64,000 nt of DNA from Streptomyces sp. KMM 9044 (GTDB lineage: Bacteria > Actinomycetota > Actinomycetes > Streptomycetales > Streptomycetaceae): assembly GCF_024701375.2 (NCBI RefSeq), contig NZ_CP113910.1:6076001-6140000 (forward strand), in the 5' to 3' direction. Position 1 is the stretch's first letter. Each line of letters opens with the position of its first letter. The notes under the pieces were generated by a model that worked only from the letters and a program-made list of their open reading frames with translations, ran no database searches and was not told the DNA's origin. This document shows positions 1 to 64,000 of this stretch, in pieces. A program made the translations under genes and the position numbers.

Positions 1-630
1 CCCGGAGAAGTCCGTGGTCAGGAAGAAGGGCAGGTTCTCGGCCACGGAGAGGGTGAGGGCGTCGCCCCCTCGGCCGGGTGCGGCGAGCAGCACCCCCGCC
101 CCGATCCGGGGATCGGTCAGGTCCACTTCCTTTCCGTCGTCCGGATCGGTGAGCCGGGCGCCCAGCAGCAGACTCGCGGTGTGTCCGCCCATCGAGTGCC
201 CGGCCACCGCCACGCTCTCGCGGTCCACCCGCCCGCGCAGCTGCGGCACCGCGGCCTCGATCGCGTCGAACCCGTCGAGGACGCGTGTCATGTCCTCGGC
301 CCGTGACCGCCAGTGCAGGGGCGCCCCGGGCGTGGCGGGGTCCAGGTCCAGTGTCCTCGAACTGAGATGGGTCGGCTGGACGACGACGAAGCCGTGCGCC
401 GCCCAGAAGTGGGCGAGCGGAGCGTAGCCGTTCAGCGAGGAGAGGTGGTTCGAGTAGCCCTGGCCGTGCGAGAGGAGGACGACCGGCAGGCCGCCCCCGG
501 CCACGGGCGCGGAGACCCGGACCTCCAGGTCCACCGCCCGGCCGGGAGCCGGTACCACCACCGGACTGACGGAGAAGACGGGGGCGGGGGCGGGGAGGGC
601 TGCGCGGGCAGGGGAGGTCGGTGTACTCAT
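1..630 (-). CDS. alpha/beta-hydrolase, chlorophyllase/dienelactone-hydrolase-like (3' end outside window)
   Basis: The reverse strand reads from an ATG at 630 for 210 codons without a stop to the window edge, so the C-terminus is missing. After a short Ala/Pro-rich N-terminus comes PVVLLSHGQGYSNH, the oxyanion-hole strand typical of alpha/beta hydrolases. It is followed by HGFVVVQPTHL and the nucleophile elbow GHSMGGH, whose Ser is the expected catalytic nucleophile. The acid and His of the triad would lie beyond the edge. The sequence resembles small esterase/chlorophyllase-like proteins; the substrate cannot be inferred. The gene is preceded by a promoter with a strong -35 box and two identical palindromes typical of a TetR-family operator, so it is probably repressed by a TetR regulator not in this window. 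I am sure of the fold, not of the substrate. Confidence 0.85.
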   Translation of the reverse strand, partial: MSTPTSPARAALPAPAPVFSVSPVVVPAPGRAVDLEVRVSAPVAGGGLPVVLLSHGQGYSNHLSSLNGYAPLAHFWAAHGFVVVQPTHLSSRTLDLDPATPGAPLHWRSRAEDMTRVLDGFDAIEAAVPQLRGRVDRESVAVAGHSMGGHTASLLLGARLTDPDDGKEVDLTDPRIGAGVLLAAPGRGGDALTLSVAENLPFFLTTDFSG

Positions 631-732
631 GCGGGGGTTCCCTTTCGATGGCCTCCGGCGCCGGCGCCCGCTCGCGTGCGGCCGACGGTGGTCGAGGCGG
701 TCGGAAGCGTCCGGTTCCGGCCATGCCGATAA

Positions 733-773
733 GCGGAACGCTGTTCCAATTACGATACGGAACAGCGTTCCGC
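733..773. promoter_or_regulatory. double palindromic operator (TetR-type)
   Basis: Two copies of a 13-bp palindrome, GGAACGCTGTTCC at 735-747 and its reverse complement at 759-771, are set 24 bp apart. Together they form a 15-bp inverted repeat extended by GC/GC (733-747 and 759-773). One copy sits between the -35 and -10 boxes of the hydrolase promoter and the other just downstream of the -10, so a bound dimer would block RNA polymerase. Size and symmetry are typical of TetR-family operators. No TetR gene is present in the window. Confidence 0.7.
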
Positions 774-781
774 TCTGTCAA
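752..781 (-). promoter_or_regulatory. promoter of the hydrolase gene
   Basis: On the minus strand a perfect -35 TTGACA (781-776) is separated by 18 bp from TATCGT (757-752), a plausible -10. It lies about 120 bp upstream of the ATG at 630 and is overlapped by the operator palindromes at 733-773. This is one of the few near-consensus vegetative promoters in the window. Confidence 0.6.
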
Positions 782-885
782 CGGCGGTCCGGAACGAGGG
801 GGGACGGGCGGGGCCGGTGGGCGGGAGCCCTCTGTGCGGGGGGCAGCTGAGCGGGGTCGGGTGAGCGGGAGCCGGGCGGGCGGGC

Positions 886-1269
886 TCAGCCCGGGAACTC
901 CCCGTCGAGGTACGTCCATGCCCCGTCCACCCGCTCGAAGCGGCTCCGCTCGTGCAGCGAGCCGCCCCGGTAGGAGGCCCGGAAGGTCACCGTCCCGGTG
1001 GAGTGGAAGGCGGACCCGGCGGCCGCCTCCAGGATCTCCAGTCCGGTCCACCGCATCCCGGGATCGAGGTCGATCCGCTCCGGCCGCGTCCGCGGATGCC
1101 AGGTCCGCAGCAGATAACCGGCGTCCAGCCGTACGAAGGCGCAGTACCGCGACCGCATCAGCCGCTCGGCGGTCGGCGCGGCGGCCGCCCCCGTGTGGAA
1201 GCGCCCGCAGCACGCCTCGTAGGTCTCGGGGAGCCCGCAGGGGCAGGAACGAGTGGTCATGGTGCTCAT
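886..1269 (-). CDS. YchJ/UPF0225 family SEC-C-like protein
   Basis: A 127-residue protein starting at ATG 1269; a second ATG at 1260 is an equally possible start. The N-terminus has the metal-binding cysteine motif CPCGLPETYEACCG. It is followed by the characteristic AERLMRSRYCAFV segment, the YLLRTWHP block and a YRGGSLHERSRF beta region, which together identify the UPF0225/YchJ family with a cystatin-like (NTF2-like) fold. Length matches the family. Molecular function is not established. It stands alone between accessory genes, with no partner suggesting a role. Confidence 0.88.
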   Translation of the reverse strand: MSTMTTRSCPCGLPETYEACCGRFHTGAAAAPTAERLMRSRYCAFVRLDAGYLLRTWHPRTRPERIDLDPGMRWTGLEILEAAAGSAFHSTGTVTFRASYRGGSLHERSRFERVDGAWTYLDGEFPG

Positions 1270-1671
1270 TCTGTCCGGTCGCCTCCGGGGCCCGGAGCGC
1301 AGGAGCTGCGCCCGTCGTCGACGGCGCGGTTGCCGTGCCCTGCGTCCCCCCTGAGCAGCGGGCACGCTGCCGCGGCCGGATGCAGCGCTGGGCCGACACA
1401 CTCGCCGGACCTGAGGGATCGTCGGCGCAGCCGCTCCCCGTGCGGCTCCTGGTGGCCGGTTCGCCCGTCCAGCTCCTGACCGCAGGGGTCCGGGACGAGA
1501 CGACCACAGCCGGCGCGAGGGTCTGGGCGGTCTTCTCGGTGCTCTCGATCCCCGGGGCGGACCGGACGACGGGACGGCGGAACAGCAGGCCCCGCCCGGG
1601 ACCGGACGGCGCGTGGACGCGGTGGCCGGCCGTACTGATGACCCTGCTCGGCCAGGACGCCACCTTCACCG
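1270..1671 (+). other. 402-bp gap with a possible coding remnant at 1380-1671
   Basis: No complete gene is recognised. From ATG 1380 one plus-strand frame has strongly GC-biased third positions and a plausible protein (VRLLVAGSPVQLLTAG, later WPAVLMTLLGQDATF). This signal fades near 1675, where coding character passes to the +1-shifted frame of the next gene. It may be the 5' part of one frameshifted gene or a separate relic. I cannot name the family. Confidence 0.25.
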
Positions 1672-2064
1672 GTGGCGGTGAGCGCGACGTGCCGGCCGGA
1701 GGATCTGGAGGCGATGCGGCACCACCGCAACGAGCTGCAGACGACGCGCAAGGCCGGAGACTTCGACCGGGGACACAAGATCGCCCTGAAGGTGATGGCC
1801 ATGCGAAGCCGCCTGGGGGAGGACGTCTACCAGGTGATGAGCGCCTTGGCCTTCGCTTCACAGAACGGCGTGAACCCGGCGTTGCAACAACGCATCCGCC
1901 AGGCCGGCGAAGGGCTGACCGAGGCCGTCCGGCAGGGCGACCTCTCCCGCACGGACGCTGCCAAGTCCCGCATCTCGGACCTCTACCGGGAAATGCGCCG
2001 GGACCAGGCGGAGCTCCGTGCTCCTAACCGCCAGACCGTACGTCCGGAGAAGTCGGCGCGCTGA
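1672..2064 (+). CDS. hypothetical alpha-helical protein
   Basis: This 130-codon frame begins at GTG 1672 (another GTG at 1678) and is rich in Arg, Gln, Glu and Ala with no membrane segment. It reads as a continuous helical protein (PEDLEAMRHHRNELQTT, later RISDLYREMRRDQAELR). Codon use is coding-like, but I recognise no domain. It overlaps the 3' end of the convergent ATPase gene by 41 bp. The upstream coding-like frame at 1380-1671 is offset by one base, so this could be the C-terminal half of a broken gene. Confidence 0.45.
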   Translation: MAVSATCRPEDLEAMRHHRNELQTTRKAGDFDRGHKIALKVMAMRSRLGEDVYQVMSALAFASQNGVNPALQQRIRQAGEGLTEAVRQGDLSRTDAAKSRISDLYREMRRDQAELRAPNRQTVRPEKSAR

Positions 2065-2539
2065 GCCGGGCGGTCGGGCAGGCGGCTGCCGGAGAAAGCT
2101 CCGCCCAGACGGTCTTGCCGGGTGCGGAGGGCCGTGGGTTAGTGCCCCAGCGGGTGGCCAGCCGGGCCACCAGGAGCAGTCCCCGGCCCGACTCCGCGTC
2201 ACCGGGCGCTTCATGGACGGACGAGGGTGGCCGTTGCTCGCTGCGGGTGTCCGTCACCTCGATGCGGAGTGTCTCCGGCGCCGCGGTCAGCCGGAGGTGG
2301 AAGTCCCGGCCGGGGACGTGACCGTGCCGCACGGCGTTGGAGGTGAGTTCGGCCGCGATCAGGGTCAGGGTCTCGTTGACGGGGGAGTCGTACGGGTGCC
2401 CCCACTGGTCGAGCCGGTGCGAGACGAGACGCCGGGCGAGACGGGCACCGCGTGGGGTGGAGGTGAACTGCATGGCGAACTCGTGCGGGGAGGCCGGGAC
2501 TTCCGGCGCCTGGGCGGTGGTGGTGTCCGAGGTTTTCAT
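2024..2539 (-). CDS. ATP-binding protein, SpoIIAB/RsbW-like (HATPase_c_2)
   Basis: A 171-residue protein from ATG 2539. It has a GHKL-type ATPase fold: N box LIAAELTSNAVRHG (Glu and Asn for Mg-ATP), G1-like VTDTRSE and G2 box GRGLLLVARLATRWG. The opening phrase FTSTPRGARLARRLV is typical of the very large Streptomyces family of stand-alone anti-sigma-type ATPases. These are usually found beside XRE/DUF397 pairs, as here (divergent gene at 2757). The family binds sigma or anti-anti-sigma factors or acts in unassigned signalling. No partner sigma gene is nearby. The Ala/Pro-rich tail after about residue 150 is probably disordered. Confidence 0.85.
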   Translation of the reverse strand: MKTSDTTTAQAPEVPASPHEFAMQFTSTPRGARLARRLVSHRLDQWGHPYDSPVNETLTLIAAELTSNAVRHGHVPGRDFHLRLTAAPETLRIEVTDTRSEQRPPSSVHEAPGDAESGRGLLLVARLATRWGTNPRPSAPGKTVWAELSPAAACPTARLSAPTSPDVRSGG

Positions 2540-2721
2540 GGCGGTGAGCCTGCCGAAGGCAATACGGCGCTGACCAGCGGAAACGCCTGTACTGGCTGGG
2601 GCTGTACAGGTGGTCGCCAAGTGCGTACACACAGAGGCGAGTTCTCGTACGAGGGAACGTGTGGGCGTTCGGGGGGCCAGCCATTCGTCACTGCGCGTAG
2701 CGTGAAACATCGCGCTGCGTA

Positions 2722-2759
2722 CACGGTTCCGTCCTGTACGGCCGCGTACCAGAACCGTG
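2722..2759. promoter_or_regulatory. inverted repeat over the start of the XRE gene
   Basis: CACGGTTC at 2722-2729 is repeated in inverse at 2752-2759 (GAACCGTG), overlapping the GTG start codon at 2757. A shorter GTACG/CGTAC dyad lies between them (2736-2749). It could be an operator for autoregulation by the encoded helix-turn-helix protein. The dyads do not share a centre, so an RNA hairpin masking the start is also possible. Confidence 0.35.
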
Positions 2760-3599
2760 GGTGATGAGGTGCCGGAGGCGGCGGGCATGGTGGAACAGGA
2801 CGACGGGGCGAGCTTCCTGCGGTGCTTCGGGCGGCAGATGAGGCTCCTGCGGGAGCGGGCCGGGCTGACGCGGAGAGAGCTGGGGTCCCGGCTCGGTTAC
2901 GGGGAGGACCAGATCACGTCGGTCGAACTCGGCCGGCGCATCCCCAAACCCGAGCTGATCGACAAGGCGGACGAGGTACTGGACGCCGGGGGCGTCCTGC
3001 GGGCGATGAAGGAAGAGGTCGCGCGGGCGCGGTATCCGGCGTTCTTCCGGGATGCGGCGCGACTGGAGGCCGAGGCGGTCGAGTTGCAGGTGTACGACAC
3101 CCACATGGTCAACGGCCTCCTGCAGACGGAGGAGTACACGCGTGGGGTGTTGCGCATGCGCCGACCGCTCCTGAAGGAGGAGACGATTGAAGAGCGGGTA
3201 GCGGCGCGTCTGGCTCGCCAGGAAATCCTCAACAAGTGGCCGGCTCCTCTGTTCAGTTTCGTCATGGAGGAGTCCGTACTGCTGCGGCGACTCGGTGGAA
3301 CCTCCGTGGTGCGGGGGCAGTTGGAGCAGATCCTTCTGATTGGAGAGAAGCGCAACGTTGAGGTGCAACTCATGCCGCTCGATCGTGAGGACAACGCGGG
3401 CGTGGACGGCGGGTTCACGGTGTTCTCCTGCAAGGGAGGAGAGCAGTTCGGCTACACAGAAGCGCAAGGACGTAGCACACTGGTGACTTCTCGCGAAGAG
3501 GTCCGCGCACTTGCTGCCCGCTATGGGATCATCCGTGCGCAGGCCCTCACCCCGTGTGAGTCTCTGGCCTACATCGAGAAGTTGCTGAGGGAGCTATGA
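2757..3599 (+). CDS. XRE-family helix-turn-helix regulator with DUF5753
   Basis: A 280-residue protein (GTG 2757; ATG 2787 is an alternative). Residues about 20-75 are an XRE-type HTH (RQMRLLRERAGLTRRELGSR, then a recognition helix around EDQITSVELGRR). The rest is DUF5753, with the diagnostic PAFFRDAARLEAEA, VNGLLQTEEYTRGVLR and VRGQLEQILLIGE blocks. Proteins of this kind pair with DUF397 proteins throughout Streptomyces and have been discussed as antitoxin-like or developmental regulators. The DUF397 gene follows with an ATGA overlap. Length and motifs are intact. Target DNA is unknown; an inverted repeat overlaps its own start. Confidence 0.92.
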   Translation: MGDEVPEAAGMVEQDDGASFLRCFGRQMRLLRERAGLTRRELGSRLGYGEDQITSVELGRRIPKPELIDKADEVLDAGGVLRAMKEEVARARYPAFFRDAARLEAEAVELQVYDTHMVNGLLQTEEYTRGVLRMRRPLLKEETIEERVAARLARQEILNKWPAPLFSFVMEESVLLRRLGGTSVVRGQLEQILLIGEKRNVEVQLMPLDREDNAGVDGGFTVFSCKGGEQFGYTEAQGRSTLVTSREEVRALAARYGIIRAQALTPCESLAYIEKLLREL

Positions 3600-3814
3600 A
3601 CGCCCGAGGGATCACGCCCATGGCCCAGGACCTGCGGTGGTTCAAGAGCAGCTACAGCGGTGCCGAGGGCGGCCAGTGCGTAGAAGTGGCCGCTTCGCGA
3701 CAGGCCGTCCACGTCCGTGACTCAAAGATCGTCACTGGCCCCGCGCTCACTGTGACTCCCGCCGCGTGGACGGCCTTCACCGGCTTCGCAGCGTGCCCCG
3801 GTGGCGAGGTCTGA
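3596..3814 (+). CDS. DUF397 protein
   Basis: A 72-residue protein whose ATG overlaps the stop of the XRE gene (ATGA), implying translational coupling. The family signature is clear: LRWFKSSYSGAEGGQCVEVA near the N-terminus, HVRDSK in the middle, and VTPAAWTAFTGFA near the C-terminus. DUF397 proteins are small partners of XRE/DUF5753 regulators and may act as toxin-like or modulating partners; function is not settled. An in-frame start at MAQDLRWF is possible. Confidence 0.93.
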   Translation: MNARGITPMAQDLRWFKSSYSGAEGGQCVEVAASRQAVHVRDSKIVTGPALTVTPAAWTAFTGFAACPGGEV

Positions 3815-3946
3815 CCCGGTTCGCCCGACACATCTTGCAGCCCGCCCGTGGCCACTGCGTCCGCGAGGAAGGGCCAGTCTCCGGATGTGCAGGAACAGTG
3901 AACCGAGCCGCTGATGACCTCGCTTGTCCGCTCGGGTCGGGACAGT

Positions 3947-4087
3947 GTGGGGGGAACGGTGCTGCAGCCGCTCAGGGCGGGTGATCCCAGGCGGATCGGC
4001 GGCTTCCGGCTGGATGGCCGCCTGGGCCAGGGCCCGAGGGGTGTGGTGTACCTCGGGTACCGCTCGACCCCCTCTCTGTCACAGTAG
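3947..4087 (+). pseudogene. N-terminal stump of a Ser/Thr protein kinase
   Basis: From GTG 3947 or 3959 the plus strand encodes LRAGDPRRIGGFRLDGRLGQG then GVVYLGYRST. This is the stereotyped opening of Streptomyces PknB-type kinases with the glycine-rich P-loop (G-x-G-x-x-G/V). The frame stops at TAG 4085-4087 after at most 46 residues. The VAIK lysine, catalytic loop and DFG are all absent from the following sequence, so this is a truncated relic. It lies between the DUF397 gene and tRNA-Leu in a stretch that contains no intact gene. Confidence 0.75.
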
Positions 4088-4205
4088 GCCGGGTCGGGCA
4101 TACCGGATGATTCGCTGAGTCGAGGGCGGAGAAGGAGTAGTGCCCGGGTGGCCAGCACCAACGACCACGGGATCCCTGATCCGCAGGTGGAGGTAGCGGT
4201 AGGCG

Positions 4206-4478
4206 GTGGAGGCCGACAGTGCCGGCATCGCGATCGCAGTGAGCAACCACCGCTTACCGGGAAGGGCTCAATGGCGCGTCGCCGTCGACAAGGGTGACCT
4301 CGAGGACGCCGCGGACTGCGCGGCCACCATCTGGGAACAGCCGACCGCGGACGTCGTCCACGCCATGTTCCACCAGGCGCTCGCCCCCGGTGCCGAAGAC
4401 GTCTTCGCGGACGAGTCCGAGGCTCTCGCTCTGCTGCGTGACCTGGAGGTTCGCACAGCTCTTCTGCCTGGGACCTGA
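4206..4478 (+). CDS. unidentified small ORF, possibly a gene remnant
   Basis: About 90 codons from GTG 4206. The region 4285-4450 has good third-position GC bias and an acidic, helical product (DLEDAADCAATIWEQ, then EALALLRDLEV). No ribosome-binding site, domain or partner is recognisable, and the N-terminal third looks non-coding. With the kinase stump just upstream, this may be the tail of another deleted gene. I see nothing else in 4088-4205. Confidence 0.3.
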   Translation: MEADSAGIAIAVSNHRLPGRAQWRVAVDKGDLEDAADCAATIWEQPTADVVHAMFHQALAPGAEDVFADESEALALLRDLEVRTALLPGT

Positions 4479-4527
4479 CCTGGTCGTGTCTGCCCGCGGG
4501 AAAGCCGTCAGCCCTACGGGAAACGAT

Positions 4528-4556
4528 GAAGGGCCCTTGGTCACCAAGGGCCCTTC
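4528..4556 (-). terminator. terminator downstream of tRNA-Leu
   Basis: A perfect 13-bp stem (4528-4540 with 4544-4556) around a 3-nt loop lies 14 bp beyond the 3' end of the minus-strand tRNA and is followed on that strand by a short T run. It is a strong rho-independent-type terminator. Confidence 0.8.
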
Positions 4557-4570
4557 CTTCATCTTGCTGG

Positions 4571-4655
4571 TGTCCGAGGGGGGACTTGAACCCCCACGCC
4601 CGTTAAAGGGCACTAGCACCTCAAGCTAGCGCGTCTGCCATTCCGCCACCCGGAC
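4571..4655 (-). tRNA. tRNA-Leu(GAG)
   Basis: The minus strand folds as a class II tRNA of 85 nt. The acceptor stem is GTCCGGG with CTCGGAC (one G-U) and discriminator A. The D arm contains TGGC. The anticodon stem is CTAGC/GCTAG with loop TTGAGGT, giving anticodon GAG (Leu codons CUC/CUU). A long variable arm (GCCC..GGGC) and a T arm GGGGG-TTCAAGT-CCCCC follow. CCA is not encoded. Its 3' end faces the fragment-rich stretch at 3815-4500. Confidence 0.95.
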
Positions 4656-4908
4656 AAGGTGTCTGACGCGCGGGTTTCCCCCGCAGCGACGACGTAAACA
4701 TTACCAGGCTTTCCGGGGTGGCCGATCACCCCCGGCGGGTGCCCGGCCCGGGTGTGCCCCGTTCCCGGGGGGACGCCGTGCGACGGGCCGGGTCCGGTCT
4801 TGGGGCGGGGCCGCGCAGGGGGGAGGATGAGGGGAGACCCACGAGCAGTGACGGCGTGCGGGGAACAGGGTGCAGTGACAAGAGTGCAGTGACAGCGGGA
4901 GGAACCAC

Positions 4909-6237
4909 GTGAGCGCGACGGACGGCACGGCCAAGGGCGTCACCGGTGAGGACGAGGTCGTGGACCTCTGCCGCGACCTGATCCGGATCGACACCAGCAA
5001 CTACGGCGACCACTCGGGCCCCGGCGAGCGCAGGGCGGCCGAGTACGTCGCCGAGAAGCTCGCCGAGGTGGGGCTCGAACCGCAGATCTTCGAGTCGCAC
5101 AAGGGCCGCGCCTCCACCGTGGCCCGGATCGAGGGGGAGGACCCCTCCCGGCCGGCGCTGCTGATCCACGGCCACACCGACGTCGTGCCGGCCAACGCCG
5201 ACGACTGGACCCACCACCCGTTCTCCGGTGAGATCGCCGACGGATGCGTGTGGGGGCGCGGGGCGGTCGACATGAAGGACATGGACGCGATGACCCTGGC
5301 GGTCGTCCGCGACCGGCTGCGCAGCGGGCGCAAGCCCCCGCGCGACATCGTCCTCGCCTTCCTCGCCGACGAGGAGGCCGGTGGCACCTACGGCGCCAAG
5401 CACCTGGTCCGCGAGCACCCCGAGCTGTTCGAGGGCGTCACCGAGGCGATCGGCGAGGTCGGCGGGTTTTCCTTCACCGTCAACGAGAAGCTGCGCCTGT
5501 ACCTCGTCGAGACCGCCGAGAAGGGCATGCACTGGATGCGGCTCACCGTCGACGGCACGGCCGGCCACGGCTCGATGACCAACGACGACAACGCGATCAC
5601 CGAACTCAGCGAGGCGGTCGCCCGGCTCGGCCGGCACACGTGGCCGGTACGGGTCACCAAGACCGTACGGGCCTTCCTGGACGAGCTCTCCGACGCCCTC
5701 GGCACCGAGCTCGACCCGGAGGACATGGACGAGACCCTCGCCAAGCTCGGCGGCATCGCCCGCATGATCGGCACCACCCTGCGCAACTCGGCGGCGCCCA
5801 CCATGCTCGGCGCCGGCTACAAGGTCAACGTCATCCCGGGCCAGGCCACCGCCCACGTCGACGGCCGCTTCCTGCCCGGACACGAGGAGGAGTTCCTGGC
5901 CGACCTCGACCGGATCCTCGGCCCCCGCGTGAAGCGGGAGGACGTGCACGCGGACCGGGCGCTGGAGACCGGCTTCGACGGCCGGCTCGTCGACGCCATG
6001 CAGACCGCCCTCAGTGCCGAGGACCCGATCGCGCGGGCGGTGCCGTACATGCTCTCCGGCGGCACCGACGCCAAGTCCTTCGACACGCTCGGCATCCGCT
6101 GCTTCGGCTTCGCCCCGCTGCGGCTGCCGCCGGAGCTGGACTTCGCCGGCATGTTCCACGGGGTCGACGAGCGGGTGCCGGTGGACGGCCTGAAGTTCGG
6201 TGTCCGGGTGCTCGACCGGTTCCTGGACGCGTCCTGA
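4909..6237 (+). CDS. M20 family zinc metallopeptidase
   Basis: A 442-residue cytoplasmic hydrolase starting at GTG 4909 behind GGAGG. Metal ligands and catalytic residues are visible: HGHTD (His89 and catalytic Asp91), the bridging Asp121 in GRGAVDMKD and the catalytic DEE at 154-156 (ADEEAGG). The lid domain contains GTAGHGSM, and the late GGTDAKSF and MFHGVDERVPV blocks are typical of the M20 family (dipeptidase / ArgE / DapE-like). The exact substrate among peptides and N-acyl amino acids cannot be read from sequence. It is monocistronic between tRNA-Leu and chpH. Confidence 0.92.
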   Translation: MSATDGTAKGVTGEDEVVDLCRDLIRIDTSNYGDHSGPGERRAAEYVAEKLAEVGLEPQIFESHKGRASTVARIEGEDPSRPALLIHGHTDVVPANADDWTHHPFSGEIADGCVWGRGAVDMKDMDAMTLAVVRDRLRSGRKPPRDIVLAFLADEEAGGTYGAKHLVREHPELFEGVTEAIGEVGGFSFTVNEKLRLYLVETAEKGMHWMRLTVDGTAGHGSMTNDDNAITELSEAVARLGRHTWPVRVTKTVRAFLDELSDALGTELDPEDMDETLAKLGGIARMIGTTLRNSAAPTMLGAGYKVNVIPGQATAHVDGRFLPGHEEEFLADLDRILGPRVKREDVHADRALETGFDGRLVDAMQTALSAEDPIARAVPYMLSGGTDAKSFDTLGIRCFGFAPLRLPPELDFAGMFHGVDERVPVDGLKFGVRVLDRFLDAS

Positions 6238-6380
6238 GCGACCCCTTCCCTCATCGGACAGACGTACGGATTTAGCTGGGAAGAGTGAATGCGACGATAA
6301 GCTCGTAGCCTCATTACCTCCTTCTCGTTACCCGTGATGTGACCCGCTGATGTGGATCGCATTGCCAACGAGGAGGAATA

Positions 6381-6614
6381 ATGATCAAGAAGGTCGTCGC
6401 TGTCGCCGCCGCCACCGGTGGACTGGTTCTCGCGGGTGCGGGCATGGCCGCCGCCGATTCCGGTGCCCAGGGCGCCGCCGTGAAGTCCCCGGGCGTCGCC
6501 TCGGGCAACGTCGTCCAGGTCCCGGTGCACATCCCGGTGAACGCCTGCGGCAACACGGTTTCCGTGATCGGGCTGCTGAACCCCGCGTTCGGTAACACCT
6601 GCGTCAACCAGTGA
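6381..6614 (+). CDS. chpH: short chaplin ChpH
   Basis: A 77-residue secreted hydrophobin-like protein. A Sec signal peptide (KK, hydrophobic core, cleavage near AAADS at about 25) precedes one chaplin domain with SPGVASGNVVQVP, VPVHIPVNACGNTV and LLNPAFGNTCVN. The paired cysteines are Cys56 and Cys74. Short chaplins assemble amyloid-like films on aerial hyphae and spores, lowering surface tension. The sequence is close to what I remember of S. coelicolor ChpH, and chpC follows as in that species. GGAGGAA sits just upstream of the ATG. A direct TGATGTG repeat (6335-6341 and 6348-6354) lies in the promoter region. Developmental control by BldN is known for chaplins but is not demonstrated here. 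Confidence 0.96.
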   Translation: MIKKVVAVAAATGGLVLAGAGMAAADSGAQGAAVKSPGVASGNVVQVPVHIPVNACGNTVSVIGLLNPAFGNTCVNQ

Positions 6615-6660
6615 CGTTGTGCCTCGCCCATTAGGGCACGCCCTTTCAGGGTTTGATCCT

Positions 6661-6704
6661 GTCGGCCCCGCAGTGCGCGCCACGCGCTCCGGGGCCGACC
6701 GGTT
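6661..6704 (+). terminator. terminator after chpH
   Basis: GTCGGCCCCG (6661-6670) pairs perfectly with CGGGGCCGAC (6690-6699). A secondary GCGCG/CGCGC stem inside and CGGTTTT beyond give a rho-independent-type terminator that separates chpH from chpC. Confidence 0.7.
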
Positions 6705-6750
6705 TTCCCGTACGTCCCGAACACCGGGAAGGGAGTCCGTGAGTCCGAGA

Positions 6751-6779
6751 AATCCCAGGAATTCATGGAATCCCAGGAA
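6751..6779. promoter_or_regulatory. direct repeats upstream of chpC
   Basis: AATCCCAGGAA occurs at 6751-6761 and again at 6769-6779 (18-bp spacing), 40-65 bp before the chpC start. Two identical 11-mers so close to a start suggest paired activator or sigma-factor contacts. No matching element is present upstream of chpH. Confidence 0.4.
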
Positions 6780-6817
6780 CACCCTTCCCGGTACTTGTCG
6801 AAGGCAGGAACCAGTAC

Positions 6818-7555
6818 ATGCGACAGGCCACCCGTAAGGGTTTGATGACCGTGGCAGCCGCGTCCGGTGTGATCGCCGCCGCGGGCGGACTCGCGCACGC
6901 CGACTCCGACGCGCAGGGCACGGCCAAGGGCTCGCCCGGCGTGCTCTCCGGGAACTCGGTCCAGGCGCCGGTGCACGCGCCGGTCAACGTCTGCGGAAAC
7001 ACGGTCTCCGTCGTCGGCGTCCTCAATCCGTCCGTGGGCAACGCGTGTGCCCACCAGGGCGGTTCGGCGTCGAGCGGCCACGGTGGCGCGCAGGCCGACG
7101 GGGACACCGCCGGTTCGCCCGGCGTGGCGTCCGGCAACCGCGTCGAGGCACCGGTCCACATTCCGGTGAACGTCTGCGGCAACAGCGTCGACGTCATCGG
7201 TGTCGGCAACGCGGCCCTGGGCAACAAGTGCGCGAACGGCGGCTCCGCGAACCAGGAGACGCCCGGCCGGCCCGGCGACCCCGGCCGGCCCGGCGACCCC
7301 GGCGACCCCGGCGAGGCCGGCGAGGCCGAGCCGGGCACACCGTCCACCCCGGGCGAGGCCGCCCCCGGTGGCTCCGCGCCCGGTGGCTCCGCGCCCGGCA
7401 ACCAGCCGGACACCCACTCCGCCGCCCTGCCCCAGAGCGACGTGGAACTGGCCGCGACGGGCAGCGAGCTGCCGATCGGGCTCGCCCTGCCGGCCGGGGC
7501 GGGCGCGCTGCTCGCCGGTGTGGTGCTCTACCGCAAGGCGCGAGCCGCAGCGTGA
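6818..7555 (+). CDS. chpC: long, cell-wall-anchored chaplin ChpC
   Basis: A 245-residue protein with a signal peptide (cleavage near AHADS) and two chaplin domains (about 28-77 and 97-145), each with the Cys pair (VCGNTVSVVG / GNACAH and VCGNSVDVIG / GNKCAN). A Gly-Asp-Pro and Ala-Pro-Gly-Gly linker follows. The C-terminus is a sortase signal: LAATG near 211, a hydrophobic segment and a RKAR tail. Long chaplins are attached to peptidoglycan by sortase E and seed assembly of short chaplins such as ChpH upstream. The linker has a short perfect repeat (GGSAP twice). chpC has its own promoter region after the chpH terminator. Confidence 0.96.
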   Translation: MRQATRKGLMTVAAASGVIAAAGGLAHADSDAQGTAKGSPGVLSGNSVQAPVHAPVNVCGNTVSVVGVLNPSVGNACAHQGGSASSGHGGAQADGDTAGSPGVASGNRVEAPVHIPVNVCGNSVDVIGVGNAALGNKCANGGSANQETPGRPGDPGRPGDPGDPGEAGEAEPGTPSTPGEAAPGGSAPGGSAPGNQPDTHSAALPQSDVELAATGSELPIGLALPAGAGALLAGVVLYRKARAAA

Positions 7556-7586
7556 CACCGGCCGCGACAGTGGCCGGAAACGGCCG

Positions 7587-7624
7587 CACGGAGCGGGCCC
7601 GGCTGCGCCGGTGCCCGCTCCGTG
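7587..7624. terminator. bidirectional terminator between chpC and DUF5703
   Basis: CACGGAGCGGGC (7587-7598) pairs with GCCCGCTCCGTG (7613-7624), with an inner CCGG/CCGG helix, between two convergent genes. Confidence 0.7.
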
Positions 7625-7658
7625 GGTGAGGGCGCAGCGGCCGACGGGGTGCCCGGAC

Positions 7659-7847
7659 TCACCAGGTCGCGCGTACCTGGCGGATGATCCGCCGGCGCAG
7701 CCGCACCTTGCGGCTCCCGTCGCGCAGCAGGCTCAGACGGTCCAACTCCCAGTGACCGTACTCCGCGTGATCCGTCAGCAGACGGGCCGCCTCCTTGCGG
7801 GAGACCCCACGCGGTACGTACACGTCGACAAATTCGTATTCCGGCAT
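7659..7847 (-). CDS. DUF5703 family small protein
   Basis: A 62-residue protein (PEYEFVDVYVPRGVS, HAEYGHWELDRLSLLRDG and a basic RRRIIRQVR end) of the actinobacterial DUF5703 family. No function is established. It has a beta-rich N-terminus and a strongly basic C-terminus. Only 47 bp separate its ATG from the divergent gene at 7895, so the two promoters must overlap. Confidence 0.88.
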   Translation of the reverse strand: MPEYEFVDVYVPRGVSRKEAARLLTDHAEYGHWELDRLSLLRDGSRKVRLRRRIIRQVRATW

Positions 7848-7894
7848 CGCATCTATTGTGCGGGCTGGGCCCCGGTACGGATAGCGTCTGCACT

Positions 7895-8581
7895 ATGTCT
7901 GATGCTGCGCAGCCCACCGCTGCCGAGGTACGCGCCGCCGCCGAGGCGGTCAAGACCGCGCTCGACCGCCACCTGGCCGCGGTCGAACGCCGGTCGGGGG
8001 AGGACGACCCGGCCGTCTACGAGGCGTTCAACGAGCTGGCCGGGGCCGCTGAGGCGTACGACGAACTGCTCTACGACCGCTACGACGAGGTGACCCCCTT
8101 CGAGATCCCCGCGGCCGAGGACGCCCTGCCGCCCTACACCGGCCCCGAGGAGCCCAGCGCGCTCAGCGTGCTGATCCGTCGCGACTACGCCGTCGCGGAG
8201 CCGCGGCGGCTGCTGGCGCACGCCCAGCGGATCGAGGCGGCGGACGACGAGGGCTCCGGCACGTCCGGCGCCCCGGGCACCGTCCACGGCGCGCTCGGCC
8301 TCCTGTTCGGTGAGTACGAACCGGACGAGATCGCCTCCCGGCACAAGGAGTTCGGCCTCGAGGAGGGAGACTCCACACTCTGGGTGACGGCATCGGACGA
8401 ACCGGCGGAAGCCGGTGAATGGCTCGAGGCACCCTTCGAGCAGGCGGACCCGGCACAGGTCGTGTGCCGCTTCGACGTCAGCGCCGTCTTCGACGAAGAT
8501 CCCGACGACGAGGCGGACGTCCTCGACGACGACCTCGACCTCGAGGACGGGCCGGTACCGGCCCTCGACGCCGACCGCTGA
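7895..8581 (+). CDS. conserved hypothetical protein, acidic
   Basis: A 228-residue, very acidic soluble protein. The first half is helical (AAAEAVKTALDRHLAAVERR, AFNELAGAAEAYDELLYDRYDEV). The middle has SVLIRRDYAVAEPRRLLAHAQR, and the tail is a run of Asp/Glu (DEDPDDEADVLDDDLDLEDG). No signal peptide or catalytic motif is seen. TAGCGT (7882-7887) lies 7 bp before the ATG and no Shine-Dalgarno is present, so it is probably leaderless. It resembles a conserved Streptomyces protein of unknown function. Confidence 0.8.
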   Translation: MSDAAQPTAAEVRAAAEAVKTALDRHLAAVERRSGEDDPAVYEAFNELAGAAEAYDELLYDRYDEVTPFEIPAAEDALPPYTGPEEPSALSVLIRRDYAVAEPRRLLAHAQRIEAADDEGSGTSGAPGTVHGALGLLFGEYEPDEIASRHKEFGLEEGDSTLWVTASDEPAEAGEWLEAPFEQADPAQVVCRFDVSAVFDEDPDDEADVLDDDLDLEDGPVPALDADR

Positions 8582-8668
8582 TCACGCCCCGAGCCGGGCC
8601 CACGGGACCGGTGACGGCGGCAGGAGCGACACCGCCACCGCGGTCACCGTGACGGGTGGTGTCCCCGG

Positions 8669-12138
<3,470 letters not shown>

Positions 12139-12226
12139 GGACGCCGAGATTACTGGCCAGACCTTGTGGTGTGGGTACCTGTGGACGACGGATTTCCCCA
12201 GGCACCGAACCGCCCCGGCCCCGCCC

Positions 12227-12266
12227 GGCCGAAGGCGGCGGGCGCCGCCGCCCGCCGCCTTCGGCC
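12227..12266. repeat. perfect 18-bp inverted repeat between divergent genes
   Basis: The arms 12227-12244 and 12249-12266 are exact reverse complements around the 4-nt loop CCGC and are almost pure G+C. It lies between two divergent starts (12138 minus, 12324 plus), so it is not an ordinary terminator. It covers the place where a -35 box for the -10-like TATAAG (12274-12279) would be. Confidence 0.75.
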
Positions 12267-12323
12267 CTCGCGGTATAAGGTCTCCGCACAAGCGACGTTA
12301 CTGATCGGTAAGGGGAGACGGCC

Positions 12324-13379
12324 ATGCAGCTCGGGATCAACCTCGGCTACTGGGGTGCCGGAATGGACGCGGACAACCTCGCCGTGGCGCAGGAGGCCGA
12401 CCGCCTCGGGTACGCGGTCTGCTGGGCGGCCGAGGCCTACGGCTCCGACGCCGCCACCGTGCTCACCTGGGTCGCCGCCCAGACCGAACGCATCGACGTG
12501 GGCTCGGCCATCTTCCAGATCCCGGCCCGCCAGCCCGCGATGACGGCGATGACGGCCGCCACCCTCGACTCCCTCTCCGGTGGCCGGTTCCGCCTCGGTC
12601 TCGGAGTCTCCGGCCCGCAGGTCTCCGAGGGCTGGTACGGCGTCAAGTTCGACAAGCCGCTCGCCCGGACCCGCGAGTACGTCGAGATCATCCGCAAGGC
12701 CATGACGCGCGAGCGCCTCACCCACGACGGTGAGCACTGGACGCTGCCCCTCCCCGGCGGCCCCGGCAAGCCCATCAAGCTCACCGTGCACCCGCAGCGC
12801 GAGCACATCCCCCTCTACATCGCCGCGATCGGCCCGAAGAACCTCGAACAGACCGGCGAGATCGCCGACGGCGCCCTGCTGATCTTCCCCTCCGCCGACC
12901 ACCTCGAGGACACCGCCGTCACGTACCTGAGGGCAGGCCGTGAGAAGGCCGGCAAGACCCTCGAGGGCTTCGACATCTGTCCCACCCTGCCCCTCGCCGT
13001 CGGCGACGACAAGGACGTCACCACCCTCGCCGACACCTTCCGCCCCTACACCGCGCTGTACGTCGGCGGTATGGGCAGCCGCCGGCAGAACTTCTACCAC
13101 CAGCTCGCCGGTCGCATGGGCTACGAGCGGGAGGCCGCCGAGATCCAGGACAAGTACCTGTCCGGAGACAAGCAGGGCGCCGCCGCGGCCGTACCGCACG
13201 ACCTGATCGACTCCACCACGCTCCTCGGCTCCGTGGACCGCATCGCGGACCGGATGAAGGCCTACGCGGCGGCCGGGGTCACCACCCTCACCCTCGCCCC
13301 GGCGGGCTTCACCCTCGACGAGCGACTCGTGTCGCTGCGCGCCGGCACCGAGGCCCTGGAGCGCGCCGGTCTCGCGTAG
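12324..13379 (+). CDS. LLM-class F420-dependent oxidoreductase
   Basis: A 351-residue luciferase-like TIM-barrel protein: LGINLGYWGAG, AEAYGSDAATVLTWVAAQT, GSAIFQIPARQPAMTAMTAATLDSLSGGRFRLGLGVSGPQVSEGWYG. These are hallmark positions of actinobacterial F420-dependent LLM reductases; F420 rather than FMN is inferred from family. AAGGGGAGA upstream is a good ribosome-binding site. The substrate is unknown. It faces away from the aldo/keto reductase with the 18-bp hairpin in between. Confidence 0.92.
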   Translation: MQLGINLGYWGAGMDADNLAVAQEADRLGYAVCWAAEAYGSDAATVLTWVAAQTERIDVGSAIFQIPARQPAMTAMTAATLDSLSGGRFRLGLGVSGPQVSEGWYGVKFDKPLARTREYVEIIRKAMTRERLTHDGEHWTLPLPGGPGKPIKLTVHPQREHIPLYIAAIGPKNLEQTGEIADGALLIFPSADHLEDTAVTYLRAGREKAGKTLEGFDICPTLPLAVGDDKDVTTLADTFRPYTALYVGGMGSRRQNFYHQLAGRMGYEREAAEIQDKYLSGDKQGAAAAVPHDLIDSTTLLGSVDRIADRMKAYAAAGVTTLTLAPAGFTLDERLVSLRAGTEALERAGLA

Positions 13380-13406
13380 TACCGCCGGTACAGCAGCGAA
13401 GGTGCC

Positions 13407-13449
13407 ACGGCCGTGGTGGGGGCTCGGAGGTCTTCCCCGCCACGGCCGT
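13407..13449 (+). terminator. probable terminator after the F420 oxidoreductase
   Basis: ACGGCCGTGG (13407-13416) pairs with CCACGGCCGT (13440-13449), with GGGG/CCCC continuing the stem inside. No T run. The rest of the gap to 13677 shows nothing else. Confidence 0.5.
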
Positions 13450-13676
13450 CACCCACAACAACGCCCGGCGTCCCCCGCGGTTACGCCCCGGCGTCCCCTC
13501 GTCCCTCCCCTCTTCGGCGCAGTTGTCCGCCGCTCCGGTTGCCGTGCGCCCCTCCTCGCATTTGACTCTTTCTTTGCGGGCCGCTTCCGACCACCGCGGG
13601 CACCACGGAGCGCCACGGACCTCGGCCGGTGACCGCAGCACTGCGGAACGTGCGGAATCCCTGCGGAGAGGGGACC

Positions 13677-14468
13677 ATGATGCTTTCGGCCAAGAGTCTG
13701 TTCCAGGAGATCCTCGGCAACGACGAGTCCTTCGCGCTGTTCTGCTCCATCGCCGCCAGCGGCGAGTCCCAGGGCGGCTGGGAGAACGCCCGGATCGCCG
13801 CGCTGGTCCCCGCGTCCCAGAGCGCGCTCGCCCCCAAGATCACCCGGCACGGCGCCGACGAGGACAAGCACGGCCGCATCTTCACCGCGCTGATGAAGAA
13901 GCGCGGTGTGCGGCCCGTCCCCGTCCCGCCCGAGACCGACTACACGATGCTCCTCGAGCGCGGCGGCATCGGCCTGGCGCACGACAGGCTCAGGCACGAC
14001 GAGCCGCTCACCGTCGAGGACATCGTCACCTACCTCGTCCACAGCCGGGTCACCGAACAGCGTGCCTCCGAGCAGATGGAACTGCTCCGCAAGCACTTCT
14101 GTGACCACCCCGACCTCGGCCGCGCGGTCAGGATGATCTCCGACGACGAGGACAGCCACCTCGCCTACTGCCACGAGGAGCTGCTGCGCTTCGCCTCCGA
14201 GGGACACGGCCGCGCCATCCAGCGCACCCTGCGCGCGAGCGCGCTCGCGGAGATCCGTGTCCACCGGGACGTCAGCCTTGCCGTGACGGACCGGATGGGC
14301 CGCATCCTCGGCTGGTCCCGGGCCAGGGCGGCCCTCCTGGCGACCGGTATCCACGCGGTGTACGTCTACGAGCGCCTGGGCGGCTGGCGCCGCATGGTCT
14401 CGCTGAGGATGCCGGACCGCCGCAACGCCCTGGGCGGCCCTGCGAGCCCGGAACCCGGGTTCGCCTGA
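13677..14468 (+). CDS. ferritin-like domain protein
   Basis: A 263-residue helical protein (ATG 13677 after GGAGAGG; ATG 13680 also possible). It has repeated metal-ligand style motifs: GADEDKHGRIFTALM (E..H), VHSRVTEQRASEQME and ISDDEDSHLAYCHEELL (E..H). These fit a four-helix-bundle ferritin-like diiron protein of actinobacteria. No signal peptide. Role unknown, possibly oxidative or iron-linked. It converges with corA across a good terminator. Confidence 0.78.
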   Translation: MMLSAKSLFQEILGNDESFALFCSIAASGESQGGWENARIAALVPASQSALAPKITRHGADEDKHGRIFTALMKKRGVRPVPVPPETDYTMLLERGGIGLAHDRLRHDEPLTVEDIVTYLVHSRVTEQRASEQMELLRKHFCDHPDLGRAVRMISDDEDSHLAYCHEELLRFASEGHGRAIQRTLRASALAEIRVHRDVSLAVTDRMGRILGWSRARAALLATGIHAVYVYERLGGWRRMVSLRMPDRRNALGGPASPEPGFA

Positions 14469-14480
14469 GCCACCGGCGAA

Positions 14481-14514
14481 GCGGGACGCGGCCGCACCGC
14501 CTGCCGCGTCCCGC
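14481..14514. terminator. bidirectional terminator between ferritin-like gene and corA
   Basis: GCGGGACGCGGC (14481-14492) and GCCGCGTCCCGC (14503-14514) form a perfect 12-bp stem with a 10-nt loop between convergent genes. Confidence 0.78.
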
Positions 14515-14544
14515 CTGCCGCCCCCTGTTCCGGTCCGCGGCCCG

Positions 14545-15540
14545 CTACATCCAGCCTCGCCGCTTGAACAGCCGGTACAGCAGCACCTCCAGTACGGCCA
14601 TCGCCACGATCACCGCCGGATAGGACCCCTCCCACCGCAGCTCCGGCATGTGCTCGAAGTTCATGCCGTAGATCCCCGTCGGCAGCGTGGGGATCGCGGC
14701 CATCGCCGCCCACGCGGAGATCTTCCGCATGTCGTCGTTCTGCCGGACGCTCACCTGGGCCAGATGCGCCGAGAGGATGTCCGACACCAGCCGGTCCAGG
14801 TTCTCCACGGACTCGTTCACGCGCGTGAGGTGATCGTGCACGTCACGGAAGAAGGGCCGTGCCTTCTTGGACACGAAGGGCACCGCCGCGCCGAACGCGC
14901 CCGGCCCCGCCAGCCGCGCCATCGGCTGCGTCAGCGGCCCGGTCGCCCGGCGGAACTCCAGGACCTGCCGCTTGAACGTGTAGATCCGGGACGCGGTGTG
15001 CCGCGCACCGGCACCGTCCGGGCTGAAGACCTCGTCCTCCAGCTCCTCGAGGTCGGTCTGCAGCTCGGTCGCCACGTCGAGATAGTGGTCGACGGCCGCG
15101 TCGGCGATCGCGTACACCACCGACGTCGGCCCCTTCCCCAGCAGCTCCGGCTCGTGCTCCAGCCGGCTCCGTACGGCGTTCAGCGGAGAGCCCTCGCCGT
15201 GCCGGACGGTCACCACGAAAGCGTCACCCAGGAAGATCATGACCTCGCCGCTGGAGACGGTGTCGCTGTCCGGCTCGTAGGCGACCGGTTTGAGGACCAT
15301 GAACAGCGAGTCGTCGTACACCTCCAGCTTGGGCCGCTGATGCGCCTTGAGGGCGTCCTCGACCGCCAGCGGATGCAACCCGAACTCCTGGGAGACCAGG
15401 CCGAACTCGTCCTCCGTCGGCTCGTGCAGCCCGATCCACACGAAGCCGCCCGAGGCCCGGGCCTCCTCCAGTGCGCCGGAGAAGTCGCCGGGCCCCTCCG
15501 TCCGGTGCCCCTCCCGGTAGACGGCACAGTCGACGCTCAC
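14545..15540 (-). CDS. corA: CorA-type magnesium/cobalt channel
   Basis: A 331-residue protein starting at GTG 15540. A cytoplasmic alpha/beta N-domain (FVWIGLHEPTEDEF, HPLAVEDALKAHQRPKLE) leads to long helices (VNESVENLDRLVSDILSAHLAQVSVRQNDDMRKIS). The pore signature YGMNF and a second membrane helix follow, with a basic tail (RLFKRRGWM). It forms a pentameric Mg2+ channel in the family. An upstream in-frame extension to 15627 is Arg-rich and unlike CorA, so I reject it. Confidence 0.93.
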   Translation of the reverse strand: MSVDCAVYREGHRTEGPGDFSGALEEARASGGFVWIGLHEPTEDEFGLVSQEFGLHPLAVEDALKAHQRPKLEVYDDSLFMVLKPVAYEPDSDTVSSGEVMIFLGDAFVVTVRHGEGSPLNAVRSRLEHEPELLGKGPTSVVYAIADAAVDHYLDVATELQTDLEELEDEVFSPDGAGARHTASRIYTFKRQVLEFRRATGPLTQPMARLAGPGAFGAAVPFVSKKARPFFRDVHDHLTRVNESVENLDRLVSDILSAHLAQVSVRQNDDMRKISAWAAMAAIPTLPTGIYGMNFEHMPELRWEGSYPAVIVAMAVLEVLLYRLFKRRGWM

Positions 15541-15653
15541 AGAGCACGCGCTCCCTTCACCGGCCGGCCGGCGCGTCCGGCCCCACCGCACCGGGCGGCG
15601 CACCTCGCGACGCGCCCGGCCACACACCCGCGCGTACGCCTACCCTGGGCCGC

Positions 15654-16340
15654 ATGCCCACATTGCTCCTGGTCCGGCACGGACGATCCACCGCCAACAC
15701 CGAGGGCCTGCTCGCCGGCTGGACGCCCGGCGTCGCCCTCGACGAACGCGGGGCCGCACAGGCCGCCGACCTGCCCGGACGGCTCGCCGCCCTGCCCCTC
15801 TCCGAGGTCGTCGCCAGCCCTCTCCAGCGCTGCCAGGAGACGATCCGGCCGCTCCTGGAGGCCCGGCCCGGCCTCACCGCCCACACCGACGACCGCATCG
15901 GGGAGTGCCACTACGGCGACTGGACGGGCCGCAAGCTCGCCGAGCTGAAGGACGAGCCCCTCATGGAGGTCGTCCAGGCCCATCCGTCGGCCGCCGCCTT
16001 CCCCGGCGGGGAGTCCATGCGCGCGATGCAGACACGTGCCGCCGAGGCGGTACGTGAGTGGGACGCGCGCGTGGAGCGCGACCACGGCGGTGACGCCGTC
16101 TATCTCATGTGTTCGCACGGGGACATCATCAAGTCCCTCGTCGCCGAAGCACTCGGACTTCATCTCGACCTCTTCCAGAGGATTTCCGTCGATCCCTGTT
16201 CCATCACCGCGATCCGGTACACACGACTGCGCCCCTACCTCGTCCGGCTCGGGGACACCGGCGACTTCGCCGCCCTGGCCCCCCAGGGCGAGCCGCCCGC
16301 CGCCGACGCCACGGTGGGCGGCGGCGCGGGCGCACCGTGA
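15654..16340 (+). CDS. histidine phosphatase, MSMEG_4193 family
   Basis: A 228-residue protein beginning LLLVRHGRSTANTEG, the phosphohistidine-forming RHG motif. Other active-site parts are Arg in SPLQRCQET, Glu in GECHYGDW, and the second His in MCSHGDIIKSL. It belongs to the phosphoglycerate-mutase-like family found next to DUF3090, an SCO1664-type protein and mshC in actinobacteria, as here. TACCCT at 15641-15646 lies 7 bp before the ATG, suggesting a leaderless message. The substrate is not known; the neighbourhood suggests a link to mycothiol or cofactor metabolism (inference). Confidence 0.92.
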   Translation: MPTLLLVRHGRSTANTEGLLAGWTPGVALDERGAAQAADLPGRLAALPLSEVVASPLQRCQETIRPLLEARPGLTAHTDDRIGECHYGDWTGRKLAELKDEPLMEVVQAHPSAAAFPGGESMRAMQTRAAEAVREWDARVERDHGGDAVYLMCSHGDIIKSLVAEALGLHLDLFQRISVDPCSITAIRYTRLRPYLVRLGDTGDFAALAPQGEPPAADATVGGGAGAP

Positions 16341-16418
16341 TCGTGGGCCGCAGTAGGGTGAAGCCGTCGCGGCAGTGCCGCGGATACAGGTACCCACAAC
16401 TCTCAATGGAGACAGGAC

Positions 16419-17009
16419 GTGTCCCGTCAGGTGTTCCTCTACGACCAACCGGAACGTTTCGTGGCCGGTACGGTCGGACTGCCAGGGCGCCGTACGTTCT
16501 TCCTCCAGGCCTCAGCCGGCTCCCGGGTGACCAGCGTGGCCCTGGAGAAGACCCAGGTCGCCGCCCTGGCCGAGCGCATGGACGAACTCCTCGACGAGGT
16601 CGTACGCCGTAGCGGGGGCAACGCCGCCGTGCCCGCCGTGGCACCGACGGAGATCGCCGACACGGCCCCGCTGGACGCCCCGGTGGAGGAGGAGTTCCGC
16701 GTCGGCACCATGGCGCTCGCCTGGGACGGCGAGGAGGAGTGCATGGTCGTCGAGGCGCAGGCGCTCGTCGAACTGGATGCCGAATCCGAGGAGGACCTCG
16801 CCGACGCGGAGGAACGGCTGCTCCAGGACGAGGAGAACGGGCCCCCGATGCTCAGGGTCCGGCTCACCGGCGTCCAGGCCCGCGCGTTCGCCAAGCGTGC
16901 CCTCGAGGTCGTCCACGCGGGCCGGCCACCGTGCCCGCTGTGCAGCCTCCCCCTCGACCCGGAAGGGCACGTATGTCCACGGCAGAACGGATACCGACGC
17001 GGAGCGTGA
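16419..17009 (+). CDS. DUF3090 family protein
   Basis: A 196-residue soluble protein (QVFLYDQPERFVAGTVGLPGRRTFFLQA) with an acidic middle and a C-terminal zinc-ribbon-like CPLCSLPLDPEGHVC. DUF3090/TIGR03847 is restricted to actinobacteria and always sits in this neighbourhood. GGAGA precedes the GTG. Its last 37 bp overlap the next gene, implying coupling. Function unknown. Confidence 0.92.
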   Translation: MSRQVFLYDQPERFVAGTVGLPGRRTFFLQASAGSRVTSVALEKTQVAALAERMDELLDEVVRRSGGNAAVPAVAPTEIADTAPLDAPVEEEFRVGTMALAWDGEEECMVVEAQALVELDAESEEDLADAEERLLQDEENGPPMLRVRLTGVQARAFAKRALEVVHAGRPPCPLCSLPLDPEGHVCPRQNGYRRGA

Positions 17010-17827
17010 CCACCGACGACTCCGCCGACCCCATCGACCCTGCCGCCGCGGTGCTGCTGCTCGCCGAGGGCGAGCTGACCGTGCGCGGACGCATCCGTGA
17101 GGCGTCGAACGCGGCGCTGTACTGCACCGTGACCCACGAGGGCCGCGAGGTCGCCTGTGTCTACAAGCCCGTCGCGGGGGAGCGGCCCCTGTGGGACTTC
17201 CCGGACGGGACGCTCGCCGGGCGCGAGGTCGCGGCGTACCTGGTGTCCGAGGCGACCGGCTGGGGACTGGTGCCGCCCACCGTGCTGCGGGACGGGCCGC
17301 ACGGCGAGGGCATGTGCCAGGTGTGGATCGAGACCGCCCCGGACGCGGAACTCCTCGCCCTGGTCGACCGGGAGGAACCCGGACCCGGCTGGAAGGCGAT
17401 CGGGTTCGCCGAGGTGGGCGAGGGACGCACCGCGCTGCTCGTGCACGCCGACGACGCGCGACTGCGCCGGCTGGCCGTGCTCGACGCGGTGATCAACAAC
17501 GCCGACCGCAAGGGTGGGCACCTCCTGCCCACCCGGGACGGCCGGCTCCACGGCATCGACCACGGAATCACCTTCAACGCCGAGGACAAGCTGCGCACCC
17601 TGCTGTGGGGCTGGGCGGGAGAGCCCTTGACCGAGGAGGCGCGCGAGGTCCTGGAGGCCCTCGGGAAGGCCCTCGCCGAGGGCGGCCCGCTGGCTGCCTC
17701 GCTGGCTCCGCACATCACCCCCGCCGAGATCGACGCCACACGCGCGCGCGTGGCATCCCTCCTCACCACCGGCACCCATCCGGTACCCGGTGGTGAGTGG
17801 CCGGCCATCCCCTGGCCGCCGGTGTGA
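16973..17827 (+). CDS. SCO1664-family protein (PI3/4-kinase-like fold)
   Basis: A 284-residue protein whose ATG 16973 lies inside the DUF3090 gene. It has an N-lobe with YCTVTHEGREVACVYKPVAGE (a lysine in an AxxYKP context like the ATP-binding Lys). Catalytic-looking residues are LDAVINNADRKGGHLL (N-x-D-R-x-x-x-x) and HGIDHGITFN (D-H-G). Together these match the TIGR03843 / PI3-4-kinase-like family. Whether it phosphorylates protein, lipid or a small molecule is unknown. Position next to mshC is conserved in memory. Confidence 0.88.
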   Translation: MSTAERIPTRSVTTDDSADPIDPAAAVLLLAEGELTVRGRIREASNAALYCTVTHEGREVACVYKPVAGERPLWDFPDGTLAGREVAAYLVSEATGWGLVPPTVLRDGPHGEGMCQVWIETAPDAELLALVDREEPGPGWKAIGFAEVGEGRTALLVHADDARLRRLAVLDAVINNADRKGGHLLPTRDGRLHGIDHGITFNAEDKLRTLLWGWAGEPLTEEAREVLEALGKALAEGGPLAASLAPHITPAEIDATRARVASLLTTGTHPVPGGEWPAIPWPPV

Positions 17828-18040
17828 CCCGGGCTCACCGGTCTGCATCGAGCCCTCGGTCCGATCCGGGTCCGGTGGTTCGGATCCGGCCCGAGTCCGC
17901 CCGGACCGAGCCGGGGCAGCCCCCGCACTCTCCGCGCGTACGCCCCCTGCATCTTCGGCGGTGACGCGCAAGAGTGCCTTCCCGGTCGTCCGGCCTGCTC
18001 CGGTTCGTGTCCTGGACCATGGTCCGGTTACGCTCAGAAC

Positions 18041-19270
18041 ATGCATGCCTGGCCCGCTTCCGAGGTCCCCGCCCTGCCCGGTCAGGGACGCGACCTGAGG
18101 ATTCACGACACCGCGACCGGGGGGCCGATCACACTCGACCCCGGCCCCGTAGCCCGTCTCTACGTCTGCGGCATCACCCCGTACGACGCCACCCACATCG
18201 GACACGCGGCGACGTACAACGCGTTCGACCTCGTGCAGCGCGTGTGGCTCGACACCAAGCGGCAGGTCCACTACGTCCAGAACGTCACCGACGTCGACGA
18301 CCCGCTGCTGGAGCGGGCCGAGCGGGACGGCGTCGACTGGGCCGCGCTCGCCGAGCAGGAGACCCAGCTCTTCCGCGAGGACATGACGGCCCTGCGGATG
18401 CTGCCGCCGCGGCGGTACGTGGGTGCCGTGGAGGCGATACCCGGGATCGTCCCGCTCGTCGAACGGCTGTGCGACCTCGGTGCGGCGTACGAACTCGAGG
18501 GCGACACTTACTTCTCGGTCGAGGCCGACCCGCATTTCGGGCAGGTCTCGCATCTCGAGTCCGCCGCCATGCGGCTGCTGTCCGCGGAACGCGGCGGCGA
18601 CCCGGACCGTCCGGGCAAGAAGAACCCCCTCGACCCGATGCTCTGGTCGGCCGCCCGTGAGGGCGAGCCCAGTTGGGACGGCGGGTCGCTGGGCCGGGGC
18701 CGTCCGGGCTGGCACATCGAGTGCGTGGCCATCGCCCTCGACCACCTGGGCATGGGCTTCGACGTCCAGGGCGGCGGCTCCGACCTGGTCTTCCCGCACC
18801 ACGAGATGGGTGCCTCGCACGCCCAGGTGCTCACCGGCGAGTTCCCCATGGCCAAGGCGTACGTCCACGCCGGCATGGTCGCCCTGCACGGCGAGAAGAT
18901 GTCCAAGTCCAAGGGCAACCTGGTCTTCGTGTCCCGGCTGAGGCAGGACGGCGTCGATCCGGCGTCGATCCGGCTGGCGCTGCTCTCCCATCACTACCGA
19001 GCCGACTGGGAATGGACCGACCAGGTCCTCCAGGACGCCGTGACCCGGCTCGGGCACTGGCGGGCCGCCGTCTCCCGCCCCGACGGCCCCTCCGTCGAGG
19101 TCCTCGTGGACGAGATCCGCGAAGCCCTGGCCAACGACCTGGACGCCCCGGCGGCCCTGACCGCCGTCGACCGCTGGGCCGTGACCCAGGAGCGGCAGGG
19201 AGGCACGGACGCCGGCGCGCCCGGGATCGTCTCCCGCGCGGTGGACGCGCTGCTCGGCGTGGCGCTGTAG
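18041..19270 (+). CDS. mshC: MshC, cysteine:GlcN-Ins ligase of mycothiol synthesis
   Basis: A 409-residue class I aminoacyl-tRNA-synthetase-like enzyme. It activates cysteine with ATP and joins it to 1-D-myo-inosityl-2-amino-2-deoxy-glucopyranoside, the penultimate step to mycothiol. It has the zinc/Cys start [19 protein letters not shown] (HIGH motif about 52-55), [24 protein letters not shown] and KMSKS at 286-290. Length and motifs separate it from CysS (shorter, no anticodon domain). TACGCT at 18029-18034 lies 6 bp before the ATG with no Shine-Dalgarno, so it is likely leaderless. The 213-bp gap upstream holds nothing else obvious. Confidence 0.97.
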
Positions 19271-19299
19271 GCGACAGGACCTGGCCGCCCGGAAACACA

Positions 19300-19333
19300 G
19301 TGGGGTGCCCCGTCCACCGACGGGGCACCCCAC
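19300..19333. terminator. bidirectional terminator between mshC and the PAC2 gene
   Basis: A perfect 15-bp stem (19300-19314 with 19319-19333) and CACC loop between convergent genes. Confidence 0.85.
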
Positions 19334-19351
19334 CACCGCACGCCGAGTTCT

Positions 19352-20356
19352 CTAGTCCTCCGAGGAATCCTCGCCGTCCGTGTCCGGTTTAGGGGGTTTG
19401 GGGGGGTTGGGGGGTTTCGGTGGGCGGGGTCGGCTGCCCGGGGTGTCCCGCCGGAACGACGCGCCGTCCCCGCCGTCGGCCGTGGCGTGGCCGCCGTGCT
19501 GCGGCGGGCCGGACGAGCCGTCACGGCGCCGCAGGTAGCGCTCGAACTCGCGGGCGATCGCTTCGCCCGACGCCTCCGGCAGCTCGGCCGTGTCCCGGGC
19601 CTCCTCCAGCGACTGGACGTACTCCGCGACCTCGCTGTCCTCCGCGGCCAGCTGGTCCACGCCCACCTGCCAGGCGCGCGCGTCCTCGGACAGTTCGCCC
19701 AGCGGGATACGCACGTCGATCAGGTCCTCCAGCCGGTTCAGGAGGGCCAGCGTCGCCTTCGGGTTGGGCGGCTGCGACACGTAGTGCGGGACCGCCGCCC
19801 ACAGCGACACCGCCGGGACACCCGCGTGCGTGCACGCCTCCTGGAGGATGCCGACGATCCCCGTGGGTCCCTCGTACTTGGTCTCCTCGAGGTCCATGCG
19901 GCGGGCCAGGTCCGGATCGGACGTGGTCCCGCTGATCGGGACCGGACGGGTGTGCGGCGTGTCACCGAGCAGGGCGCCCAGGACGACCACCAGCTCCACC
20001 CCGAGTTCGTGGGCGAAACCCAGCAGCTCGTTGCAGAACGAGCGCCAGCGCATGGACGGTTCGATCCCGCGGACCAGCACCAGATCGCGTGGCTTGTCGC
20101 CACCGACCCGGACCACCGACAACCGCGTCGTCGGCCAGGTGATCCTCCGGACGCCGCCGTCCATGAACACCGTGGGCCGGTTGACCTGGAAGTCGTAGTA
20201 GTCCTCGGCGTCCAGCGCCGCGAACACCTCGCCCTTCCATTCCCTGTCCAGATGCGCGACCGCGGTGGAGGCGGCGTCGCCGGCGTCGTTCCAGCCCTCG
20301 AACGCGGCCACCATGACCGGGTCGACCAGCTCGGGAACCCCCTCGAGCTCGATCAC
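19352..20356 (-). CDS. PAC2 family proteasome-assembly-chaperone-like protein
   Basis: A 334-residue protein from GTG 20356 behind GGAGG. The core is PAC2-like: PVMVAAFEGWNDAGDAAS, DYYDFQVNRPTV, VLVRGIEPSMRW, VVVLGALLGDTPHTRPVPI and GPTGIVGIL. The C-terminal 60 residues are a low-complexity Pro-Lys/Asn tract (PRPPKPPNPPKPPKP) ending in Asp/Glu. In eukaryotes and archaea PAC2 proteins aid proteasome assembly. In actinobacteria the role is unproven, and the proteasome genes lie 24 kb away. Confidence 0.92.
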   Translation of the reverse strand: MIELEGVPELVDPVMVAAFEGWNDAGDAASTAVAHLDREWKGEVFAALDAEDYYDFQVNRPTVFMDGGVRRITWPTTRLSVVRVGGDKPRDLVLVRGIEPSMRWRSFCNELLGFAHELGVELVVVLGALLGDTPHTRPVPISGTTSDPDLARRMDLEETKYEGPTGIVGILQEACTHAGVPAVSLWAAVPHYVSQPPNPKATLALLNRLEDLIDVRIPLGELSEDARAWQVGVDQLAAEDSEVAEYVQSLEEARDTAELPEASGEAIAREFERYLRRRDGSSGPPQHGGHATADGGDGASFRRDTPGSRPRPPKPPNPPKPPKPDTDGEDSSED

Positions 20357-20559
20357 CCAGTGCCTCCTTCCGACGTGCCCTCGCGTACCCCCCAACCTTA
20401 CGGCGTGCCGGGGGAGTGCCCGCAGCCCCCTCACCGGGGGAATGCCCCAACTCTGCCCCGGCGGAGACCGGGAGACACCCCGCATCGATCCGAGCTGTCC
20501 CGCGAAACCACCCGCTCACGGGGCGGAACGGTCCGGCTCACGGCTCGGACGACGGGCTC

Positions 20560-21217
20560 TCACCGCGTGGACCGCAGCCACTGCTCGACGCTCGCGACGT
20601 GGACGGTGGCCCGTGACCGCGCCGCCTCCGTGTCCCGGTCCCGCAGCCCGGGGCTCGCGCAGGGTCCGGCCGACGGCGTCCTCCTGGGTGGGCCCTCGCC
20701 AGACGCGGGCCCGGGTGGTGGGACCTGACAGACCGTCGAGCAGGGAACGGAGCACGGAGTTGCCCGAACCCCGCACGATCCCCCGGTGGAAATCCAGATC
20801 GGCGGCCATCAGGGTCTCCACCGACGGTTCGGGACCCGGCCCGTCCAACTGCTCCGACAGCAGGCCCAGTTCCCGCTCGCTGATCAGGGTCGCCGCGGCG
20901 GCCGTCGCGGCCGGCTCCAGGATGCGGCGCACGGCGAGGAACTCCAGGACCGTGTCGTCCCGGTGGAAGGCCACGACGAAACTCGGCGCCTCCAACAGCA
21001 GTTGTGGATCCAGGCTGGTGACGTGCGTGCCGTCGCCCTGCCGCACGTCCAGGATCCGGGTCAGCGACAGCGCGTGCACCGCCTCCCGCAGGGAGTTGCG
21101 CGACAGCCCCAGTCCGGCCGCGAGTTCGCTCTCCTTGGGCAGCCGGTCGCCGGGACGCGGCGCGCCGGAGACGATCATCCCCCTGATCTTCCCTGTCGCT
21201 TCGTCGGTGACTGCCAT
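20560..21217 (-). pseudogene. FadR/GntR-type regulator, frameshifted near its C-terminus
   Basis: From ATG 21217 the frame encodes a winged-helix GntR domain (DRLPKESELAAGLGLSRNSLREAVHALS, VRQGDGTHV) and an FCD ligand domain (LEPAATAAAATLI, DLDFHRGIVRGSGN, ARVWRG), up to about 20655. There the frame runs into GPGHGGGAV-type nonsense and stops at 20516. The family C-terminus (DTEAARSRATVHVASVEQWLRS) appears in another frame and stops at TGA 20562-20560. Spacing suggests a small deletion around 20641-20655. Likely a disabled or altered sugar/acid-responsive regulator. A sequencing error would give the same picture. Confidence 0.75.
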
Positions 21218-21309
21218 CCCGGCCTCCCTGCGGATCCCCTACGGACCAGACGTCCGGTGTCTCCGGGGCAGCGGGCCCTCCGGCGCGAGCTCTCCGGGGC
21301 GGTCCCACC

Positions 21310-21370
21310 GCCGGGAAGGGGCGGCTTCGGACAGATCCGCAGGACCTGTCCGAAGCCGCCCCTTCCCGGC
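21310..21370 (-). terminator. terminator of the glpFKD operon
   Basis: A perfect 25-bp stem (21310-21334 with 21346-21370) with an 11-nt loop, 37 bp beyond the glpD stop. One of the two longest perfect stems in the window. Confidence 0.85.
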
Positions 21371-21406
21371 ACCGTCTTCCGCGCGGGAGGACCGGTGACC
21401 GCGCGG

Positions 21407-23023
21407 TCACCTCTTGTCGAACAGGCCCTGGACCTCCGCGCGGATCTCATCCGTGGCAAGACCCCGGATCGTCAGCGTCGTACGGCGACGCAGCACGTCG
21501 TCCACCGTCTCGGCCCACTCGTGGTCCCGGGCCCAGACGACCTGCGCCCAGATCTCCGGGGCGTCCGGGTGGACGCGCCGGGCCAGCGCCGGGTCGTCGT
21601 TGGCCAGCCGGGCGATGTCGAAGGCCAGCGAACCGTAGTGGGTGGCCAGGTGCCGGGCGGTGTCCGCGCCCATGCGCGGGCCGGGCGCGGGGCCGTCCAC
21701 CAGCAGCCGGTGGGCGACGGCGCGGGGGTTGGCGACCCCCGGCAGCGGCAGCTTGCTCGGCAGCGCCGCGACGGGCTCGAAGGCGTCGCCCAGCGGGTGG
21801 CCGGGCAGTTCCTGGAGCTTGCGCATCACCGTGCGGCCGATGTGGCGGAAGGTGGTCCACTTGCCGCCCGCGACGGACAGCATGCCGCCGCGCCCCTCAC
21901 TGACGACCGTCTCGCGCTTGGCCTTCGAGGTGTCCCCGGGGCCGCCCGGCAGCACCCGCAGGCCCGCGAAGGAGTACGTGACCAGGTCACGGTCCAGCTG
22001 CTGGTCGCGGATGGAGAACGCGGCCTCGTCGAGTATCTGGGCGGTGTCCTTCTCGGTGACCGCGACGTCCGCCGGGTCGCCCTCGAACTCCTCGTCGGTC
22101 GTACCGAGCAGCAGCATGTCCTCCCAGGGGAGGGCGAAGGTGATGCGGTACTTGTCGATCGGCGTGGCCAGCGCGGCCCGCCACGGGGAGGTCCGCTTCA
22201 GGACCAGGTGCGCTCCCTTGGACAGACGGATGGACGGCGCCGCCTTCGGGTCCTCCATCCGGCGCAGGTGATCGACCCAGGGCCCGGTCGCGTTCAGCAC
22301 CAGACGGGCGTCGACGCCGAACTCGTCGCCCGAGAGCCGGTCGCGCAGCTCGGCACCGGTCACCCGGCCCCTGGTGAACCGCAGACCGGTCACCTCGGCG
22401 TGGTTGAGGACGACGGTGCCCGACTCGGCCGCTGCGCGGACCGTCATCAGAGCCATCCGCGCGTCGTTCATCTGGTCGTCGCCGTACACGGCCACGGCCT
22501 TGAGGTTGTCCGTGCGCAGCTCCGGCACGTCCCGCGCGGCCTTGGCGGGGGAGAGCAGGTGGCCCACACCGTCACCGAAGGCCGACAGGGCCGAGTACGC
22601 GAAGACACCTGCTCCGAGCTTCGCCGCGCCGTGCGGCCCGCCCTTGTACACAGGGAGGTAGAACGTGAGCGGATTCGCCAGATGGGGTGCCACCTGACGG
22701 GAGACCGCACGGCGCTCGAAGTGGTTCTCCGCCACCAGCCTCACCGCGCCGGTCTGCAGATAGCGCAGACCGCCGTGGAGAAGCTTGGAGGAAGCGGAGG
22801 AGGTGGCGCCGGCGAAGTCGCCGGCGTCGACCAGAGCCACCCTGAGGCCGGACTGCGCGGCGTGCCAGGCGGTGGAGATGCCCAGGATGCCGCCGCCGAT
22901 CACGAGGAGGTCGTACGACGCCTTGGAGAGCTGCTCCCGGGTCTCGGCCCGGCTCGGGTTCGAGCTGGAAGCCGGGTGCGTCCCCAGGGCAGGCACGGAC
23001 TGCAGGGTGGACTGAGTGGTCAT
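21407..23023 (-). CDS. glpD: aerobic glycerol-3-phosphate dehydrogenase GlpD
   Basis: A 538-residue membrane-associated flavoenzyme oxidising sn-glycerol-3-phosphate to dihydroxyacetone phosphate and passing electrons to quinone. The Rossmann FAD motif VIGGGILGIS is at about 41-50. TSSASSKLLHGGLRYLQ is the family signature, with WEDMLLLGTTDEEFEG and VAGGKWTTFRHIGR later. The C-terminal GlpD_C domain (AQVVWARDHEWAETVDDVLRRRTTL) is complete. It lies 18 bp after glpK and shares its transcript. Confidence 0.97.
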   Translation of the reverse strand: MTTQSTLQSVPALGTHPASSSNPSRAETREQLSKASYDLLVIGGGILGISTAWHAAQSGLRVALVDAGDFAGATSSASSKLLHGGLRYLQTGAVRLVAENHFERRAVSRQVAPHLANPLTFYLPVYKGGPHGAAKLGAGVFAYSALSAFGDGVGHLLSPAKAARDVPELRTDNLKAVAVYGDDQMNDARMALMTVRAAAESGTVVLNHAEVTGLRFTRGRVTGAELRDRLSGDEFGVDARLVLNATGPWVDHLRRMEDPKAAPSIRLSKGAHLVLKRTSPWRAALATPIDKYRITFALPWEDMLLLGTTDEEFEGDPADVAVTEKDTAQILDEAAFSIRDQQLDRDLVTYSFAGLRVLPGGPGDTSKAKRETVVSEGRGGMLSVAGGKWTTFRHIGRTVMRKLQELPGHPLGDAFEPVAALPSKLPLPGVANPRAVAHRLLVDGPAPGPRMGADTARHLATHYGSLAFDIARLANDDPALARRVHPDAPEIWAQVVWARDHEWAETVDDVLRRRTTLTIRGLATDEIRAEVQGLFDKR

Positions 23024-23041
23024 GGCGGGTCTTGCTCCTCG

Positions 23042-24601
23042 TCAGTCTTCGTCCTCGAGCCAGGCCATGGTCCGCTCGACGGCCTTGAGCCAGCTCTTGT
23101 ACTCACGGGCGCGGATCTCCGCGTCCATGCGGGGGGTCCACTCGGCGGCCCGGCGCCAGTTGGCGCGCAGGTCGTCGGTGTTGTTCCAGAAGCCGACGGC
23201 GAGGCCGGCGGCGTAGGCGGCACCGAGGCAGGTGGTCTCGGCGACCATGGGGCGCACCACCGGCGCGTCCACGAAGTCGGCGAGGGTCTGCATCAGCAGG
23301 TTGTTGGAGGTCATGCCGCCGTCGACCTTGAGGGCGGTCAGCTCGACGCCGGAGTCCTTGGTCATGGCGTCGGCGATCTCCCGCGTCTGCCAGGCGGTGG
23401 CCTCCAGAACGGCACGCGCGATGTGCGCCTTGGTGACGTACCGGGTCAGGCCGGCGATCACACCGCGGGCGTCGGAGCGCCAGTACGGGGCGAACAGGCC
23501 GGAGAAGGCCGGTACGAAGTAGGCGCCGCCGTTGTCCTCGACCGAGAGCGCGAGGGTCTCGATCTCGGCGGCGGTGGAGATCAGACCCATCTGGTCGCGC
23601 ATCCACTGCACCAGCGAACCGGTGACGGCGATGGAGCCCTCGAGGGCGTAGACCGGCTTCTGGTCGCCGATCTGGTAGCCGACGGTGGTCAGCAGCCCGC
23701 TGTAGGAGTTGATGAGCTTGTCGCCGGTGTTCATCACCATGAAGGTGCCGGTGCCGTACGTCGACTTGGTCTCGCCCTCGGCGAAACAGGTCTGGCCGAA
23801 CAGGGCCGCCTGCTGGTCGCCGAGCGCGGAGGCGACCGGGATGCCGCCGAGCAGGTCGCCCAGGCTCCCGCCCTTGATCTCGCCGTAGACCTCGGCGGAG
23901 GAACGGATCTCGGGCAGCATTGCCGTCGGCACGCCGATGGACTCGGCGATCTTCTTGTCCCACTGCATGGTGTGCAGGTTCATCAGCATCGTGCGGGACG
24001 CGTTGGTGACGTCGGTGACGTGCTTGCCGCCGTCCACGCCGCCGGTCAGGTTCCAGATGACCCAGGTGTCCATGGTGCCGAAGAGGATGTCGCCGGCCTC
24101 GGCGCGCTCCTTGAGGCCCTCGACGTTGTCGAGCAGCCAGCGGGCCTTGGGGCCGGCGAAGTAGGAGGCGAGGGGCAGACCGGTCTCGCGGCGGAAACGG
24201 TCCTGCCCCACGTTGCGGCCGAGCTCGCGGCAGAGGGCGTCGGTACGCGTGTCCTGCCAGACGATGGCGTGGTGGACCGGCTCACCGGTGTTGCGGTCCC
24301 ACAGCACGGTGGTCTCGCGCTGGTTGGTGATGCCGATGGCCTTGATGTCGTCCCGGGTGATGCCGGCCTTCTCGACGGCGCCGGCGACGACTTCCCGGAC
24401 GTTGGTCCAGATCTCGGTGGCGTCGTGCTCGACCCAGCCCGGCTTGGGGAAGATCTGCTCGTGCTCCTTCTGGTCGACGGAGACGATGCGGCCGTCGCGG
24501 TCGAAGACGATGCAGCGTGACGAGGTCGTGCCCTGGTCGATGGCGGCGATGAACGGACCGTGGCCGTGGGAGGCGATGCCGGCGGTGTGGTCGTCGGTCA
24601 C
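23042..24601 (-). CDS. glpK: glycerol kinase GlpK
   Basis: A 519-residue FGGY-family kinase making glycerol-3-phosphate from glycerol and ATP. It has [19 protein letters not shown] (phosphate 1), WEHDATEIW-like [26 protein letters not shown], the signature [13 protein letters not shown], and [17 protein letters not shown] (adenosine pocket). The N-terminal about 18 residues ([14 protein letters not shown]) extend beyond the usual start. Second gene of the operon, 86 bp after glpF. Confidence 0.97.
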
Positions 24602-24687
24602 TGTGTGCTCCTGGAGGTTCCTTGGTTACGGGGCTGTGCGTACGGCGCTTCTACAAGACTGGGGGTTCTGCGGCGGCGGAGTCACCT

Positions 24688-25479
24688 TCAGGCGAAGGCG
24701 AGGTTGTAGACGCCCGCCGCGATCGCGCCGCCGATCAGCGGACCGACCACCGGGACCCAGGCGTAGGACCAGTCGGAGCCGCCCTTGTTGGGCAGCGGCA
24801 GGAGGGCGTGCACGATGCGCGGACCGAGGTCACGGGCCGGGTTGATCGCGTAACCGGTCGGCCCGCCCAGCGACAGACCGATGGAGACGACCACGAGGGC
24901 CGTGATCAGACCGCCCAGCACGCCGAGGCCGTTGCCCTCGTCGTTCAGGCCCTGGGCGAGCACCGCGATGATCAGCACGAAGGTGCCGATGATCTCCGTG
25001 GCGAGGTTCTGCACGGCGTTGCGGATCTCCGGGCCGGTGGAGAAGATGCCGAGCACCGGGCCTGCGCCCTTCTCCTGGGCCTCGACCGCCTTGACGTCGG
25101 CCTGCGTGCCCGGGTCGCCGACGATCTCCCTGTCGGTGAGATGTGCCTGGAACTGGCCGTAGTAGGCCAGCCAGACCAGGGCGGCGCCGAGCATCGCGCC
25201 GAGGAACTCTCCGGCGAAATAGACCGGAACGTTGCTCCAGTCGCCGTCCTTGATGGCGAGGGCCACGGTCACGGCCGGGTTGAGGTGGGCTCCGGAGAGT
25301 GGAGCCGAGATGTACACGGCCGTCATGACGGCGAAGCCCCACCCGAAGGCGATGGCGAGCCATCCGGCGTTACGGGCCTTGGAAGCTTTCAGGGTCACGG
25401 CGGCACACACGCCGCCGCCGAGCAGGATGAGTATGGCGGTACCGATGGTCTCGCCGATGAAGATGTCGGAGCTGGACAC
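24688..25479 (-). CDS. glpF: glycerol facilitator GlpF (MIP family)
   Basis: A 263-residue channel with six membrane helices and both half-helix motifs: HLNPAVT and AINPARD. The Asp after the second NPA is typical of glyceroporins. GTG 25479 follows AAAGGAG. First gene of glpF-glpK-glpD; an operator-like GylR palindrome lies about 130 bp upstream. A long extracellular/periplasmic loop ([27 protein letters not shown]) is as in GlpF of actinobacteria. Confidence 0.96.
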
Positions 25480-25605
25480 CCGCGACTCCTTTGTCCTTCG
25501 TCCAGGGAAGCCGACCCCCGGGTCCCGCCGGGGATTGGCGCCCTCAGAGATGAGAGCGATGTCGGCCTTTGGCGTTGTCACACTCTAACGCGTATTGCCG
25601 GTAAG

Positions 25606-25624
25606 TGTTCGACAATGCCGACCG
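25606..25624. promoter_or_regulatory. putative GylR operator upstream of glpF
   Basis: TGTTCGACAATGCCGACCG matches 16 of 19 positions of the perfect palindrome upstream of gylR (26658-26676). It lies in the 364-bp gylR-glpF gap, where the repressor of the glycerol operon is expected to act. The gap is otherwise unusually AT-rich for this genome (25675-25750). Confidence 0.65.
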
Positions 25625-25769
25625 ATGGACGGGAGTCTTTCTCTGCTCTGCCTGCGCGTCAAGGGTCTGGTTGCCGGAAGCGCGATCGTTATCGATGGTC
25701 CCGGGATGTCGATCTATGGTATTCGATCCGCAGTGGTATGTCTCAATTGTCCGTCGGGGGTGCGACGAC

Positions 25770-25797
25770 GGCCGGGACGCCCTGCGGCGCCCCGGCC
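25770..25797 (-). terminator. probable gylR terminator
   Basis: GGCCGGGACGCC (25770-25781) pairs with GGCGCCCCGGCC (25786-25797) with one mismatch, 47 bp beyond the gylR stop. Confidence 0.5.
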
Positions 25798-25843
25798 CGG
25801 GGTCTCCTGCGTGCCGGTCGTGCCGGCCCTGTCCGCGCCGCGC

Positions 25844-26608
25844 TCAGAAGCGCCGGGCGCCCAGGTCCCGCGACACCGAGCGGGCGCAGTCGCGGACCGC
25901 CGCGATCAGTTCCGGCCGCAGCTCGCCGTCCTGCCGCAGCCGCTCCACCGCGCCCGTGACGCCGACCGCGCCGACCGGCATGCGCCGTCTGTCGTGGACG
26001 GGGGCCGCGACCGAGGCCACGCCCTCCCAGGTCTCCTCGACGTCCGCCGCGTATCCGCGCGCGCGGGTGAGGTCGAGGATCCGCTCGAAGGCCTCCGGGT
26101 CGCACGCCGTACGGTCGGTGAACGCCTTGCGGTCGGCCTCCAGCGCCTCGCTGTGGGCCACCGGGTCGTAGGCCGCCAGCACCTTGCCCAGGGCCGTGGA
26201 GTGCAGCGGCTGCATGGCCCCGATCTCCAGGACCTGTCGGCTGTCGTCGGGCCGGAACACGTGGTGCACGATCAGTACGCCCTGTTGGTGCAGCACACCC
26301 AGATAGACGCTCTCGCCGCTGGAGCGGGCCAGGTCGTCCGTCCACACCAGGGCGCGCGCCCGCAGTTCGTGCACGTCGAGATACGTGGTGCCCAGGCGCA
26401 GCAGTTCCGCGCCCAGCTGGTAGCGCCCGGAGGTGTCGTCCTGCTCGACGAAGCCCTCCTGCTGGAGGGTGCGCAGAATGCCGTGGGCGGTCCCCTTGGC
26501 GAGGCCCAGCGACGAGGCGATGTCCGACAGGCCGAGCCGCCGCTCGCCGCCCGCCAGCAGGCGCAGCATCGCTGCCGCCCGTTCGAGCGACTGGATGTTC
26601 CGTGCCAT
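25844..26608 (-). CDS. gylR: GylR, IclR-family regulator of glycerol catabolism
   Basis: A 254-residue protein, the length I recall for S. coelicolor GylR. It has an N-terminal winged HTH (QSLERAAAMLRLLAGGERRLGLSDIASSLGLAKGTAHGILRTLQQEGFVEQ) and an IclR effector domain (HSTALGKVLAAY, YAADVEETWEGVASVAAPVHD, GAVGVTGAVERL). In S. coelicolor it represses the gyl operon and itself, relieved by glycerol-3-phosphate. Here it lies just upstream of glpF-glpK-glpD on the same strand, and matching palindromes flank it. GGAGG precedes the ATG at 26608. Confidence 0.95.
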   Translation of the reverse strand: MARNIQSLERAAAMLRLLAGGERRLGLSDIASSLGLAKGTAHGILRTLQQEGFVEQDDTSGRYQLGAELLRLGTTYLDVHELRARALVWTDDLARSSGESVYLGVLHQQGVLIVHHVFRPDDSRQVLEIGAMQPLHSTALGKVLAAYDPVAHSEALEADRKAFTDRTACDPEAFERILDLTRARGYAADVEETWEGVASVAAPVHDRRRMPVGAVGVTGAVERLRQDGELRPELIAAVRDCARSVSRDLGARRF

Positions 26609-26657
26609 CCCCGTGCTGCCTCCGTCCCCTCCGACCGCCGCCCCGCGACGCTGCCAC

Positions 26658-26676
26658 TGTTCGGCAATGCCGAACA
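26658..26676. promoter_or_regulatory. putative GylR operator upstream of gylR
   Basis: TGTTCGGCAATGCCGAACA is a perfect palindrome around one central base, 50 bp before the gylR ATG, in the gap shared with divergent metH. A 16/19 match occurs upstream of glpF. Position and the pair argue for autoregulation by GylR. I see no cobalamin-riboswitch B12 box in the remaining metH leader (26680-26925). Confidence 0.7.
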
Positions 26677-26925
26677 CTACCGTTCGGTGTCGGCCTCTCG
26701 CCAACGGTCCGCCGTCATCGGCCGTGATCCGTGGCCTGATCCGCTCCTTCACCCGTACGCGGGGCATTCCGGGCCCCGCCATCATGGTCCGCCCCGTGGA
26801 CGCCCGGAACATCGGGGCGCAGTCCCCGATACCCTGGCGGCGTGCCCCTGCCCGGGAGGCTCCATCGGGGATCGTTCCGGGCAGCCGCAAAGCCGACAGC
26901 CGTCGCACCTGAGGGAGCCCTTTAC

Positions 26926-29900
26926 ATGGCCTCGTTGCCGCTGACCCCTTCCCCCGACAGCCGGGCCCGTGTGGCCGCGCTCCGAGAGGCCCTCGCCACC
27001 CGCGTGGTGGTCGCCGACGGAGCGATGGGCACCATGCTCCAGGCGCAGGACCCCACGCTCGAGGACTTCGAGAACCTCGAAGGCTGCAACGAGATCCTGA
27101 ACCTGACCCGCCCGGACATCGTCCGCTCGGTCCACTCCGAGTACTTCGACGCCGGAGTCGACTGCGTCGAGACCAACACCTTCGGCGCCAACCACAGCGC
27201 CGCGTCCGAGTACGACATCGCCGACCGTGTGCACGAGCTCTCCGAGGCGGGCGCCCGCCTCGCCCGGGAGGCCGCCGACGAGCACGCCGCGCGCGACGGC
27301 CGCACCCGCTGGGTACTCGGCTCCATCGGACCCGGCACCAAGCTGCCGACCCTCGGTCACATCGGCTACGGCACGATCCGCGACGGCTACCAGGCCAACG
27401 CCGAGGGCCTGCTCGCGGGCGGTGCCGACGCGCTGATCGTCGAGACCACCCAGGACCTCCTGCAGACCAAGGCCTCGGTCCTCGGCGCCCGCCGCGCCAT
27501 GGAGGTGACCGGCGTCGAGGTGCCGCTACTGGCCTCCATGGCGTTCGAGACCACCGGCACCATGCTCCTGGGCTCCGAGATCGGCGCAGCGCTCACCGCC
27601 CTGGAGCCGCTCGGCATCGACATGATCGGCCTGAACTGCTCCACGGGCCCCGCCGAGATGAGCGAGCACCTGCGCTACCTCACCCGGCACTCCCGTATCC
27701 CCCTGCTGTGCATGCCCAACGCCGGCCTGCCGGTCCTCACCAAGGACGGCGCCCACTTCCCGCTCGACCCCGAGGGCCTGGCCGACGCCCAGGACACCTT
27801 CGTCCGCGACTACGGCCTGTCCCTGGTCGGCGGCTGCTGCGGCACCACCCCCGAACACCTGCGCCAACTCGTGGAACGCGTGCGGGACGTCACCCCACCC
27901 CAGCGCACCCCCCAGCCGGAGCCGGGCGCCGCCTCCCTCTACCAGAGCGTGCCCTTCCGTCAGGACACCTCGTACCTCGCGATCGGCGAGCGCACCAACG
28001 CCAACGGCTCCAAGAAGTTCCGCGAGGCCATGCTCGAGGGCCGCTGGGACGACTGCGTGGAACTGGCCCGCGAACAGATCCGCGAGGGCGCGCACATGCT
28101 CGACCTGTGCGTCGACTACGTCGGCCGCGACGGTGTCGCCGACATGGAGGAACTCGCCGGCCGGTTCGCCACCGCCTCCACCCTGCCGATCGTGCTCGAC
28201 TCCACCGAGGTCCCCGTCCTGCGGGCCGGCCTGGAGAAGCTCGGCGGCCGGGCGGTCGTCAACTCGGTGAACTACGAGGACGGCGACGGCCCCGAGTCCC
28301 GCTTCGCGCGCGTCGCGCAGCTGGCCGGGGAGCACGGAGCGGCGCTGATCGCGCTGACCATCGACGAGGAGGGCCAGGCCCGCACCGCCGGGAAGAAGGT
28401 CGAGATCGCCGAACGTCTCATCGACGACCTGACCGGCAACTGGGGCATCCACGAGGAGGACATCCTCATCGACTGCCTCACCTTCACCATCTGCACCGGC
28501 CAGGAGGAGTCCCGCAAGGACGGCATCGCCACCATCGAGGGCATCCGCGAGCTGAAGCGCCGCCACCCCAAGGTGCAGACCACCCTGGGACTGTCGAACA
28601 TCTCCTTCGGCCTCAACCCGGCCGCCCGCATCCTGCTCAACTCCGTCTTCCTCGACGAATGCGTCAGGGCCGGACTGGACTCGGCGATCGTGCACGCGTC
28701 GAAGATCCTGCCCATCGCCCGCTTCAGCGAGGAGGAGGTCACCACCGCCCTCGACCTCATCCACGACCGGCGCCGCGAGGGCTACGACCCGCTGCAGAAG
28801 CTCATGCAGCTCTTCGAGGGCGCCACCGCCAAGTCCCTGAAGGCCGGCAAGGCCGAGGAACTGGCCGCGCTGCCGCTGGACGAGCGCCTCAAACGGCGGA
28901 TCATCGACGGCGAGCGAAACGGCCTGGAGGCCGACCTCGACCAGGCGCTCGAGACCCGCAAGGCCCTCGACATCGTCAACGACACGCTGCTGGGCGGCAT
29001 GAAGGTGGTCGGTGAGCTGTTCGGCTCCGGCCAGATGCAGCTCCCGTTCGTGCTCCAGTCCGCAGAGGTGATGAAGAACGCGGTCGCCCACCTGGAACCG
29101 CACATGGAGAAGACCGACGAGGACGGCAAGGGCACCATCGTGCTCGCCACCGTCCGCGGCGACGTCCACGACATCGGCAAGAACCTGGTCGACATCATCC
29201 TGTCGAACAACGGCTACAACGTGGTCAACCTCGGCATCAAGCAGCCCGTCTCGGCGATCCTGGACGCCGCCGCTCAGCACCGGGCCGATGTCATCGGCAT
29301 GTCCGGACTGCTGGTGAAGTCCACAGTGATCATGAAGGAGAACCTGGAGGAGCTCAACCAGCGCGGCCTGGCCGCCGACTTCCCGGTGATCCTCGGCGGC
29401 GCCGCACTGACCCGCGCCTACGTCGAACAGGACCTGCACGAGATCTACCAGGGCGAGGTCCGCTACGCCCGCGACGCCTTCGAGGGCCTGCGCCTGATGG
29501 ACGCACTCATCGGCATCAAGCGCGGCGTGCCCGGCGCCCAGCTGCCGGAGCGGAAGCAGCGCCGGGTCCGCGCGGCCACCGTGGAGATCGACGAGCGCCC
29601 CGAGGCCGGTCACCTCCGCTCGGACGTCTCCGTCGACAACCCGGTCCCCGAACCCCCGTTCTGGGGCACCCGTGTGATCAAGGGCATCCAGCTCAAGGAG
29701 TACGCGTCCTGGCTCGACGAGGGTGCCCTGTTCAAGGGCCAGTGGGGCCTGAAGCAGGCCCGCGCCGGCGACGGGCCGACGTACGGGGAACTCGTGGAGA
29801 CCGAGGGCCGGCCCAGGCTGCGCGGCCTGCTGGACCGGCTCCAGACGGACAACCTGCTCGAGGCGGCCGTGGTGTACGGCTACTTCCCGTGCGTCTCCAA

Positions 29901-30438
29901 GGACGACGACCTGATCGTCCTGGACGACGCGGGCAACGAACGCACCCGCTTCACCTTCCCCCGCCAGCGTCGCGGCCGCCGGCTGTGCCTGGCCGACTTC
30001 TTCCGCCCGGAGGAGTCCGGCGAGACCGATGTCGTCGGCTTCCAGGTCGTCACCGTCGGTTCCCGCATCGGCGAGGAGACCGCGCGGATGTTCGAGGCCA
30101 ACGCTTACCGTGACTACCTGGAGCTGCACGGGCTGTCCGTGCAACTGGCCGAGGCGCTCGCCGAGTACTGGCACGCGCGCGTGCGTTCCGAACTGGGGTT
30201 CGCCGGTGAGGACCCGGCCGTGATGGAGGACATGTTCGCCCTGAAGTACCGGGGCGCCCGCTTCTCACTGGGCTACGGCGCCTGCCCCGACCTGGAGGAC
30301 CGCGCCAAGATCGCCGGGATGCTCCGGCCGGAGCGCATCGGCGTCCACCTGTCCGAGGAGTTCCAGCTGCATCCTGAACAGTCCACGGACGCCATTGTGA
30401 TCCATCACCCGGAGGCCAAGTACTTCAACGCCCGCTGA
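26926..30438 (+). CDS. metH: cobalamin-dependent methionine synthase MetH
   Basis: A 1170-residue four-module enzyme transferring methyl from 5-methyltetrahydrofolate to homocysteine. Homocysteine domain: VVVADGAMGTMLQ, then zinc Cys in LNCSTGP and GGCCGTTPEH (about 305). Pterin domain: YLAIGERTNANGSKKFREAM, DLCVDYVGRDG. Cobalamin domain: VLATVRGDVHDIGKNLVDIIL, with cobalt-ligand His748 in DxHxxG. Activation domain: AEYWHARVRSELGF and RGARFSLGYGACPDLEDR. ATG 26926 follows GGGAG; an upstream in-frame extension to 26842 does not look coding. Divergent from gylR. Confidence 0.97.
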   Translation: MASLPLTPSPDSRARVAALREALATRVVVADGAMGTMLQAQDPTLEDFENLEGCNEILNLTRPDIVRSVHSEYFDAGVDCVETNTFGANHSAASEYDIADRVHELSEAGARLAREAADEHAARDGRTRWVLGSIGPGTKLPTLGHIGYGTIRDGYQANAEGLLAGGADALIVETTQDLLQTKASVLGARRAMEVTGVEVPLLASMAFETTGTMLLGSEIGAALTALEPLGIDMIGLNCSTGPAEMSEHLRYLTRHSRIPLLCMPNAGLPVLTKDGAHFPLDPEGLADAQDTFVRDYGLSLVGGCCGTTPEHLRQLVERVRDVTPPQRTPQPEPGAASLYQSVPFRQDTSYLAIGERTNANGSKKFREAMLEGRWDDCVELAREQIREGAHMLDLCVDYVGRDGVADMEELAGRFATASTLPIVLDSTEVPVLRAGLEKLGGRAVVNSVNYEDGDGPESRFARVAQLAGEHGAALIALTIDEEGQARTAGKKVEIAERLIDDLTGNWGIHEEDILIDCLTFTICTGQEESRKDGIATIEGIRELKRRHPKVQTTLGLSNISFGLNPAARILLNSVFLDECVRAGLDSAIVHASKILPIARFSEEEVTTALDLIHDRRREGYDPLQKLMQLFEGATAKSLKAGKAEELAALPLDERLKRRIIDGERNGLEADLDQALETRKALDIVNDTLLGGMKVVGELFGSGQMQLPFVLQSAEVMKNAVAHLEPHMEKTDEDGKGTIVLATVRGDVHDIGKNLVDIILSNNGYNVVNLGIKQPVSAILDAAAQHRADVIGMSGLLVKSTVIMKENLEELNQRGLAADFPVILGGAALTRAYVEQDLHEIYQGEVRYARDAFEGLRLMDALIGIKRGVPGAQLPERKQRRVRAATVEIDERPEAGHLRSDVSVDNPVPEPPFWGTRVIKGIQLKEYASWLDEGALFKGQWGLKQARAGDGPTYGELVETEGRPRLRGLLDRLQTDNLLEAAVVYGYFPCVSKDDDLIVLDDAGNERTRFTFPRQRRGRRLCLADFFRPEESGETDVVGFQVVTVGSRIGEETARMFEANAYRDYLELHGLSVQLAEALAEYWHARVRSELGFAGEDPAVMEDMFALKYRGARFSLGYGACPDLEDRAKIAGMLRPERIGVHLSEEFQLHPEQSTDAIVIHHPEAKYFNAR

Positions 30439-30602
30439 CCCTGCAGGCTCTGTCCGGCACGATCCGCCGGACGGGCCCGAGGGGGGCGGCCGACGCCCCC
30501 TGCGCCTGCTCCTGCACCGCCTCACGGCACGGCCCCACGCCGGGGGCCATGAGGCGCCGGAAGCGGTCGTGGCGCGCACGACGTACAATGGTCGGTCCAC
30601 CG

Positions 30603-30634
30603 CAGGCCGGTTCCCCTTCAGGGGAACCGGCCTG
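30603..30634 (+). terminator. hairpin upstream of the HAD gene
   Basis: Perfect 14-bp stem (30603-30616 with 30621-30634), TTCA loop. It lies 165 bp after metH but just downstream of a -10-like TACAAT (30584-30589), so it could be the metH terminator or a structured 5' leader of the HAD gene. No T run follows. Confidence 0.6.
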
Positions 30635-30660
30635 ATCGTCCCTTAGACGGAGGTATGTGG

Positions 30661-31428
30661 ATGACCAGTACGGTTCCCGCGCCCGGCGCCCTTTCCCCGT
30701 CCCTCCGGTCCGGCAGACCGCGGGGGCCCCGCGCGGCCGGAGGATCCCCCCTCCAGGCCGTGTTCCTGGACATGGACGGCACCCTGGTCGACACCGAGGG
30801 TTTCTGGTGGGACGTCGAGGTCGAGGTGTTCGCCTCCCTCGGCCACACCCTCGACGACTCCTGGCGCCACGTCGTGGTCGGCGGCCCCATGACCCGCAGC
30901 GCGGGCTTCCTCATCGAGGCGACCGGGGCCGACATCCCCCTCGCCGAACTGGCGGTGCTGCTCAACGACGGCTTCGAGGAGCGTATCGCCGACACCCTGC
31001 CGCTCATGCCCGGCGCAGCCCGGCTGCTGGCAGAGCTGGCCGAGTACGACATCCCCACAGCCCTGGTCTCCGCCTCGCACCGGCGCATCATCGACCGGGT
31101 GCTCACCTCGCTGGGACCCCAGCACTTCGCACTGTCGGTCGCCGGCGACGAGGTCCCGCGCACCAAGCCGCACCCCGACCCGTATCTGGCCGCCGCCGTC
31201 GGACTCGGCGTGAACCCCCTGCGGTGCGCCGTCGTAGAGGACACGGCGACCGGTGTCGCCTCCGCCGAGGCCGCGGGCTGCCACGTCGTCGCGGTGCCCT
31301 CGGCGGCTCCGATCGAGGCGGCCGCCAGGCGAACCGTCGTCCCCTCGCTGGAAGCCGTCGACCTCACCTTTCTGCACGGCCTGATGACGGAAGTGCGCCA
31401 GGGGTTCACCGAGCGTGGAGCGACGTAA
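30661..31428 (+). CDS. HAD-superfamily (IA) phosphatase
   Basis: A 255-residue protein; ATG 30661 is preferred because GGAGG (30649-30653) is 7 bp away, whereas ATG 30655 would be too close. HAD motif I is FLDMDGTLVDTE (nucleophile and acid Asp), motif II is ALVSASH, motif III Lys is in RTKPHPDPYLAA, and motif IV is VVEDTATGVASAEAAG. The cap is beta-phosphoglucomutase-like. Substrate unknown. The first about 35 residues are a Pro/Arg-rich extension. Confidence 0.92.
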   Translation: MTSTVPAPGALSPSLRSGRPRGPRAAGGSPLQAVFLDMDGTLVDTEGFWWDVEVEVFASLGHTLDDSWRHVVVGGPMTRSAGFLIEATGADIPLAELAVLLNDGFEERIADTLPLMPGAARLLAELAEYDIPTALVSASHRRIIDRVLTSLGPQHFALSVAGDEVPRTKPHPDPYLAAAVGLGVNPLRCAVVEDTATGVASAEAAGCHVVAVPSAAPIEAAARRTVVPSLEAVDLTFLHGLMTEVRQGFTERGAT

Positions 31429-31578
31429 GCGCAGGAATTCCAAGGGCTCGTGCCCCGGCCGCCCCGGAGGGTGCCCCAAGGAATTCGGACGGCTACCGAA
31501 CGTTGAATTCCGGTCCCGCCGGGCCGGATTTCGTGTGTGATGTTCACCACTTTTCAGAGTCTCGACAGGGAGGTCATC

Positions 31579-31629
31579 ATGTGCTGTCCGCCCTATTTCG
31601 GCAAGCCTTCGCGTGCCCTTGTGTCCTGA
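31579..31629 (+). CDS. possible 16-residue leader peptide
   Basis: ATG 31579 stands 5 bp after a strong GGGAGG and opens a 16-codon frame MCCPPYFGKPSRALVS ending at TGA 31627-31629. A 7-bp hairpin begins at that stop. With two Cys codons directly after the start, it could be a translation-sensing leader. It is too short for coding statistics; the Shine-Dalgarno is the main support. It lies 218 bp upstream of the binding-protein gene. Confidence 0.4.
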   Translation: MCCPPYFGKPSRALVS

Positions 31630-31650
31630 TTGGTGGATCACTGCACCAAT
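31629..31650 (+). promoter_or_regulatory. hairpin at the leader-ORF stop
   Basis: ATTGGTG (31629-31635) and CACCAAT (31644-31650) form a 7-bp stem with 8-nt loop starting on the last base of the leader ORF stop codon. Nothing else recognisable lies in 31651-31846 apart from a short GTAT-GCC-GTAT motif near 31804. Confidence 0.4.
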
Positions 31651-31846
31651 CTTGCCGTGCCGACGTTCGCCGGTGCGTTCGCGCCCGGTTCCACTCCGTG
31701 ATGAAGGCTCAACTCCGGCCGCGGCGCTCCTTCGCGCGGGTGCGGACTAATCTCGTCGCGAGAACATCGCCCCCATCCCCGTGATCGGTAGCACCACCCC
31801 CTGTATGCCGTATACACGGAGTCGACAGCTCTGGAGAAACTCGAGC

Positions 31847-33448
31847 ATGAACCGCAAGACTTTGGTGCTGGCGGCCACGATCGGACTGCTCGCGCCGGTA
31901 CTCGCCGGCTGCGGCGACACCGATGGCGGGAGCGGCGGCGACGCGATCGTCGTCGGCACCACGGACCGGTTCACCGCCACGGAGGACGCGCCCGCGCCGG
32001 TCGACCCCGCGTACGCCTACGACATCGGTACCTGGAACATCCTGCGCCAGACCCTGCAGACCCTGCTCATCCAGCCGCGCGGCGACGGTGAACCGGTGCC
32101 CGAGGCGGCCGAGACCTGCGGCTTCACCGACTCCGGCAACGAGCGGTACAGCTGCACCCTGCGCGAAGGCCTGAAGTTCTCGAACGGTGACTCCATCACC
32201 GCCGCCGATGTGAAGTACTCCATCGACCGTGCCCTCGCCGTGCAGTCCGACAGCGGTGTGTTCGCGCTGCTGTCCACCATCGACACCGTCGAGACGCAGG
32301 GCGACCGTGAGGTGATCTTCCACCTCAAGTCGGCGGACGCCACCTTCCCGTACAAGCTGTCCACCCCGGTCGCGGGCATCGTTCCCGAGGACTCCTACGA
32401 CAGGGACAAGCTGCGCGAAGGGTTCGAGATCGACGGGTCGGGCCCGTACACCTTCGAGACCAAGGTTGAGGGCGGTGAACTGGTCAGTGTCACCTATGCC
32501 AAGAACCCCTTCTACAAGGGTTCCCTGAAGGTCGGCCACGACAAGATCGAGATGCGCTCCTACGAGAGCGCCGAAGCCATGGGCGAAGCACTCGAGGCCG
32601 ATGACATCGACGTCATGACCCGCAGCATGTCGCCGGAGCAGATCCAGGAGCTTGCCAACGCCTCCGAGGGCGCCGTCGACCTGGTCGAGTCGCCGGGTCT
32701 GGAGATCCGCTACCTGGCCTTCAACACCAAGGCCCCCAGCGTGGAGACCAAGGCCGTCCGCCAGGCCATGGCCCAGACCGTCAACCGCAGCGAGCTGGTC
32801 GCCAAGGTCTACGGCTCCCAGGCCGAACCGCTGTACTCGCTGGTTCCCGCGTCCGTCACCGGTCACTCCAACGCGTTCTTCAACAAGTACGGCGACCCCG
32901 ACGTCTCCAAGGCCCGCGAGCTGCTGGAGGAGGCCGGGATCACCACCCCGGTGAAGATGACGCTGCACTACACGACCGACCACTACGGTCCCGCCACCAA
33001 GGCGGAGTTCGAGCAGCTCAGCGAACAGCTCAACGACAGCGGCCTGTTCGACACCGACATCAAGGGCGCGGCCTGGGACACCTTCCGGCCGGACGGCCAG
33101 AAGGGCAAGTTCGACGTCTACGGCATGGGCTGGTTCCCCGACTTCCCGGACGCCGACGCGTTCATCGCGCCGTTCCTGGACGAGGACAACTTCCTCAATT
33201 CGCCGTACGCCAACTCCGAGATCCGCAAGGAACTGATCCCGGAGTCCCGCCGTCAGGCCGACCGGCTGTCCGCCGCCGACAGCCTGAACCAGATCCAGGA
33301 CATCGTGGCCGAGGACGTGCCCGTGCTGCCCCTGTGGCAGGGCAAGCAGTACGTCGCCGCGCACGACGACATCATCGGGACCGCGTACCTGGTCAACTCC
33401 TCCTCCTCGCTCCAGCTGTGGGAGCTGGGACGCGGCGTGAGCGGCTGA
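31847..33448 (+). CDS. ABC transporter substrate-binding lipoprotein (SBP_bac_5)
   Basis: A 533-residue exported lipoprotein. Signal peptide MNRKTLVLAATIGLLAPV ends in lipobox LAGC (Cys about 24). The family 5 oligopeptide/nickel-type binding fold is shown by AYDIGTWNILRQTLQTLL, LREGLKFSNGDSITAADVKYSIDRAL, DGSGPYTF, VRQAMAQTVNR and FDVYGMGWFPDFPDADAF. No permease or ATPase gene adjoins, so it is an orphan receptor in this window. Ligand is probably a peptide or amino-acid derivative (inference). A stop-anchored hairpin and leader-like ORF lie upstream. Confidence 0.94.
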   Translation: MNRKTLVLAATIGLLAPVLAGCGDTDGGSGGDAIVVGTTDRFTATEDAPAPVDPAYAYDIGTWNILRQTLQTLLIQPRGDGEPVPEAAETCGFTDSGNERYSCTLREGLKFSNGDSITAADVKYSIDRALAVQSDSGVFALLSTIDTVETQGDREVIFHLKSADATFPYKLSTPVAGIVPEDSYDRDKLREGFEIDGSGPYTFETKVEGGELVSVTYAKNPFYKGSLKVGHDKIEMRSYESAEAMGEALEADDIDVMTRSMSPEQIQELANASEGAVDLVESPGLEIRYLAFNTKAPSVETKAVRQAMAQTVNRSELVAKVYGSQAEPLYSLVPASVTGHSNAFFNKYGDPDVSKARELLEEAGITTPVKMTLHYTTDHYGPATKAEFEQLSEQLNDSGLFDTDIKGAAWDTFRPDGQKGKFDVYGMGWFPDFPDADAFIAPFLDEDNFLNSPYANSEIRKELIPESRRQADRLSAADSLNQIQDIVAEDVPVLPLWQGKQYVAAHDDIIGTAYLVNSSSSLQLWELGRGVSG

Positions 33449-33477
33449 CACGACAAGGACCCGGACCGGGCCCGCGT

Positions 33478-33532
33478 ACTCCGAGGGCGCCTGTGCCTCC
33501 CGCAAGCCGGGAGGCACAGGCGCCCTCGGAGT
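33478..33532. terminator. bidirectional terminator
   Basis: A perfect 25-bp stem (33478-33502 with 33508-33532) with a 5-nt loop between the convergent binding-protein and response-regulator genes. Confidence 0.88.
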
Positions 33533-33554
33533 CTGTCGTACCGGCGGGTGGGCG

Positions 33555-34226
33555 CTACTGCGCCCCCGGACACACCAGCCCGCTCTCGTACGCGTACACC
33601 GCGGCCTGCACCCGGTCGCGCAGTCCGAGCTTCGTCAGGACATGACCGACGTGTGTCTTCACCGTCGTCTCGCTGACGAACAGGTCCGCGGCGATCTCCG
33701 CGTTGGACAGTCCCCGCGCCACCAGCTTCAGCACCTCGACCTCACGGTCGGTCAGCGTGTGCAGCGTGTCCGGCACCGGCTCGTCACCGGACGGCAGATG
33801 CGTGGCGTACTTGTCCAGCAGCCGGCGCGTGATGCTCGGGGCGAGCATCGCCTCACCGTCGGCCACCACACGGATCGCCTGCACCAGCTCGTTGGCCGGG
33901 GCGTCCTTCAGCAGAAAGCCGCTGGCGCCCGCGCGCAGCGCCTCCACCACGTACTCGTCGAGATCGAACGTCGTCAGAACCAGGACCTTCGCCGGGCCGT
34001 TCCGCTCGGGGCCGGTGATCTGCCGGGTCGCCTCCACACCGTCCATCCGCGGCATGCGGATGTCCATCAGCACCACATCGGGCTGCAGCGCCCGCACCTG
34101 ATCCTGGGCCTGGAGGCCGTCCCCGGCCTCGCCGACGACCGCGATGTCCTGCTCGGCCTCCAGAATCATCCGGAAGCCGGTGCGCAGCAGCGGCTGGTCA
34201 TCGACCAGTAGGACGCGGATGGCCAC
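33555..34226 (-). CDS. NarL/FixJ-type response regulator
   Basis: A 223-residue protein from GTG 34226 after AAGGAG. Receiver domain: IRVLLVDDQPLLR (acidic pair 9-10), phospho-acceptor Asp55 in VVLMDIRMPRMDG, Thr in LVLTTFD, Lys in FLLKDAP. C-terminal LuxR HTH: LTDREVEVLKLVARGLSNAEIAADLFVSETTVKTHVGHVLTKLGLRDR. No histidine kinase gene is next to it in this window, so the partner is unknown. Confidence 0.94.
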   Translation of the reverse strand: MAIRVLLVDDQPLLRTGFRMILEAEQDIAVVGEAGDGLQAQDQVRALQPDVVLMDIRMPRMDGVEATRQITGPERNGPAKVLVLTTFDLDEYVVEALRAGASGFLLKDAPANELVQAIRVVADGEAMLAPSITRRLLDKYATHLPSGDEPVPDTLHTLTDREVEVLKLVARGLSNAEIAADLFVSETTVKTHVGHVLTKLGLRDRVQAAVYAYESGLVCPGAQ

Positions 34227-34296
34227 GTAAGTCTCCTTCGTTAGTCCACCCTCATTCTGCCCTGCGTCCCCTGTCCCGCCCGGGTCCGGGGGCATC

Positions 34297-35268
34297 TCAG
34301 CCCACGGCGGGCCCGGTCGTCCGCACCGGCAGCGGATAAGGCGGGGGAGTGCCGCCGAACTCCGGGCAGTGCGCCTGGTGGTCGCACCAGCCGCACAGTT
34401 TGGTGGGGCGAGGCCGCCAGTCACCCGTCTCCGTGGCCTGCCGGATCGCCTCCCAGAGCGCCAGCAGCTTGCGCTCGACGCGCTCCAGATCCGCGCGGAC
34501 GGGGTCGTACGTCAGCACATCCCCGCTGCCCAGGTACACCAGCTGCAGCCGGCGCGGGATCACCTGCTTCAGCCGCCACACCACCAGGGCGTAGAACTTC
34601 ATCTGGAACAGCGCGCCCTCCGCGTACTCCGGCCGCGGTGCCTTGCCCGTCTTGTAGTCGACGATCCGCACCTCGCCGGTGGGAGCCACATCCACCCGGT
34701 CGATGATGCCGCGCAGCCGCAGCCCGGAATCCAGCTCGGCCTCCACGAACAGCTCCCGCTCGGCGGGCTCCAGGCGGCTCGGATCCTCCAGGCTGAACCA
34801 GCGCTCCACCAGCTGCTCCGCCTCCGCCAGCCAGCGCGCCAGCCGCTCACCCTCCGGATCCTCGGCGAACAGCTCCACGACCTCCGGACGCGACTTCCGC
34901 AGCCGGTCCCACTGCCCCGGGACCAGAGCCTTCGCCCGCGGCACGGTGCGCTCGGCGGCCGGAGCGTCGAACAGACGCTCCAGCACCGCGTGCACCAGCG
35001 TGCCCCGCGTCGCCGCCTCGCTCGGCTTCTCCGGCAGCCGGTCGATGACCCGGAACCGGTACAGCAGCGGACACTGCATGAAGTCACCGGCGCGCGACGG
35101 GGACAGCGAGGCGGGCGGCGCGGGGGGCCGCGCGGCAGGCGCCGCGGTGGCTCCGGTCGCCATCGCCGTGTCCCCTCCCGTTGCCGCCTCCCCGGCCGTG
35201 ACCGGCGCATCCGCAGCCACGACAGGCATGCTCTCGGACCGCCCCGCGGCCCCGGTGCTCGTCTCCAT
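34297..35268 (-). CDS. RecB-like PD-(D/E)XK nuclease with Fe-S cysteines
   Basis: A 323-residue protein; ATG 35268 is chosen because sequence upstream is Pro/Cys-rich out-of-context reading. After a disordered Ala/Thr N-terminus comes LSPSRAGDFMQCPLLYRFRVIDRLPE, GTLVHAVLERLF, GIIDRVDVAPTGEVRIVDYKTGK (catalytic D..D-x-K) and QMKFYALVVWR (motif Q-x-x-x-Y). The end LCGWCDHQAHCPEFGG, together with the early Cys, forms a four-cysteine cluster as in AddB/Cas4-type nucleases. Role in DNA repair is inferred. Divergent from the site-2 protease gene. Confidence 0.9.
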   Translation of the reverse strand: METSTGAAGRSESMPVVAADAPVTAGEAATGGDTAMATGATAAPAARPPAPPASLSPSRAGDFMQCPLLYRFRVIDRLPEKPSEAATRGTLVHAVLERLFDAPAAERTVPRAKALVPGQWDRLRKSRPEVVELFAEDPEGERLARWLAEAEQLVERWFSLEDPSRLEPAERELFVEAELDSGLRLRGIIDRVDVAPTGEVRIVDYKTGKAPRPEYAEGALFQMKFYALVVWRLKQVIPRRLQLVYLGSGDVLTYDPVRADLERVERKLLALWEAIRQATETGDWRPRPTKLCGWCDHQAHCPEFGGTPPPYPLPVRTTGPAVG

Positions 35269-35477
35269 GTCCACGACCTTACGGCCCGGCACCGACAGTG
35301 ACCGCACACGGCAGGGTGACCAAAGGGGGAGAAGGGGAAGGAGAGGGGGAGCAGGCGCGGTGACGGAGGGGAACGGCGAGGGGTGCCGAGGCGAAACGTG
35401 CGGCGAGGGCCGCATACCATCGACTCGAGACCCTCCCGTCCGGCAGGCGCGGGAGACGCAGCGACGAGGGGACACCG

Positions 35478-37307
35478 GTGGACGCAAGCGGCGGACGCGG
35501 GCAGCCGCGCTCCGGCAACGACGAGTCGACCGAGCGCCACGCGGGGTCCCCGGTGGGCGAACCCTCCACGGACGGAGACCGCCCCGGCCCGGCCGAGCCC
35601 ACCCCGACCACCTCGGACACCTTCGACGATATGGGCAACACGGGCAACACGGGCAACACGGGCAACACGGGCAACACGGGTAATGCGGGTAATGCGGGCA
35701 ACACGGGCAACACGGGTAATGCGGGTAATGCGGGCAACACGGGTAATGCGGGTAATGCGGGTAATGCGGGTAATGCGGGCAACGGGGGCAACGTGAACGG
35801 TGCGGACGGTGTGGACGGCCGGACTGCCGCGCCGCCCGCCGAGCACACTCCGGCGAGCTCCGGAAACGGTGTGTCACAGACCCGCAGCACCCCGGCGGAG
35901 ACCGGGAGCACGGCTCGGAACGGAACACCCGGGCAGCACTCCGCCCCGGTGCGGCCTGCGGTGAACCGTGACCCGCGGAGCCCGGACGAGAGCGTCGCCC
36001 AGGGCGACGCGCCTGAGGGCCACGCCGGCCGCCGGACCGACCCCGGCCAGTCCCGCCGGCCCGACCCGTTCCACAAGCCTCAGCGGCACCCCGACCGCAT
36101 CCACGCCCACGCGGCGCCCGGCAAGGAAGCCGTACCGCGGCGCCCGCCGGAGCAGCAGAGGCGCGGAGGACTGCTGATGGGGCGCCCGTTCGGTGTGCCC
36201 GTCTACGTCGCCCCCAGCTGGTTCCTCGTCGCCATCCTCATCACCTGGGTCTTCGGCGGTCAGATCGACCGAGTGCTGCCCGAACTCGGCGCCGCCAGCT
36301 ACCTGGTCTCACTGTTCTTCGCCGTCGCCTTCTACGCCTCGGTCCTGGTCCACGAACTCGCCCACACACTGGCCGCCCTCCGCTTCAAGCTCCCGGTGCG
36401 CCGCATCCAGCTCCAGTTCTTCGGAGGCGTCTCCGAGATCGAGAAGGAGGCCGAGACACCCGGACGGGAGTTCGTGCTCGCCTTCGTGGGACCGCTGCTC
36501 TCCCTCGTCCTGTCCGGCCTGTTCTACCTCGGACTGCTCGCGGTGGACCCCGGCTCCGTGCCCGGCGTCCTGCTGGCCGGCCTGATGATCTCCAACCTCA
36601 TCGTCGCCGTCTTCAACCTCCTGCCCGGCCTCCCCCTCGACGGCGGACGCATGCTCCGCGCGGTCGTCTGGAAGATCACCGGCAAGCCGATGAGCGGCAC
36701 CGTCGCCGCCGCCTGGGTCGGCCGCGCCCTCGCCATCTCGGTCCTGATCGGCCTCCCCCTGCTCACCCAGTCCGGAGCCCTCGGCTCCGACGCCGCCGAC
36801 AGCGTGGGCATGGACACCGTCCTCGACGCCCTGCTCGCCGCCATCCTCGCGGCGATCATCTGGACCGGCGCCGGCAACAGCCTGCGCATGGCCCGCCTGC
36901 GCGAGCACCTGCCGGAACTGCGCGCCCGCGCCCTGACCCGCCGCGCGGTGCCCGTCGAGACCGACACCCCCCTCTCCGAGGCGCTGCGCCGCGCCAACGT
37001 CGCCGGAGCCCGCGCTCTCGTCGTCGTCGACCTCGACGGCACCCCGCTGTCCCTGGTGCGCGAGGCCGCCATCGTCGGCGTACCCGAGCACCGTCGCCCC
37101 TGGGTCGCGGTCGGCGGGCTCGCCCAAGACCTCACCGACGGCATGCGCGTCTCCGCCGAACTCGCGGGGGAGGAGCTCCTCGAAGCCCTGCGGGCCGCTC
37201 CCGCCACCGAGTACCTGGTCGTCGAGGCGACCGGCGAGATCTACGGCGTCCTGTCCGCGGCCGACGTCGAGCGCGCCTTCGTCAAGGCCATGGCCCGCCC
37301 CGCCTGA
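35478..37307 (+). CDS. site-2-protease family metalloprotease with CBS domains and repeat N-terminus
   Basis: A 609-residue membrane protein. Residues 1-225 are hydrophilic and low in complexity, including about 17 Asn-Thr/Ala-Gly triplets (about 53-105). From GRPFGVPVYVAPSWFLVA on it is an S2P: zinc motif HELAH at 292-296, third ligand region LPLDGGR (Asp388), four to six membrane helices. CBS domains occupy about 480-600 (ALVVVDLDGTPLSLV, VEATGEIYGVLSAADVERAF). Such proteases cleave membrane-bound regulators. The substrate is unknown. The repeat N-terminus is unusual; a start nearer GRPFGVPV (ATG 36178) cannot be excluded. Confidence 0.88.
   Translation: MDASGGRGQPRSGNDESTERHAGSPVGEPSTDGDRPGPAEPTPTTSDTFDDMGNTGNTGNTGNTGNTGNAGNAGNTGNTGNAGNAGNTGNAGNAGNAGNAGNGGNVNGADGVDGRTAAPPAEHTPASSGNGVSQTRSTPAETGSTARNGTPGQHSAPVRPAVNRDPRSPDESVAQGDAPEGHAGRRTDPGQSRRPDPFHKPQRHPDRIHAHAAPGKEAVPRRPPEQQRRGGLLMGRPFGVPVYVAPSWFLVAILITWVFGGQIDRVLPELGAASYLVSLFFAVAFYASVLVHELAHTLAALRFKLPVRRIQLQFFGGVSEIEKEAETPGREFVLAFVGPLLSLVLSGLFYLGLLAVDPGSVPGVLLAGLMISNLIVAVFNLLPGLPLDGGRMLRAVVWKITGKPMSGTVAAAWVGRALAISVLIGLPLLTQSGALGSDAADSVGMDTVLDALLAAILAAIIWTGAGNSLRMARLREHLPELRARALTRRAVPVETDTPLSEALRRANVAGARALVVVDLDGTPLSLVREAAIVGVPEHRRPWVAVGGLAQDLTDGMRVSAELAGEELLEALRAAPATEYLVVEATGEIYGVLSAADVERAFVKAMARPA
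35634..35792 (+). repeat. 9-bp tandem repeat encoding (Asn-Thr/Ala-Gly)n
   Basis: About 17 units of the type GGCAACACG or GGTAATGCG follow each other in the site-2 protease N-terminus. The two unit types alternate in blocks (NTG, NAG), so the tract grew by duplicating multi-unit segments. It stays in frame. Confidence 0.92.
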
Positions 37308-37378
37308 CGCCCCCCGCTGCCCTCCCCCGTACCCCCGGGGTGGTCAGCGGCCCGCGTCGGGACCGGTAGGCTGCTCAC

Positions 37379-38281
37379 ATGTCCGAACCGACCGGTGCCG
37401 CCCGCCGCCGCGGGCCCTTCAAGGTCGGGGACCAGGTACAGCTGACCGACCCCAAGGGCCGCCACTACACGTTCACGCTCGAGGCCGGGAAGAACTTCCA
37501 CACCCACAAGGGTTCCTTCCCCCACGACGAGCTGATCGGCGCACCCGAGGGCAGCGTTGTCCGCACCACCGGGAACGTCGCCTACCTCGCGCTGCGCCCC
37601 CTGCTCCCCGACTACGTCCTGTCCATGCCCCGTGGGGCAGCCGTCGTCTACCCGAAGGACGCGGGACAGATCCTCGCCTTCGCCGACATCTTCCCCGGCG
37701 CCCGCGTGGTGGAGGCCGGGGTCGGCTCCGGCTCACTCAGCAGCTTCCTGCTGCGCGCCATCGGCGACCAGGGCATGCTGCACAGCTATGAACGCCGCGA
37801 GGACTTCGCCGAGATCGCCCGGGCGAACGTGGAGCGCTACTTCGGCGGCCCGCACCCCGCCTGGCAGCTCACCGTCGGCGACCTCCAGGACAACCTGTCC
37901 GACACCGAGGTCGACCGGGTCGTCCTCGACATGCTCGCCCCCTGGGAATGCCTGGAGGCCGTCTCCAAGGCCCTCGTCCCCGGCGGCATCCTCTGCTGCT
38001 ACGTCGCGACCACCACCCAGCTCGCCCGGACCGTCGAGTCCATCCGCGAGATCGGCTCCTTCAACGAGCCGACCGCCTGGGAATCGATGATCCGCAACTG
38101 GCACGTCGAAGGTCTCGCCGTCCGCCCGGACCACCGGATGATCGGCCACACCGGTTTCCTGCTCACCGCCCGCCGCCTCGCCGACGGCGTGGAGCCCCCC
38201 ATGCGCCGCCGCCGCCCCGCCAAGGGCGCCTACGGCGAGGACTACTCGGGGCCCAACGCCGACGCGGGCACCGCACGCTGA
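37379..38281 (+). CDS. trmI: tRNA (adenine-N1)-methyltransferase TrmI (m1A58)
   Basis: A 300-residue SAM-dependent enzyme. The N-terminal beta domain (FKVGDQVQLTDPKGRHYTFTLEAG, FHTHKGSFPHDELIG) is diagnostic. The Rossmann part has IFPGARVVEAGVGSGSLSSFLLRAIG (SAM loop), HSYERREDFAEIARANVERYFGG and VDRVVLDMLAPWECLEA. The C-terminal ENWHVEGLAVRPDHRMIGHTGFL-like block follows (RNWHVEGLAVRPDHRM here). TAGGCT at 37367-37372 lies 6 bp before the ATG: probably leaderless. Confidence 0.95.
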   Translation: MSEPTGAARRRGPFKVGDQVQLTDPKGRHYTFTLEAGKNFHTHKGSFPHDELIGAPEGSVVRTTGNVAYLALRPLLPDYVLSMPRGAAVVYPKDAGQILAFADIFPGARVVEAGVGSGSLSSFLLRAIGDQGMLHSYERREDFAEIARANVERYFGGPHPAWQLTVGDLQDNLSDTEVDRVVLDMLAPWECLEAVSKALVPGGILCCYVATTTQLARTVESIREIGSFNEPTAWESMIRNWHVEGLAVRPDHRMIGHTGFLLTARRLADGVEPPMRRRRPAKGAYGEDYSGPNADAGTAR

Positions 38282-38295
38282 CACGGCCCGCCGTC

Positions 38296-38371
38296 GCGTC
38301 AACGCACGAGCGCCGTGGCGCAGTTCCCCGCCCACACGGGGAACTGCGCCACGGCGCTCCCGTGTTGACGC
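38296..38371 (+). terminator. long terminator-like inverted repeat after trmI
   Basis: Inner arms 38308-38329 and 38338-38359 are a perfect 22-bp match; outer arms GCGTCAAC (38296-38303) and GTTGACGC (38364-38371) also pair, giving a 76-bp interrupted hairpin. Confidence 0.8.
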
Positions 38372-38489
38372 GACGGCATCGGACGGTGCCTCCCCGTCAC
38401 CACCGCACACCCCGCCGTTCCCCCGCACTGTGACGTGTGGCACGATGCTGGCCACCCCACCGGCACAGCTCTCACAGGAGACACTCCTC

Positions 38490-39068
38490 GTGCAGTCATC
38501 CGCCGTCCCGGAGCTCGCGCACACGCACACCCGCCCGATCCACTGGGTCGCCACCGCCACGGCCGTCGCAGGCGTGGTGGCGCTCTCCTCCCTGATGCAG
38601 CCCAGAGCCGCGACGGCGGCCCAGACGCCCGCCCCGGAGACGAAGAGCGCCCCCGCGCACACGGCACCGCCCGACCCGGCGGCCGTGGAGTTCCCGCTCA
38701 AGTGCGGTCCGGCGGACGTGGTGGTCAAGAAGCACGCGGCCGGCGACCTGGACGGCGACGGCCGCCCCGAGACGGTGGCGGCCGTCCACTGCGACGCCTC
38801 CATGGGTACCCCGCCCGACGGCATGTACGTGCTGACCCAGGCCGCCGGAGCCGCCACGCCCCGCGTCGTGGCCACCCTCGTCGACCCCCAGGACCGCACC
38901 AACGTCGACGACTTCGCCGTGCGTGACGGCGACATCACCGCGGCACTCCTCGGCTACTCGTCCCCCGACGTACCCCGTTGCTGCCCCGACGTGCGCACGA
39001 GCGTGAAGTGGCACTGGGACAACGGGGCGTTCGTCCAGTCCGAGCCCTCCGGCGCCCGGAGCGTCTGA
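38490..39068 (+). CDS. predicted secreted or membrane-anchored protein
   Basis: A 192-residue protein from GTG 38490 behind ACAGGAG. One hydrophobic segment (WVATATAVAGVVALSSL, about 20-36) followed by ATAAQ looks like a signal peptide or anchor; then a Thr/Pro/Ala linker. The globular part contains an FG-GAP/calcium-like DLDGDGRPETVAAVHC and several Cys (CGPADVV, VPRCCPDV). No known family assigned. Gene ends 122 bp before the convergent ferredoxin. Confidence 0.75.
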   Translation: MQSSAVPELAHTHTRPIHWVATATAVAGVVALSSLMQPRAATAAQTPAPETKSAPAHTAPPDPAAVEFPLKCGPADVVVKKHAAGDLDGDGRPETVAAVHCDASMGTPPDGMYVLTQAAGAATPRVVATLVDPQDRTNVDDFAVRDGDITAALLGYSSPDVPRCCPDVRTSVKWHWDNGAFVQSEPSGARSV

Positions 39069-39189
39069 ACCGGGCACGGGCAGACCACGCGGAACCCGAA
39101 GAGCACGTCCCGGTGCACGCACATACGCGCTCCGGAGCACCGGAGCGCGTGTGAGGAAGCGGACAGGGTGACGAGTGGTACGGAACCGG

Positions 39190-39495
39190 TCACCAGGCGT
39201 CCGGGCCGTACACCTCCACGCCGTCCGCCACCCGACGCACGTGGATGCACTCGCCCGGGCACTCCTTCGCGGAATCGACCACATCCGTGACAATCGGCAG
39301 CGGCACGTGCGTCGCCGCCCCCGCGGCCTGCAACAACTCGTCGTCCGGACCCTTCACATACGCCAGCCCGTCGATGTCCAGCTCGAACACCTCGGGCGCG
39401 TACTGTGCGCAGATGCCGTCGCCGGTACACAGGTCCTGGTCGATCCAGACCTCCAGGTCCTCGCCCTCGGCTCCGGCCTCCTGCTGCACGCTCAT
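39190..39495 (-). CDS. [3Fe-4S]-type ferredoxin
   Basis: A 101-residue acidic electron carrier. The first Cys block is DQDLCTGDGICAQYAPEVFEL (C-x5-C; the Asp/Gly between replaces the fourth ligand) and the distal block is SAKECPGECIHV. This is the arrangement of actinobacterial 3Fe-4S ferredoxins that serve P450s and other oxygenases. No P450 is adjacent. It diverges from arc, as commonly seen in Streptomyces proteasome islands. Confidence 0.93.
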   Translation of the reverse strand: MSVQQEAGAEGEDLEVWIDQDLCTGDGICAQYAPEVFELDIDGLAYVKGPDDELLQAAGAATHVPLPIVTDVVDSAKECPGECIHVRRVADGVEVYGPDAW

Positions 39496-39756
39496 CTCTC
39501 CTGACGTCTCCCGGTGTCCCGGTCCCATGTGTCGGGCCGCACGGGAATCCGGCCAGCTCCGACGGGTGTTGAACACATCGACCCTACCTTTGCCGGGGTT
39601 CCCGTCACCCTCGGTGGGTATTCCCCTGGCGTGAGGGAGAGCGCAAGGGTGAAGATCGGACACACCCCGACCGTCTTTGTGATCTAGGGGTTTCAATCGA
39701 CACCCGCCCAGGTAGGGTCTGGAAGCGTCCAGCTCCCCTTGGAGGAGGTGAGGACC

Positions 39757-41523
39757 GTGGCAGCCCACGACGACGACATGAACCGCGGCATCCGCCCGGG
39801 ACGCGGGTCCGAGGACCCGGCCGGGCAGATTGCCTATCTCGAGCAGGAGATCGCCGTCCTGCGCCGCAAGCTCGCCGACTCTCCGCGACACACGAGGATT
39901 CTCGAAGAGCGGATCGTCGAGCTGCAGACCAACCTGGCCGGCGTGTCCGCCCAGAACGAACGACTCGCCGGCACGCTCCGCGAGGCCCGCGACCAGATCG
40001 TGGCCCTCAAGGAGGAGGTCGACCGGCTCGCACAGCCCCCGGCCGGCTTCGGGGTCTTCCTCATGGCGAACGAGGACGGCACCGCCGACATCTTCACCGG
40101 CGGCAGAAAACTCCGGGTGAACGTGAGCCCCGGCGTCGACCTCGACGGGCTCCGGCGTGGCCAGGAAGTGATGCTCAACGAAGCGCTCAACGTGGTCGAG
40201 GCCATGGAGTTCGAGCGCGTCGGCGACATCGTCACCCTCAAGGAGATCCTCGAGGACGGCGAACGAGCACTCGTCCTCGGCCACACCGACGAGGAGCGTG
40301 TGGTCCGGCTCGCCGAGCCGCTGCTGGGCGTCACCATCCGCCCCGGCGACGCGCTCCTGCTCGAACCCCGCTCCGGGTACGTCTACGAGGTCGTCCCCAA
40401 GAGCGAGGTCGAGGAGCTCGTCCTCGAGGAAGTCCCCGACATCGGTTACGAGCAGATCGGCGGCCTCGGCAACCAGATCGAAGCCATCCGCGACGCCGTC
40501 GAGCTGCCCTACCTCTACCCGGACCTGTTCAAGGAGCACGAACTGCGTCCGCCCAAGGGTGTCCTGCTCTACGGGCCCCCGGGATGCGGCAAGACGCTCA
40601 TCGCCAAGGCCGTGGCCAACTCGCTGGCCAAGAAGGTCGCCGAAGTGACCGGAGTGGCCGCCGGCAAGAGCTTCTTCCTCAACATCAAGGGCCCCGAGCT
40701 CCTCAACAAGTACGTCGGCGAGACCGAGCGGCAGATCCGCCTCGTCTTCCAGCGGGCCCGCGAGAAGGCCAGCGAGGGCACCCCCGTCATCGTCTTCTTC
40801 GACGAGATGGAATCCCTCTTCCGCACCCGCGGCTCCGGCGTCAGCTCCGACGTGGAGAACACGATCGTCCCGCAGCTCCTCGCCGAGATCGACGGCGTGG
40901 AGGGCCTGCAGAACGTGGTCGTGATCGGTGCCTCCAACCGTGAGGACATGATCGACCCCGCCATCCTGCGACCCGGCCGGCTCGACGTGAAGATCAAGAT
41001 CGAACGTCCGGACGCCGAGGCGGCCAAGGACATCTTCGGCAAGTACCTCACCCAGCGACTCCCGCTGCACGGCGACGACCTCGCCGAGCACGGCAGCGAT
41101 CGGGACGTCACGGTCCAGAGCATGATCCAGACCGCCGTGGAACACATGTACGCCGAAACCGAGGAGAACCGCTTCCTGGAAGTCACCTACGCCAACGGAG
41201 ACAAGGAAGTCCTCTACTTCAAGGACTTCAACTCCGGCGCCATGATCGAGAACATCGTCGGCCGCGCCAAGAAGATGGCGATCAAGGACTTCCTCGAGAA
41301 GAGCCAGAAGGGCCTCCGCGTCTCCCACCTGCTCCAGGCCTGCGTGGACGAGTTCAAGGAGAACGAGGACCTGCCCAACACCACCAACCCCGACGACTGG
41401 GCCCGGATCTCCGGCAAGAAGGGCGAACGGATCGTGTACATCCGCACCCTCATCACCGGAAAGCAGGGCTCGGACACCGGACGCTCCATCGACACGGTGG
41501 CAAACACCGGTCAGTACCTGTAA
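39757..41523 (+). CDS. arc: proteasome-associated AAA ATPase ARC (Mpa)
   Basis: A 588-residue ring ATPase that captures pupylated proteins, unfolds them and feeds the 20S core. Coiled coil at about 20-90 ([13 protein letters not shown] ... [17 protein letters not shown]) binds Pup. Tandem OB domains are at about 95-235. AAA+ domain: Walker A GPPGCGKT (273-280), Walker B IVFFDEME (Asp349, Glu350), sensor [18 protein letters not shown]. The C-terminus is Gln-Tyr-Leu, a penultimate-Tyr gate-opening tail. GTG 39757 follows GGAGGAGG. Confidence 0.97.
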
Positions 41524-41532
41524 AAAGCAGGG

Positions 41533-41567
41533 CGGCTGCGGGTGCCCTCGGTGGGTACCCGCAGCCG
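41533..41567 (+). terminator. terminator after arc
   Basis: Fifteen-bp stem with one mismatch (41533-41547 with 41553-41567), loop TCGGT, then ACTGTTTTCT. dop therefore probably has its own promoter. Confidence 0.75.
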
Positions 41568-41758
41568 ACTGTTTTCTGCAGTCGCCAGCGGAACGCAGCA
41601 ATGACGCAAATGATCTCCCCACCAGCGCAAAGGCGTTCTAGGCTCTTCGGTACCGCCGAGTCGCACAGTGCGGGGACGGGCACCGCACACGCACCGGAGC
41701 GCCAGCGGTACTTCAGCAGTGCCCCCGACCGGGGACGCCGCCGAGCAAGGAGGGCCGC

Positions 41759-43270
41759 ATGACCGTACGGCGAGTAATGGGCATCGAGACGGAGTACGGG
41801 ATCTCCGTCCCCGGCCGCCCCAACGCCAATGCCATGCTCACCTCGTCCCAGATCGTGAACGCCTACGCGGCGGCGATGCACCGGGCCCGCCGAGCCCGCT
41901 GGGACTTCGAGGAGGAGAACCCGCTGCGGGACGCGCGAGGCTTCGACCTCGCCCGCGAGGCCGCCGACTCCAGCCAGCTCACCGACGAGGACATCGGCCT
42001 CGCCAACGTCATCCTCACCAACGGTGCGCGGCTCTACGTCGACCACGCACACCCCGAATACAGCGCCCCCGAGGTCACCAACCCCCGCGACGCCGTCCTC
42101 TGGGACAAGGCCGGCGAGCGGATCATGGCCGAGGCCGCCGAACGGGCCGCGGCGCTGCCGGGCGCGCAGCCCATCCACCTGTACAAGAACAACACCGACA
42201 ACAAGGGCGCTTCCTACGGCACCCACGAGAACTACCTGATGAAGCGGGAGACGCCCTTCTCGGACATCGTCCGCCACCTCACCCCGTTCTTCGTCTCGCG
42301 CCAGGTGTTCACCGGCGCAGGACGCGTCGGCATCGGCCAGGACGGCCACGAACACGGCTTCCAGCTCAGCCAGCGCGCGGACTACTTCGAGGTCGAGGTC
42401 GGCCTCGAGACCACGCTCAAGCGGCCCATCATCAACACCCGCGACGAACCGCACGCCGACGCCGAGAAGCACCGCCGGCTCCATGTGATCATCGGCGACG
42501 CGAACCTGTCCGAGATCTCGACCTACCTGAAGCTCGGCACCACCGCGCTCGTCCTGTCGATGATCGAGGACGGCTTCATCGCCGTGGACCTCGCGGTCGA
42601 CCAGCCCGTACGGACGCTGCACCAGGTCTCCCACGATCCCACCCTCAAGCGGCTGGTCACGCTCCGCAGCGGCCGCACGCTCACCGCCGTCCAGCTCCAG
42701 ATGGAGTACTACGAACTCGCCCGCAAGTACGTCGAGGAACGGTACGGAGCCGACGCCGACGACCAGACCAAGGACGTCCTGACCCGCTGGGAGGACACCC
42801 TCAACCGTCTGGAGAACGACCCCATGAGCCTGGCCGGCGAGCTGGACTGGGTCGCCAAGCGGGAAGTCATGGAGGGCTACCGGCGCAGGGACGGCCTGGA
42901 CTGGGACGCCGCCCGGCTGCACCTCGTCGACCTCCAGTACGCCGACGTACGCCCCGCCAAGGGGCTCTACAACCGTCTCGTCGCCCGCGGCCGCATGAAG
43001 CGGCTGCTGGACGAGACCGAGGTCGAGCGGGCCCGCACGAAGCCGCCGGAGGACACCCGCGCCTACTTCCGCGGACGCTGTCTGGAGCAGTACGCGGACG
43101 ACGTCGCGGCGGCCTCCTGGGACTCGGTGATCTTCGACCTGCCGGGCCGGGACTCGCTCCAGAGGGTCCCAACCCTGGAACCGCTTCGCGGAACGCGTAA
43201 TCACGTCAAGGAGCTCCTGGACCGCTGCCGCACGGCGGAAGACCTGGTCAGGGTGTTGTCGGGCAACTGA
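41759..43270 (+). CDS. dop: Dop, Pup deamidase/depupylase
   Basis: A 503-residue carboxylate-amine-ligase-like enzyme. It converts the Pup C-terminal Gln to Glu and removes Pup from targets. [14 protein letters not shown] carries the catalytic Asp/Glu region of the family. The Dop-specific loop is seen in [48 protein letters not shown] and [20 protein letters not shown] are shared with PafA. Longer than PafA as expected. It precedes pup by 155 bp. Confidence 0.97.
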
Positions 43271-43425
43271 GCCGATTCACACGGCCGGGCCGCCGGACAG
43301 GGTGGAAAGTCCGGCGAAAGGGAATCATCGAAGTGGCCGCCGTACGTTGGAGGAACTGCGGGGCCCATGTCGGATCCTGCTTGTAGGGTCTGATCAAGAA
43401 CGTCGAACCGAGCGGGGTGAGGGTT

Positions 43426-43641
43426 ATGGCGACCAAGGACACCGGCGGCGGACAGCAGAAGGCGACGCGTTCCTCGGAGGAGGTCGAGGAGGCGCCCGAG
43501 GCGCAGGCATCGGAAGACCTCAAGGAGCGCCAGGAGAAGCTGAGCGACGACGTGGACGACGTCCTCGACGAAATCGATGATGTGCTCGAGGCCAATGCCG
43601 AGGATTTCGTGCGAAGCTTCGTGCAAAAAGGTGGGCAGTAA
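43426..43641 (+). CDS. pup: prokaryotic ubiquitin-like protein Pup
   Basis: A 71-residue, intrinsically disordered acidic tag. The conserved C-terminal half reads DDVDDVLDEIDDVLE, then NAEDFVRSFVQKGGQ. It ends Gly-Gly-Gln, so it needs deamidation by Dop before PafA can ligate it. ATG 43426 follows GAGGG; an upstream GTG (43417) would only add MRV. No T-run terminator directly after it; the next strong hairpin is at 43779. Confidence 0.98.
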   Translation: MATKDTGGGQQKATRSSEEVEEAPEAQASEDLKERQEKLSDDVDDVLDEIDDVLEANAEDFVRSFVQKGGQ

Positions 43642-43778
43642 AGCCCTGCCTGGTCGCTTCTCCTTTGGACCAAAGGTGTCGGGGGGAAGGGTGGCTGGCG
43701 AGTCGAGGGTGAAGCGGTGCGGGAAGTGCACACGTGAGCTTCCCGCGGCTGTGTCCGCGCGCGACAGGAATCGACGTG

Positions 43779-43807
43779 ATGGCCCCCCGGCGCCGCCGGG
43801 GGGCCAT
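43779..43807 (+). promoter_or_regulatory. hairpin covering the endonuclease VII start
   Basis: Perfect 13-bp stem (43779-43791 with 43795-43807), loop GCC, whose right arm contains the first two bases of the ATG at 43806. It may terminate part of the pup transcripts or shield the start of the next frame. Confidence 0.55.
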
Positions 43808-44250
43808 GGGGAAGACCGTGCGCGAGGAGGTGGACGTCCCGGCGGGACACAGGCTCTGCCGGACGTGCGGCGGGACCGGACCGCGCAGCGAGTGGCACCG
43901 TGACGCGAACGCGTCCGACGGTCTCCCGACGCGCTGCAAGGCGTGTGGGGCGGTCCGGGAATGGCAGGACCGCCTGAAGCACCGGTACGGCATCACCGAG
44001 GCCGAGCGCGACGAACCGATCGCCTCGCAAGGAGGCGCCCGCCGCACCTGCTTCGTCCGCCCCGGCCGCACAGGTGGATCACTGCCACGGGACGGGTAGG
44101 GTCCGTGGCGTACTGTGCTTCAGCTGCAATGCCGCGCTGGGGCAGTTCAAGGATCGGCCCGATGCCATAAGGCGGGCTGCTGCTTACGTGGAAGGAATCG
44201 CGTGGAAGCCAACACTCGTAGCACCGGGCGTCTACCAGCTGCCTTCCTGA
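43806..44250 (+). pseudogene. endonuclease VII-type HNH gene, frameshifted
   Basis: Frame one from ATG 43806 encodes the N-half of the recombination-endonuclease VII family: CRTCGGTGPRSEWHRD, SDGLPTRCKAC (two zinc Cys pairs), RYGITEAERD. After TGC 44049-44051 one extra base appears. The family continuation ([40 protein letters not shown], then VYQLPS) is found only in another frame, ending at TGA 44250. Frame one dies at TAG 44099. The Cys that should precede the frameshift is also Arg (GGARRTC), which supports true decay rather than a base-call error. Its last 49 bp overlap prcB. A start at 43734 is an alternative. Confidence 0.8.
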
Positions 44251-45047
44251 CGCCTGGTTCGTCGTCCTTCATGGACTTCCTCTCCGAGCACCAGCCCGAG
44301 ATGCTCCCGGGGAAGCGGCAACTGCCGCCGCTCCAGGGTGTGATCGAGGCGCCGCACGGCACCACGATCGTGGCCGTGAGCTTCCCCGGCGGGGTGGTGC
44401 TCGCCGGTGACCGCCGGGCCACCATGGGCAATGTCATCGCGCAGCGGGACATCGAGAAGGTGTTCCCCGCGGACGAGTACTCGGCGGTGGGCATCGCCGG
44501 CACGGCGGGACTCGCCGTGGAGATGGTGAAGCTGTTCCAGCTGGAGCTGGAGCACTTCGAGAAGGTCGAGGGCGCGCAACTGTCTCTGGAGGGCAAGGCG
44601 AACCGGCTGTCGACCATGATCCGTTCCAACCTCGCGATGGCCATGCAGGGGCTGGCCGTGGTCCCGCTGTTCGCCGGGTACGACGTGGACAGGGAGAAGG
44701 GGCGGATCTTCTCCTACGACGTCACGGGCGGGCGTTCGGAGGAACAGGGGTACGCGGCCACCGGTTCCGGGTCGGTCTTCGCGCGCAATGCCATGAAGAA
44801 GCTCTTCCGGGGTGATCTGAGCGAGGCCGAGGCGACCACCCTGGTGGTGCAGGCCCTCTACGACGCCGCGGACGACGACTCGGCGACCGGCGGTCCCGAT
44901 GTGGCCCGGCGGATCTACCCGATTGTCACGGTGATCACCGAGGACGGCTTCCGTCGGCTCTCCGAGGACGAGGCGTCCGAGGTCGCCCGGGCAGTGCTGG
45001 AGCGGCGGCTGGAGCAGCCCGACGGTCCGCGCGCCGCGCTGCTGTAG
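44202..45047 (+). CDS. prcB: 20S proteasome beta subunit
   Basis: A 281-residue proprotein. The propeptide (1-53) is removed to expose Thr54 (EAPHG then [11 protein letters not shown]), the catalytic nucleophile. Lys in [13 protein letters not shown] region and [43 protein letters not shown] complete the Ntn-hydrolase fold. GTG 44202 sits behind GGAAGGA inside the broken endonuclease gene. prcA follows 61 bp later. Confidence 0.97.
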
Positions 45048-45108
45048 GCGCGGTTCGCCGGTGACGGCCCTCCATCCAGTGACTTCGACAGAAAGGGACG
45101 GTTGACCC

Positions 45109-45888
45109 GTGTCGACGCCGTTCTATGTCTCACCCCAGCAGGCGATGGCCGACCGGGCGGAGTACGCCCGCAAGGGCATCGCGCGTGGCCGCAGTCTGGT
45201 CGTGCTGCAGTATGCCGACGGCATCGTGTTCGTCGGTGAGAACCCGTCCCGTGCGCTGCACAAGTTCAGCGAGATCTACGACCGGATCGGCTTCGCGGCC
45301 GCCGGCAAGTACAACGAGTACGAGAACCTGCGGATCGGCGGTGTGCGCTACGCCGATCTGCGGGGTTACACCTACGACCGGGACGACGTGACGGCCCGGG
45401 GCCTGGCGAACGTGTACGCGCAGACGCTGGGCACGATCTTCTCGAGTGCGGCGGAGAAGCCGTACGAGGTGGAGCTGGTGGTGGCCGAGGTCGGTGAGAC
45501 CCCGGAGGGCGACCAGATCTATCGGCTGCCGCACGATGGCTCCATCGTCGACGAGCACGGCTCGGTGGCGGTGGGGGGCAACGCGGAGCAGATCAGCGGC
45601 TATCTGGACCAGCGGCACCGGGACGGCATGACGCTGGCCGAGGCGCTGGCGCTGGCGGTGCAGTCGCTGTCGCGGGACACGAACGGCAGTGAGCGGGAGA
45701 TTCCCGCGGAGCGGCTGGAAGTGGCCGTGCTGGACCGTACACGGCCGCAGCAGCGGAAGTTCAAGCGCATCACCGGCCGGCAGCTGGCGCGGCTGCTGGC
45801 GGCCGACGGCGCGGAGACGGCGTCCGAGGCGGAGGCCGATGTGCAGGCGGAGGACGAGGCCGGAGGCGCTCCGGAGGGCAAGGAGTAG
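45109..45888 (+). CDS. prcA: 20S proteasome alpha subunit
   Basis: A 259-residue non-catalytic outer-ring subunit. The N-terminal gate [28 protein letters not shown] and [17 protein letters not shown] are typical of actinobacterial PrcA. The C-terminal acidic tail ([21 protein letters not shown]) is disordered. Same transcript as prcB judging from spacing and strand. GTG start. Confidence 0.97.
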
Positions 45889-45975
45889 AACCGGCCGATG
45901 CCCGGCTCGTTCGGGTGAGGTGGCGGGTCTGTGAGGCCCGGTGGGGGTGCGCGTCCGCGGCGCGGGCGGGCGTCC

Positions 45976-46009
45976 CCCTCCGGCCTGCTCGGCGGATCGT
46001 GCCGGAGGG
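45976..46009. terminator. probable terminator between prcA and the LacI gene
   Basis: CCCTCCGGC (45976-45984) with GCCGGAGGG (46001-46009), 9-bp stem, 16-nt loop, in the 243-bp convergent gap. A TTGCAGCTGCAA palindrome lies nearby at about 46039. Confidence 0.5.
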
Positions 46010-46131
46010 CGGGGTCCGGCGCGTACTTCGTCCTCCGCCTTGCAGCTGCAAGCACCGGCCCCGGCCGGCCCCGGCTGGAAGGACACCGCCGGTCACCTCC
46101 GCCTCCGCTCCGCCGGGCAGGACCTGGTGCG

Positions 46132-47148
46132 TCAGGGGCGCGTGCCGGGCGGGGCCGTCGAGCCCCGGGTCACCAGGTGGACGGGGATGTCGCCGGCTTC
46201 GGGGGTGCGGTGGTCGAGGACCGCGAGGAGGGCTTGCATGCCGCGTTCGCCGAAGAGCTCCGCGTCGAGGCGGACCGTGGTCAGCTCCGGGTCGAGGGCC
46301 GTGGCCAGGGCCAGGTCGTCGAGGCCGGTGACGGAGAGGTCGTCGGGGACGCGCAGGCCGAGGCGGCGGGCCGCCTTGTAGGCGCCGGCCGCGAGCTGGT
46401 CGTCGTCGCAGACGACGGCGGTGGGCCGGCCCGGGGCGGCCAGGGCGGTGTGGGCGGCGGTGACGGCGCCCTGGATGGAGATGGGTGAGCGGGCGGTGCG
46501 CAGGGTGCTGCCGGGGACGGCGGCCAGGCGGGCGGCCAGTTCGCGGGCGCGGACGTCGAAGGTCCAGGAGGGGATGCCGGCCGCCAGGTGGAGGAAGTCG
46601 CGGTGGCCCAGGTCCAGGAGGTGGCGGGTGATCTGGCGGACGCCGTCGGCGATGTCGAGGTTGACGGTCGCGGCGTCCGGGTTGCTCGTGGGGTCACTGT
46701 CCAGCATGACCAGGGGGAGTTGGTCGCCGCGGATGGAGGTGAGGGCGTCGGCGGCCATGGAGGACGCGATGACGCCGTCGAGGGCGGCCTGCGCGGAGGC
46801 GAAGGGGTTGCGGGCGGGGCCGATGCCCTCGGGGGAGGGGTAGAGGACAACGCCGAAGCCGTGCCGGGCGGCGACGCGCGCAGCCCCGGTGTAGACGCCG
46901 GCGAAGAACTCGGTGGTGAGGGCGGGGACGACCAGGAGGACGGTACGGGTGTGGCCGAGGCGCAGGTTGCGGGCGGCCAGGTTCGGGCGGTAGCCGAGGG
47001 TGTGCGCCGCCTCGCGTACGCGCTGTGCGGTGGTCTCCGAGACGCGGCCGCGCCATTTGTCGCTCATGACGAGGGAGACGGCGGCCTGGGAGACGCCGGC
47101 TGCCTGCGCGACGTCCCGGCTCGTGGGGCGGGTCTGGGCTCGGGCCAC
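46132..47148 (-). CDS. LacI-family transcriptional regulator
   Basis: A 338-residue protein from GTG 47148. HTH: TSRDVAQAAGVSQAAVSLVMSDKWRGRVSETTAQRVREAAHTLGYRPNLAAR split over about 8-60, with the hinge helix. Periplasmic-binding-like effector domain: TRTVLLVVPALTTEFFAGVYTGA, GFGVVLYPSPEG, DGVIASS, LGHRDFLHLAAG, RPTAVVCDDDQLAAGAYKAARRLGLRVPDDLSVTGLDDL. Probably a sugar-type sensor. It diverges from an MFS transporter with a symmetrical site between them. Confidence 0.94.
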   Translation of the reverse strand: MARAQTRPTSRDVAQAAGVSQAAVSLVMSDKWRGRVSETTAQRVREAAHTLGYRPNLAARNLRLGHTRTVLLVVPALTTEFFAGVYTGAARVAARHGFGVVLYPSPEGIGPARNPFASAQAALDGVIASSMAADALTSIRGDQLPLVMLDSDPTSNPDAATVNLDIADGVRQITRHLLDLGHRDFLHLAAGIPSWTFDVRARELAARLAAVPGSTLRTARSPISIQGAVTAAHTALAAPGRPTAVVCDDDQLAAGAYKAARRLGLRVPDDLSVTGLDDLALATALDPELTTVRLDAELFGERGMQALLAVLDHRTPEAGDIPVHLVTRGSTAPPGTRP

Positions 47149-47202
47149 CGTGGGACCGCTCCTTCGACTGGACTCCGTCTGGACTGGTGAACAGCGGACA
47201 TG

Positions 47203-47231
47203 GTACGTATGAGGGCCGAGGTTATACGTAC
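47203..47231. promoter_or_regulatory. inverted repeat between LacI and MFS genes
   Basis: GTACGTAT (47203-47210) and ATACGTAC (47224-47231), 8-bp arms with 13-bp spacing, centred in the 130-bp divergent gap. Good candidate operator for the LacI regulator. Confidence 0.6.
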
Positions 47232-47278
47232 AACGTCTAGGTTCCGAGAGGCCTCGACGGGTGAATGGAGGGTGCCGC

Positions 47279-48538
47279 ATGGCCACGGGATACCTGGAGA
47301 TTCTCCGGGTGCGGCACGCGACCCGGCTCCTGGTGGGCACGCTGGTGGGCCGGCTGCCCAACGCGACCGCGGCCATCGCGATCGTGCTGTTCGTCCGCGC
47401 GGAGGGCGGTTCGTACAGTCTGGCAGGGGCTCTGGCGGCGGTGTACGGCGTGGCCAACGCGGTGGGGCAGCCGGTGCTGGGGCGGCTGGTGGACCTGCGG
47501 GGTCAGCCGCTGGTGCAGTTGCCGGCCGCGGTGCTGTCGGCGCTGGCGATGGCGGCCTTCGCGTTCGCGGGGATCGAGCCGAGGGCGGTGGCGTACGGGG
47601 CGGTGGCCGCCGCGGGGCTGTTCACGCCGCCGCTGGAGGGCGGCCTGCGGGCCCTGTGGTCCTCCGTGCTGCACCGTGAGGACCACGTGCACCGGGCCTA
47701 CGCGATGGACGCGGTGGCCCAGGAGGTGATGTTCACCGTCGGGCCGCTGCTCGTCACGGTGTGCGCGTCGCTGTGGTCGCCGCAGGCCGCCCTGCTGGTG
47801 CTGAACGGGCTGGGAGTGCTGGGCGCCCTGTCCGTGGTGGTGTCGAAACCCTCGCGCGCGTGGCGGTCGGCGCCGCGCGCGGCGCACTGGCTGGGCGCGC
47901 TGCGCTCGCCGGGGCTGCTGGCTCTGCTGGGCGCCTTCCTGTTCGTCGGCATCGCGATGGGATCCATCACCGTGGCCGCGGTGCCCTACGGGGACGAGAA
48001 CGGCGGTGCCCACGTGTACGGCTGGCTGATGGCGGGCCTGGGATTCGGCGCGCTCGCCGGCGGCACGGCCTACGGGGCGCGCCAGTGGGCGGGGGAGCCG
48101 ACGCGGCGGCTGCAGGCGCTGGTGGCGTTCCTGGCGGTGTGTTATCTGCCGCTCACGCTGACGCCGGGTCCGGTGGCGATGACCCTGCTCGCGGTGGTCG
48201 CCGGTCTCTTCCTGGCTCCGGCGATCGCGTGTGCGTTCGTGCTGATCGACCGGCACGCGCCGGCGGGCACGGTCACGGAGGCGTTCTCGTGGCTGGTGAC
48301 GACGTTCACAGTGGGCGCGTCGGTGGGAACGGGCCTGGCCGGGCCGGTGGTCGAGGCGGGCGGCGCGCAGGGGGGTTTCGCGATCCCGGCTGTCGCGGGT
48401 GGCGCGGCTCTGCTGGTTTTGATGTCGACCGGAAGGGTATTGGCGGTTCCCGCAGGCGGGGCCCTGGTTGCGGCAGGTTCGGAAAATGATCCGAACCGTG
48501 CCGTCGAACCCCGTTTGGGTTCGCGGGATCGGGCGTAA
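47279..48538 (+). CDS. MFS transporter
   Basis: A 419-residue protein with about 12 membrane helices in two halves. It opens LRVRHATRLLVGTLVGRLPNATAAIAIVLFVRAEGG, then GVANAVGQPVLGRLVDLRGQ (the loop 2-3 G-x-x-x-D-R-x-G-type motif in modified form). ATG 47279 follows GGAGGG. Family resembles drug/sugar efflux MFS proteins; substrate unknown. Probably controlled by the divergent LacI regulator. It interrupts the prcA-pafA spacing. Confidence 0.9.
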   Translation: MATGYLEILRVRHATRLLVGTLVGRLPNATAAIAIVLFVRAEGGSYSLAGALAAVYGVANAVGQPVLGRLVDLRGQPLVQLPAAVLSALAMAAFAFAGIEPRAVAYGAVAAAGLFTPPLEGGLRALWSSVLHREDHVHRAYAMDAVAQEVMFTVGPLLVTVCASLWSPQAALLVLNGLGVLGALSVVVSKPSRAWRSAPRAAHWLGALRSPGLLALLGAFLFVGIAMGSITVAAVPYGDENGGAHVYGWLMAGLGFGALAGGTAYGARQWAGEPTRRLQALVAFLAVCYLPLTLTPGPVAMTLLAVVAGLFLAPAIACAFVLIDRHAPAGTVTEAFSWLVTTFTVGASVGTGLAGPVVEAGGAQGGFAIPAVAGGAALLVLMSTGRVLAVPAGGALVAAGSENDPNRAVEPRLGSRDRA

Positions 48539-48547
48539 TGTTCAGTC

Positions 48548-49909
48548 ATGGACCGCCGCATTTTCGGGCTGGAGAACGAGTACGGCGTCACGTGCACGTT
48601 CAGGGGACAGCGCCGCCTGTCTCCTGACGAGGTGGCGCGGTACCTCTTCCGCCGTGTCGTGTCATGGGGCCGTAGCAGCAATGTCTTTCTGCGTAACGGT
48701 GCCCGCCTCTATCTCGATGTGGGTTCGCATCCGGAATACGCCACACCCGAATGCGACAACGTGACCGAGCTGGTCACCCACGACAAGGCCGGGGAGCGCA
48801 TTCTCGAAGGACTCCTGGTGGACGCCGAACGACGCCTGCACGAGGAAGGAATCGCGGGCGACGTCTACCTGTTCAAGAACAACACCGACTCGGCGGGTAA
48901 CTCGTACGGGTGTCATGAGAACTATCTGGTGGCCCGGCACGGGGAGTTCTCCCGGCTCGCGGACATCCTCATCCCGTTCCTGGTGACCCGCCAACTGCTG
49001 TGCGGCGCCGGAAAGGTGCTGCAGACGCCGCGTGGCGCGGTGTACTGCGTCAGCCAGAGGGCCGAGCACATCTGGGAGGGCGTCTCGTCGGCGACGACCC
49101 GGTCCCGGCCGATCATCAACACGCGTGACGAGCCGCACGCGGACGCCGAGCGGTACCGCCGGCTCCATGTCATCGTCGGCGACTCGAACATGTCCGAGAC
49201 GACCATGCTGCTCAAGGTCGGTGCCACCGATCTGGTGCTGCGCATGATCGAGGCGGGCACGGTGATGCGTGACCTCACGCTGGAGAACCCGATCCGGGCG
49301 ATCCGTGAGGTGAGCCACGACATCACGGGCCGCCGCAAGGTCCGCCTGGCGAGCGGCCGTGAGGCCTCCGCCCTCGAGGTGCAGCGGGAGTACTACGAGA
49401 AGGCGCTGGACTTCTGCGAGCGCCGCGGCACCCGCACCGGCACGGTCGAGCAGGTGCTCGAGCTGTGGGGCCGCACCCTGGACGCGATCGAGGCCGAGGA
49501 CCTCGACCGTATCGGCACCGAGATCGACTGGGTGATGAAGTACAAGCTGCTCGAGCGGTACCGGGCCAAGCACAACATGACCATGTCGCATCCGCGGGTC
49601 GCGCAGATAGACCTCGCCTACCACGACATCCACCGCCGTCGTGGTCTGTACTACCTGCTCGAGAAGAAGGGGCAGGCCGCCCGGATCTGCAACGACATGA
49701 AGATCTTCGAAGGCAAGTCCGTTCCGCCGCAGACCACCCGGGCGCGGCTGCGGGGTGACTTCATCCGCCGCGCGCAGGAGCAGCGGCGGGACTTCACCGT
49801 CGACTGGGTGCACCTCAAGCTCAACGATCAGGCGCAGCGGACGGTGTTGTGCAAGGACCCGTTCCGTGCGGTGGACGAGCGGGTGGAGAAGCTGATCGCC
49901 GGTATGTGA
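48548..49909 (+). CDS. pafA: PafA, Pup-protein ligase
   Basis: A 453-residue enzyme that phosphorylates the Pup C-terminal Glu and joins it to substrate lysines. [17 protein letters not shown] (catalytic Glu/Asp), [69 protein letters not shown] and the C-terminal [21 protein letters not shown] Pup-groove domain are all intact. TAATGT at 48536-48541 ends 6 bp before the ATG, so it is probably leaderless. Confidence 0.97.
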
Positions 49910-49952
49910 GACGCGTCGTTCTGCGGTTCTCCCGAACAGCGGAACGCCACAC

Positions 49953-49982
49953 GGGCGCCGTACGTTACTCAGTGCGGCGCCC
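49953..49982 (+). terminator. probable terminator after pafA
   Basis: GGGCGCCG (49953-49960) with CGGCGCCC (49975-49982), followed by TTCTC. Confidence 0.5.
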
Positions 49983-50043
49983 TTCTCACGCCGTAGAGTT
50001 GCGCGGACGCCACCGACACGATCGATGATTACGAGGCCCCACC

Positions 50044-51045
50044 GTGCGCCGACGCTCACTTCTCATTGCCGTACCCGCTGGACTGGCCGCCCTCGCCGCG
50101 TGCGGCGACGGCGGGTCCGATTCGAGCAAGGCCAGCGAGAGTGCCTCACCGTCCGCGCCCGACGCGTCGGCCGCGCCCCCGCCGAAGATCGTCGACGGTC
50201 CGCTGCCGGCGATCACCGAGGGCGTGAAGTTCGGTGAGAAGCCCACCGTGGCCAAGGGCAGCGGTGACCCGTCCAAGGACCTCGCGGTGAAGACGGTCAT
50301 CGCGGGCGGCGGCAAGGCCATCGCCGAGAACGACTTCGTGGTGGCCCACTATCTGGGCCAGGTGTGGAGCACCGCGAAGGTGTTCGACAACTCCTACGAC
50401 CGCAAGGCCCCGCTGGCGATCCAGCTGGCGCAGGGCAGCATCATCGACGGCTGGCGGTACGGGCTGACGGGGAAGAAGGCCGGCAGTCGGGTCCAGATGG
50501 CGGTTCCGCCCACCTGGGGCTACGGCACGCAGGGCAACGAGCAGGCGGGGATCAAGGGCACCGACACGCTGGTGTTCGTGGTGGACGTGCAGGACACGTT
50601 CAACGCGAGGAGTTCCGCCGAGGGCAGCGAGGTCGCTCAGGACAACGTCGACCTGCCGAAGGTCGGCACGAACACGGACGGTGAGGCGCCCTCCATCGAG
50701 GTGCCCGACACGAAGGCCCCGACGAAGCTGGTGTCGAGCTACGTCCTCGAGGGCGACGGCGAGGAGGTCGGCGCCGACAACAGTGTGCTCGTGCAGTACA
50801 GGGGCGTCCTGTGGGACGGCGGCAAGGAGTTCGACTCGACGTACGAGCGGGGGCAGTTGACCTCGTTCTCGCTTCAGCAGGTCGTCAAGGGATGGGCGCA
50901 GGGGCTGACCGGCAAGAAGGTCGGCAGCCGGGTCCTCATCGTCATCCCGCCGGAGCTTGGGTACGGCGACACGCCGCCGCAGGGCAGTGACATCAAGAAG
51001 GACTCCACGCTGGTCTTCTCGGTCGACATCCTCGCCAAGTTGTGA
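50044..51045 (+). CDS. lipoprotein FKBP-type peptidyl-prolyl isomerase (two FKBP domains)
   Basis: A 333-residue exported lipoprotein: MRRRSLLIAVPAGLAAL then lipobox AAC (Cys about 20). Two FKBP domains follow. Domain 1 (about 75-185) has VVAHYLGQVWS, IDGWRYGLTGKKAGSRVQMAVPP and WGYG. Domain 2 (about 225-333) has VLVQYRGVLWDGGKEFDSTY, VKGWAQGLTGKKVGSRVLIVIPPELGYGD. It likely assists folding of exported proteins; tat genes are 3.5 kb downstream. GTG start. Precedes a second FKBP. Confidence 0.93.
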   Translation: MRRRSLLIAVPAGLAALAACGDGGSDSSKASESASPSAPDASAAPPPKIVDGPLPAITEGVKFGEKPTVAKGSGDPSKDLAVKTVIAGGGKAIAENDFVVAHYLGQVWSTAKVFDNSYDRKAPLAIQLAQGSIIDGWRYGLTGKKAGSRVQMAVPPTWGYGTQGNEQAGIKGTDTLVFVVDVQDTFNARSSAEGSEVAQDNVDLPKVGTNTDGEAPSIEVPDTKAPTKLVSSYVLEGDGEEVGADNSVLVQYRGVLWDGGKEFDSTYERGQLTSFSLQQVVKGWAQGLTGKKVGSRVLIVIPPELGYGDTPPQGSDIKKDSTLVFSVDILAKL

Positions 51046-51105
51046 CCGCGTGTGATGTAAGACTGTGTGTGTTCGCCTTTCCGTAGACAAGCAGGAGCGT
51101 TAGAC

Positions 51106-51477
51106 GTGAGCATCGACAAGCCCGAGATCGACTTCCCGGGCGGCGAGCCCCCGGCGGACCTCGAGATCAAGGACATCTGGGAAGGCGACGGAGAGGTGGC
51201 GCAGGCGGGTCAGACCGTCACCGTCCACTACGTCGGTGTCTCCTTCAGCACGGGTGAGGAGTTCGACGCCAGCTGGAACCGCGGTGCTCCGTTCCGCTTC
51301 CCGCTGGGCGGCGGCCGGGTCATCCAGGGCTGGGACCAGGGCGTGCAGGGCATGAAGGTCGGCGGCCGTCGCCAGCTGACCATCCCCGCACACCTGGCCT
51401 ACGGCGACCAGAGCCCGACTCCGGCGATCAAGCCCGGCGAGACGCTGATCTTCGTGGTCGACCTGCTCGGGGTCTGA
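51106..51477 (+). CDS. cytoplasmic FKBP-type peptidyl-prolyl isomerase
   Basis: A 123-residue single-domain FKBP: VTVHYVGVSFSTGEEFDASWNRG, VIQGWDQGVQGMKVGGRRQLTIPAHLAYGD, TLIFVVDLL. No signal peptide, so cytosolic. Aromatic pocket residues (Tyr, Phe/Asp, Trp in GWDQG, Tyr in AYGD) are present. Sixty bp after the lipoprotein FKBP. Confidence 0.96.
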   Translation: MSIDKPEIDFPGGEPPADLEIKDIWEGDGEVAQAGQTVTVHYVGVSFSTGEEFDASWNRGAPFRFPLGGGRVIQGWDQGVQGMKVGGRRQLTIPAHLAYGDQSPTPAIKPGETLIFVVDLLGV

Positions 51478-51548
51478 TCACTCGCCCGACCGCAGATCGG
51501 CTGCCCGTGCGACGTCATGTCGCGGTTGTGACCGGACTCGATCACCTG

Positions 51549-51576
51549 GGGTCCATGCCTGTCCGGGCATGGGCCC
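51549..51576 (+). terminator. terminator after the second FKBP
   Basis: GGG-T-CCATGCC (51549-51559) with GGCATGG-G-CCC (51566-51576), followed by TCGGCTTTT. Confidence 0.65.
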
Positions 51577-51648
51577 TCGGCTTTTGCCGCGCCACCACGG
51601 GGCGGTACGGTCATCGGACTGAGCAGTATGAGGAGGCGAAGGGCGTCG

Positions 51649-52602
51649 ATGGCCATTGCCAAGGCCGAGCGGCTGATGAACCTGGCGCTGTGCCTGCTGG
51701 GCACGCGGCGGCCACTGAGCAAGCGTGAGCTGCGCGAGTCCGTCGAGGCCTACCTCGAGGCGGCCTCGGACGACGCGTTCAACCGGATGTTCGAGCGCGA
51801 CAAGGACGATCTGCGCGAACTCGGGCTCGTCATCGAGACGGTGGAGAACCTCGAGGGCGAGGTCGGCTATCTGGCCCGGAGGGACAGCAACCGTCTGCCG
51901 CCCATCACCCTCGACGCCGAGGAGGCCGCCGCCCTGGGGCTGGCGGCCAAGGTGTGGCAGCAGGCCAGACTGGCCGGAGCGGCCAGTGGCGCTCTGCAGA
52001 AGCTGCGCGCGGCGGGACTGCCCGAGGACGTCGACCCGTACGGGGCCCACAGCGCGCTCGAGCCGCGCATCCCGGTGCACGAGGCCGCCTTCGAACCGCT
52101 GATGCTGGCCTGCCGCGACCGCCGTTCCGTCGTCTTCCACTACCGCAAGGCCAACGCCGCGCAGCCCGAACCGCGCCATGTCGAGCCGTGGGCGCTGGAG
52201 TGCTGGCGCGGCCACTGGTACCTGGCGGGCTGGGACCGCGACCGGGGCGCCGAGCGGGTCTTCCGGCTGTCCCGGATCACCGGCAAGGTGCGCTCGCGCG
52301 GCACCCCCTGCACCGCCCCGGTGCCGGACGTCGTCACCGTGCGCGAGACGGTGGCGAGCTGGGCGGGGGAGAGCGCGGAGCGCACCGCGCGGATCCGGCT
52401 GCGCACCGACGCGGGGTACCCCCTTCGGGCGAAGGCCACGTCGGTGCGGGAACTCGGCGGAGGCTGGGAAGAGTTGGAGATTCCGTACGGGCACGGCCTG
52501 GACGCCTGGCTGGTGGAGTTCGGGGCGGACGTGGTGGTTCTGGAGCCCGCCGGGCTGCGGGCCGACGTGGTGGACCGGCTGCGCGCCGTGGCCAAGGGCT
52601 GA
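51649..52602 (+). CDS. pafB: PafB, WYL-domain regulator
   Basis: A 317-residue protein; ATG 51649 is chosen for AGGAGG upstream (ATG 51628 would add seven residues). N-terminal winged HTH (AERLMNLALCLLGTRRPLSKRELRESV, then FERDKDDLRELGLVIETVE), middle helical part (LDAEEAAALGLAAKVWQQA), WYL domain (SVVFHYRKANA ... RHVEPWALECWRGHWYLAGWDRDRGAERVFRLSRI). PafB and PafC form a DNA-damage-responsive activator in mycobacteria. Here the pair is adjacent. Confidence 0.96.
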   Translation: MAIAKAERLMNLALCLLGTRRPLSKRELRESVEAYLEAASDDAFNRMFERDKDDLRELGLVIETVENLEGEVGYLARRDSNRLPPITLDAEEAAALGLAAKVWQQARLAGAASGALQKLRAAGLPEDVDPYGAHSALEPRIPVHEAAFEPLMLACRDRRSVVFHYRKANAAQPEPRHVEPWALECWRGHWYLAGWDRDRGAERVFRLSRITGKVRSRGTPCTAPVPDVVTVRETVASWAGESAERTARIRLRTDAGYPLRAKATSVRELGGGWEELEIPYGHGLDAWLVEFGADVVVLEPAGLRADVVDRLRAVAKG

Positions 52603-52620
52603 GGGGGACGGGACAAGAAC

Positions 52621-53616
52621 GTGGCAGGCAAACCGGTCAGGCCAGTGAACGCCATCGACCAGACCCGGCGGATGCTCTCCCTGGTCACCTACCTGAGGGA
52701 GCGTCCCGGGGCCCGGATCGAGGACGTGGCGCGCGCCTTCGGCATCACCGAGGACGAGCTGGTCTCGGACCTCGACGTGCTGCCCATGTGCGGCACCAGT
52801 TTCCGCGGCGGCGACCTGCTGGACATCGACACCGACGGGGAGCGCATCTGGTGGCACAACCCGGCCGCGCTCGGCGCGGAGGCCGCGGAGCCGCTCCGTC
52901 TCGCCGCGGACGAGGCCACCGCGCTGCTGGTCGCCGCGCGCGCCGTGACCACCCTGCCCGGACTGCGCGAGAGCGACCGGCAGGCGCTGCTGCGGGCCAC
53001 CGCCAAGGTGGAGGCCGCGGCCGGAGAGGCGGCGGGCGCCAGCGCCCGGCTGTCGGTGACCTTCGAGTCCGAGGGCGGTGTCTTCGCGGACGTCGACCGG
53101 GCCATCGCCGAGCGCCGCCGACTGTGGATCCGCTACTACTCGCCCGCCCGCGACGAACTCAGCGAGCGCGAGATCGACCCCATCCGCCTGGTCAGCGTCG
53201 GGCACACCTATGTGGAGGCCTGGTGCCGCCGCTCCGAGGCGCGCCGCACTTTCCGGCTCGACCGGGTCGCCGAGATCAGGATCCTCGACGAGCCGTCCGC
53301 GCCGCCCGAGGTCGAACTGCGGGACCTGTCGGAAGGACTGATGCAGCCGGCGGCGGAGGATCCGGAGGTCGTGGTTGAGGTCGGGCCGGGCGGCCGCTGG
53401 GTCGCCGAGTACTACCCGCACGACAGCGCGGATGAGCTGCCGGACGGCGGGCTGCGTATCACCTTGCGGACACCCGACCCGACGTCGCTCAAGCGGCTGG
53501 CGCTGCGGCTCGGGCGGGACGGCCGGATCGTCACACCGGACGACCTCGCGGACAGCGCCCGGCGGGCGGCCCGCGAGGCGCTGGCGGCGTACGACGGCGC
53601 CGGGACGGCCGGATGA
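52621..53616 (+). CDS. pafC: PafC, WYL-domain regulator
   Basis: A 331-residue partner of PafB, starting at GTG 52621 18 bp after it. HTH: QTRRMLSLVTYLRERPGARIEDVARAFGITEDELVSDLDVLPMCG. WYL: RRLWIRYYSPARDELSEREIDPIRLVSVGHTYVEAWCRRSEARRTFRLDRVAEI. WCX extension at about 250-331. Expected to act as a heterodimer with PafB. Confidence 0.96.
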   Translation: MAGKPVRPVNAIDQTRRMLSLVTYLRERPGARIEDVARAFGITEDELVSDLDVLPMCGTSFRGGDLLDIDTDGERIWWHNPAALGAEAAEPLRLAADEATALLVAARAVTTLPGLRESDRQALLRATAKVEAAAGEAAGASARLSVTFESEGGVFADVDRAIAERRRLWIRYYSPARDELSEREIDPIRLVSVGHTYVEAWCRRSEARRTFRLDRVAEIRILDEPSAPPEVELRDLSEGLMQPAAEDPEVVVEVGPGGRWVAEYYPHDSADELPDGGLRITLRTPDPTSLKRLALRLGRDGRIVTPDDLADSARRAAREALAAYDGAGTAG

Positions 53617-53677
53617 GCGGGCCGCACACGGTGTGCGCGGTCCGGGGTGGGCAGGACGACAGGCAGGAGCGAGGACT

Positions 53678-53986
53678 GTGAGCAAGTCGGCGACCCCTGG
53701 AGCACCGACCCCTGAAGTACGCGGCATGACGGTGGCGTCCGCGTTCTCCGGGATGAGAGGCGTGGCGCCCGTCGTGTTCCGGGCGGGCTGCCCGGACTGC
53801 AGAGGGCGTTTCGAGCTGGGCGCGAGCGCGCTGCGCCTGGTCATAGGGGCCAGCAGCCGTACCACCTTCTACTCGTTCACCTGCCCCGCGTGCGAGACGG
53901 CGGTCCGTAAGCCGGCGGGGGAGCGGGTCGTCGAACTCCTCACCGGCGGCGGGGTCAGCACCCTGCGGCTGCACTCGACGGCGTAG
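53678..53986 (+). CDS. small zinc-ribbon-like protein of unknown function
   Basis: A 102-residue protein from GTG 53678 after GGAGCGAGGA. Two CxxC pairs (GCPDCRGRFELG and FTCPACETAVRKP) about 40 residues apart suggest one zinc-ribbon. The middle ALRLVIGASSRTTFYSF is beta-like. Conserved in Streptomyces at this position as far as I recall. Function unknown. Confidence 0.8.
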   Translation: MSKSATPGAPTPEVRGMTVASAFSGMRGVAPVVFRAGCPDCRGRFELGASALRLVIGASSRTTFYSFTCPACETAVRKPAGERVVELLTGGGVSTLRLHSTA

Positions 53987-54075
53987 AGGCCGCCCGGCTC
54001 GTGCCCCGGCGCCCCGCGGTTCCCTTCCCGGGTGCCGGGCGTTCCGCGCGGGTGGGGACCGTCTAGGCTCGCCCC

Positions 54076-54270
54076 ATGTTCTGGGCGATGTTCGCGATTG
54101 CTGTGGGGTTTCTGGGGCTCGTGGTGCTCGGGGTGTTCGCCGTACGGGTCTTCGTCGAGGCGGAGCGGCTCGGCAGACAGGTCGCGGACTCGGCGGGCCG
54201 TATCGGCCGGGCCGCGGAGGACCTGGAGCGGGCGGCCGTCGGCGCGGCCCGCTCCGCACAAACGCTCTGA
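54076..54270 (+). CDS. small single-pass membrane protein
   Basis: A 64-residue protein: N-terminal membrane helix (MFAIAVGFLGLVVLGVFAV) then an amphipathic helix (EAERLGRQVADSAGRIGRAAEDLERAAVG). TAGGCT at 54064-54069 is 6 bp before the ATG: probably leaderless. No known domain. Confidence 0.75.
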   Translation: MFWAMFAIAVGFLGLVVLGVFAVRVFVEAERLGRQVADSAGRIGRAAEDLERAAVGAARSAQTL

Positions 54271-54504
54271 CTCGATCCGGAACGGCCGCCCGGGTCCGCA
54301 CGTCCTGTCGGGTTGCCGACCCGGGCGGGTACGCTGCTGACCGCGGCCCGGAGAAAGAGGCCCGGATCGCGGACGGGAGTACGCACGGGGATTGCCCTAT
54401 GTTCACCCCTTAGCGTTACGATCGCTGACAGCGTGGTCATCGGACGCGTGTCCGAACGGCCGGACAGGACAGCACCCCAGCAGCCTCGGTGAGAAGGTAA
54501 AGAA

Positions 54505-54792
54505 ATGTTCGGAAGGCTCGGAGCTCCCGAGATCATTCTCATCCTCGTCGTCATCATCCTGCTGTTCGGCGCGAAGAAGCTTCCGGACATGGCACGGTCG
54601 CTCGGCAAGTCCGCCCGCATCCTCAAGAGCGAGGCCAAGGCGATGAAGGAGGACAAGGACAAGTCCTCCGCCCCCGCCGACCCGCCGGCCCCCGGCGACG
54701 ACTCCCCGGCGCAGCGCACCATCCAGGCCGCCCCCGGTGACGTGACCAGCTCCCGCCCGGTCACGGAGCCGACGGACACGACCAAGCGCTGA
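54505..54792 (+). CDS. tatA: twin-arginine translocase subunit TatA
   Basis: A 95-residue protein: MFGRLGAPEIILILVVIILLFGAKKLPDMARSLGKSARI contains the short membrane helix, FGAKKLP hinge and amphipathic helix of TatA. The tail is Lys/Asp then Pro/Ala-rich. Forms the protein-conducting ring with TatC for folded exported proteins, abundant in Streptomyces. Confidence 0.96.
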   Translation: MFGRLGAPEIILILVVIILLFGAKKLPDMARSLGKSARILKSEAKAMKEDKDKSSAPADPPAPGDDSPAQRTIQAAPGDVTSSRPVTEPTDTTKR

Positions 54793-54796
54793 CGCA

Positions 54797-54817
54797 GGGC
54801 CGGACGCCGTCCGGCCC
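54797..54817 (+). promoter_or_regulatory. tatA-tatC intercistronic hairpin
   Basis: GGGCCGGAC (54797-54805) and GTCCGGCCC (54809-54817), perfect 9-bp stem, 3-nt loop. Probably lowers tatC expression relative to tatA by partial termination or mRNA processing. Confidence 0.6.
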
Positions 54818-54840
54818 GCCGCACGAGATGGGAACGTGGG

Positions 54841-55791
54841 TTGCTCAAGTCTGCCCGCAAGCAGGAGAGGGATCCCGATGGGCGGATGCCCCTCGCGGAG
54901 CACCTTCGTGAACTCCGCAACCGGCTCGCGAAGGCGCTGCTGGCCATCGTCCTGGTGACGATCGGCGCGGCCTTCTTCTACAACGAGATCATCAACTTCT
55001 TCACCGACCCGGTGCTCAAGTCGGTCGGCTGCGCGAAGTCCTTCGAGGAACTCGCCGCCTCGGCACGCGACGAGGACCCCTGCGCGCAGATCACCATCAA
55101 CGGTCTGCTCACGCCGTTCACCCTGGCGCTGAAGGTCTCCCTGATGGCCGGTGTCGTCCTGGCCTCGCCGGTCTGGCTGTACCAGCTGTGGTCGTTCGTC
55201 GCGCCGGGCCTGCACAAGCACGAGAAGAAGTACGCCTACGCGTTCGTCGCGACGGGTTTCCCGCTCTTCCTCGCCGGTGGCTACTTCGCCTACCGGGTGC
55301 TGCCGACGACGGCGAAGGTGCTCATCGAGTTCACCCCGTTCGGCGTCGACAACCTGCTGCCGCTGGACGACCTGCTCGACCTCGTCACGCGCATGGTGAT
55401 CGTCTTCGGGCTCTCCTTCGAGCTGCCGCTGCTGCTGATCATGCTCAACTTCACCGGGGCGCTGACGGGCAAGCGCATGCTCGGCTGGTGGCGCGGCATG
55501 ATCATGAGCATCACGCTGTTCGCGGCCCTGGCCACGCCGAGCACCGACCCGCTGACCATGATGGCCCTCGCCGGACCGATCTGGATCCTGTACTTCCTGG
55601 CTGTCGGCGTCTCCCTGTTCAACGACCGCCGCAGGCGCCGTCTGGAGGCCATGGGCCCCGCCGACGACGAGGCCTCCGACCTGGACCTCACCCCCGAGGA
55701 CATCGGCGAGGCCGAACCCGTGCCGGCCAGGCGTGCCCTGCCCGAGCAGGCGAGCACAGACCGGGTCAACGGTTATGACGACGTGACCTGA
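54841..55791 (+). CDS. tatC: twin-arginine translocase subunit TatC
   Basis: A 316-residue six-helix membrane protein that recognises twin-arginine signals. MPLAEHLRELRNRLAKALLAIV is the family N-terminus; YQLWSFVAPGLHKHEKKYAY and FGLSFELPLLLIML are core motifs. TTG 54841 is taken as start because LKSARKQERDPDGR precedes the motif in orthologues I recall; ATG 54886 is an alternative. The C-terminal 60 residues are a disordered acidic tail. Confidence 0.95.
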   Translation: MLKSARKQERDPDGRMPLAEHLRELRNRLAKALLAIVLVTIGAAFFYNEIINFFTDPVLKSVGCAKSFEELAASARDEDPCAQITINGLLTPFTLALKVSLMAGVVLASPVWLYQLWSFVAPGLHKHEKKYAYAFVATGFPLFLAGGYFAYRVLPTTAKVLIEFTPFGVDNLLPLDDLLDLVTRMVIVFGLSFELPLLLIMLNFTGALTGKRMLGWWRGMIMSITLFAALATPSTDPLTMMALAGPIWILYFLAVGVSLFNDRRRRRLEAMGPADDEASDLDLTPEDIGEAEPVPARRALPEQASTDRVNGYDDVT

Positions 55792-55821
55792 AGACCGGGC
55801 GGAGGCTCGTAGGGGCACGGA

Positions 55822-56918
55822 GTGACCAGCGAGATCACCCTCTTCGCCAACCCCACCGCGGGTCGCGGCCGGGGCGTCCGAGCGGCGCGGCCGGCCGCTT
55901 GCGCGTTGCGCGCGGCCGTGCGCGCCGTGCCGTCGAGGAGAGCACCGGAGCCCTGGTCGCCGTCGGCGGCGACGGCATGGCGAACCTGGCCCTGCAGGTC
56001 GTGGTCGGCACCGGCACCCCGCTCGGCCTGATCGCCGTCGGCACGGGCACCCCGCTCGGCCTGATCGCCGTCGGCACGGGCACCCCGCTCGGCCTGATCG
56101 CCGTCGGCACGGGCACCCCGCTCGGCCTGATCGCCGTCGGCACGGGCACCCCGCTCGGCCTGATCGCCGTCGGCACGGGCACCCCGCTCGGCCTGATCGC
56201 CGTCGGCACGGGCACCCCGCTCGGCCTGATCGCCGTCGGCACGGGCACCCCGCTCGGCCTGATCGCCGTCGGCACCGGCAACGACTTCGCCCGCTCACTC
56301 GCCATGCCACTGAAGGAGTCGGCCGCGGCCGGCCGGATGATCGCCGACGCCCTCAAGTGCGGACGGGTACGCGACATCGACCTCGGTCGGGCCGGCGGCC
56401 GCCGGTTCGGTACCGTCCTCGCCTCCGGCTTCGACTCCCGCGTCAACGACCGCGGCAACCGGATGCGCCTGCCCGCGGGGCGTTTCACGTACGACCTCGC
56501 CGTGGTCGCCGCACTCGCGGCCCTGCGCCCGATCCCGTACCGGATCACCCTCGACGACGGCGACGTCCGCGAGGCCGAGGCGACGCTGGCCGCCGTCGGC
56601 AACGGAGCCTCGTACGGGGGCGGCATGCGGATCTGTCCGGGTGCCGACCTCACCGACGGGCTGTTCGACGTCACGGCGGTCGGCGACTGCGGCCGGGCCG
56701 CGCTGCGGATCTTTCCCACCGTGTACCGCGGAACACACGTCGGCCGGCCCGAGGTGAGCGTGTTCCGGGCGTCGCGGGTGGAGCCGACCGCCGAACAGGT
56801 CACCGGTTACGCGGACGGCGAACCGCTCGGGCCCCTGCCGCTGACCGCGAGCTGCGTACGCGGCGCGGTGCGGGTCGTGGGCCCCCGAGGGGCCGCGTCC
56901 GCTCCCGGATCCGGATAA
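55822..56918 (+). pseudogene. diacylglycerol/lipid kinase, broken by a deletion and a repeat expansion
   Basis: From GTG 55822 the family start ITLFANPTAGRGRGVRAA is read. At about 55915-55925 the frame is lost; coding continues one frame away from ARRAVEESTGALVAVGGDGM (GGDG nucleotide motif). Roughly 20 residues normally between the two parts are missing. The phrase GTGTPLGLIAV is then present eight times instead of once before GTGNDFARS, adding about 77 residues inside the active-site domain. The C-terminal half (VLASGFDSRVNDRGNRMRLPAGRF, GNGASYGGGMRICPGADLTDGLFDV) is intact to TAA 56918. A separate product could start at ATG 55899 but would lack the N-terminal strand. Most likely inactive. 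Confidence 0.8.
56007..56270 (+). repeat. eight 33-bp tandem repeats in the lipid-kinase gene
   Basis: Eight head-to-tail copies, 33 bp each, starting at GGC 56007. Each encodes GTGTPLGLIAV; the first copy differs by one synonymous base (ACC for ACG). Near identity implies recent expansion. The array ends exactly where GTGNDF, itself sharing the GTG start, follows. Confidence 0.97.
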
Positions 56919-56962
56919 TGATCGTCCTGTTGTCAGCGCGGCCCGGTACGCTCGAAAGCACG

Positions 56963-59773
56963 ATGACAGAGCACCTCTCACCGGCCGAGCGGTACGCGGC
57001 AGCACGCAGGCGCGCTGCCGAGCAGGCCACCGCACTCGCCTCCTTCCGCGAGATGTATGACTTCGGCCTCGACCCCTTCCAGATCGAGGCCTGCCAGGCG
57101 CTCGAAGCGGGGAAGGGCGTGCTGGTGGCCGCGCCCACCGGCTCGGGCAAGACGATCGTCGGCGAGTTCGCCGTCCACCTGGCCCTCCAACAGGGCAAGA
57201 AGTGCTTCTACACGACGCCCATCAAGGCGCTGTCGAACCAGAAGTACGCCGACCTGTGCCGCCGCTACGGCGCCGACAAGGTCGGCCTGCTCACCGGCGA
57301 CAACAGTGTCAACTCCGGTGCCCCCGTGGTCGTGATGACCACCGAGGTGCTGCGGAACATGCTGTACGCGGGCTCGCAGACGCTCCTCGGCCTCGGGTAC
57401 GTGGTGATGGACGAGGTGCACTACCTCTCCGACCGCTTCCGGGGCGCCGTCTGGGAGGAAGTGATCATCCACCTCCCCGAGTCGGTGACCCTGGTGTCCC
57501 TCTCGGCGACGGTGTCGAACGCGGAGGAGTTCGGCGACTGGCTGGACACCGTCCGCGGCCACACCGAGGTCATCGTCTCCGAGCACCGGCCCGTGCCGCT
57601 GTTCCAGCACGTACTCGCCGGGCGCCGGATCTACGACCTGTTCGAGGAGGGCGAGGGCCAGAAGAAGGCCGTCAACCCCGACCTCACGCGGATGGCCCGG
57701 ATGGAGGCGACCCGCCCGGCGTGGGGCGACCGGCGCCGCGGCCGGAACATGCGCGAGGCGGACCGGGAGCGGGAACGCAGACAGCGCACGCGGGTCTGGA
57801 CGCCGGGCCGGCCCGAGGTGATCGAGCGGCTCGACGCCCAGGGCCTGCTGCCCGCCATCACCTTCATCTTCAGCCGCGCAGCCTGCGAGGCCGCCGTCCA
57901 GCAGTGCCTGTACGCGGGGCTGCGGCTCAACGACGACCGGGCGAGGGAGCAGGTCCGCTCCCTCGTCGAGGAGCGCACCGCCTCCATCCCCACCGAGGAC
58001 CTGCACGTCCTCGGCTACTACGAGTGGCTGGAGGGTCTGGAGCGCGGCATAGCGGCCCACCACGCGGGCATGCTGCCGACGTTCAAGGAGGTCGTCGAGG
58101 AGCTGTTCGTCCGCGGTCTGGTCAAGGCGGTCTTCGCGACCGAGACCCTCGCCCTGGGCATCAACATGCCCGCCCGCTCGGTGGTGCTGGAGAAGCTTGT
58201 CAAGTGGAACGGCGAGCAGCACGCCGACATCACCCCCGGCGAGTACACCCAGCTGACCGGCCGGGCCGGCCGGCGCGGCATCGATGTCGAGGGCCATGCG
58301 GTCGTGCTGTGGCAGCGCGGCATGAACCCCGAGCACCTCGCGGGGCTGGCCGGCACCCGCACCTACCCGTTGCGCTCCAGCTTCAGGCCGTCGTACAACA
58401 TGGCGGTCAACCTGGTCGAGCAGTTCGGCCGGCACCGCTCGCGCGAGCTGCTGGAGACGTCGTTCGCCCAGTTCCAGGCGGACCGTTCGGTGGTCGGCAT
58501 CTCGCGGCAGGTGCAGCGCAACGAGGAGGGCCTCGAGGGCTACCAGGCCTCCATGACGTGCCACCTCGGCGACTTCGAGGAGTATGCGCGGCTGCGCCGC
58601 GACCTGAAGGACCGGGAGACGGAGCTGGCCCGCCAGGGCGCGGCCCAGCGGCGCGCGGAGGCGGCCGTCGCCCTGGAGAAGCTCAAGCCCGGCGACATCA
58701 TCCACGTACCCGCAGGCAAGTACGCCGGGCTGGCGCTGGTCCTCGACCCGGGCCTGCCCGCGGGCCGTGCGGGCGGCCACCGCGGCGTCGAGTACCACGA
58801 CGGGCCGCGCCCCCTGGTGCTGACCGCGGAGCGGCAGGTCAAGCGGCTGGCGTCGATCGACTTCCCGGCGCCCGTCGAGGCGCTGGAGCGGATGCGGATC
58901 CCGAAGTCGTTCAACGCGCGCTCGCCGCAGTCCCGCCGCGACCTGGCCTCCGCGCTGCGGACCAAGGCCGGGCACATCGAGCCGGAGCGGCACCGCAAGC
59001 GGCGCTCCCAGGCGGCCGACGACCGGGAGATCGACCGGCTGCGCAAGGCGATCCGTGCCCACCCGTGCCACGGCTGCGACGACCGGGAGGACCACGCCCG
59101 CTGGGCCGAGCGCTACCACCGGTTGCGGCGGGACACCAAGCAGCTGGAGCGGCGCATCGAGGGCCGGACGAACACCATCGCCCGTACCTTCGACCGTATC
59201 GTCGCCCTGCTGACCGAGCTGGACTACCTGCGCGGCGACGAGGTCACCGAGCACGGCAAGCGGCTCGCCCGGCTGTACGGCGAACTCGACCTACTGGCCA
59301 GCGAATGCCTGCGGGAGGGCGTCTGGGAGCAGCTCGGCCCGGCCGAACTCGCCGCCTGTGTCTCGGCCCTGGTGTACGAGGCCCGGGTCAGCGACGACGC
59401 GGTGGTGCCCAAGGTGCCCTCCGGCGGGGCGAAGGCCGCGCTCGGTGAGACGGTCCGCATCTGGGGGCGGCTGGACGCCCTGGAGGAGGACTTCCGGATC
59501 ACCCAGACCGAGGGTGTGGGCCAGCGTGAACCCGACCTCGGCTTCGCCTGGGCCGCCTACATGTGGGCATCCGGCAAGGGCCTCGACGAGGTGCTGCGCG
59601 AGGTGGAGATGCCGGCGGGGGACTTCGTGCGCTGGTGCAAGCAGGTCATCGACGTCCTCGGCCAGATCTCGGCCGCGGCTCCGGCGGTGGAGGGCTCCAC
59701 GGTCGCGAAGAACGCCCGCAAGGCGGTCGACGGACTGCTGCGCGGAGTGGTGGCCTACTCGTCCGTGGGGTGA
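56963..59773 (+). CDS. helY: Ski2/Mtr4-type DEAD/DEAH RNA helicase (HelY-like)
   Basis: A 936-residue helicase; ATG 56963 is preferred (family start LSPAERYAAARRR). ATG 56918, overlapping the kinase stop as TAATG, is possible. Motif I APTGSGKT (57-64), TTPIKALSNQK, motif II MDEVHYLSD, motif III SLSATVSNAEEFGDWL, motif V ATETLALGINMPAR, motif VI QLTGRAGRRGID. The long C-terminal DSHCT domain (YMWASGKGLDEVLREVEMPAGDFVRWCKQVID) is complete. Probable RNA remodelling or decay role. Confidence 0.94.
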   Translation: MTEHLSPAERYAAARRRAAEQATALASFREMYDFGLDPFQIEACQALEAGKGVLVAAPTGSGKTIVGEFAVHLALQQGKKCFYTTPIKALSNQKYADLCRRYGADKVGLLTGDNSVNSGAPVVVMTTEVLRNMLYAGSQTLLGLGYVVMDEVHYLSDRFRGAVWEEVIIHLPESVTLVSLSATVSNAEEFGDWLDTVRGHTEVIVSEHRPVPLFQHVLAGRRIYDLFEEGEGQKKAVNPDLTRMARMEATRPAWGDRRRGRNMREADRERERRQRTRVWTPGRPEVIERLDAQGLLPAITFIFSRAACEAAVQQCLYAGLRLNDDRAREQVRSLVEERTASIPTEDLHVLGYYEWLEGLERGIAAHHAGMLPTFKEVVEELFVRGLVKAVFATETLALGINMPARSVVLEKLVKWNGEQHADITPGEYTQLTGRAGRRGIDVEGHAVVLWQRGMNPEHLAGLAGTRTYPLRSSFRPSYNMAVNLVEQFGRHRSRELLETSFAQFQADRSVVGISRQVQRNEEGLEGYQASMTCHLGDFEEYARLRRDLKDRETELARQGAAQRRAEAAVALEKLKPGDIIHVPAGKYAGLALVLDPGLPAGRAGGHRGVEYHDGPRPLVLTAERQVKRLASIDFPAPVEALERMRIPKSFNARSPQSRRDLASALRTKAGHIEPERHRKRRSQAADDREIDRLRKAIRAHPCHGCDDREDHARWAERYHRLRRDTKQLERRIEGRTNTIARTFDRIVALLTELDYLRGDEVTEHGKRLARLYGELDLLASECLREGVWEQLGPAELAACVSALVYEARVSDDAVVPKVPSGGAKAALGETVRIWGRLDALEEDFRITQTEGVGQREPDLGFAWAAYMWASGKGLDEVLREVEMPAGDFVRWCKQVIDVLGQISAAAPAVEGSTVAKNARKAVDGLLRGVVAYSSVG

Positions 59774-59805
59774 CGGCGGACGGGTCCGGCCCGTCCCCCA
59801 CCGGT

Positions 59806-59838
59806 GAAGCCCGGCGCGCTCGGTGCGCGCCGGGCTTC
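59806..59838 (+). terminator. terminator after the helicase gene
   Basis: Perfect 14-bp stem (59806-59819 with 59825-59838), 5-nt loop. Confidence 0.8.
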
Positions 59839-60243
59839 CGCGCCCCCCCCAGCGCCCCGCCGGCAACAGGACCGGATGATTCCGCGGCCGTCGGCCGCGT
59901 ACTTCACCCTTCACAGTGAGTGAGTTTCGCACATCCATGCGCCGTCACCGATTGTGTGCGAATGGACTCCGCGCGTGCAAAAGGGCTCGAGCGCACTCCC
60001 TGCCCCAGGGGTCGTTTCCGGCACTTGCCGAAGATGGCACGACGTTGATCCTGTCGGCCTAAGCCCGCCCGCAGCGCACCGTTTTGGGGTGAATTCGTGC
60101 GCCTGTTCCCTGTTGTGCGGATGGGTCCCGCGATTTCCCGGTCCGTCCCCACCCGCACGTCCCCGACCACCAGCCGATTCGTTTTCAGAGGCCTACAGGG
60201 TGAGTGTCCAGTCCCCACCCGGTCGACGTGAACTTCCCTCCGC
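59839..60243 (+). other. non-coding stretch upstream of the conservon remnant
   Basis: No gene seen. An 8-bp inverted repeat TTCGCACA/TGTGCGAA at 59926-59933 and 59955-59962 may be a regulatory site. The expected sensor-kinase gene (rarA-type, several hundred codons, nitrate-sensing and HATPase domains) is absent: no frame here contains an HATPase N or G box. A short frame from about 60098 to 60231 is unlike known proteins. Confidence 0.6.
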
Positions 60244-60612
60244 GTGCGTGCTGTTGCTGCCGGCCATGCTGATATGACCATGGTGCTCTCTGCCGACGGC
60301 CTGCGCATCGCCCGCTTCGGCGGCGAGCCGGTCGCCGCCGACCGGGTCGCCGCCACCTGTGCCGGCGTGCAGAGCCTTGCCGGTGCCGTCGCCGGGGAAC
60401 TTCCGCGCAGCGACGGCGAAATGAAAATGGTGGTCATCGAGATCAACGGCGGCTACTTCTACCTGATGGCCGCCGGCGCCAACGCCTATCTCGCGGTGCT
60501 CTCCGACATGACCTGTGAACCCGGGCGGACGGGGGCCATGATGCGCGACCTCGTCGTCCGTATCGGCGCCCACCTCACCAGCCCGCCCCGCCGGAACGGG
60601 ACGACCGTATGA
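60244..60612 (+). CDS. rarB: roadblock/LC7 protein, RarB-like, probably N-terminally truncated
   Basis: A 122-codon frame from GTG 60244. MTMVLSADGLRIARFGGEPVAADRVAATCAGVQSLAGAV, MVVIEINGGYFYLMAAGANAYLAVL and MMRDLVVRIGAHL give a roadblock/LC7 fold of Cvn conservons, which regulate the partner GTPase. Other RarB/CvnB proteins carry about 30 more residues before the VLSADGL strand (a WLLDDLVxRVPGV-type helix). Here an in-frame stop at 60229-60231 and unrelated sequence replace it. It is followed by the DUF742 gene with an ATGA overlap. It may be a defective first survivor of the operon. Confidence 0.78.
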   Translation: MRAVAAGHADMTMVLSADGLRIARFGGEPVAADRVAATCAGVQSLAGAVAGELPRSDGEMKMVVIEINGGYFYLMAAGANAYLAVLSDMTCEPGRTGAMMRDLVVRIGAHLTSPPRRNGTTV

Positions 60613-61016
60613 CTCCTCCGCAACGTCAGAGGCGCTCTCCGCAGGAGGCCCCTCCTCCGCCACCGGCCACGGACAAGACGGAGGACGAACGGCCCAACCC
60701 GGAGCGGCTGTACGTCGTCACCGGCGCGGACGGGAACCGCGCGGACCTCGACCCCGTGACGCTGATCGTGGCGCGCGTCGAGGATCCCCCGCGCTCCGCC
60801 ACGCCGGAGCAGGCGGCACTGCTCCGGCTCTGTGCCGCCCCCCTGTCCGTGGCCGAACTCTCGGCCTGCCTCAGCCTGCCGTTCGGCGTGGTGACCGTAC
60901 TGCTCACCGAGATGCTGGCGGCGGAACTGGTGCAGGCGCGCTCCCCGATCGTCCGGAAGGCGCTCCCCGACCGTTCCCTTCTCGAAACGGTGATGCATGG
61001 ACTCCAAAGGCTCTGA
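60609..61016 (+). CDS. rarC: DUF742 protein, RarC/CvnC-like
   Basis: A 135-residue protein whose ATG overlaps the rarB-like stop. PERLYVVTGADGNRADLDPVTLIVAR, SVAELSACLSLPFGVVTVLLTEMLAAELVQAR (winged-helix-like) and DRSLLETVMHGLQRL are the complete DUF742 signature. Third component of the conservon, normally acting with the kinase, roadblock protein and GTPase at the membrane. Intact. Overlaps the GTPase gene by 20 bp. Confidence 0.92.
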   Translation: MTPPQRQRRSPQEAPPPPPATDKTEDERPNPERLYVVTGADGNRADLDPVTLIVARVEDPPRSATPEQAALLRLCAAPLSVAELSACLSLPFGVVTVLLTEMLAAELVQARSPIVRKALPDRSLLETVMHGLQRL

Positions 61017-61413
61017 GACAGTCCCGGGCCCACGGACCGAGGGCCGGCTGCCGCACACGGCCGAGGCCGCGGCGAAGATCGTGATCGTGGGTGGCTTCGG
61101 GGTCGGCAAGACGACCATGGCCGGGTCGGTCAGTGAGATCAAACCGCTGACCACCGAGGAGACCATGCCCCAGGCCGGCGTCGGAGTCGACGACAACTTC
61201 GGTTCCGCGTCGAAGACGGCCACCACGGTGGCCATGGACTTCAGCCACGTCAAGATCACCGAACGGCTGGTGCTCTACCTGGGGCCGGCTCACCGCCCGT
61301 CGCCGGCTGGAACCGCAGGACGACTTCGCCAGCCATCTCATCACCCACCCACCCACCCACCCACCCACCCACCCACCCACCCACCCACCCACCCACCCAC
61401 CCGGCCGGACTGA
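60997..61413 (+). pseudogene. rarD: conservon GTPase (RarD-like), truncated after about 95 residues
   Basis: From ATG 60997: AAKIVIVGGFGVGKTTMAGSVSEI carries the P-loop GGFGVGKTT, then PLTTEETMPQAGVGVDDNFGS (switch I) and KITERLVLYL. The next expected residues, FGTPGQERF (switch II) and all of the NTFPD-type guanine-specificity region, are absent. After Leu at 61279-61281 the DNA becomes cytochrome P450 sequence in another frame, and this frame continues through Pro-Thr-His repeats to a stop at 61413. A deletion joined rarD to rarE. Not a working GTPase. Confidence 0.88.
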
Positions 61414-62281
61414 CCGACGACGAGGTCAGGGAGCACCTGCGGGTGGTGCTCATCGCCGCCTACGAGTCGACCGCCAACCTCCTCGCCAACGTGCTGCGGA
61501 CGGTGCTCGTCGCTCCGCGCTTCCGGGCCCAGCTCAACGCCGGCCAGATGACCGTGCCGGAGGCCGTGGAGCAACTGCTGTGGTGCGAGCCGCCGTTCAG
61601 CACCATCTTCGCCTACTTCGCCAAACAGGAGACGGAACTCGGCGGCCGGCGCATCCGCCGGGGCGACGGACTGCTGCTCGCCCCGGCCCGGTCAACGTGG
61701 ACCTGCGGGTACGCCCGGACCCGACCGCCCACCTGCAGGGCAACCGCTCCCACCTGGCCTTCAGCGGCGGTCCGCGCGAGTGCCCCGGGCAGGACATCGG
61801 GCGTGCCATCGCCGAGACCGGCGTCGACGTGCTGCTGATGCGGCTGTCCGACCTCGAACTCGACGTCGACGCCGAGGATCTGCGCCACACCGAGCCGATC
61901 GCCTCACGTCATCTGGGCGAGCTGCCGGTCGGTTCACGCCCAGGCCGCCGCAGGACATCACCGAGCGGCCGAACCACGACGCCCAGCCGACGGCCCCGCG
62001 CCGCGACTGGCACGTCGGCAGCTCCGCACCGGGGGAGCCGGCACCGCCGTCCACCACCCGCCCCGATCCGTTCGGGCACCACGACGTCCCCGCCCCGCGG
62101 CCCGTGGAGCCGGACGGGACACCGGAGTCACGGCCGGGTCCAGAGTCGGCAACCCGGTCGGCCGAACCACCGGCCGCCGCCGGCCCTGCGGAACCGGCCC
62201 GCGCCGGGCGTCTGGCAGCGCTTCCTGCGCTGGTGGCGCGGCTACTGGCCAGAGGCGAGGGGGGCTGAGGGCGGCCCGTGA
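61283..62281 (+). pseudogene. rarE: cytochrome P450 (RarE-like) remnant, N-terminus deleted and multiply frameshifted
   Basis: Homology to conservon P450s begins abruptly at 61283 (RLTARRRLEPQDDFASHLITHP), in the middle of the protein. It is broken by a CCCA tract, then continues in a second frame (GLTDDEVREHL, LIAAYESTANLLANVLR with the I-helix AYExT). It shifts again near 61690 (PVNVDLRVRPD) to the heme-binding FSGGPRECPGQDIGRAI, where Cys is the expected haem ligand. It shifts once more near 61925 into an Ala/Pro-rich tail. The first roughly 200 residues are missing. Clearly a relic. Its 3' end overlaps the RluA gene by 40 bp. Confidence 0.85.
61342..61402 (+). repeat. tetranucleotide repeat (CCCA)~15
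   Basis: About 61 bp of uninterrupted CCCA units sit at the P450 codons for His-Pro in LITHP-(A)GLTDDE. A tetranucleotide changes frame with each unit gained or lost. It contributes one of the frame changes in the P450 remnant. Confidence 0.95.
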
Positions 62282-63303
62282 GCAGCGGACCGGGCCGTGG
62301 TGGTCCGCGCCTCGGCGGTCCGGCCGTCTGGAGCGCGGTCGCCGTCGGCACGGTCGTCCGCGGCCCAGTCCTCGTACGACGTCCACGCCGTGAGCGTCCG
62401 GCCACTGCGCAACCGGTGCCGTGCCCCCGTCACCGGGTCGGTGAACTCCAATGCCCGCGCGAGCAGTTGCAAAGGGTGCCGGAAGTCACCGGCCGGGACG
62501 GGGCCGGTCACCTCCGGATACAGGGGGTCGCCGAGGATCGGCACGCCCAGGGCGTTCATGTGTACCCGCAGCTGATGGGTCTGCCCGGTGCCGGGCACCA
62601 GCCGGTACCGGGCGAGGCCGTCGGCCCGGTGGACCAGGAGCTCGACCCGGCTGAGCGCGTTCGGCTCGCCCTCGACCTCGCGGGCGGCCAGCACTCCATG
62701 CTCCTTCACGATCCGGCTGCGCACGGTCCGGGGCAGGGTGAGCGCCGGATCGTGGGGCGCGACGGCCTCGTACTCCTTGTGGATCAGCCGGTCGCGGAAC
62801 AGCGTCTGGTACGCGCCCCGCTCCTCCGGCCGCACGGTGAACAGCACCAGCCCGGCGGTGAGCCGGTCGAGACGGTGCGCGGCGCCCAGCAGCGGGATAT
62901 CCAGCTCGCGGCGCAGCCGGGCCAGCGCGGTCTCGGCGACATGGCTGCCGCGCGGGGTGGTGGCCAGGAAGTGGGGCTTGTCGGCGACGACGATGTGCTC
63001 GTCCCGGTACACGATCTCCAGCGGGAACGGCACCGGCACCTCGGCCGGCAGCTCCCGGTGGAACCACACGAACAGTCCTGGCACACAGGGGGCGTCGGCC
63101 GGCACGGGCCGCCCGTCCGCGCCCACGATCAGTCCCGCGTCGAACATGGCGTCGACGACACCGGAGCCGGCCGGGAGCCGGGCCACGAGATGGTCCCGCA
63201 CGGTGGCCCACGCCCCCGCGCCGGGCAGCCGCACCCGCACCGGGTCCACACCGTCGCGCTGCGGCAGCGGGGAGGGCGGGACGGTCCTGCGTCTGCGGGT
63301 CAC
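62242..63303 (-). CDS. RluA-family RNA pseudouridine synthase
   Basis: A 353-residue enzyme isomerising uridine in RNA. S4-like start is weak; catalytic region: EHIVVADKPHFLATTPRGSHVAETALARLRRELDIPLLGAAHRLDRLTAGLVLF with catalytic Asp in HRLDRLTAG. Later LIHKEYEAV, GTGQTHQLRVHMNALGVPILGDPLYP are typical. The tail (from about 320) is Ala/Asp/Arg low-complexity and overlaps the P450 relic. Target RNA not predictable. Confidence 0.93.
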   Translation of the reverse strand: MTRRRRTVPPSPLPQRDGVDPVRVRLPGAGAWATVRDHLVARLPAGSGVVDAMFDAGLIVGADGRPVPADAPCVPGLFVWFHRELPAEVPVPFPLEIVYRDEHIVVADKPHFLATTPRGSHVAETALARLRRELDIPLLGAAHRLDRLTAGLVLFTVRPEERGAYQTLFRDRLIHKEYEAVAPHDPALTLPRTVRSRIVKEHGVLAAREVEGEPNALSRVELLVHRADGLARYRLVPGTGQTHQLRVHMNALGVPILGDPLYPEVTGPVPAGDFRHPLQLLARALEFTDPVTGARHRLRSGRTLTAWTSYEDWAADDRADGDRAPDGRTAEARTTTARSAAHGPPSAPLASGQ

Positions 63304-63314
63304 GAAGGTCGAGG

Positions 63315-63602
63315 CTACGCTTCCGCCCCGCCCTGTTCCTCATGCCGCACCACCCGCCTGACCTCGGCCTCGACCGCATGGCGCGTTTTTCCCTCGGCCC
63401 GCGCGAACTCGCTCACCGCCACCTGGACGTCACGGGCGAGGTCGCGCCAGGCCCGCCAGGCCGTCTCCCATGTGGTGGTCTGCCTGCTGCTCCACTTGGT
63501 GCCCGTGGGAGATCCGTACGTCTTCCGCAGATGGCGCACGCGCACATGCGCCTCGTCCGCCGCACGCTGCTTGGCCACGAGTTCTTCGAAGGTGACTGTC
63601 AC
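63315..63602 (-). CDS. hypothetical helical protein
   Basis: A 95-residue basic, helical protein (TFEELVAKQRAADEAHVRVRHL, TTTWETAWRAWRDLARDVQVAV, EVRRVVRHEEQ). No known domain; conserved-looking codon use. It lies 12 bp upstream of the RluA gene and probably shares its transcript. An upstream in-frame extension is not supported. Confidence 0.72.
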   Translation of the reverse strand: MTVTFEELVAKQRAADEAHVRVRHLRKTYGSPTGTKWSSRQTTTWETAWRAWRDLARDVQVAVSEFARAEGKTRHAVEAEVRRVVRHEEQGGAEA

Positions 63603-63758
63603 GCGCCCGGATCCTCGGGCAACGGGCGGGGGCGGGACACCGCGCCACGCCGCCCGCCGCGGCGCGGGGGCCGGGGTTCACCCGACCGGCGCCGTCACGT
63701 GTGCCGGCCGGGATGCCGGCTCGGGCGGGGCAGCGGATCAGTGGTGGTCCGAGGACGA

Positions 63759-64000
63759 CTCAGATGCGGTCCAGGGGTGACTCGGTGGCTGCCCGGCGAC
63801 GGCTCATCCGGCCGCGGCCGCCGACTCCGGCTGCTCCTGCTCCGCCTCGACCCGTGCGTTCCACTCCTGCTTCGAGGCCTGCCAGCCGTCCTCGTTGTGG
63901 CCGCGCCTCAGATGCGGTCCAGGGGTGACTCGGTGGCTGCCCGGCGACGGCTCATCCGGCCGCGGCCGCCGACTCCGGCTGCTCCTGCTCCGCCTCGACC
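63759..64000. repeat. 148-bp direct tandem duplication (second copy cut by the window)
   Basis: The sequence beginning CTCAGATGCGGTCCAGG at 63759 starts again at 63907, offset 148 bp, and is identical to the last base of the window. The unit contains a 3' coding end on the minus strand, so the stop codon occurs twice (63804-63806 and 63952-63954). Confidence 0.95.
63952..64000 (-). CDS. C-terminal end of an unseen minus-strand gene
   Basis: The minus strand reads VEAEQEQPESAAAAG to TGA at 63954-63952. In the extra copy to the left the same frame is longer (HNEDGWQASKQEWNARVEAE), showing the sort of C-terminus the full gene should have. Family not recognised. The gap from 63603 to 63758 shows no gene. 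Confidence 0.55.
   Translation of the reverse strand, partial: VEAEQEQPESAAAAG

Follow-up and report, generated by a model that had tools for sequence, protein, structure and literature searches.

The window analysed here is a stretch of 64,000 nucleotides (C1:6076001-6140000) of a 7.43-Mb Streptomyces genome assembled into 3 contigs and 99.94% complete. Conservon remnants were found at window positions 60200-62248, between a helicase gene and a pseudouridine synthase gene. This locus is very probably a pseudogenised conservon that, by synteny, would be the ortholog of cvn9/rarABCDE. The features of the region, in order, are as follows.

56963..59773, plus strand: DEAD/DSHCT helicase gene, intact; Pfam DSHCT and DEAD; HelY by synteny with SCO1631; control gene
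59774..60199, plus strand: upstream region of rarA, kept but diverged, with AGG as the codon at 60197-60199
60200..60277, plus strand: rarA (kinase) relic of about 25 codons, then TGA; rarA residues 1-28 matched
60273..60274, no strand: deletion junction 1; 1614 bp of the reference locus L053 (8052-9665) gone
60274..60612, plus strand: truncated rarB (roadblock), an open frame without the N-terminus
60609..61016, plus strand: rarC (DUF742), a full-length open frame, drifting (L49P, Y87C, A127T)
60997..61281, plus strand: rarD (GTPase) codons 1-95; the frame then continues into foreign sequence
61281..61282, no strand: deletion junction 2; 1034 bp of L053 (10674-11707) gone, out of frame
61282..62248, plus strand: rarE (P450) relic from codon 218 onward; frame changes +52, -1, -1 and -2, plus an in-phase loss of 15
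61342..61402, no strand: (CACC)15.2 tandem array inside the rarE relic, just past junction 2
62242..63303, minus strand: pseudouridine synthase gene, intact; Pfam PseudoU_synth_2; control gene; 3' end overlapping the rarE relic

Three further repeats were observed in the window. A 33-bp tandem array (56004-56280; 8.4 copies, 99% matches) consisted of copies that align to one single stretch in S. hirsutus, Streptomyces sp. NWU339 and a further relative (G026). A hexanucleotide array of CCTGTG lay at 9678-9917 (40 copies, 90% matches), and a perfect 148-bp tandem duplication of two copies at 63759-64055 extended beyond the window end.

Identity of the conservon

Pfam matches were obtained at the places where the first-pass annotation had put a roadblock protein, a DUF742 protein, a GTPase N-terminus and a P450 remnant. 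The roadblock domain of the truncated rarB was matched (1.8e-17) only from profile position 13, and DUF742 in rarC was matched over the full profile length (1.8e-29). The rarD remnant is a GTPase N-terminus with the P-loop GGFGVGKTT (ATP_bind_1, 27.4 bits, cut-off 27), and the rarE remnant gave a weak P450 match (0.0063). NCBIfam returned no match at all for the three window remnants, and the conservon proteins of S. hirsutus stayed below its cut-offs; a search of solved structures for relatives of rarE returned only general P450s.

In S. coelicolor, rarA, rarB, rarC and rarE are given as SCO1630, SCO1629, SCO1628 and SCO1626, with the helicase HelY, SCO1631, as the neighbour (PMC4021200, PMC3897704, PMC7157823). 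P450 genes are described as belonging to conservons 9-12 (PMC8510531), and the same source reports that disruption of cvn1, cvn9 or cvn10 has pleiotropic effects on specialised metabolism and, for cvn9, names development as affected too (PMC8510531). The window locus resembles cvn9/rarABCDE of S. coelicolor (SCO1630-SCO1626) in gene order and in the neighbouring helicase: a P450 remnant lies downstream of the GTPase remnant, and the DSHCT/DEAD helicase gene lies directly upstream of the locus. However, the kinase and most of the GTPase are missing from the window locus, its P450 is out of frame, and its remaining frames are under relaxed selection. The K-helix of the rarE relic, like that of S. 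hirsutus rarE, is EQLLW, without the EXXR arginine. This resembles EQSLW and EQILW, the forms given for CYP157C among conservon-linked CYP157 P450s without that arginine (PMC3599690); the K-helix was the single feature of the family compared, and the window keeps such a P450 only from codon 218 onward, and frameshifted. By synteny, the decayed locus would be cvn9/rar, an assignment that rests on synteny and the K-helix motif, with S. coelicolor compared by gene labels.

A conservon is defined by genes for a HATPase-type membrane kinase, a roadblock protein, a DUF742 protein and a small GTPase in this order. The window locus does not hold this set and, as read from its sequence, is a decayed conservon and not a working one.

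Whole operons among the relatives

In S. hirsutus NRRL B-2713 (L039 and L054, the same contig), rarA to rarE were present as whole open frames of 544, 135, 135, 206 and 530 codons in the order kinase, roadblock, DUF742, GTPase and P450, which is the full conservon arrangement, and rarE gave a Pfam p450 match of 26.1 bits (cut-off 22.8). The operon was likewise whole in Streptomyces sp. TP-A0873 (L053), and in both strains it was flanked by the same helicase and pseudouridine synthase genes as in the window, with about 94% DNA identity to the window from rarB to rarD. In contrast to these two loci, the window locus is shorter by 1614 and 1034 bp (against L053) and carries smaller lesions in addition.

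A GTDB scan gave 120 loci encoding a relative of the window DUF742 protein, and the best 80 of the 120 were kept and searched by tblastn with the S. hirsutus proteins. Among these, rarA was full length (at least 540 of 546 residues) in 76 of 80; the exceptions were three contig ends (L063, L073, L078) and L079, with a frame break in the C-terminal tail. The rarB gene was full in 78 (exceptions: L058, split in a locus with 2327 Ns, and L078 at its contig end) and rarD in 76 (contig ends L055, L077 and L121, and L084, which is without codons 99-139). A single rarE match of at least 420 codons was obtained in 73; five exceptions lay at or near contig ends (L055, L077, L084, L097, L121), L058 was split, and the remaining one was L110 (Streptomyces sp. 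NRRL F-525). The latter had been a candidate for a locus without rarE, since its tblastn match was missing, yet translation gave an open P450 frame. No stop codons were found in the best matches of rarA-E in the 80 relatives. Single-gene lesions do occur in other draft genomes (L079, L084), but none was seen like the window arrangement. In the draft assembly of Streptomyces sp. GKU 895 (L079, 8012-9591) the rarA frame is broken after about residue 413, and in Streptomyces africanus (L084, 10640-11002) the rarD gap lies near a contig end with terminal bases that resemble a fold-back, perhaps an assembly fault.

A 26-base pattern across junction 2 was searched, with up to 3 mismatches allowed, in 391 other Streptomyces genomes that sample the genus; a more diverged junction would escape such a search. 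No genome had the exact pattern. There were 8 near matches in 6 of the 391 genomes, each differing at 2 or 3 positions, and the 7 loci examined among them held no rar match; a short form common to relatives was dropped as a candidate. When 150 genomes, the window genome included, were searched with the whole region, a span in one piece was found, among the matches listed, only in the window genome. The first-pass annotation had held that relatives sharing the short arrangement would speak against decay; none shares it as far as was searched (80 loci, 391 genomes).

Lesions of the locus

The lesions were read against TP-A0873, the nearest lineage found (helicase dS 0.057, vs 0.113 to S. hirsutus). 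The stretch 59701-60273, which includes the rarA upstream region, showed 88% identity to TP-A0873. The rarA start codon, which is ATG in 77 of 77 readable relatives among the 80 loci, has become the AGG noted above. Junction 1 (60273|60274) removed the body of rarA together with the first 22 or 23 codons of rarB, the number varying with the position assigned to the break. The rarA relic runs into TGA at 60275-60277, and the first in-frame ATG of the truncated rarB (60274) overlaps this stop as ATGA. The earlier statement that no kinase gene lies upstream was correct in that no kinase gene is left, but the relic of about 25 rarA codons, with its start mutated, had been overlooked.

Junction 2 (61281|61282) is an out-of-frame fusion of rarD codon 95 with the third base of rarE codon 218. 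The cut of the GTPase at 61281 was placed correctly, with 95 codons left in rarD vs 206 in S. hirsutus, and the P450 homology begins mid-protein at the junction, as had been claimed. Past junction 2 the rarD frame reads through the CACC array and gains 43 foreign codons before the stop at 61411-61413 ends it. The array has 15.2 copies in the window vs 2 at the same place in TP-A0873 and S. hirsutus, a gain of 52 bp, and a 25-base run of it had no other occurrence in the genome. The rarE relic has 1-base deletions after 61686 and after 61929; these lie within or next to runs of C and may be errors of sequencing. The variable tail at the rarE C-terminus has lost 15 bases and 2 bases, the 2-base loss lying after 62203, and the rarE stop has been lost by a change of TGA to TGG at 62246-62248. 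Against TP-A0873, the frame changes of the P450 remnant bear out the earlier count of at least three. Alignment to the whole operons of TP-A0873 and S. hirsutus also confirmed the two deletions that had been proposed, one of rarA with the 5' end of rarB and the other of the rarD-rarE middle. The two deletions, the start loss, the frameshifts and the stop loss are disabling lesions without counterpart in the relatives.

Translocation of the lost pieces was considered and rejected: both deleted stretches, taken from S. hirsutus, were searched across the genome and gave diverged paralogs only. No close copy was found in the genome: the best matches reached 69% across about 400 bp and 72% across 293 bp, and shorter paralogous stretches up to 92% across 35 bp.

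Drift of the remnants

Synonymous and nonsynonymous changes (S:N) were counted on the window and TP-A0873 branches with Streptomyces sp. NWU339 (L056) as the outgroup and compared by Fisher test. On the window branch S:N was 4:7 for rarB, 5:5 for rarC, 3:10 for the rarD part and 8:12 for the rarE part; on the TP-A0873 branch the values were 5:0, 2:1, 4:0 and 5:1. Pooled over rarB-E, the window (20:34) differed from TP-A0873 (16:2) with p 2.4e-4. The window's flanking genes gave 20:1 (helicase) and 9:2 (pseudouridine synthase), and the pooled 29:3 differed from the 20:34 of rarB-E with p 1e-6. Taken gene by gene, window vs TP-A0873 gave p 0.034 for rarB, 1.0 for rarC, 0.015 for the rarD part and 0.16 for the rarE part, so that S:N was not significant for rarC alone (5:5 vs 2:1) or for the rarE part alone; in whole relatives rarC evolves fairly fast (dN/dS 0.37-0.45). 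When S. hirsutus (L054) replaced TP-A0873, the conservon gave 29:43 vs 18:4 (p 0.0012), and the flanking genes of the window gave 57:9. In the flanking genes it was TP-A0873 (23:14) that had relatively more nonsynonymous change than the window (29:3; p 0.01). The excess in the conservon is therefore no general trait of the window lineage.

We also counted changes at near-invariant residues, defined as alignment columns with 98% or more conservation among the relatives. In the window 5/65 were changed in rarB, 3/45 in rarC, 6/66 in the rarD part and 7/99 in the rarE part, 21/275 in total. The corresponding counts in relatives were 0/275 in TP-A0873, 1/276 in S. hirsutus, 2/277 in NWU339 and 0/275 in a fourth locus (L061). 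In the two flanking genes 2/891 were changed in the window and 4/893 in TP-A0873. The description of rarC as intact held for its reading frame but not for its residues, three of the near-invariant ones (L49P, Y87C, A127T) being changed. Pooled, the remnants have outpaced both their counterparts in relatives and the window's own flanking genes in amino-acid change, and selection on the remaining sequence, pooled over rarB-E, is relaxed.

Alternative explanations

It is improbable, in our view, that the locus is a reduced working module that still produces truncated RarB and RarC, both acting on one of the ten remaining conservons. Such a module would agree with the open frames of rarB and rarC, with the conservation of the rarA upstream region at 88% and with the in-frame ATG that overlaps the relic stop. 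However, recent decay would also leave both frames open. RarB lacks its N-terminus and the rarA start codon is lost, and the near-invariant residues changed in rarB and rarC compare with 0 in each of TP-A0873, S. hirsutus, NWU339 and L061. The S:N of rarB also differs from that of TP-A0873, although that of rarC does not. More improbable still is an error of assembly or sequencing, by which the whole rar operon would really be present and the short form would result from a misjoin and wrong base calls. It is true that two indels are single C bases at C runs, and the CACC array is hard to sequence, but a misjoin cannot produce an S:N of 20:34 or 21 near-invariant changes; moreover, both flanking genes are open and conserved, and the assembly contains no close copy of the deleted DNA. 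Because the remnants show the amino-acid excess and the near-invariant changes, an artefact was rejected as the full explanation.

The position of the 15.2-copy tetranucleotide array just past junction 2 raises the idea of a phase-variable gene, in which the CACC copy number would switch a GTPase-P450 fusion on and off, and some copy numbers would bring the P450 frame into phase with the GTPase. This is barely credible: the 1-base deletion after 61686 lies downstream of the array and upstream of the haem-cysteine region and, unless it is a sequencing error, breaks the frame at any copy number, and on this ground phase variation was rejected. The fusion would also be without 217 P450 codons and the rear GTPase half, and each piece carries changes at near-invariant residues.

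In the preferred reading, that of a pseudogenised conservon, rar function would have been lost after the split from the TP-A0873 lineage, selection would have been lifted, and the pieces would now be drifting; the decay is known from one genome of the species. The locus cannot support rar signalling, having lost the kinase, the RarB N-terminus, the second half of the GTPase and the frame of the P450.

Other conservons of the genome

The genome has 11 DUF742 genes, including rarC of the decayed locus. The surroundings of the ten others were searched by tblastn with the S. hirsutus proteins, which matched a kinase in 10/10, a roadblock gene in 9/10 (not L149), DUF742 in 9/10 (not L151, where the gene was missed by tblastn and found by Pfam), a GTPase in 9/10 (not L146) and a P450 in 3/10 (L150, L152, L153). 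The cvnD gene of L146 (G000:C1:6439500-6446500), where the rarD reference matched no GTPase, may have diverged or be absent.

Absence of Ku and the deletion joins

The simplest reading of either junction is a join with no shared bases, and two or three shared bases followed by a later one-base change are also possible at each. Ku (PF02735) gave no match in the window genome, in S. hirsutus (G130) or in NWU339 (G142), the latter two being draft genomes; Ku-dependent end joining was considered as the deletion mechanism and was dropped because there is no Ku match in the genome. Ku was present in the next relatives (G131, G027, G132, G026) and in 40 of 40 other genomes sampled from the genus, order and class. 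At the place where G131 carries Ku together with a ketoacyl-synthase gene (L170, 4740-8742), about 4 kb is missing in all three Ku-less genomes and the flanks are nearly joined (G000:C1:2305595-2305873 in the window genome). The pattern is most simply read as a loss of Ku in the common ancestor of the window genome, S. hirsutus and NWU339. It is possible, and on balance unlikely, that Ku was lost in this clade before the rar deletions and that the blunt joins reflect a Ku-independent end joining which shapes gene loss.

Meaning of the decayed locus

A literature search for conservon and pseudogene found no paper, and a wider search returned, among the matches listed, none naming a conservon. 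The locus is a decayed member of a known operon family, a real and well-supported case of ordinary gene decay. The missing Ku may merit more attention than the rar decay itself, and, if Ku-independent joining is real, blunt joins of this kind would shape gene loss in these Streptomyces. The locus is a natural knockout of the cvn9/rar conservon with clear boundaries, which can be compared with the whole operon of a close relative. It shows that a lineage can lose the rar operon and keep ten other conservons, although nearly all relatives examined carry this operon whole or almost whole.
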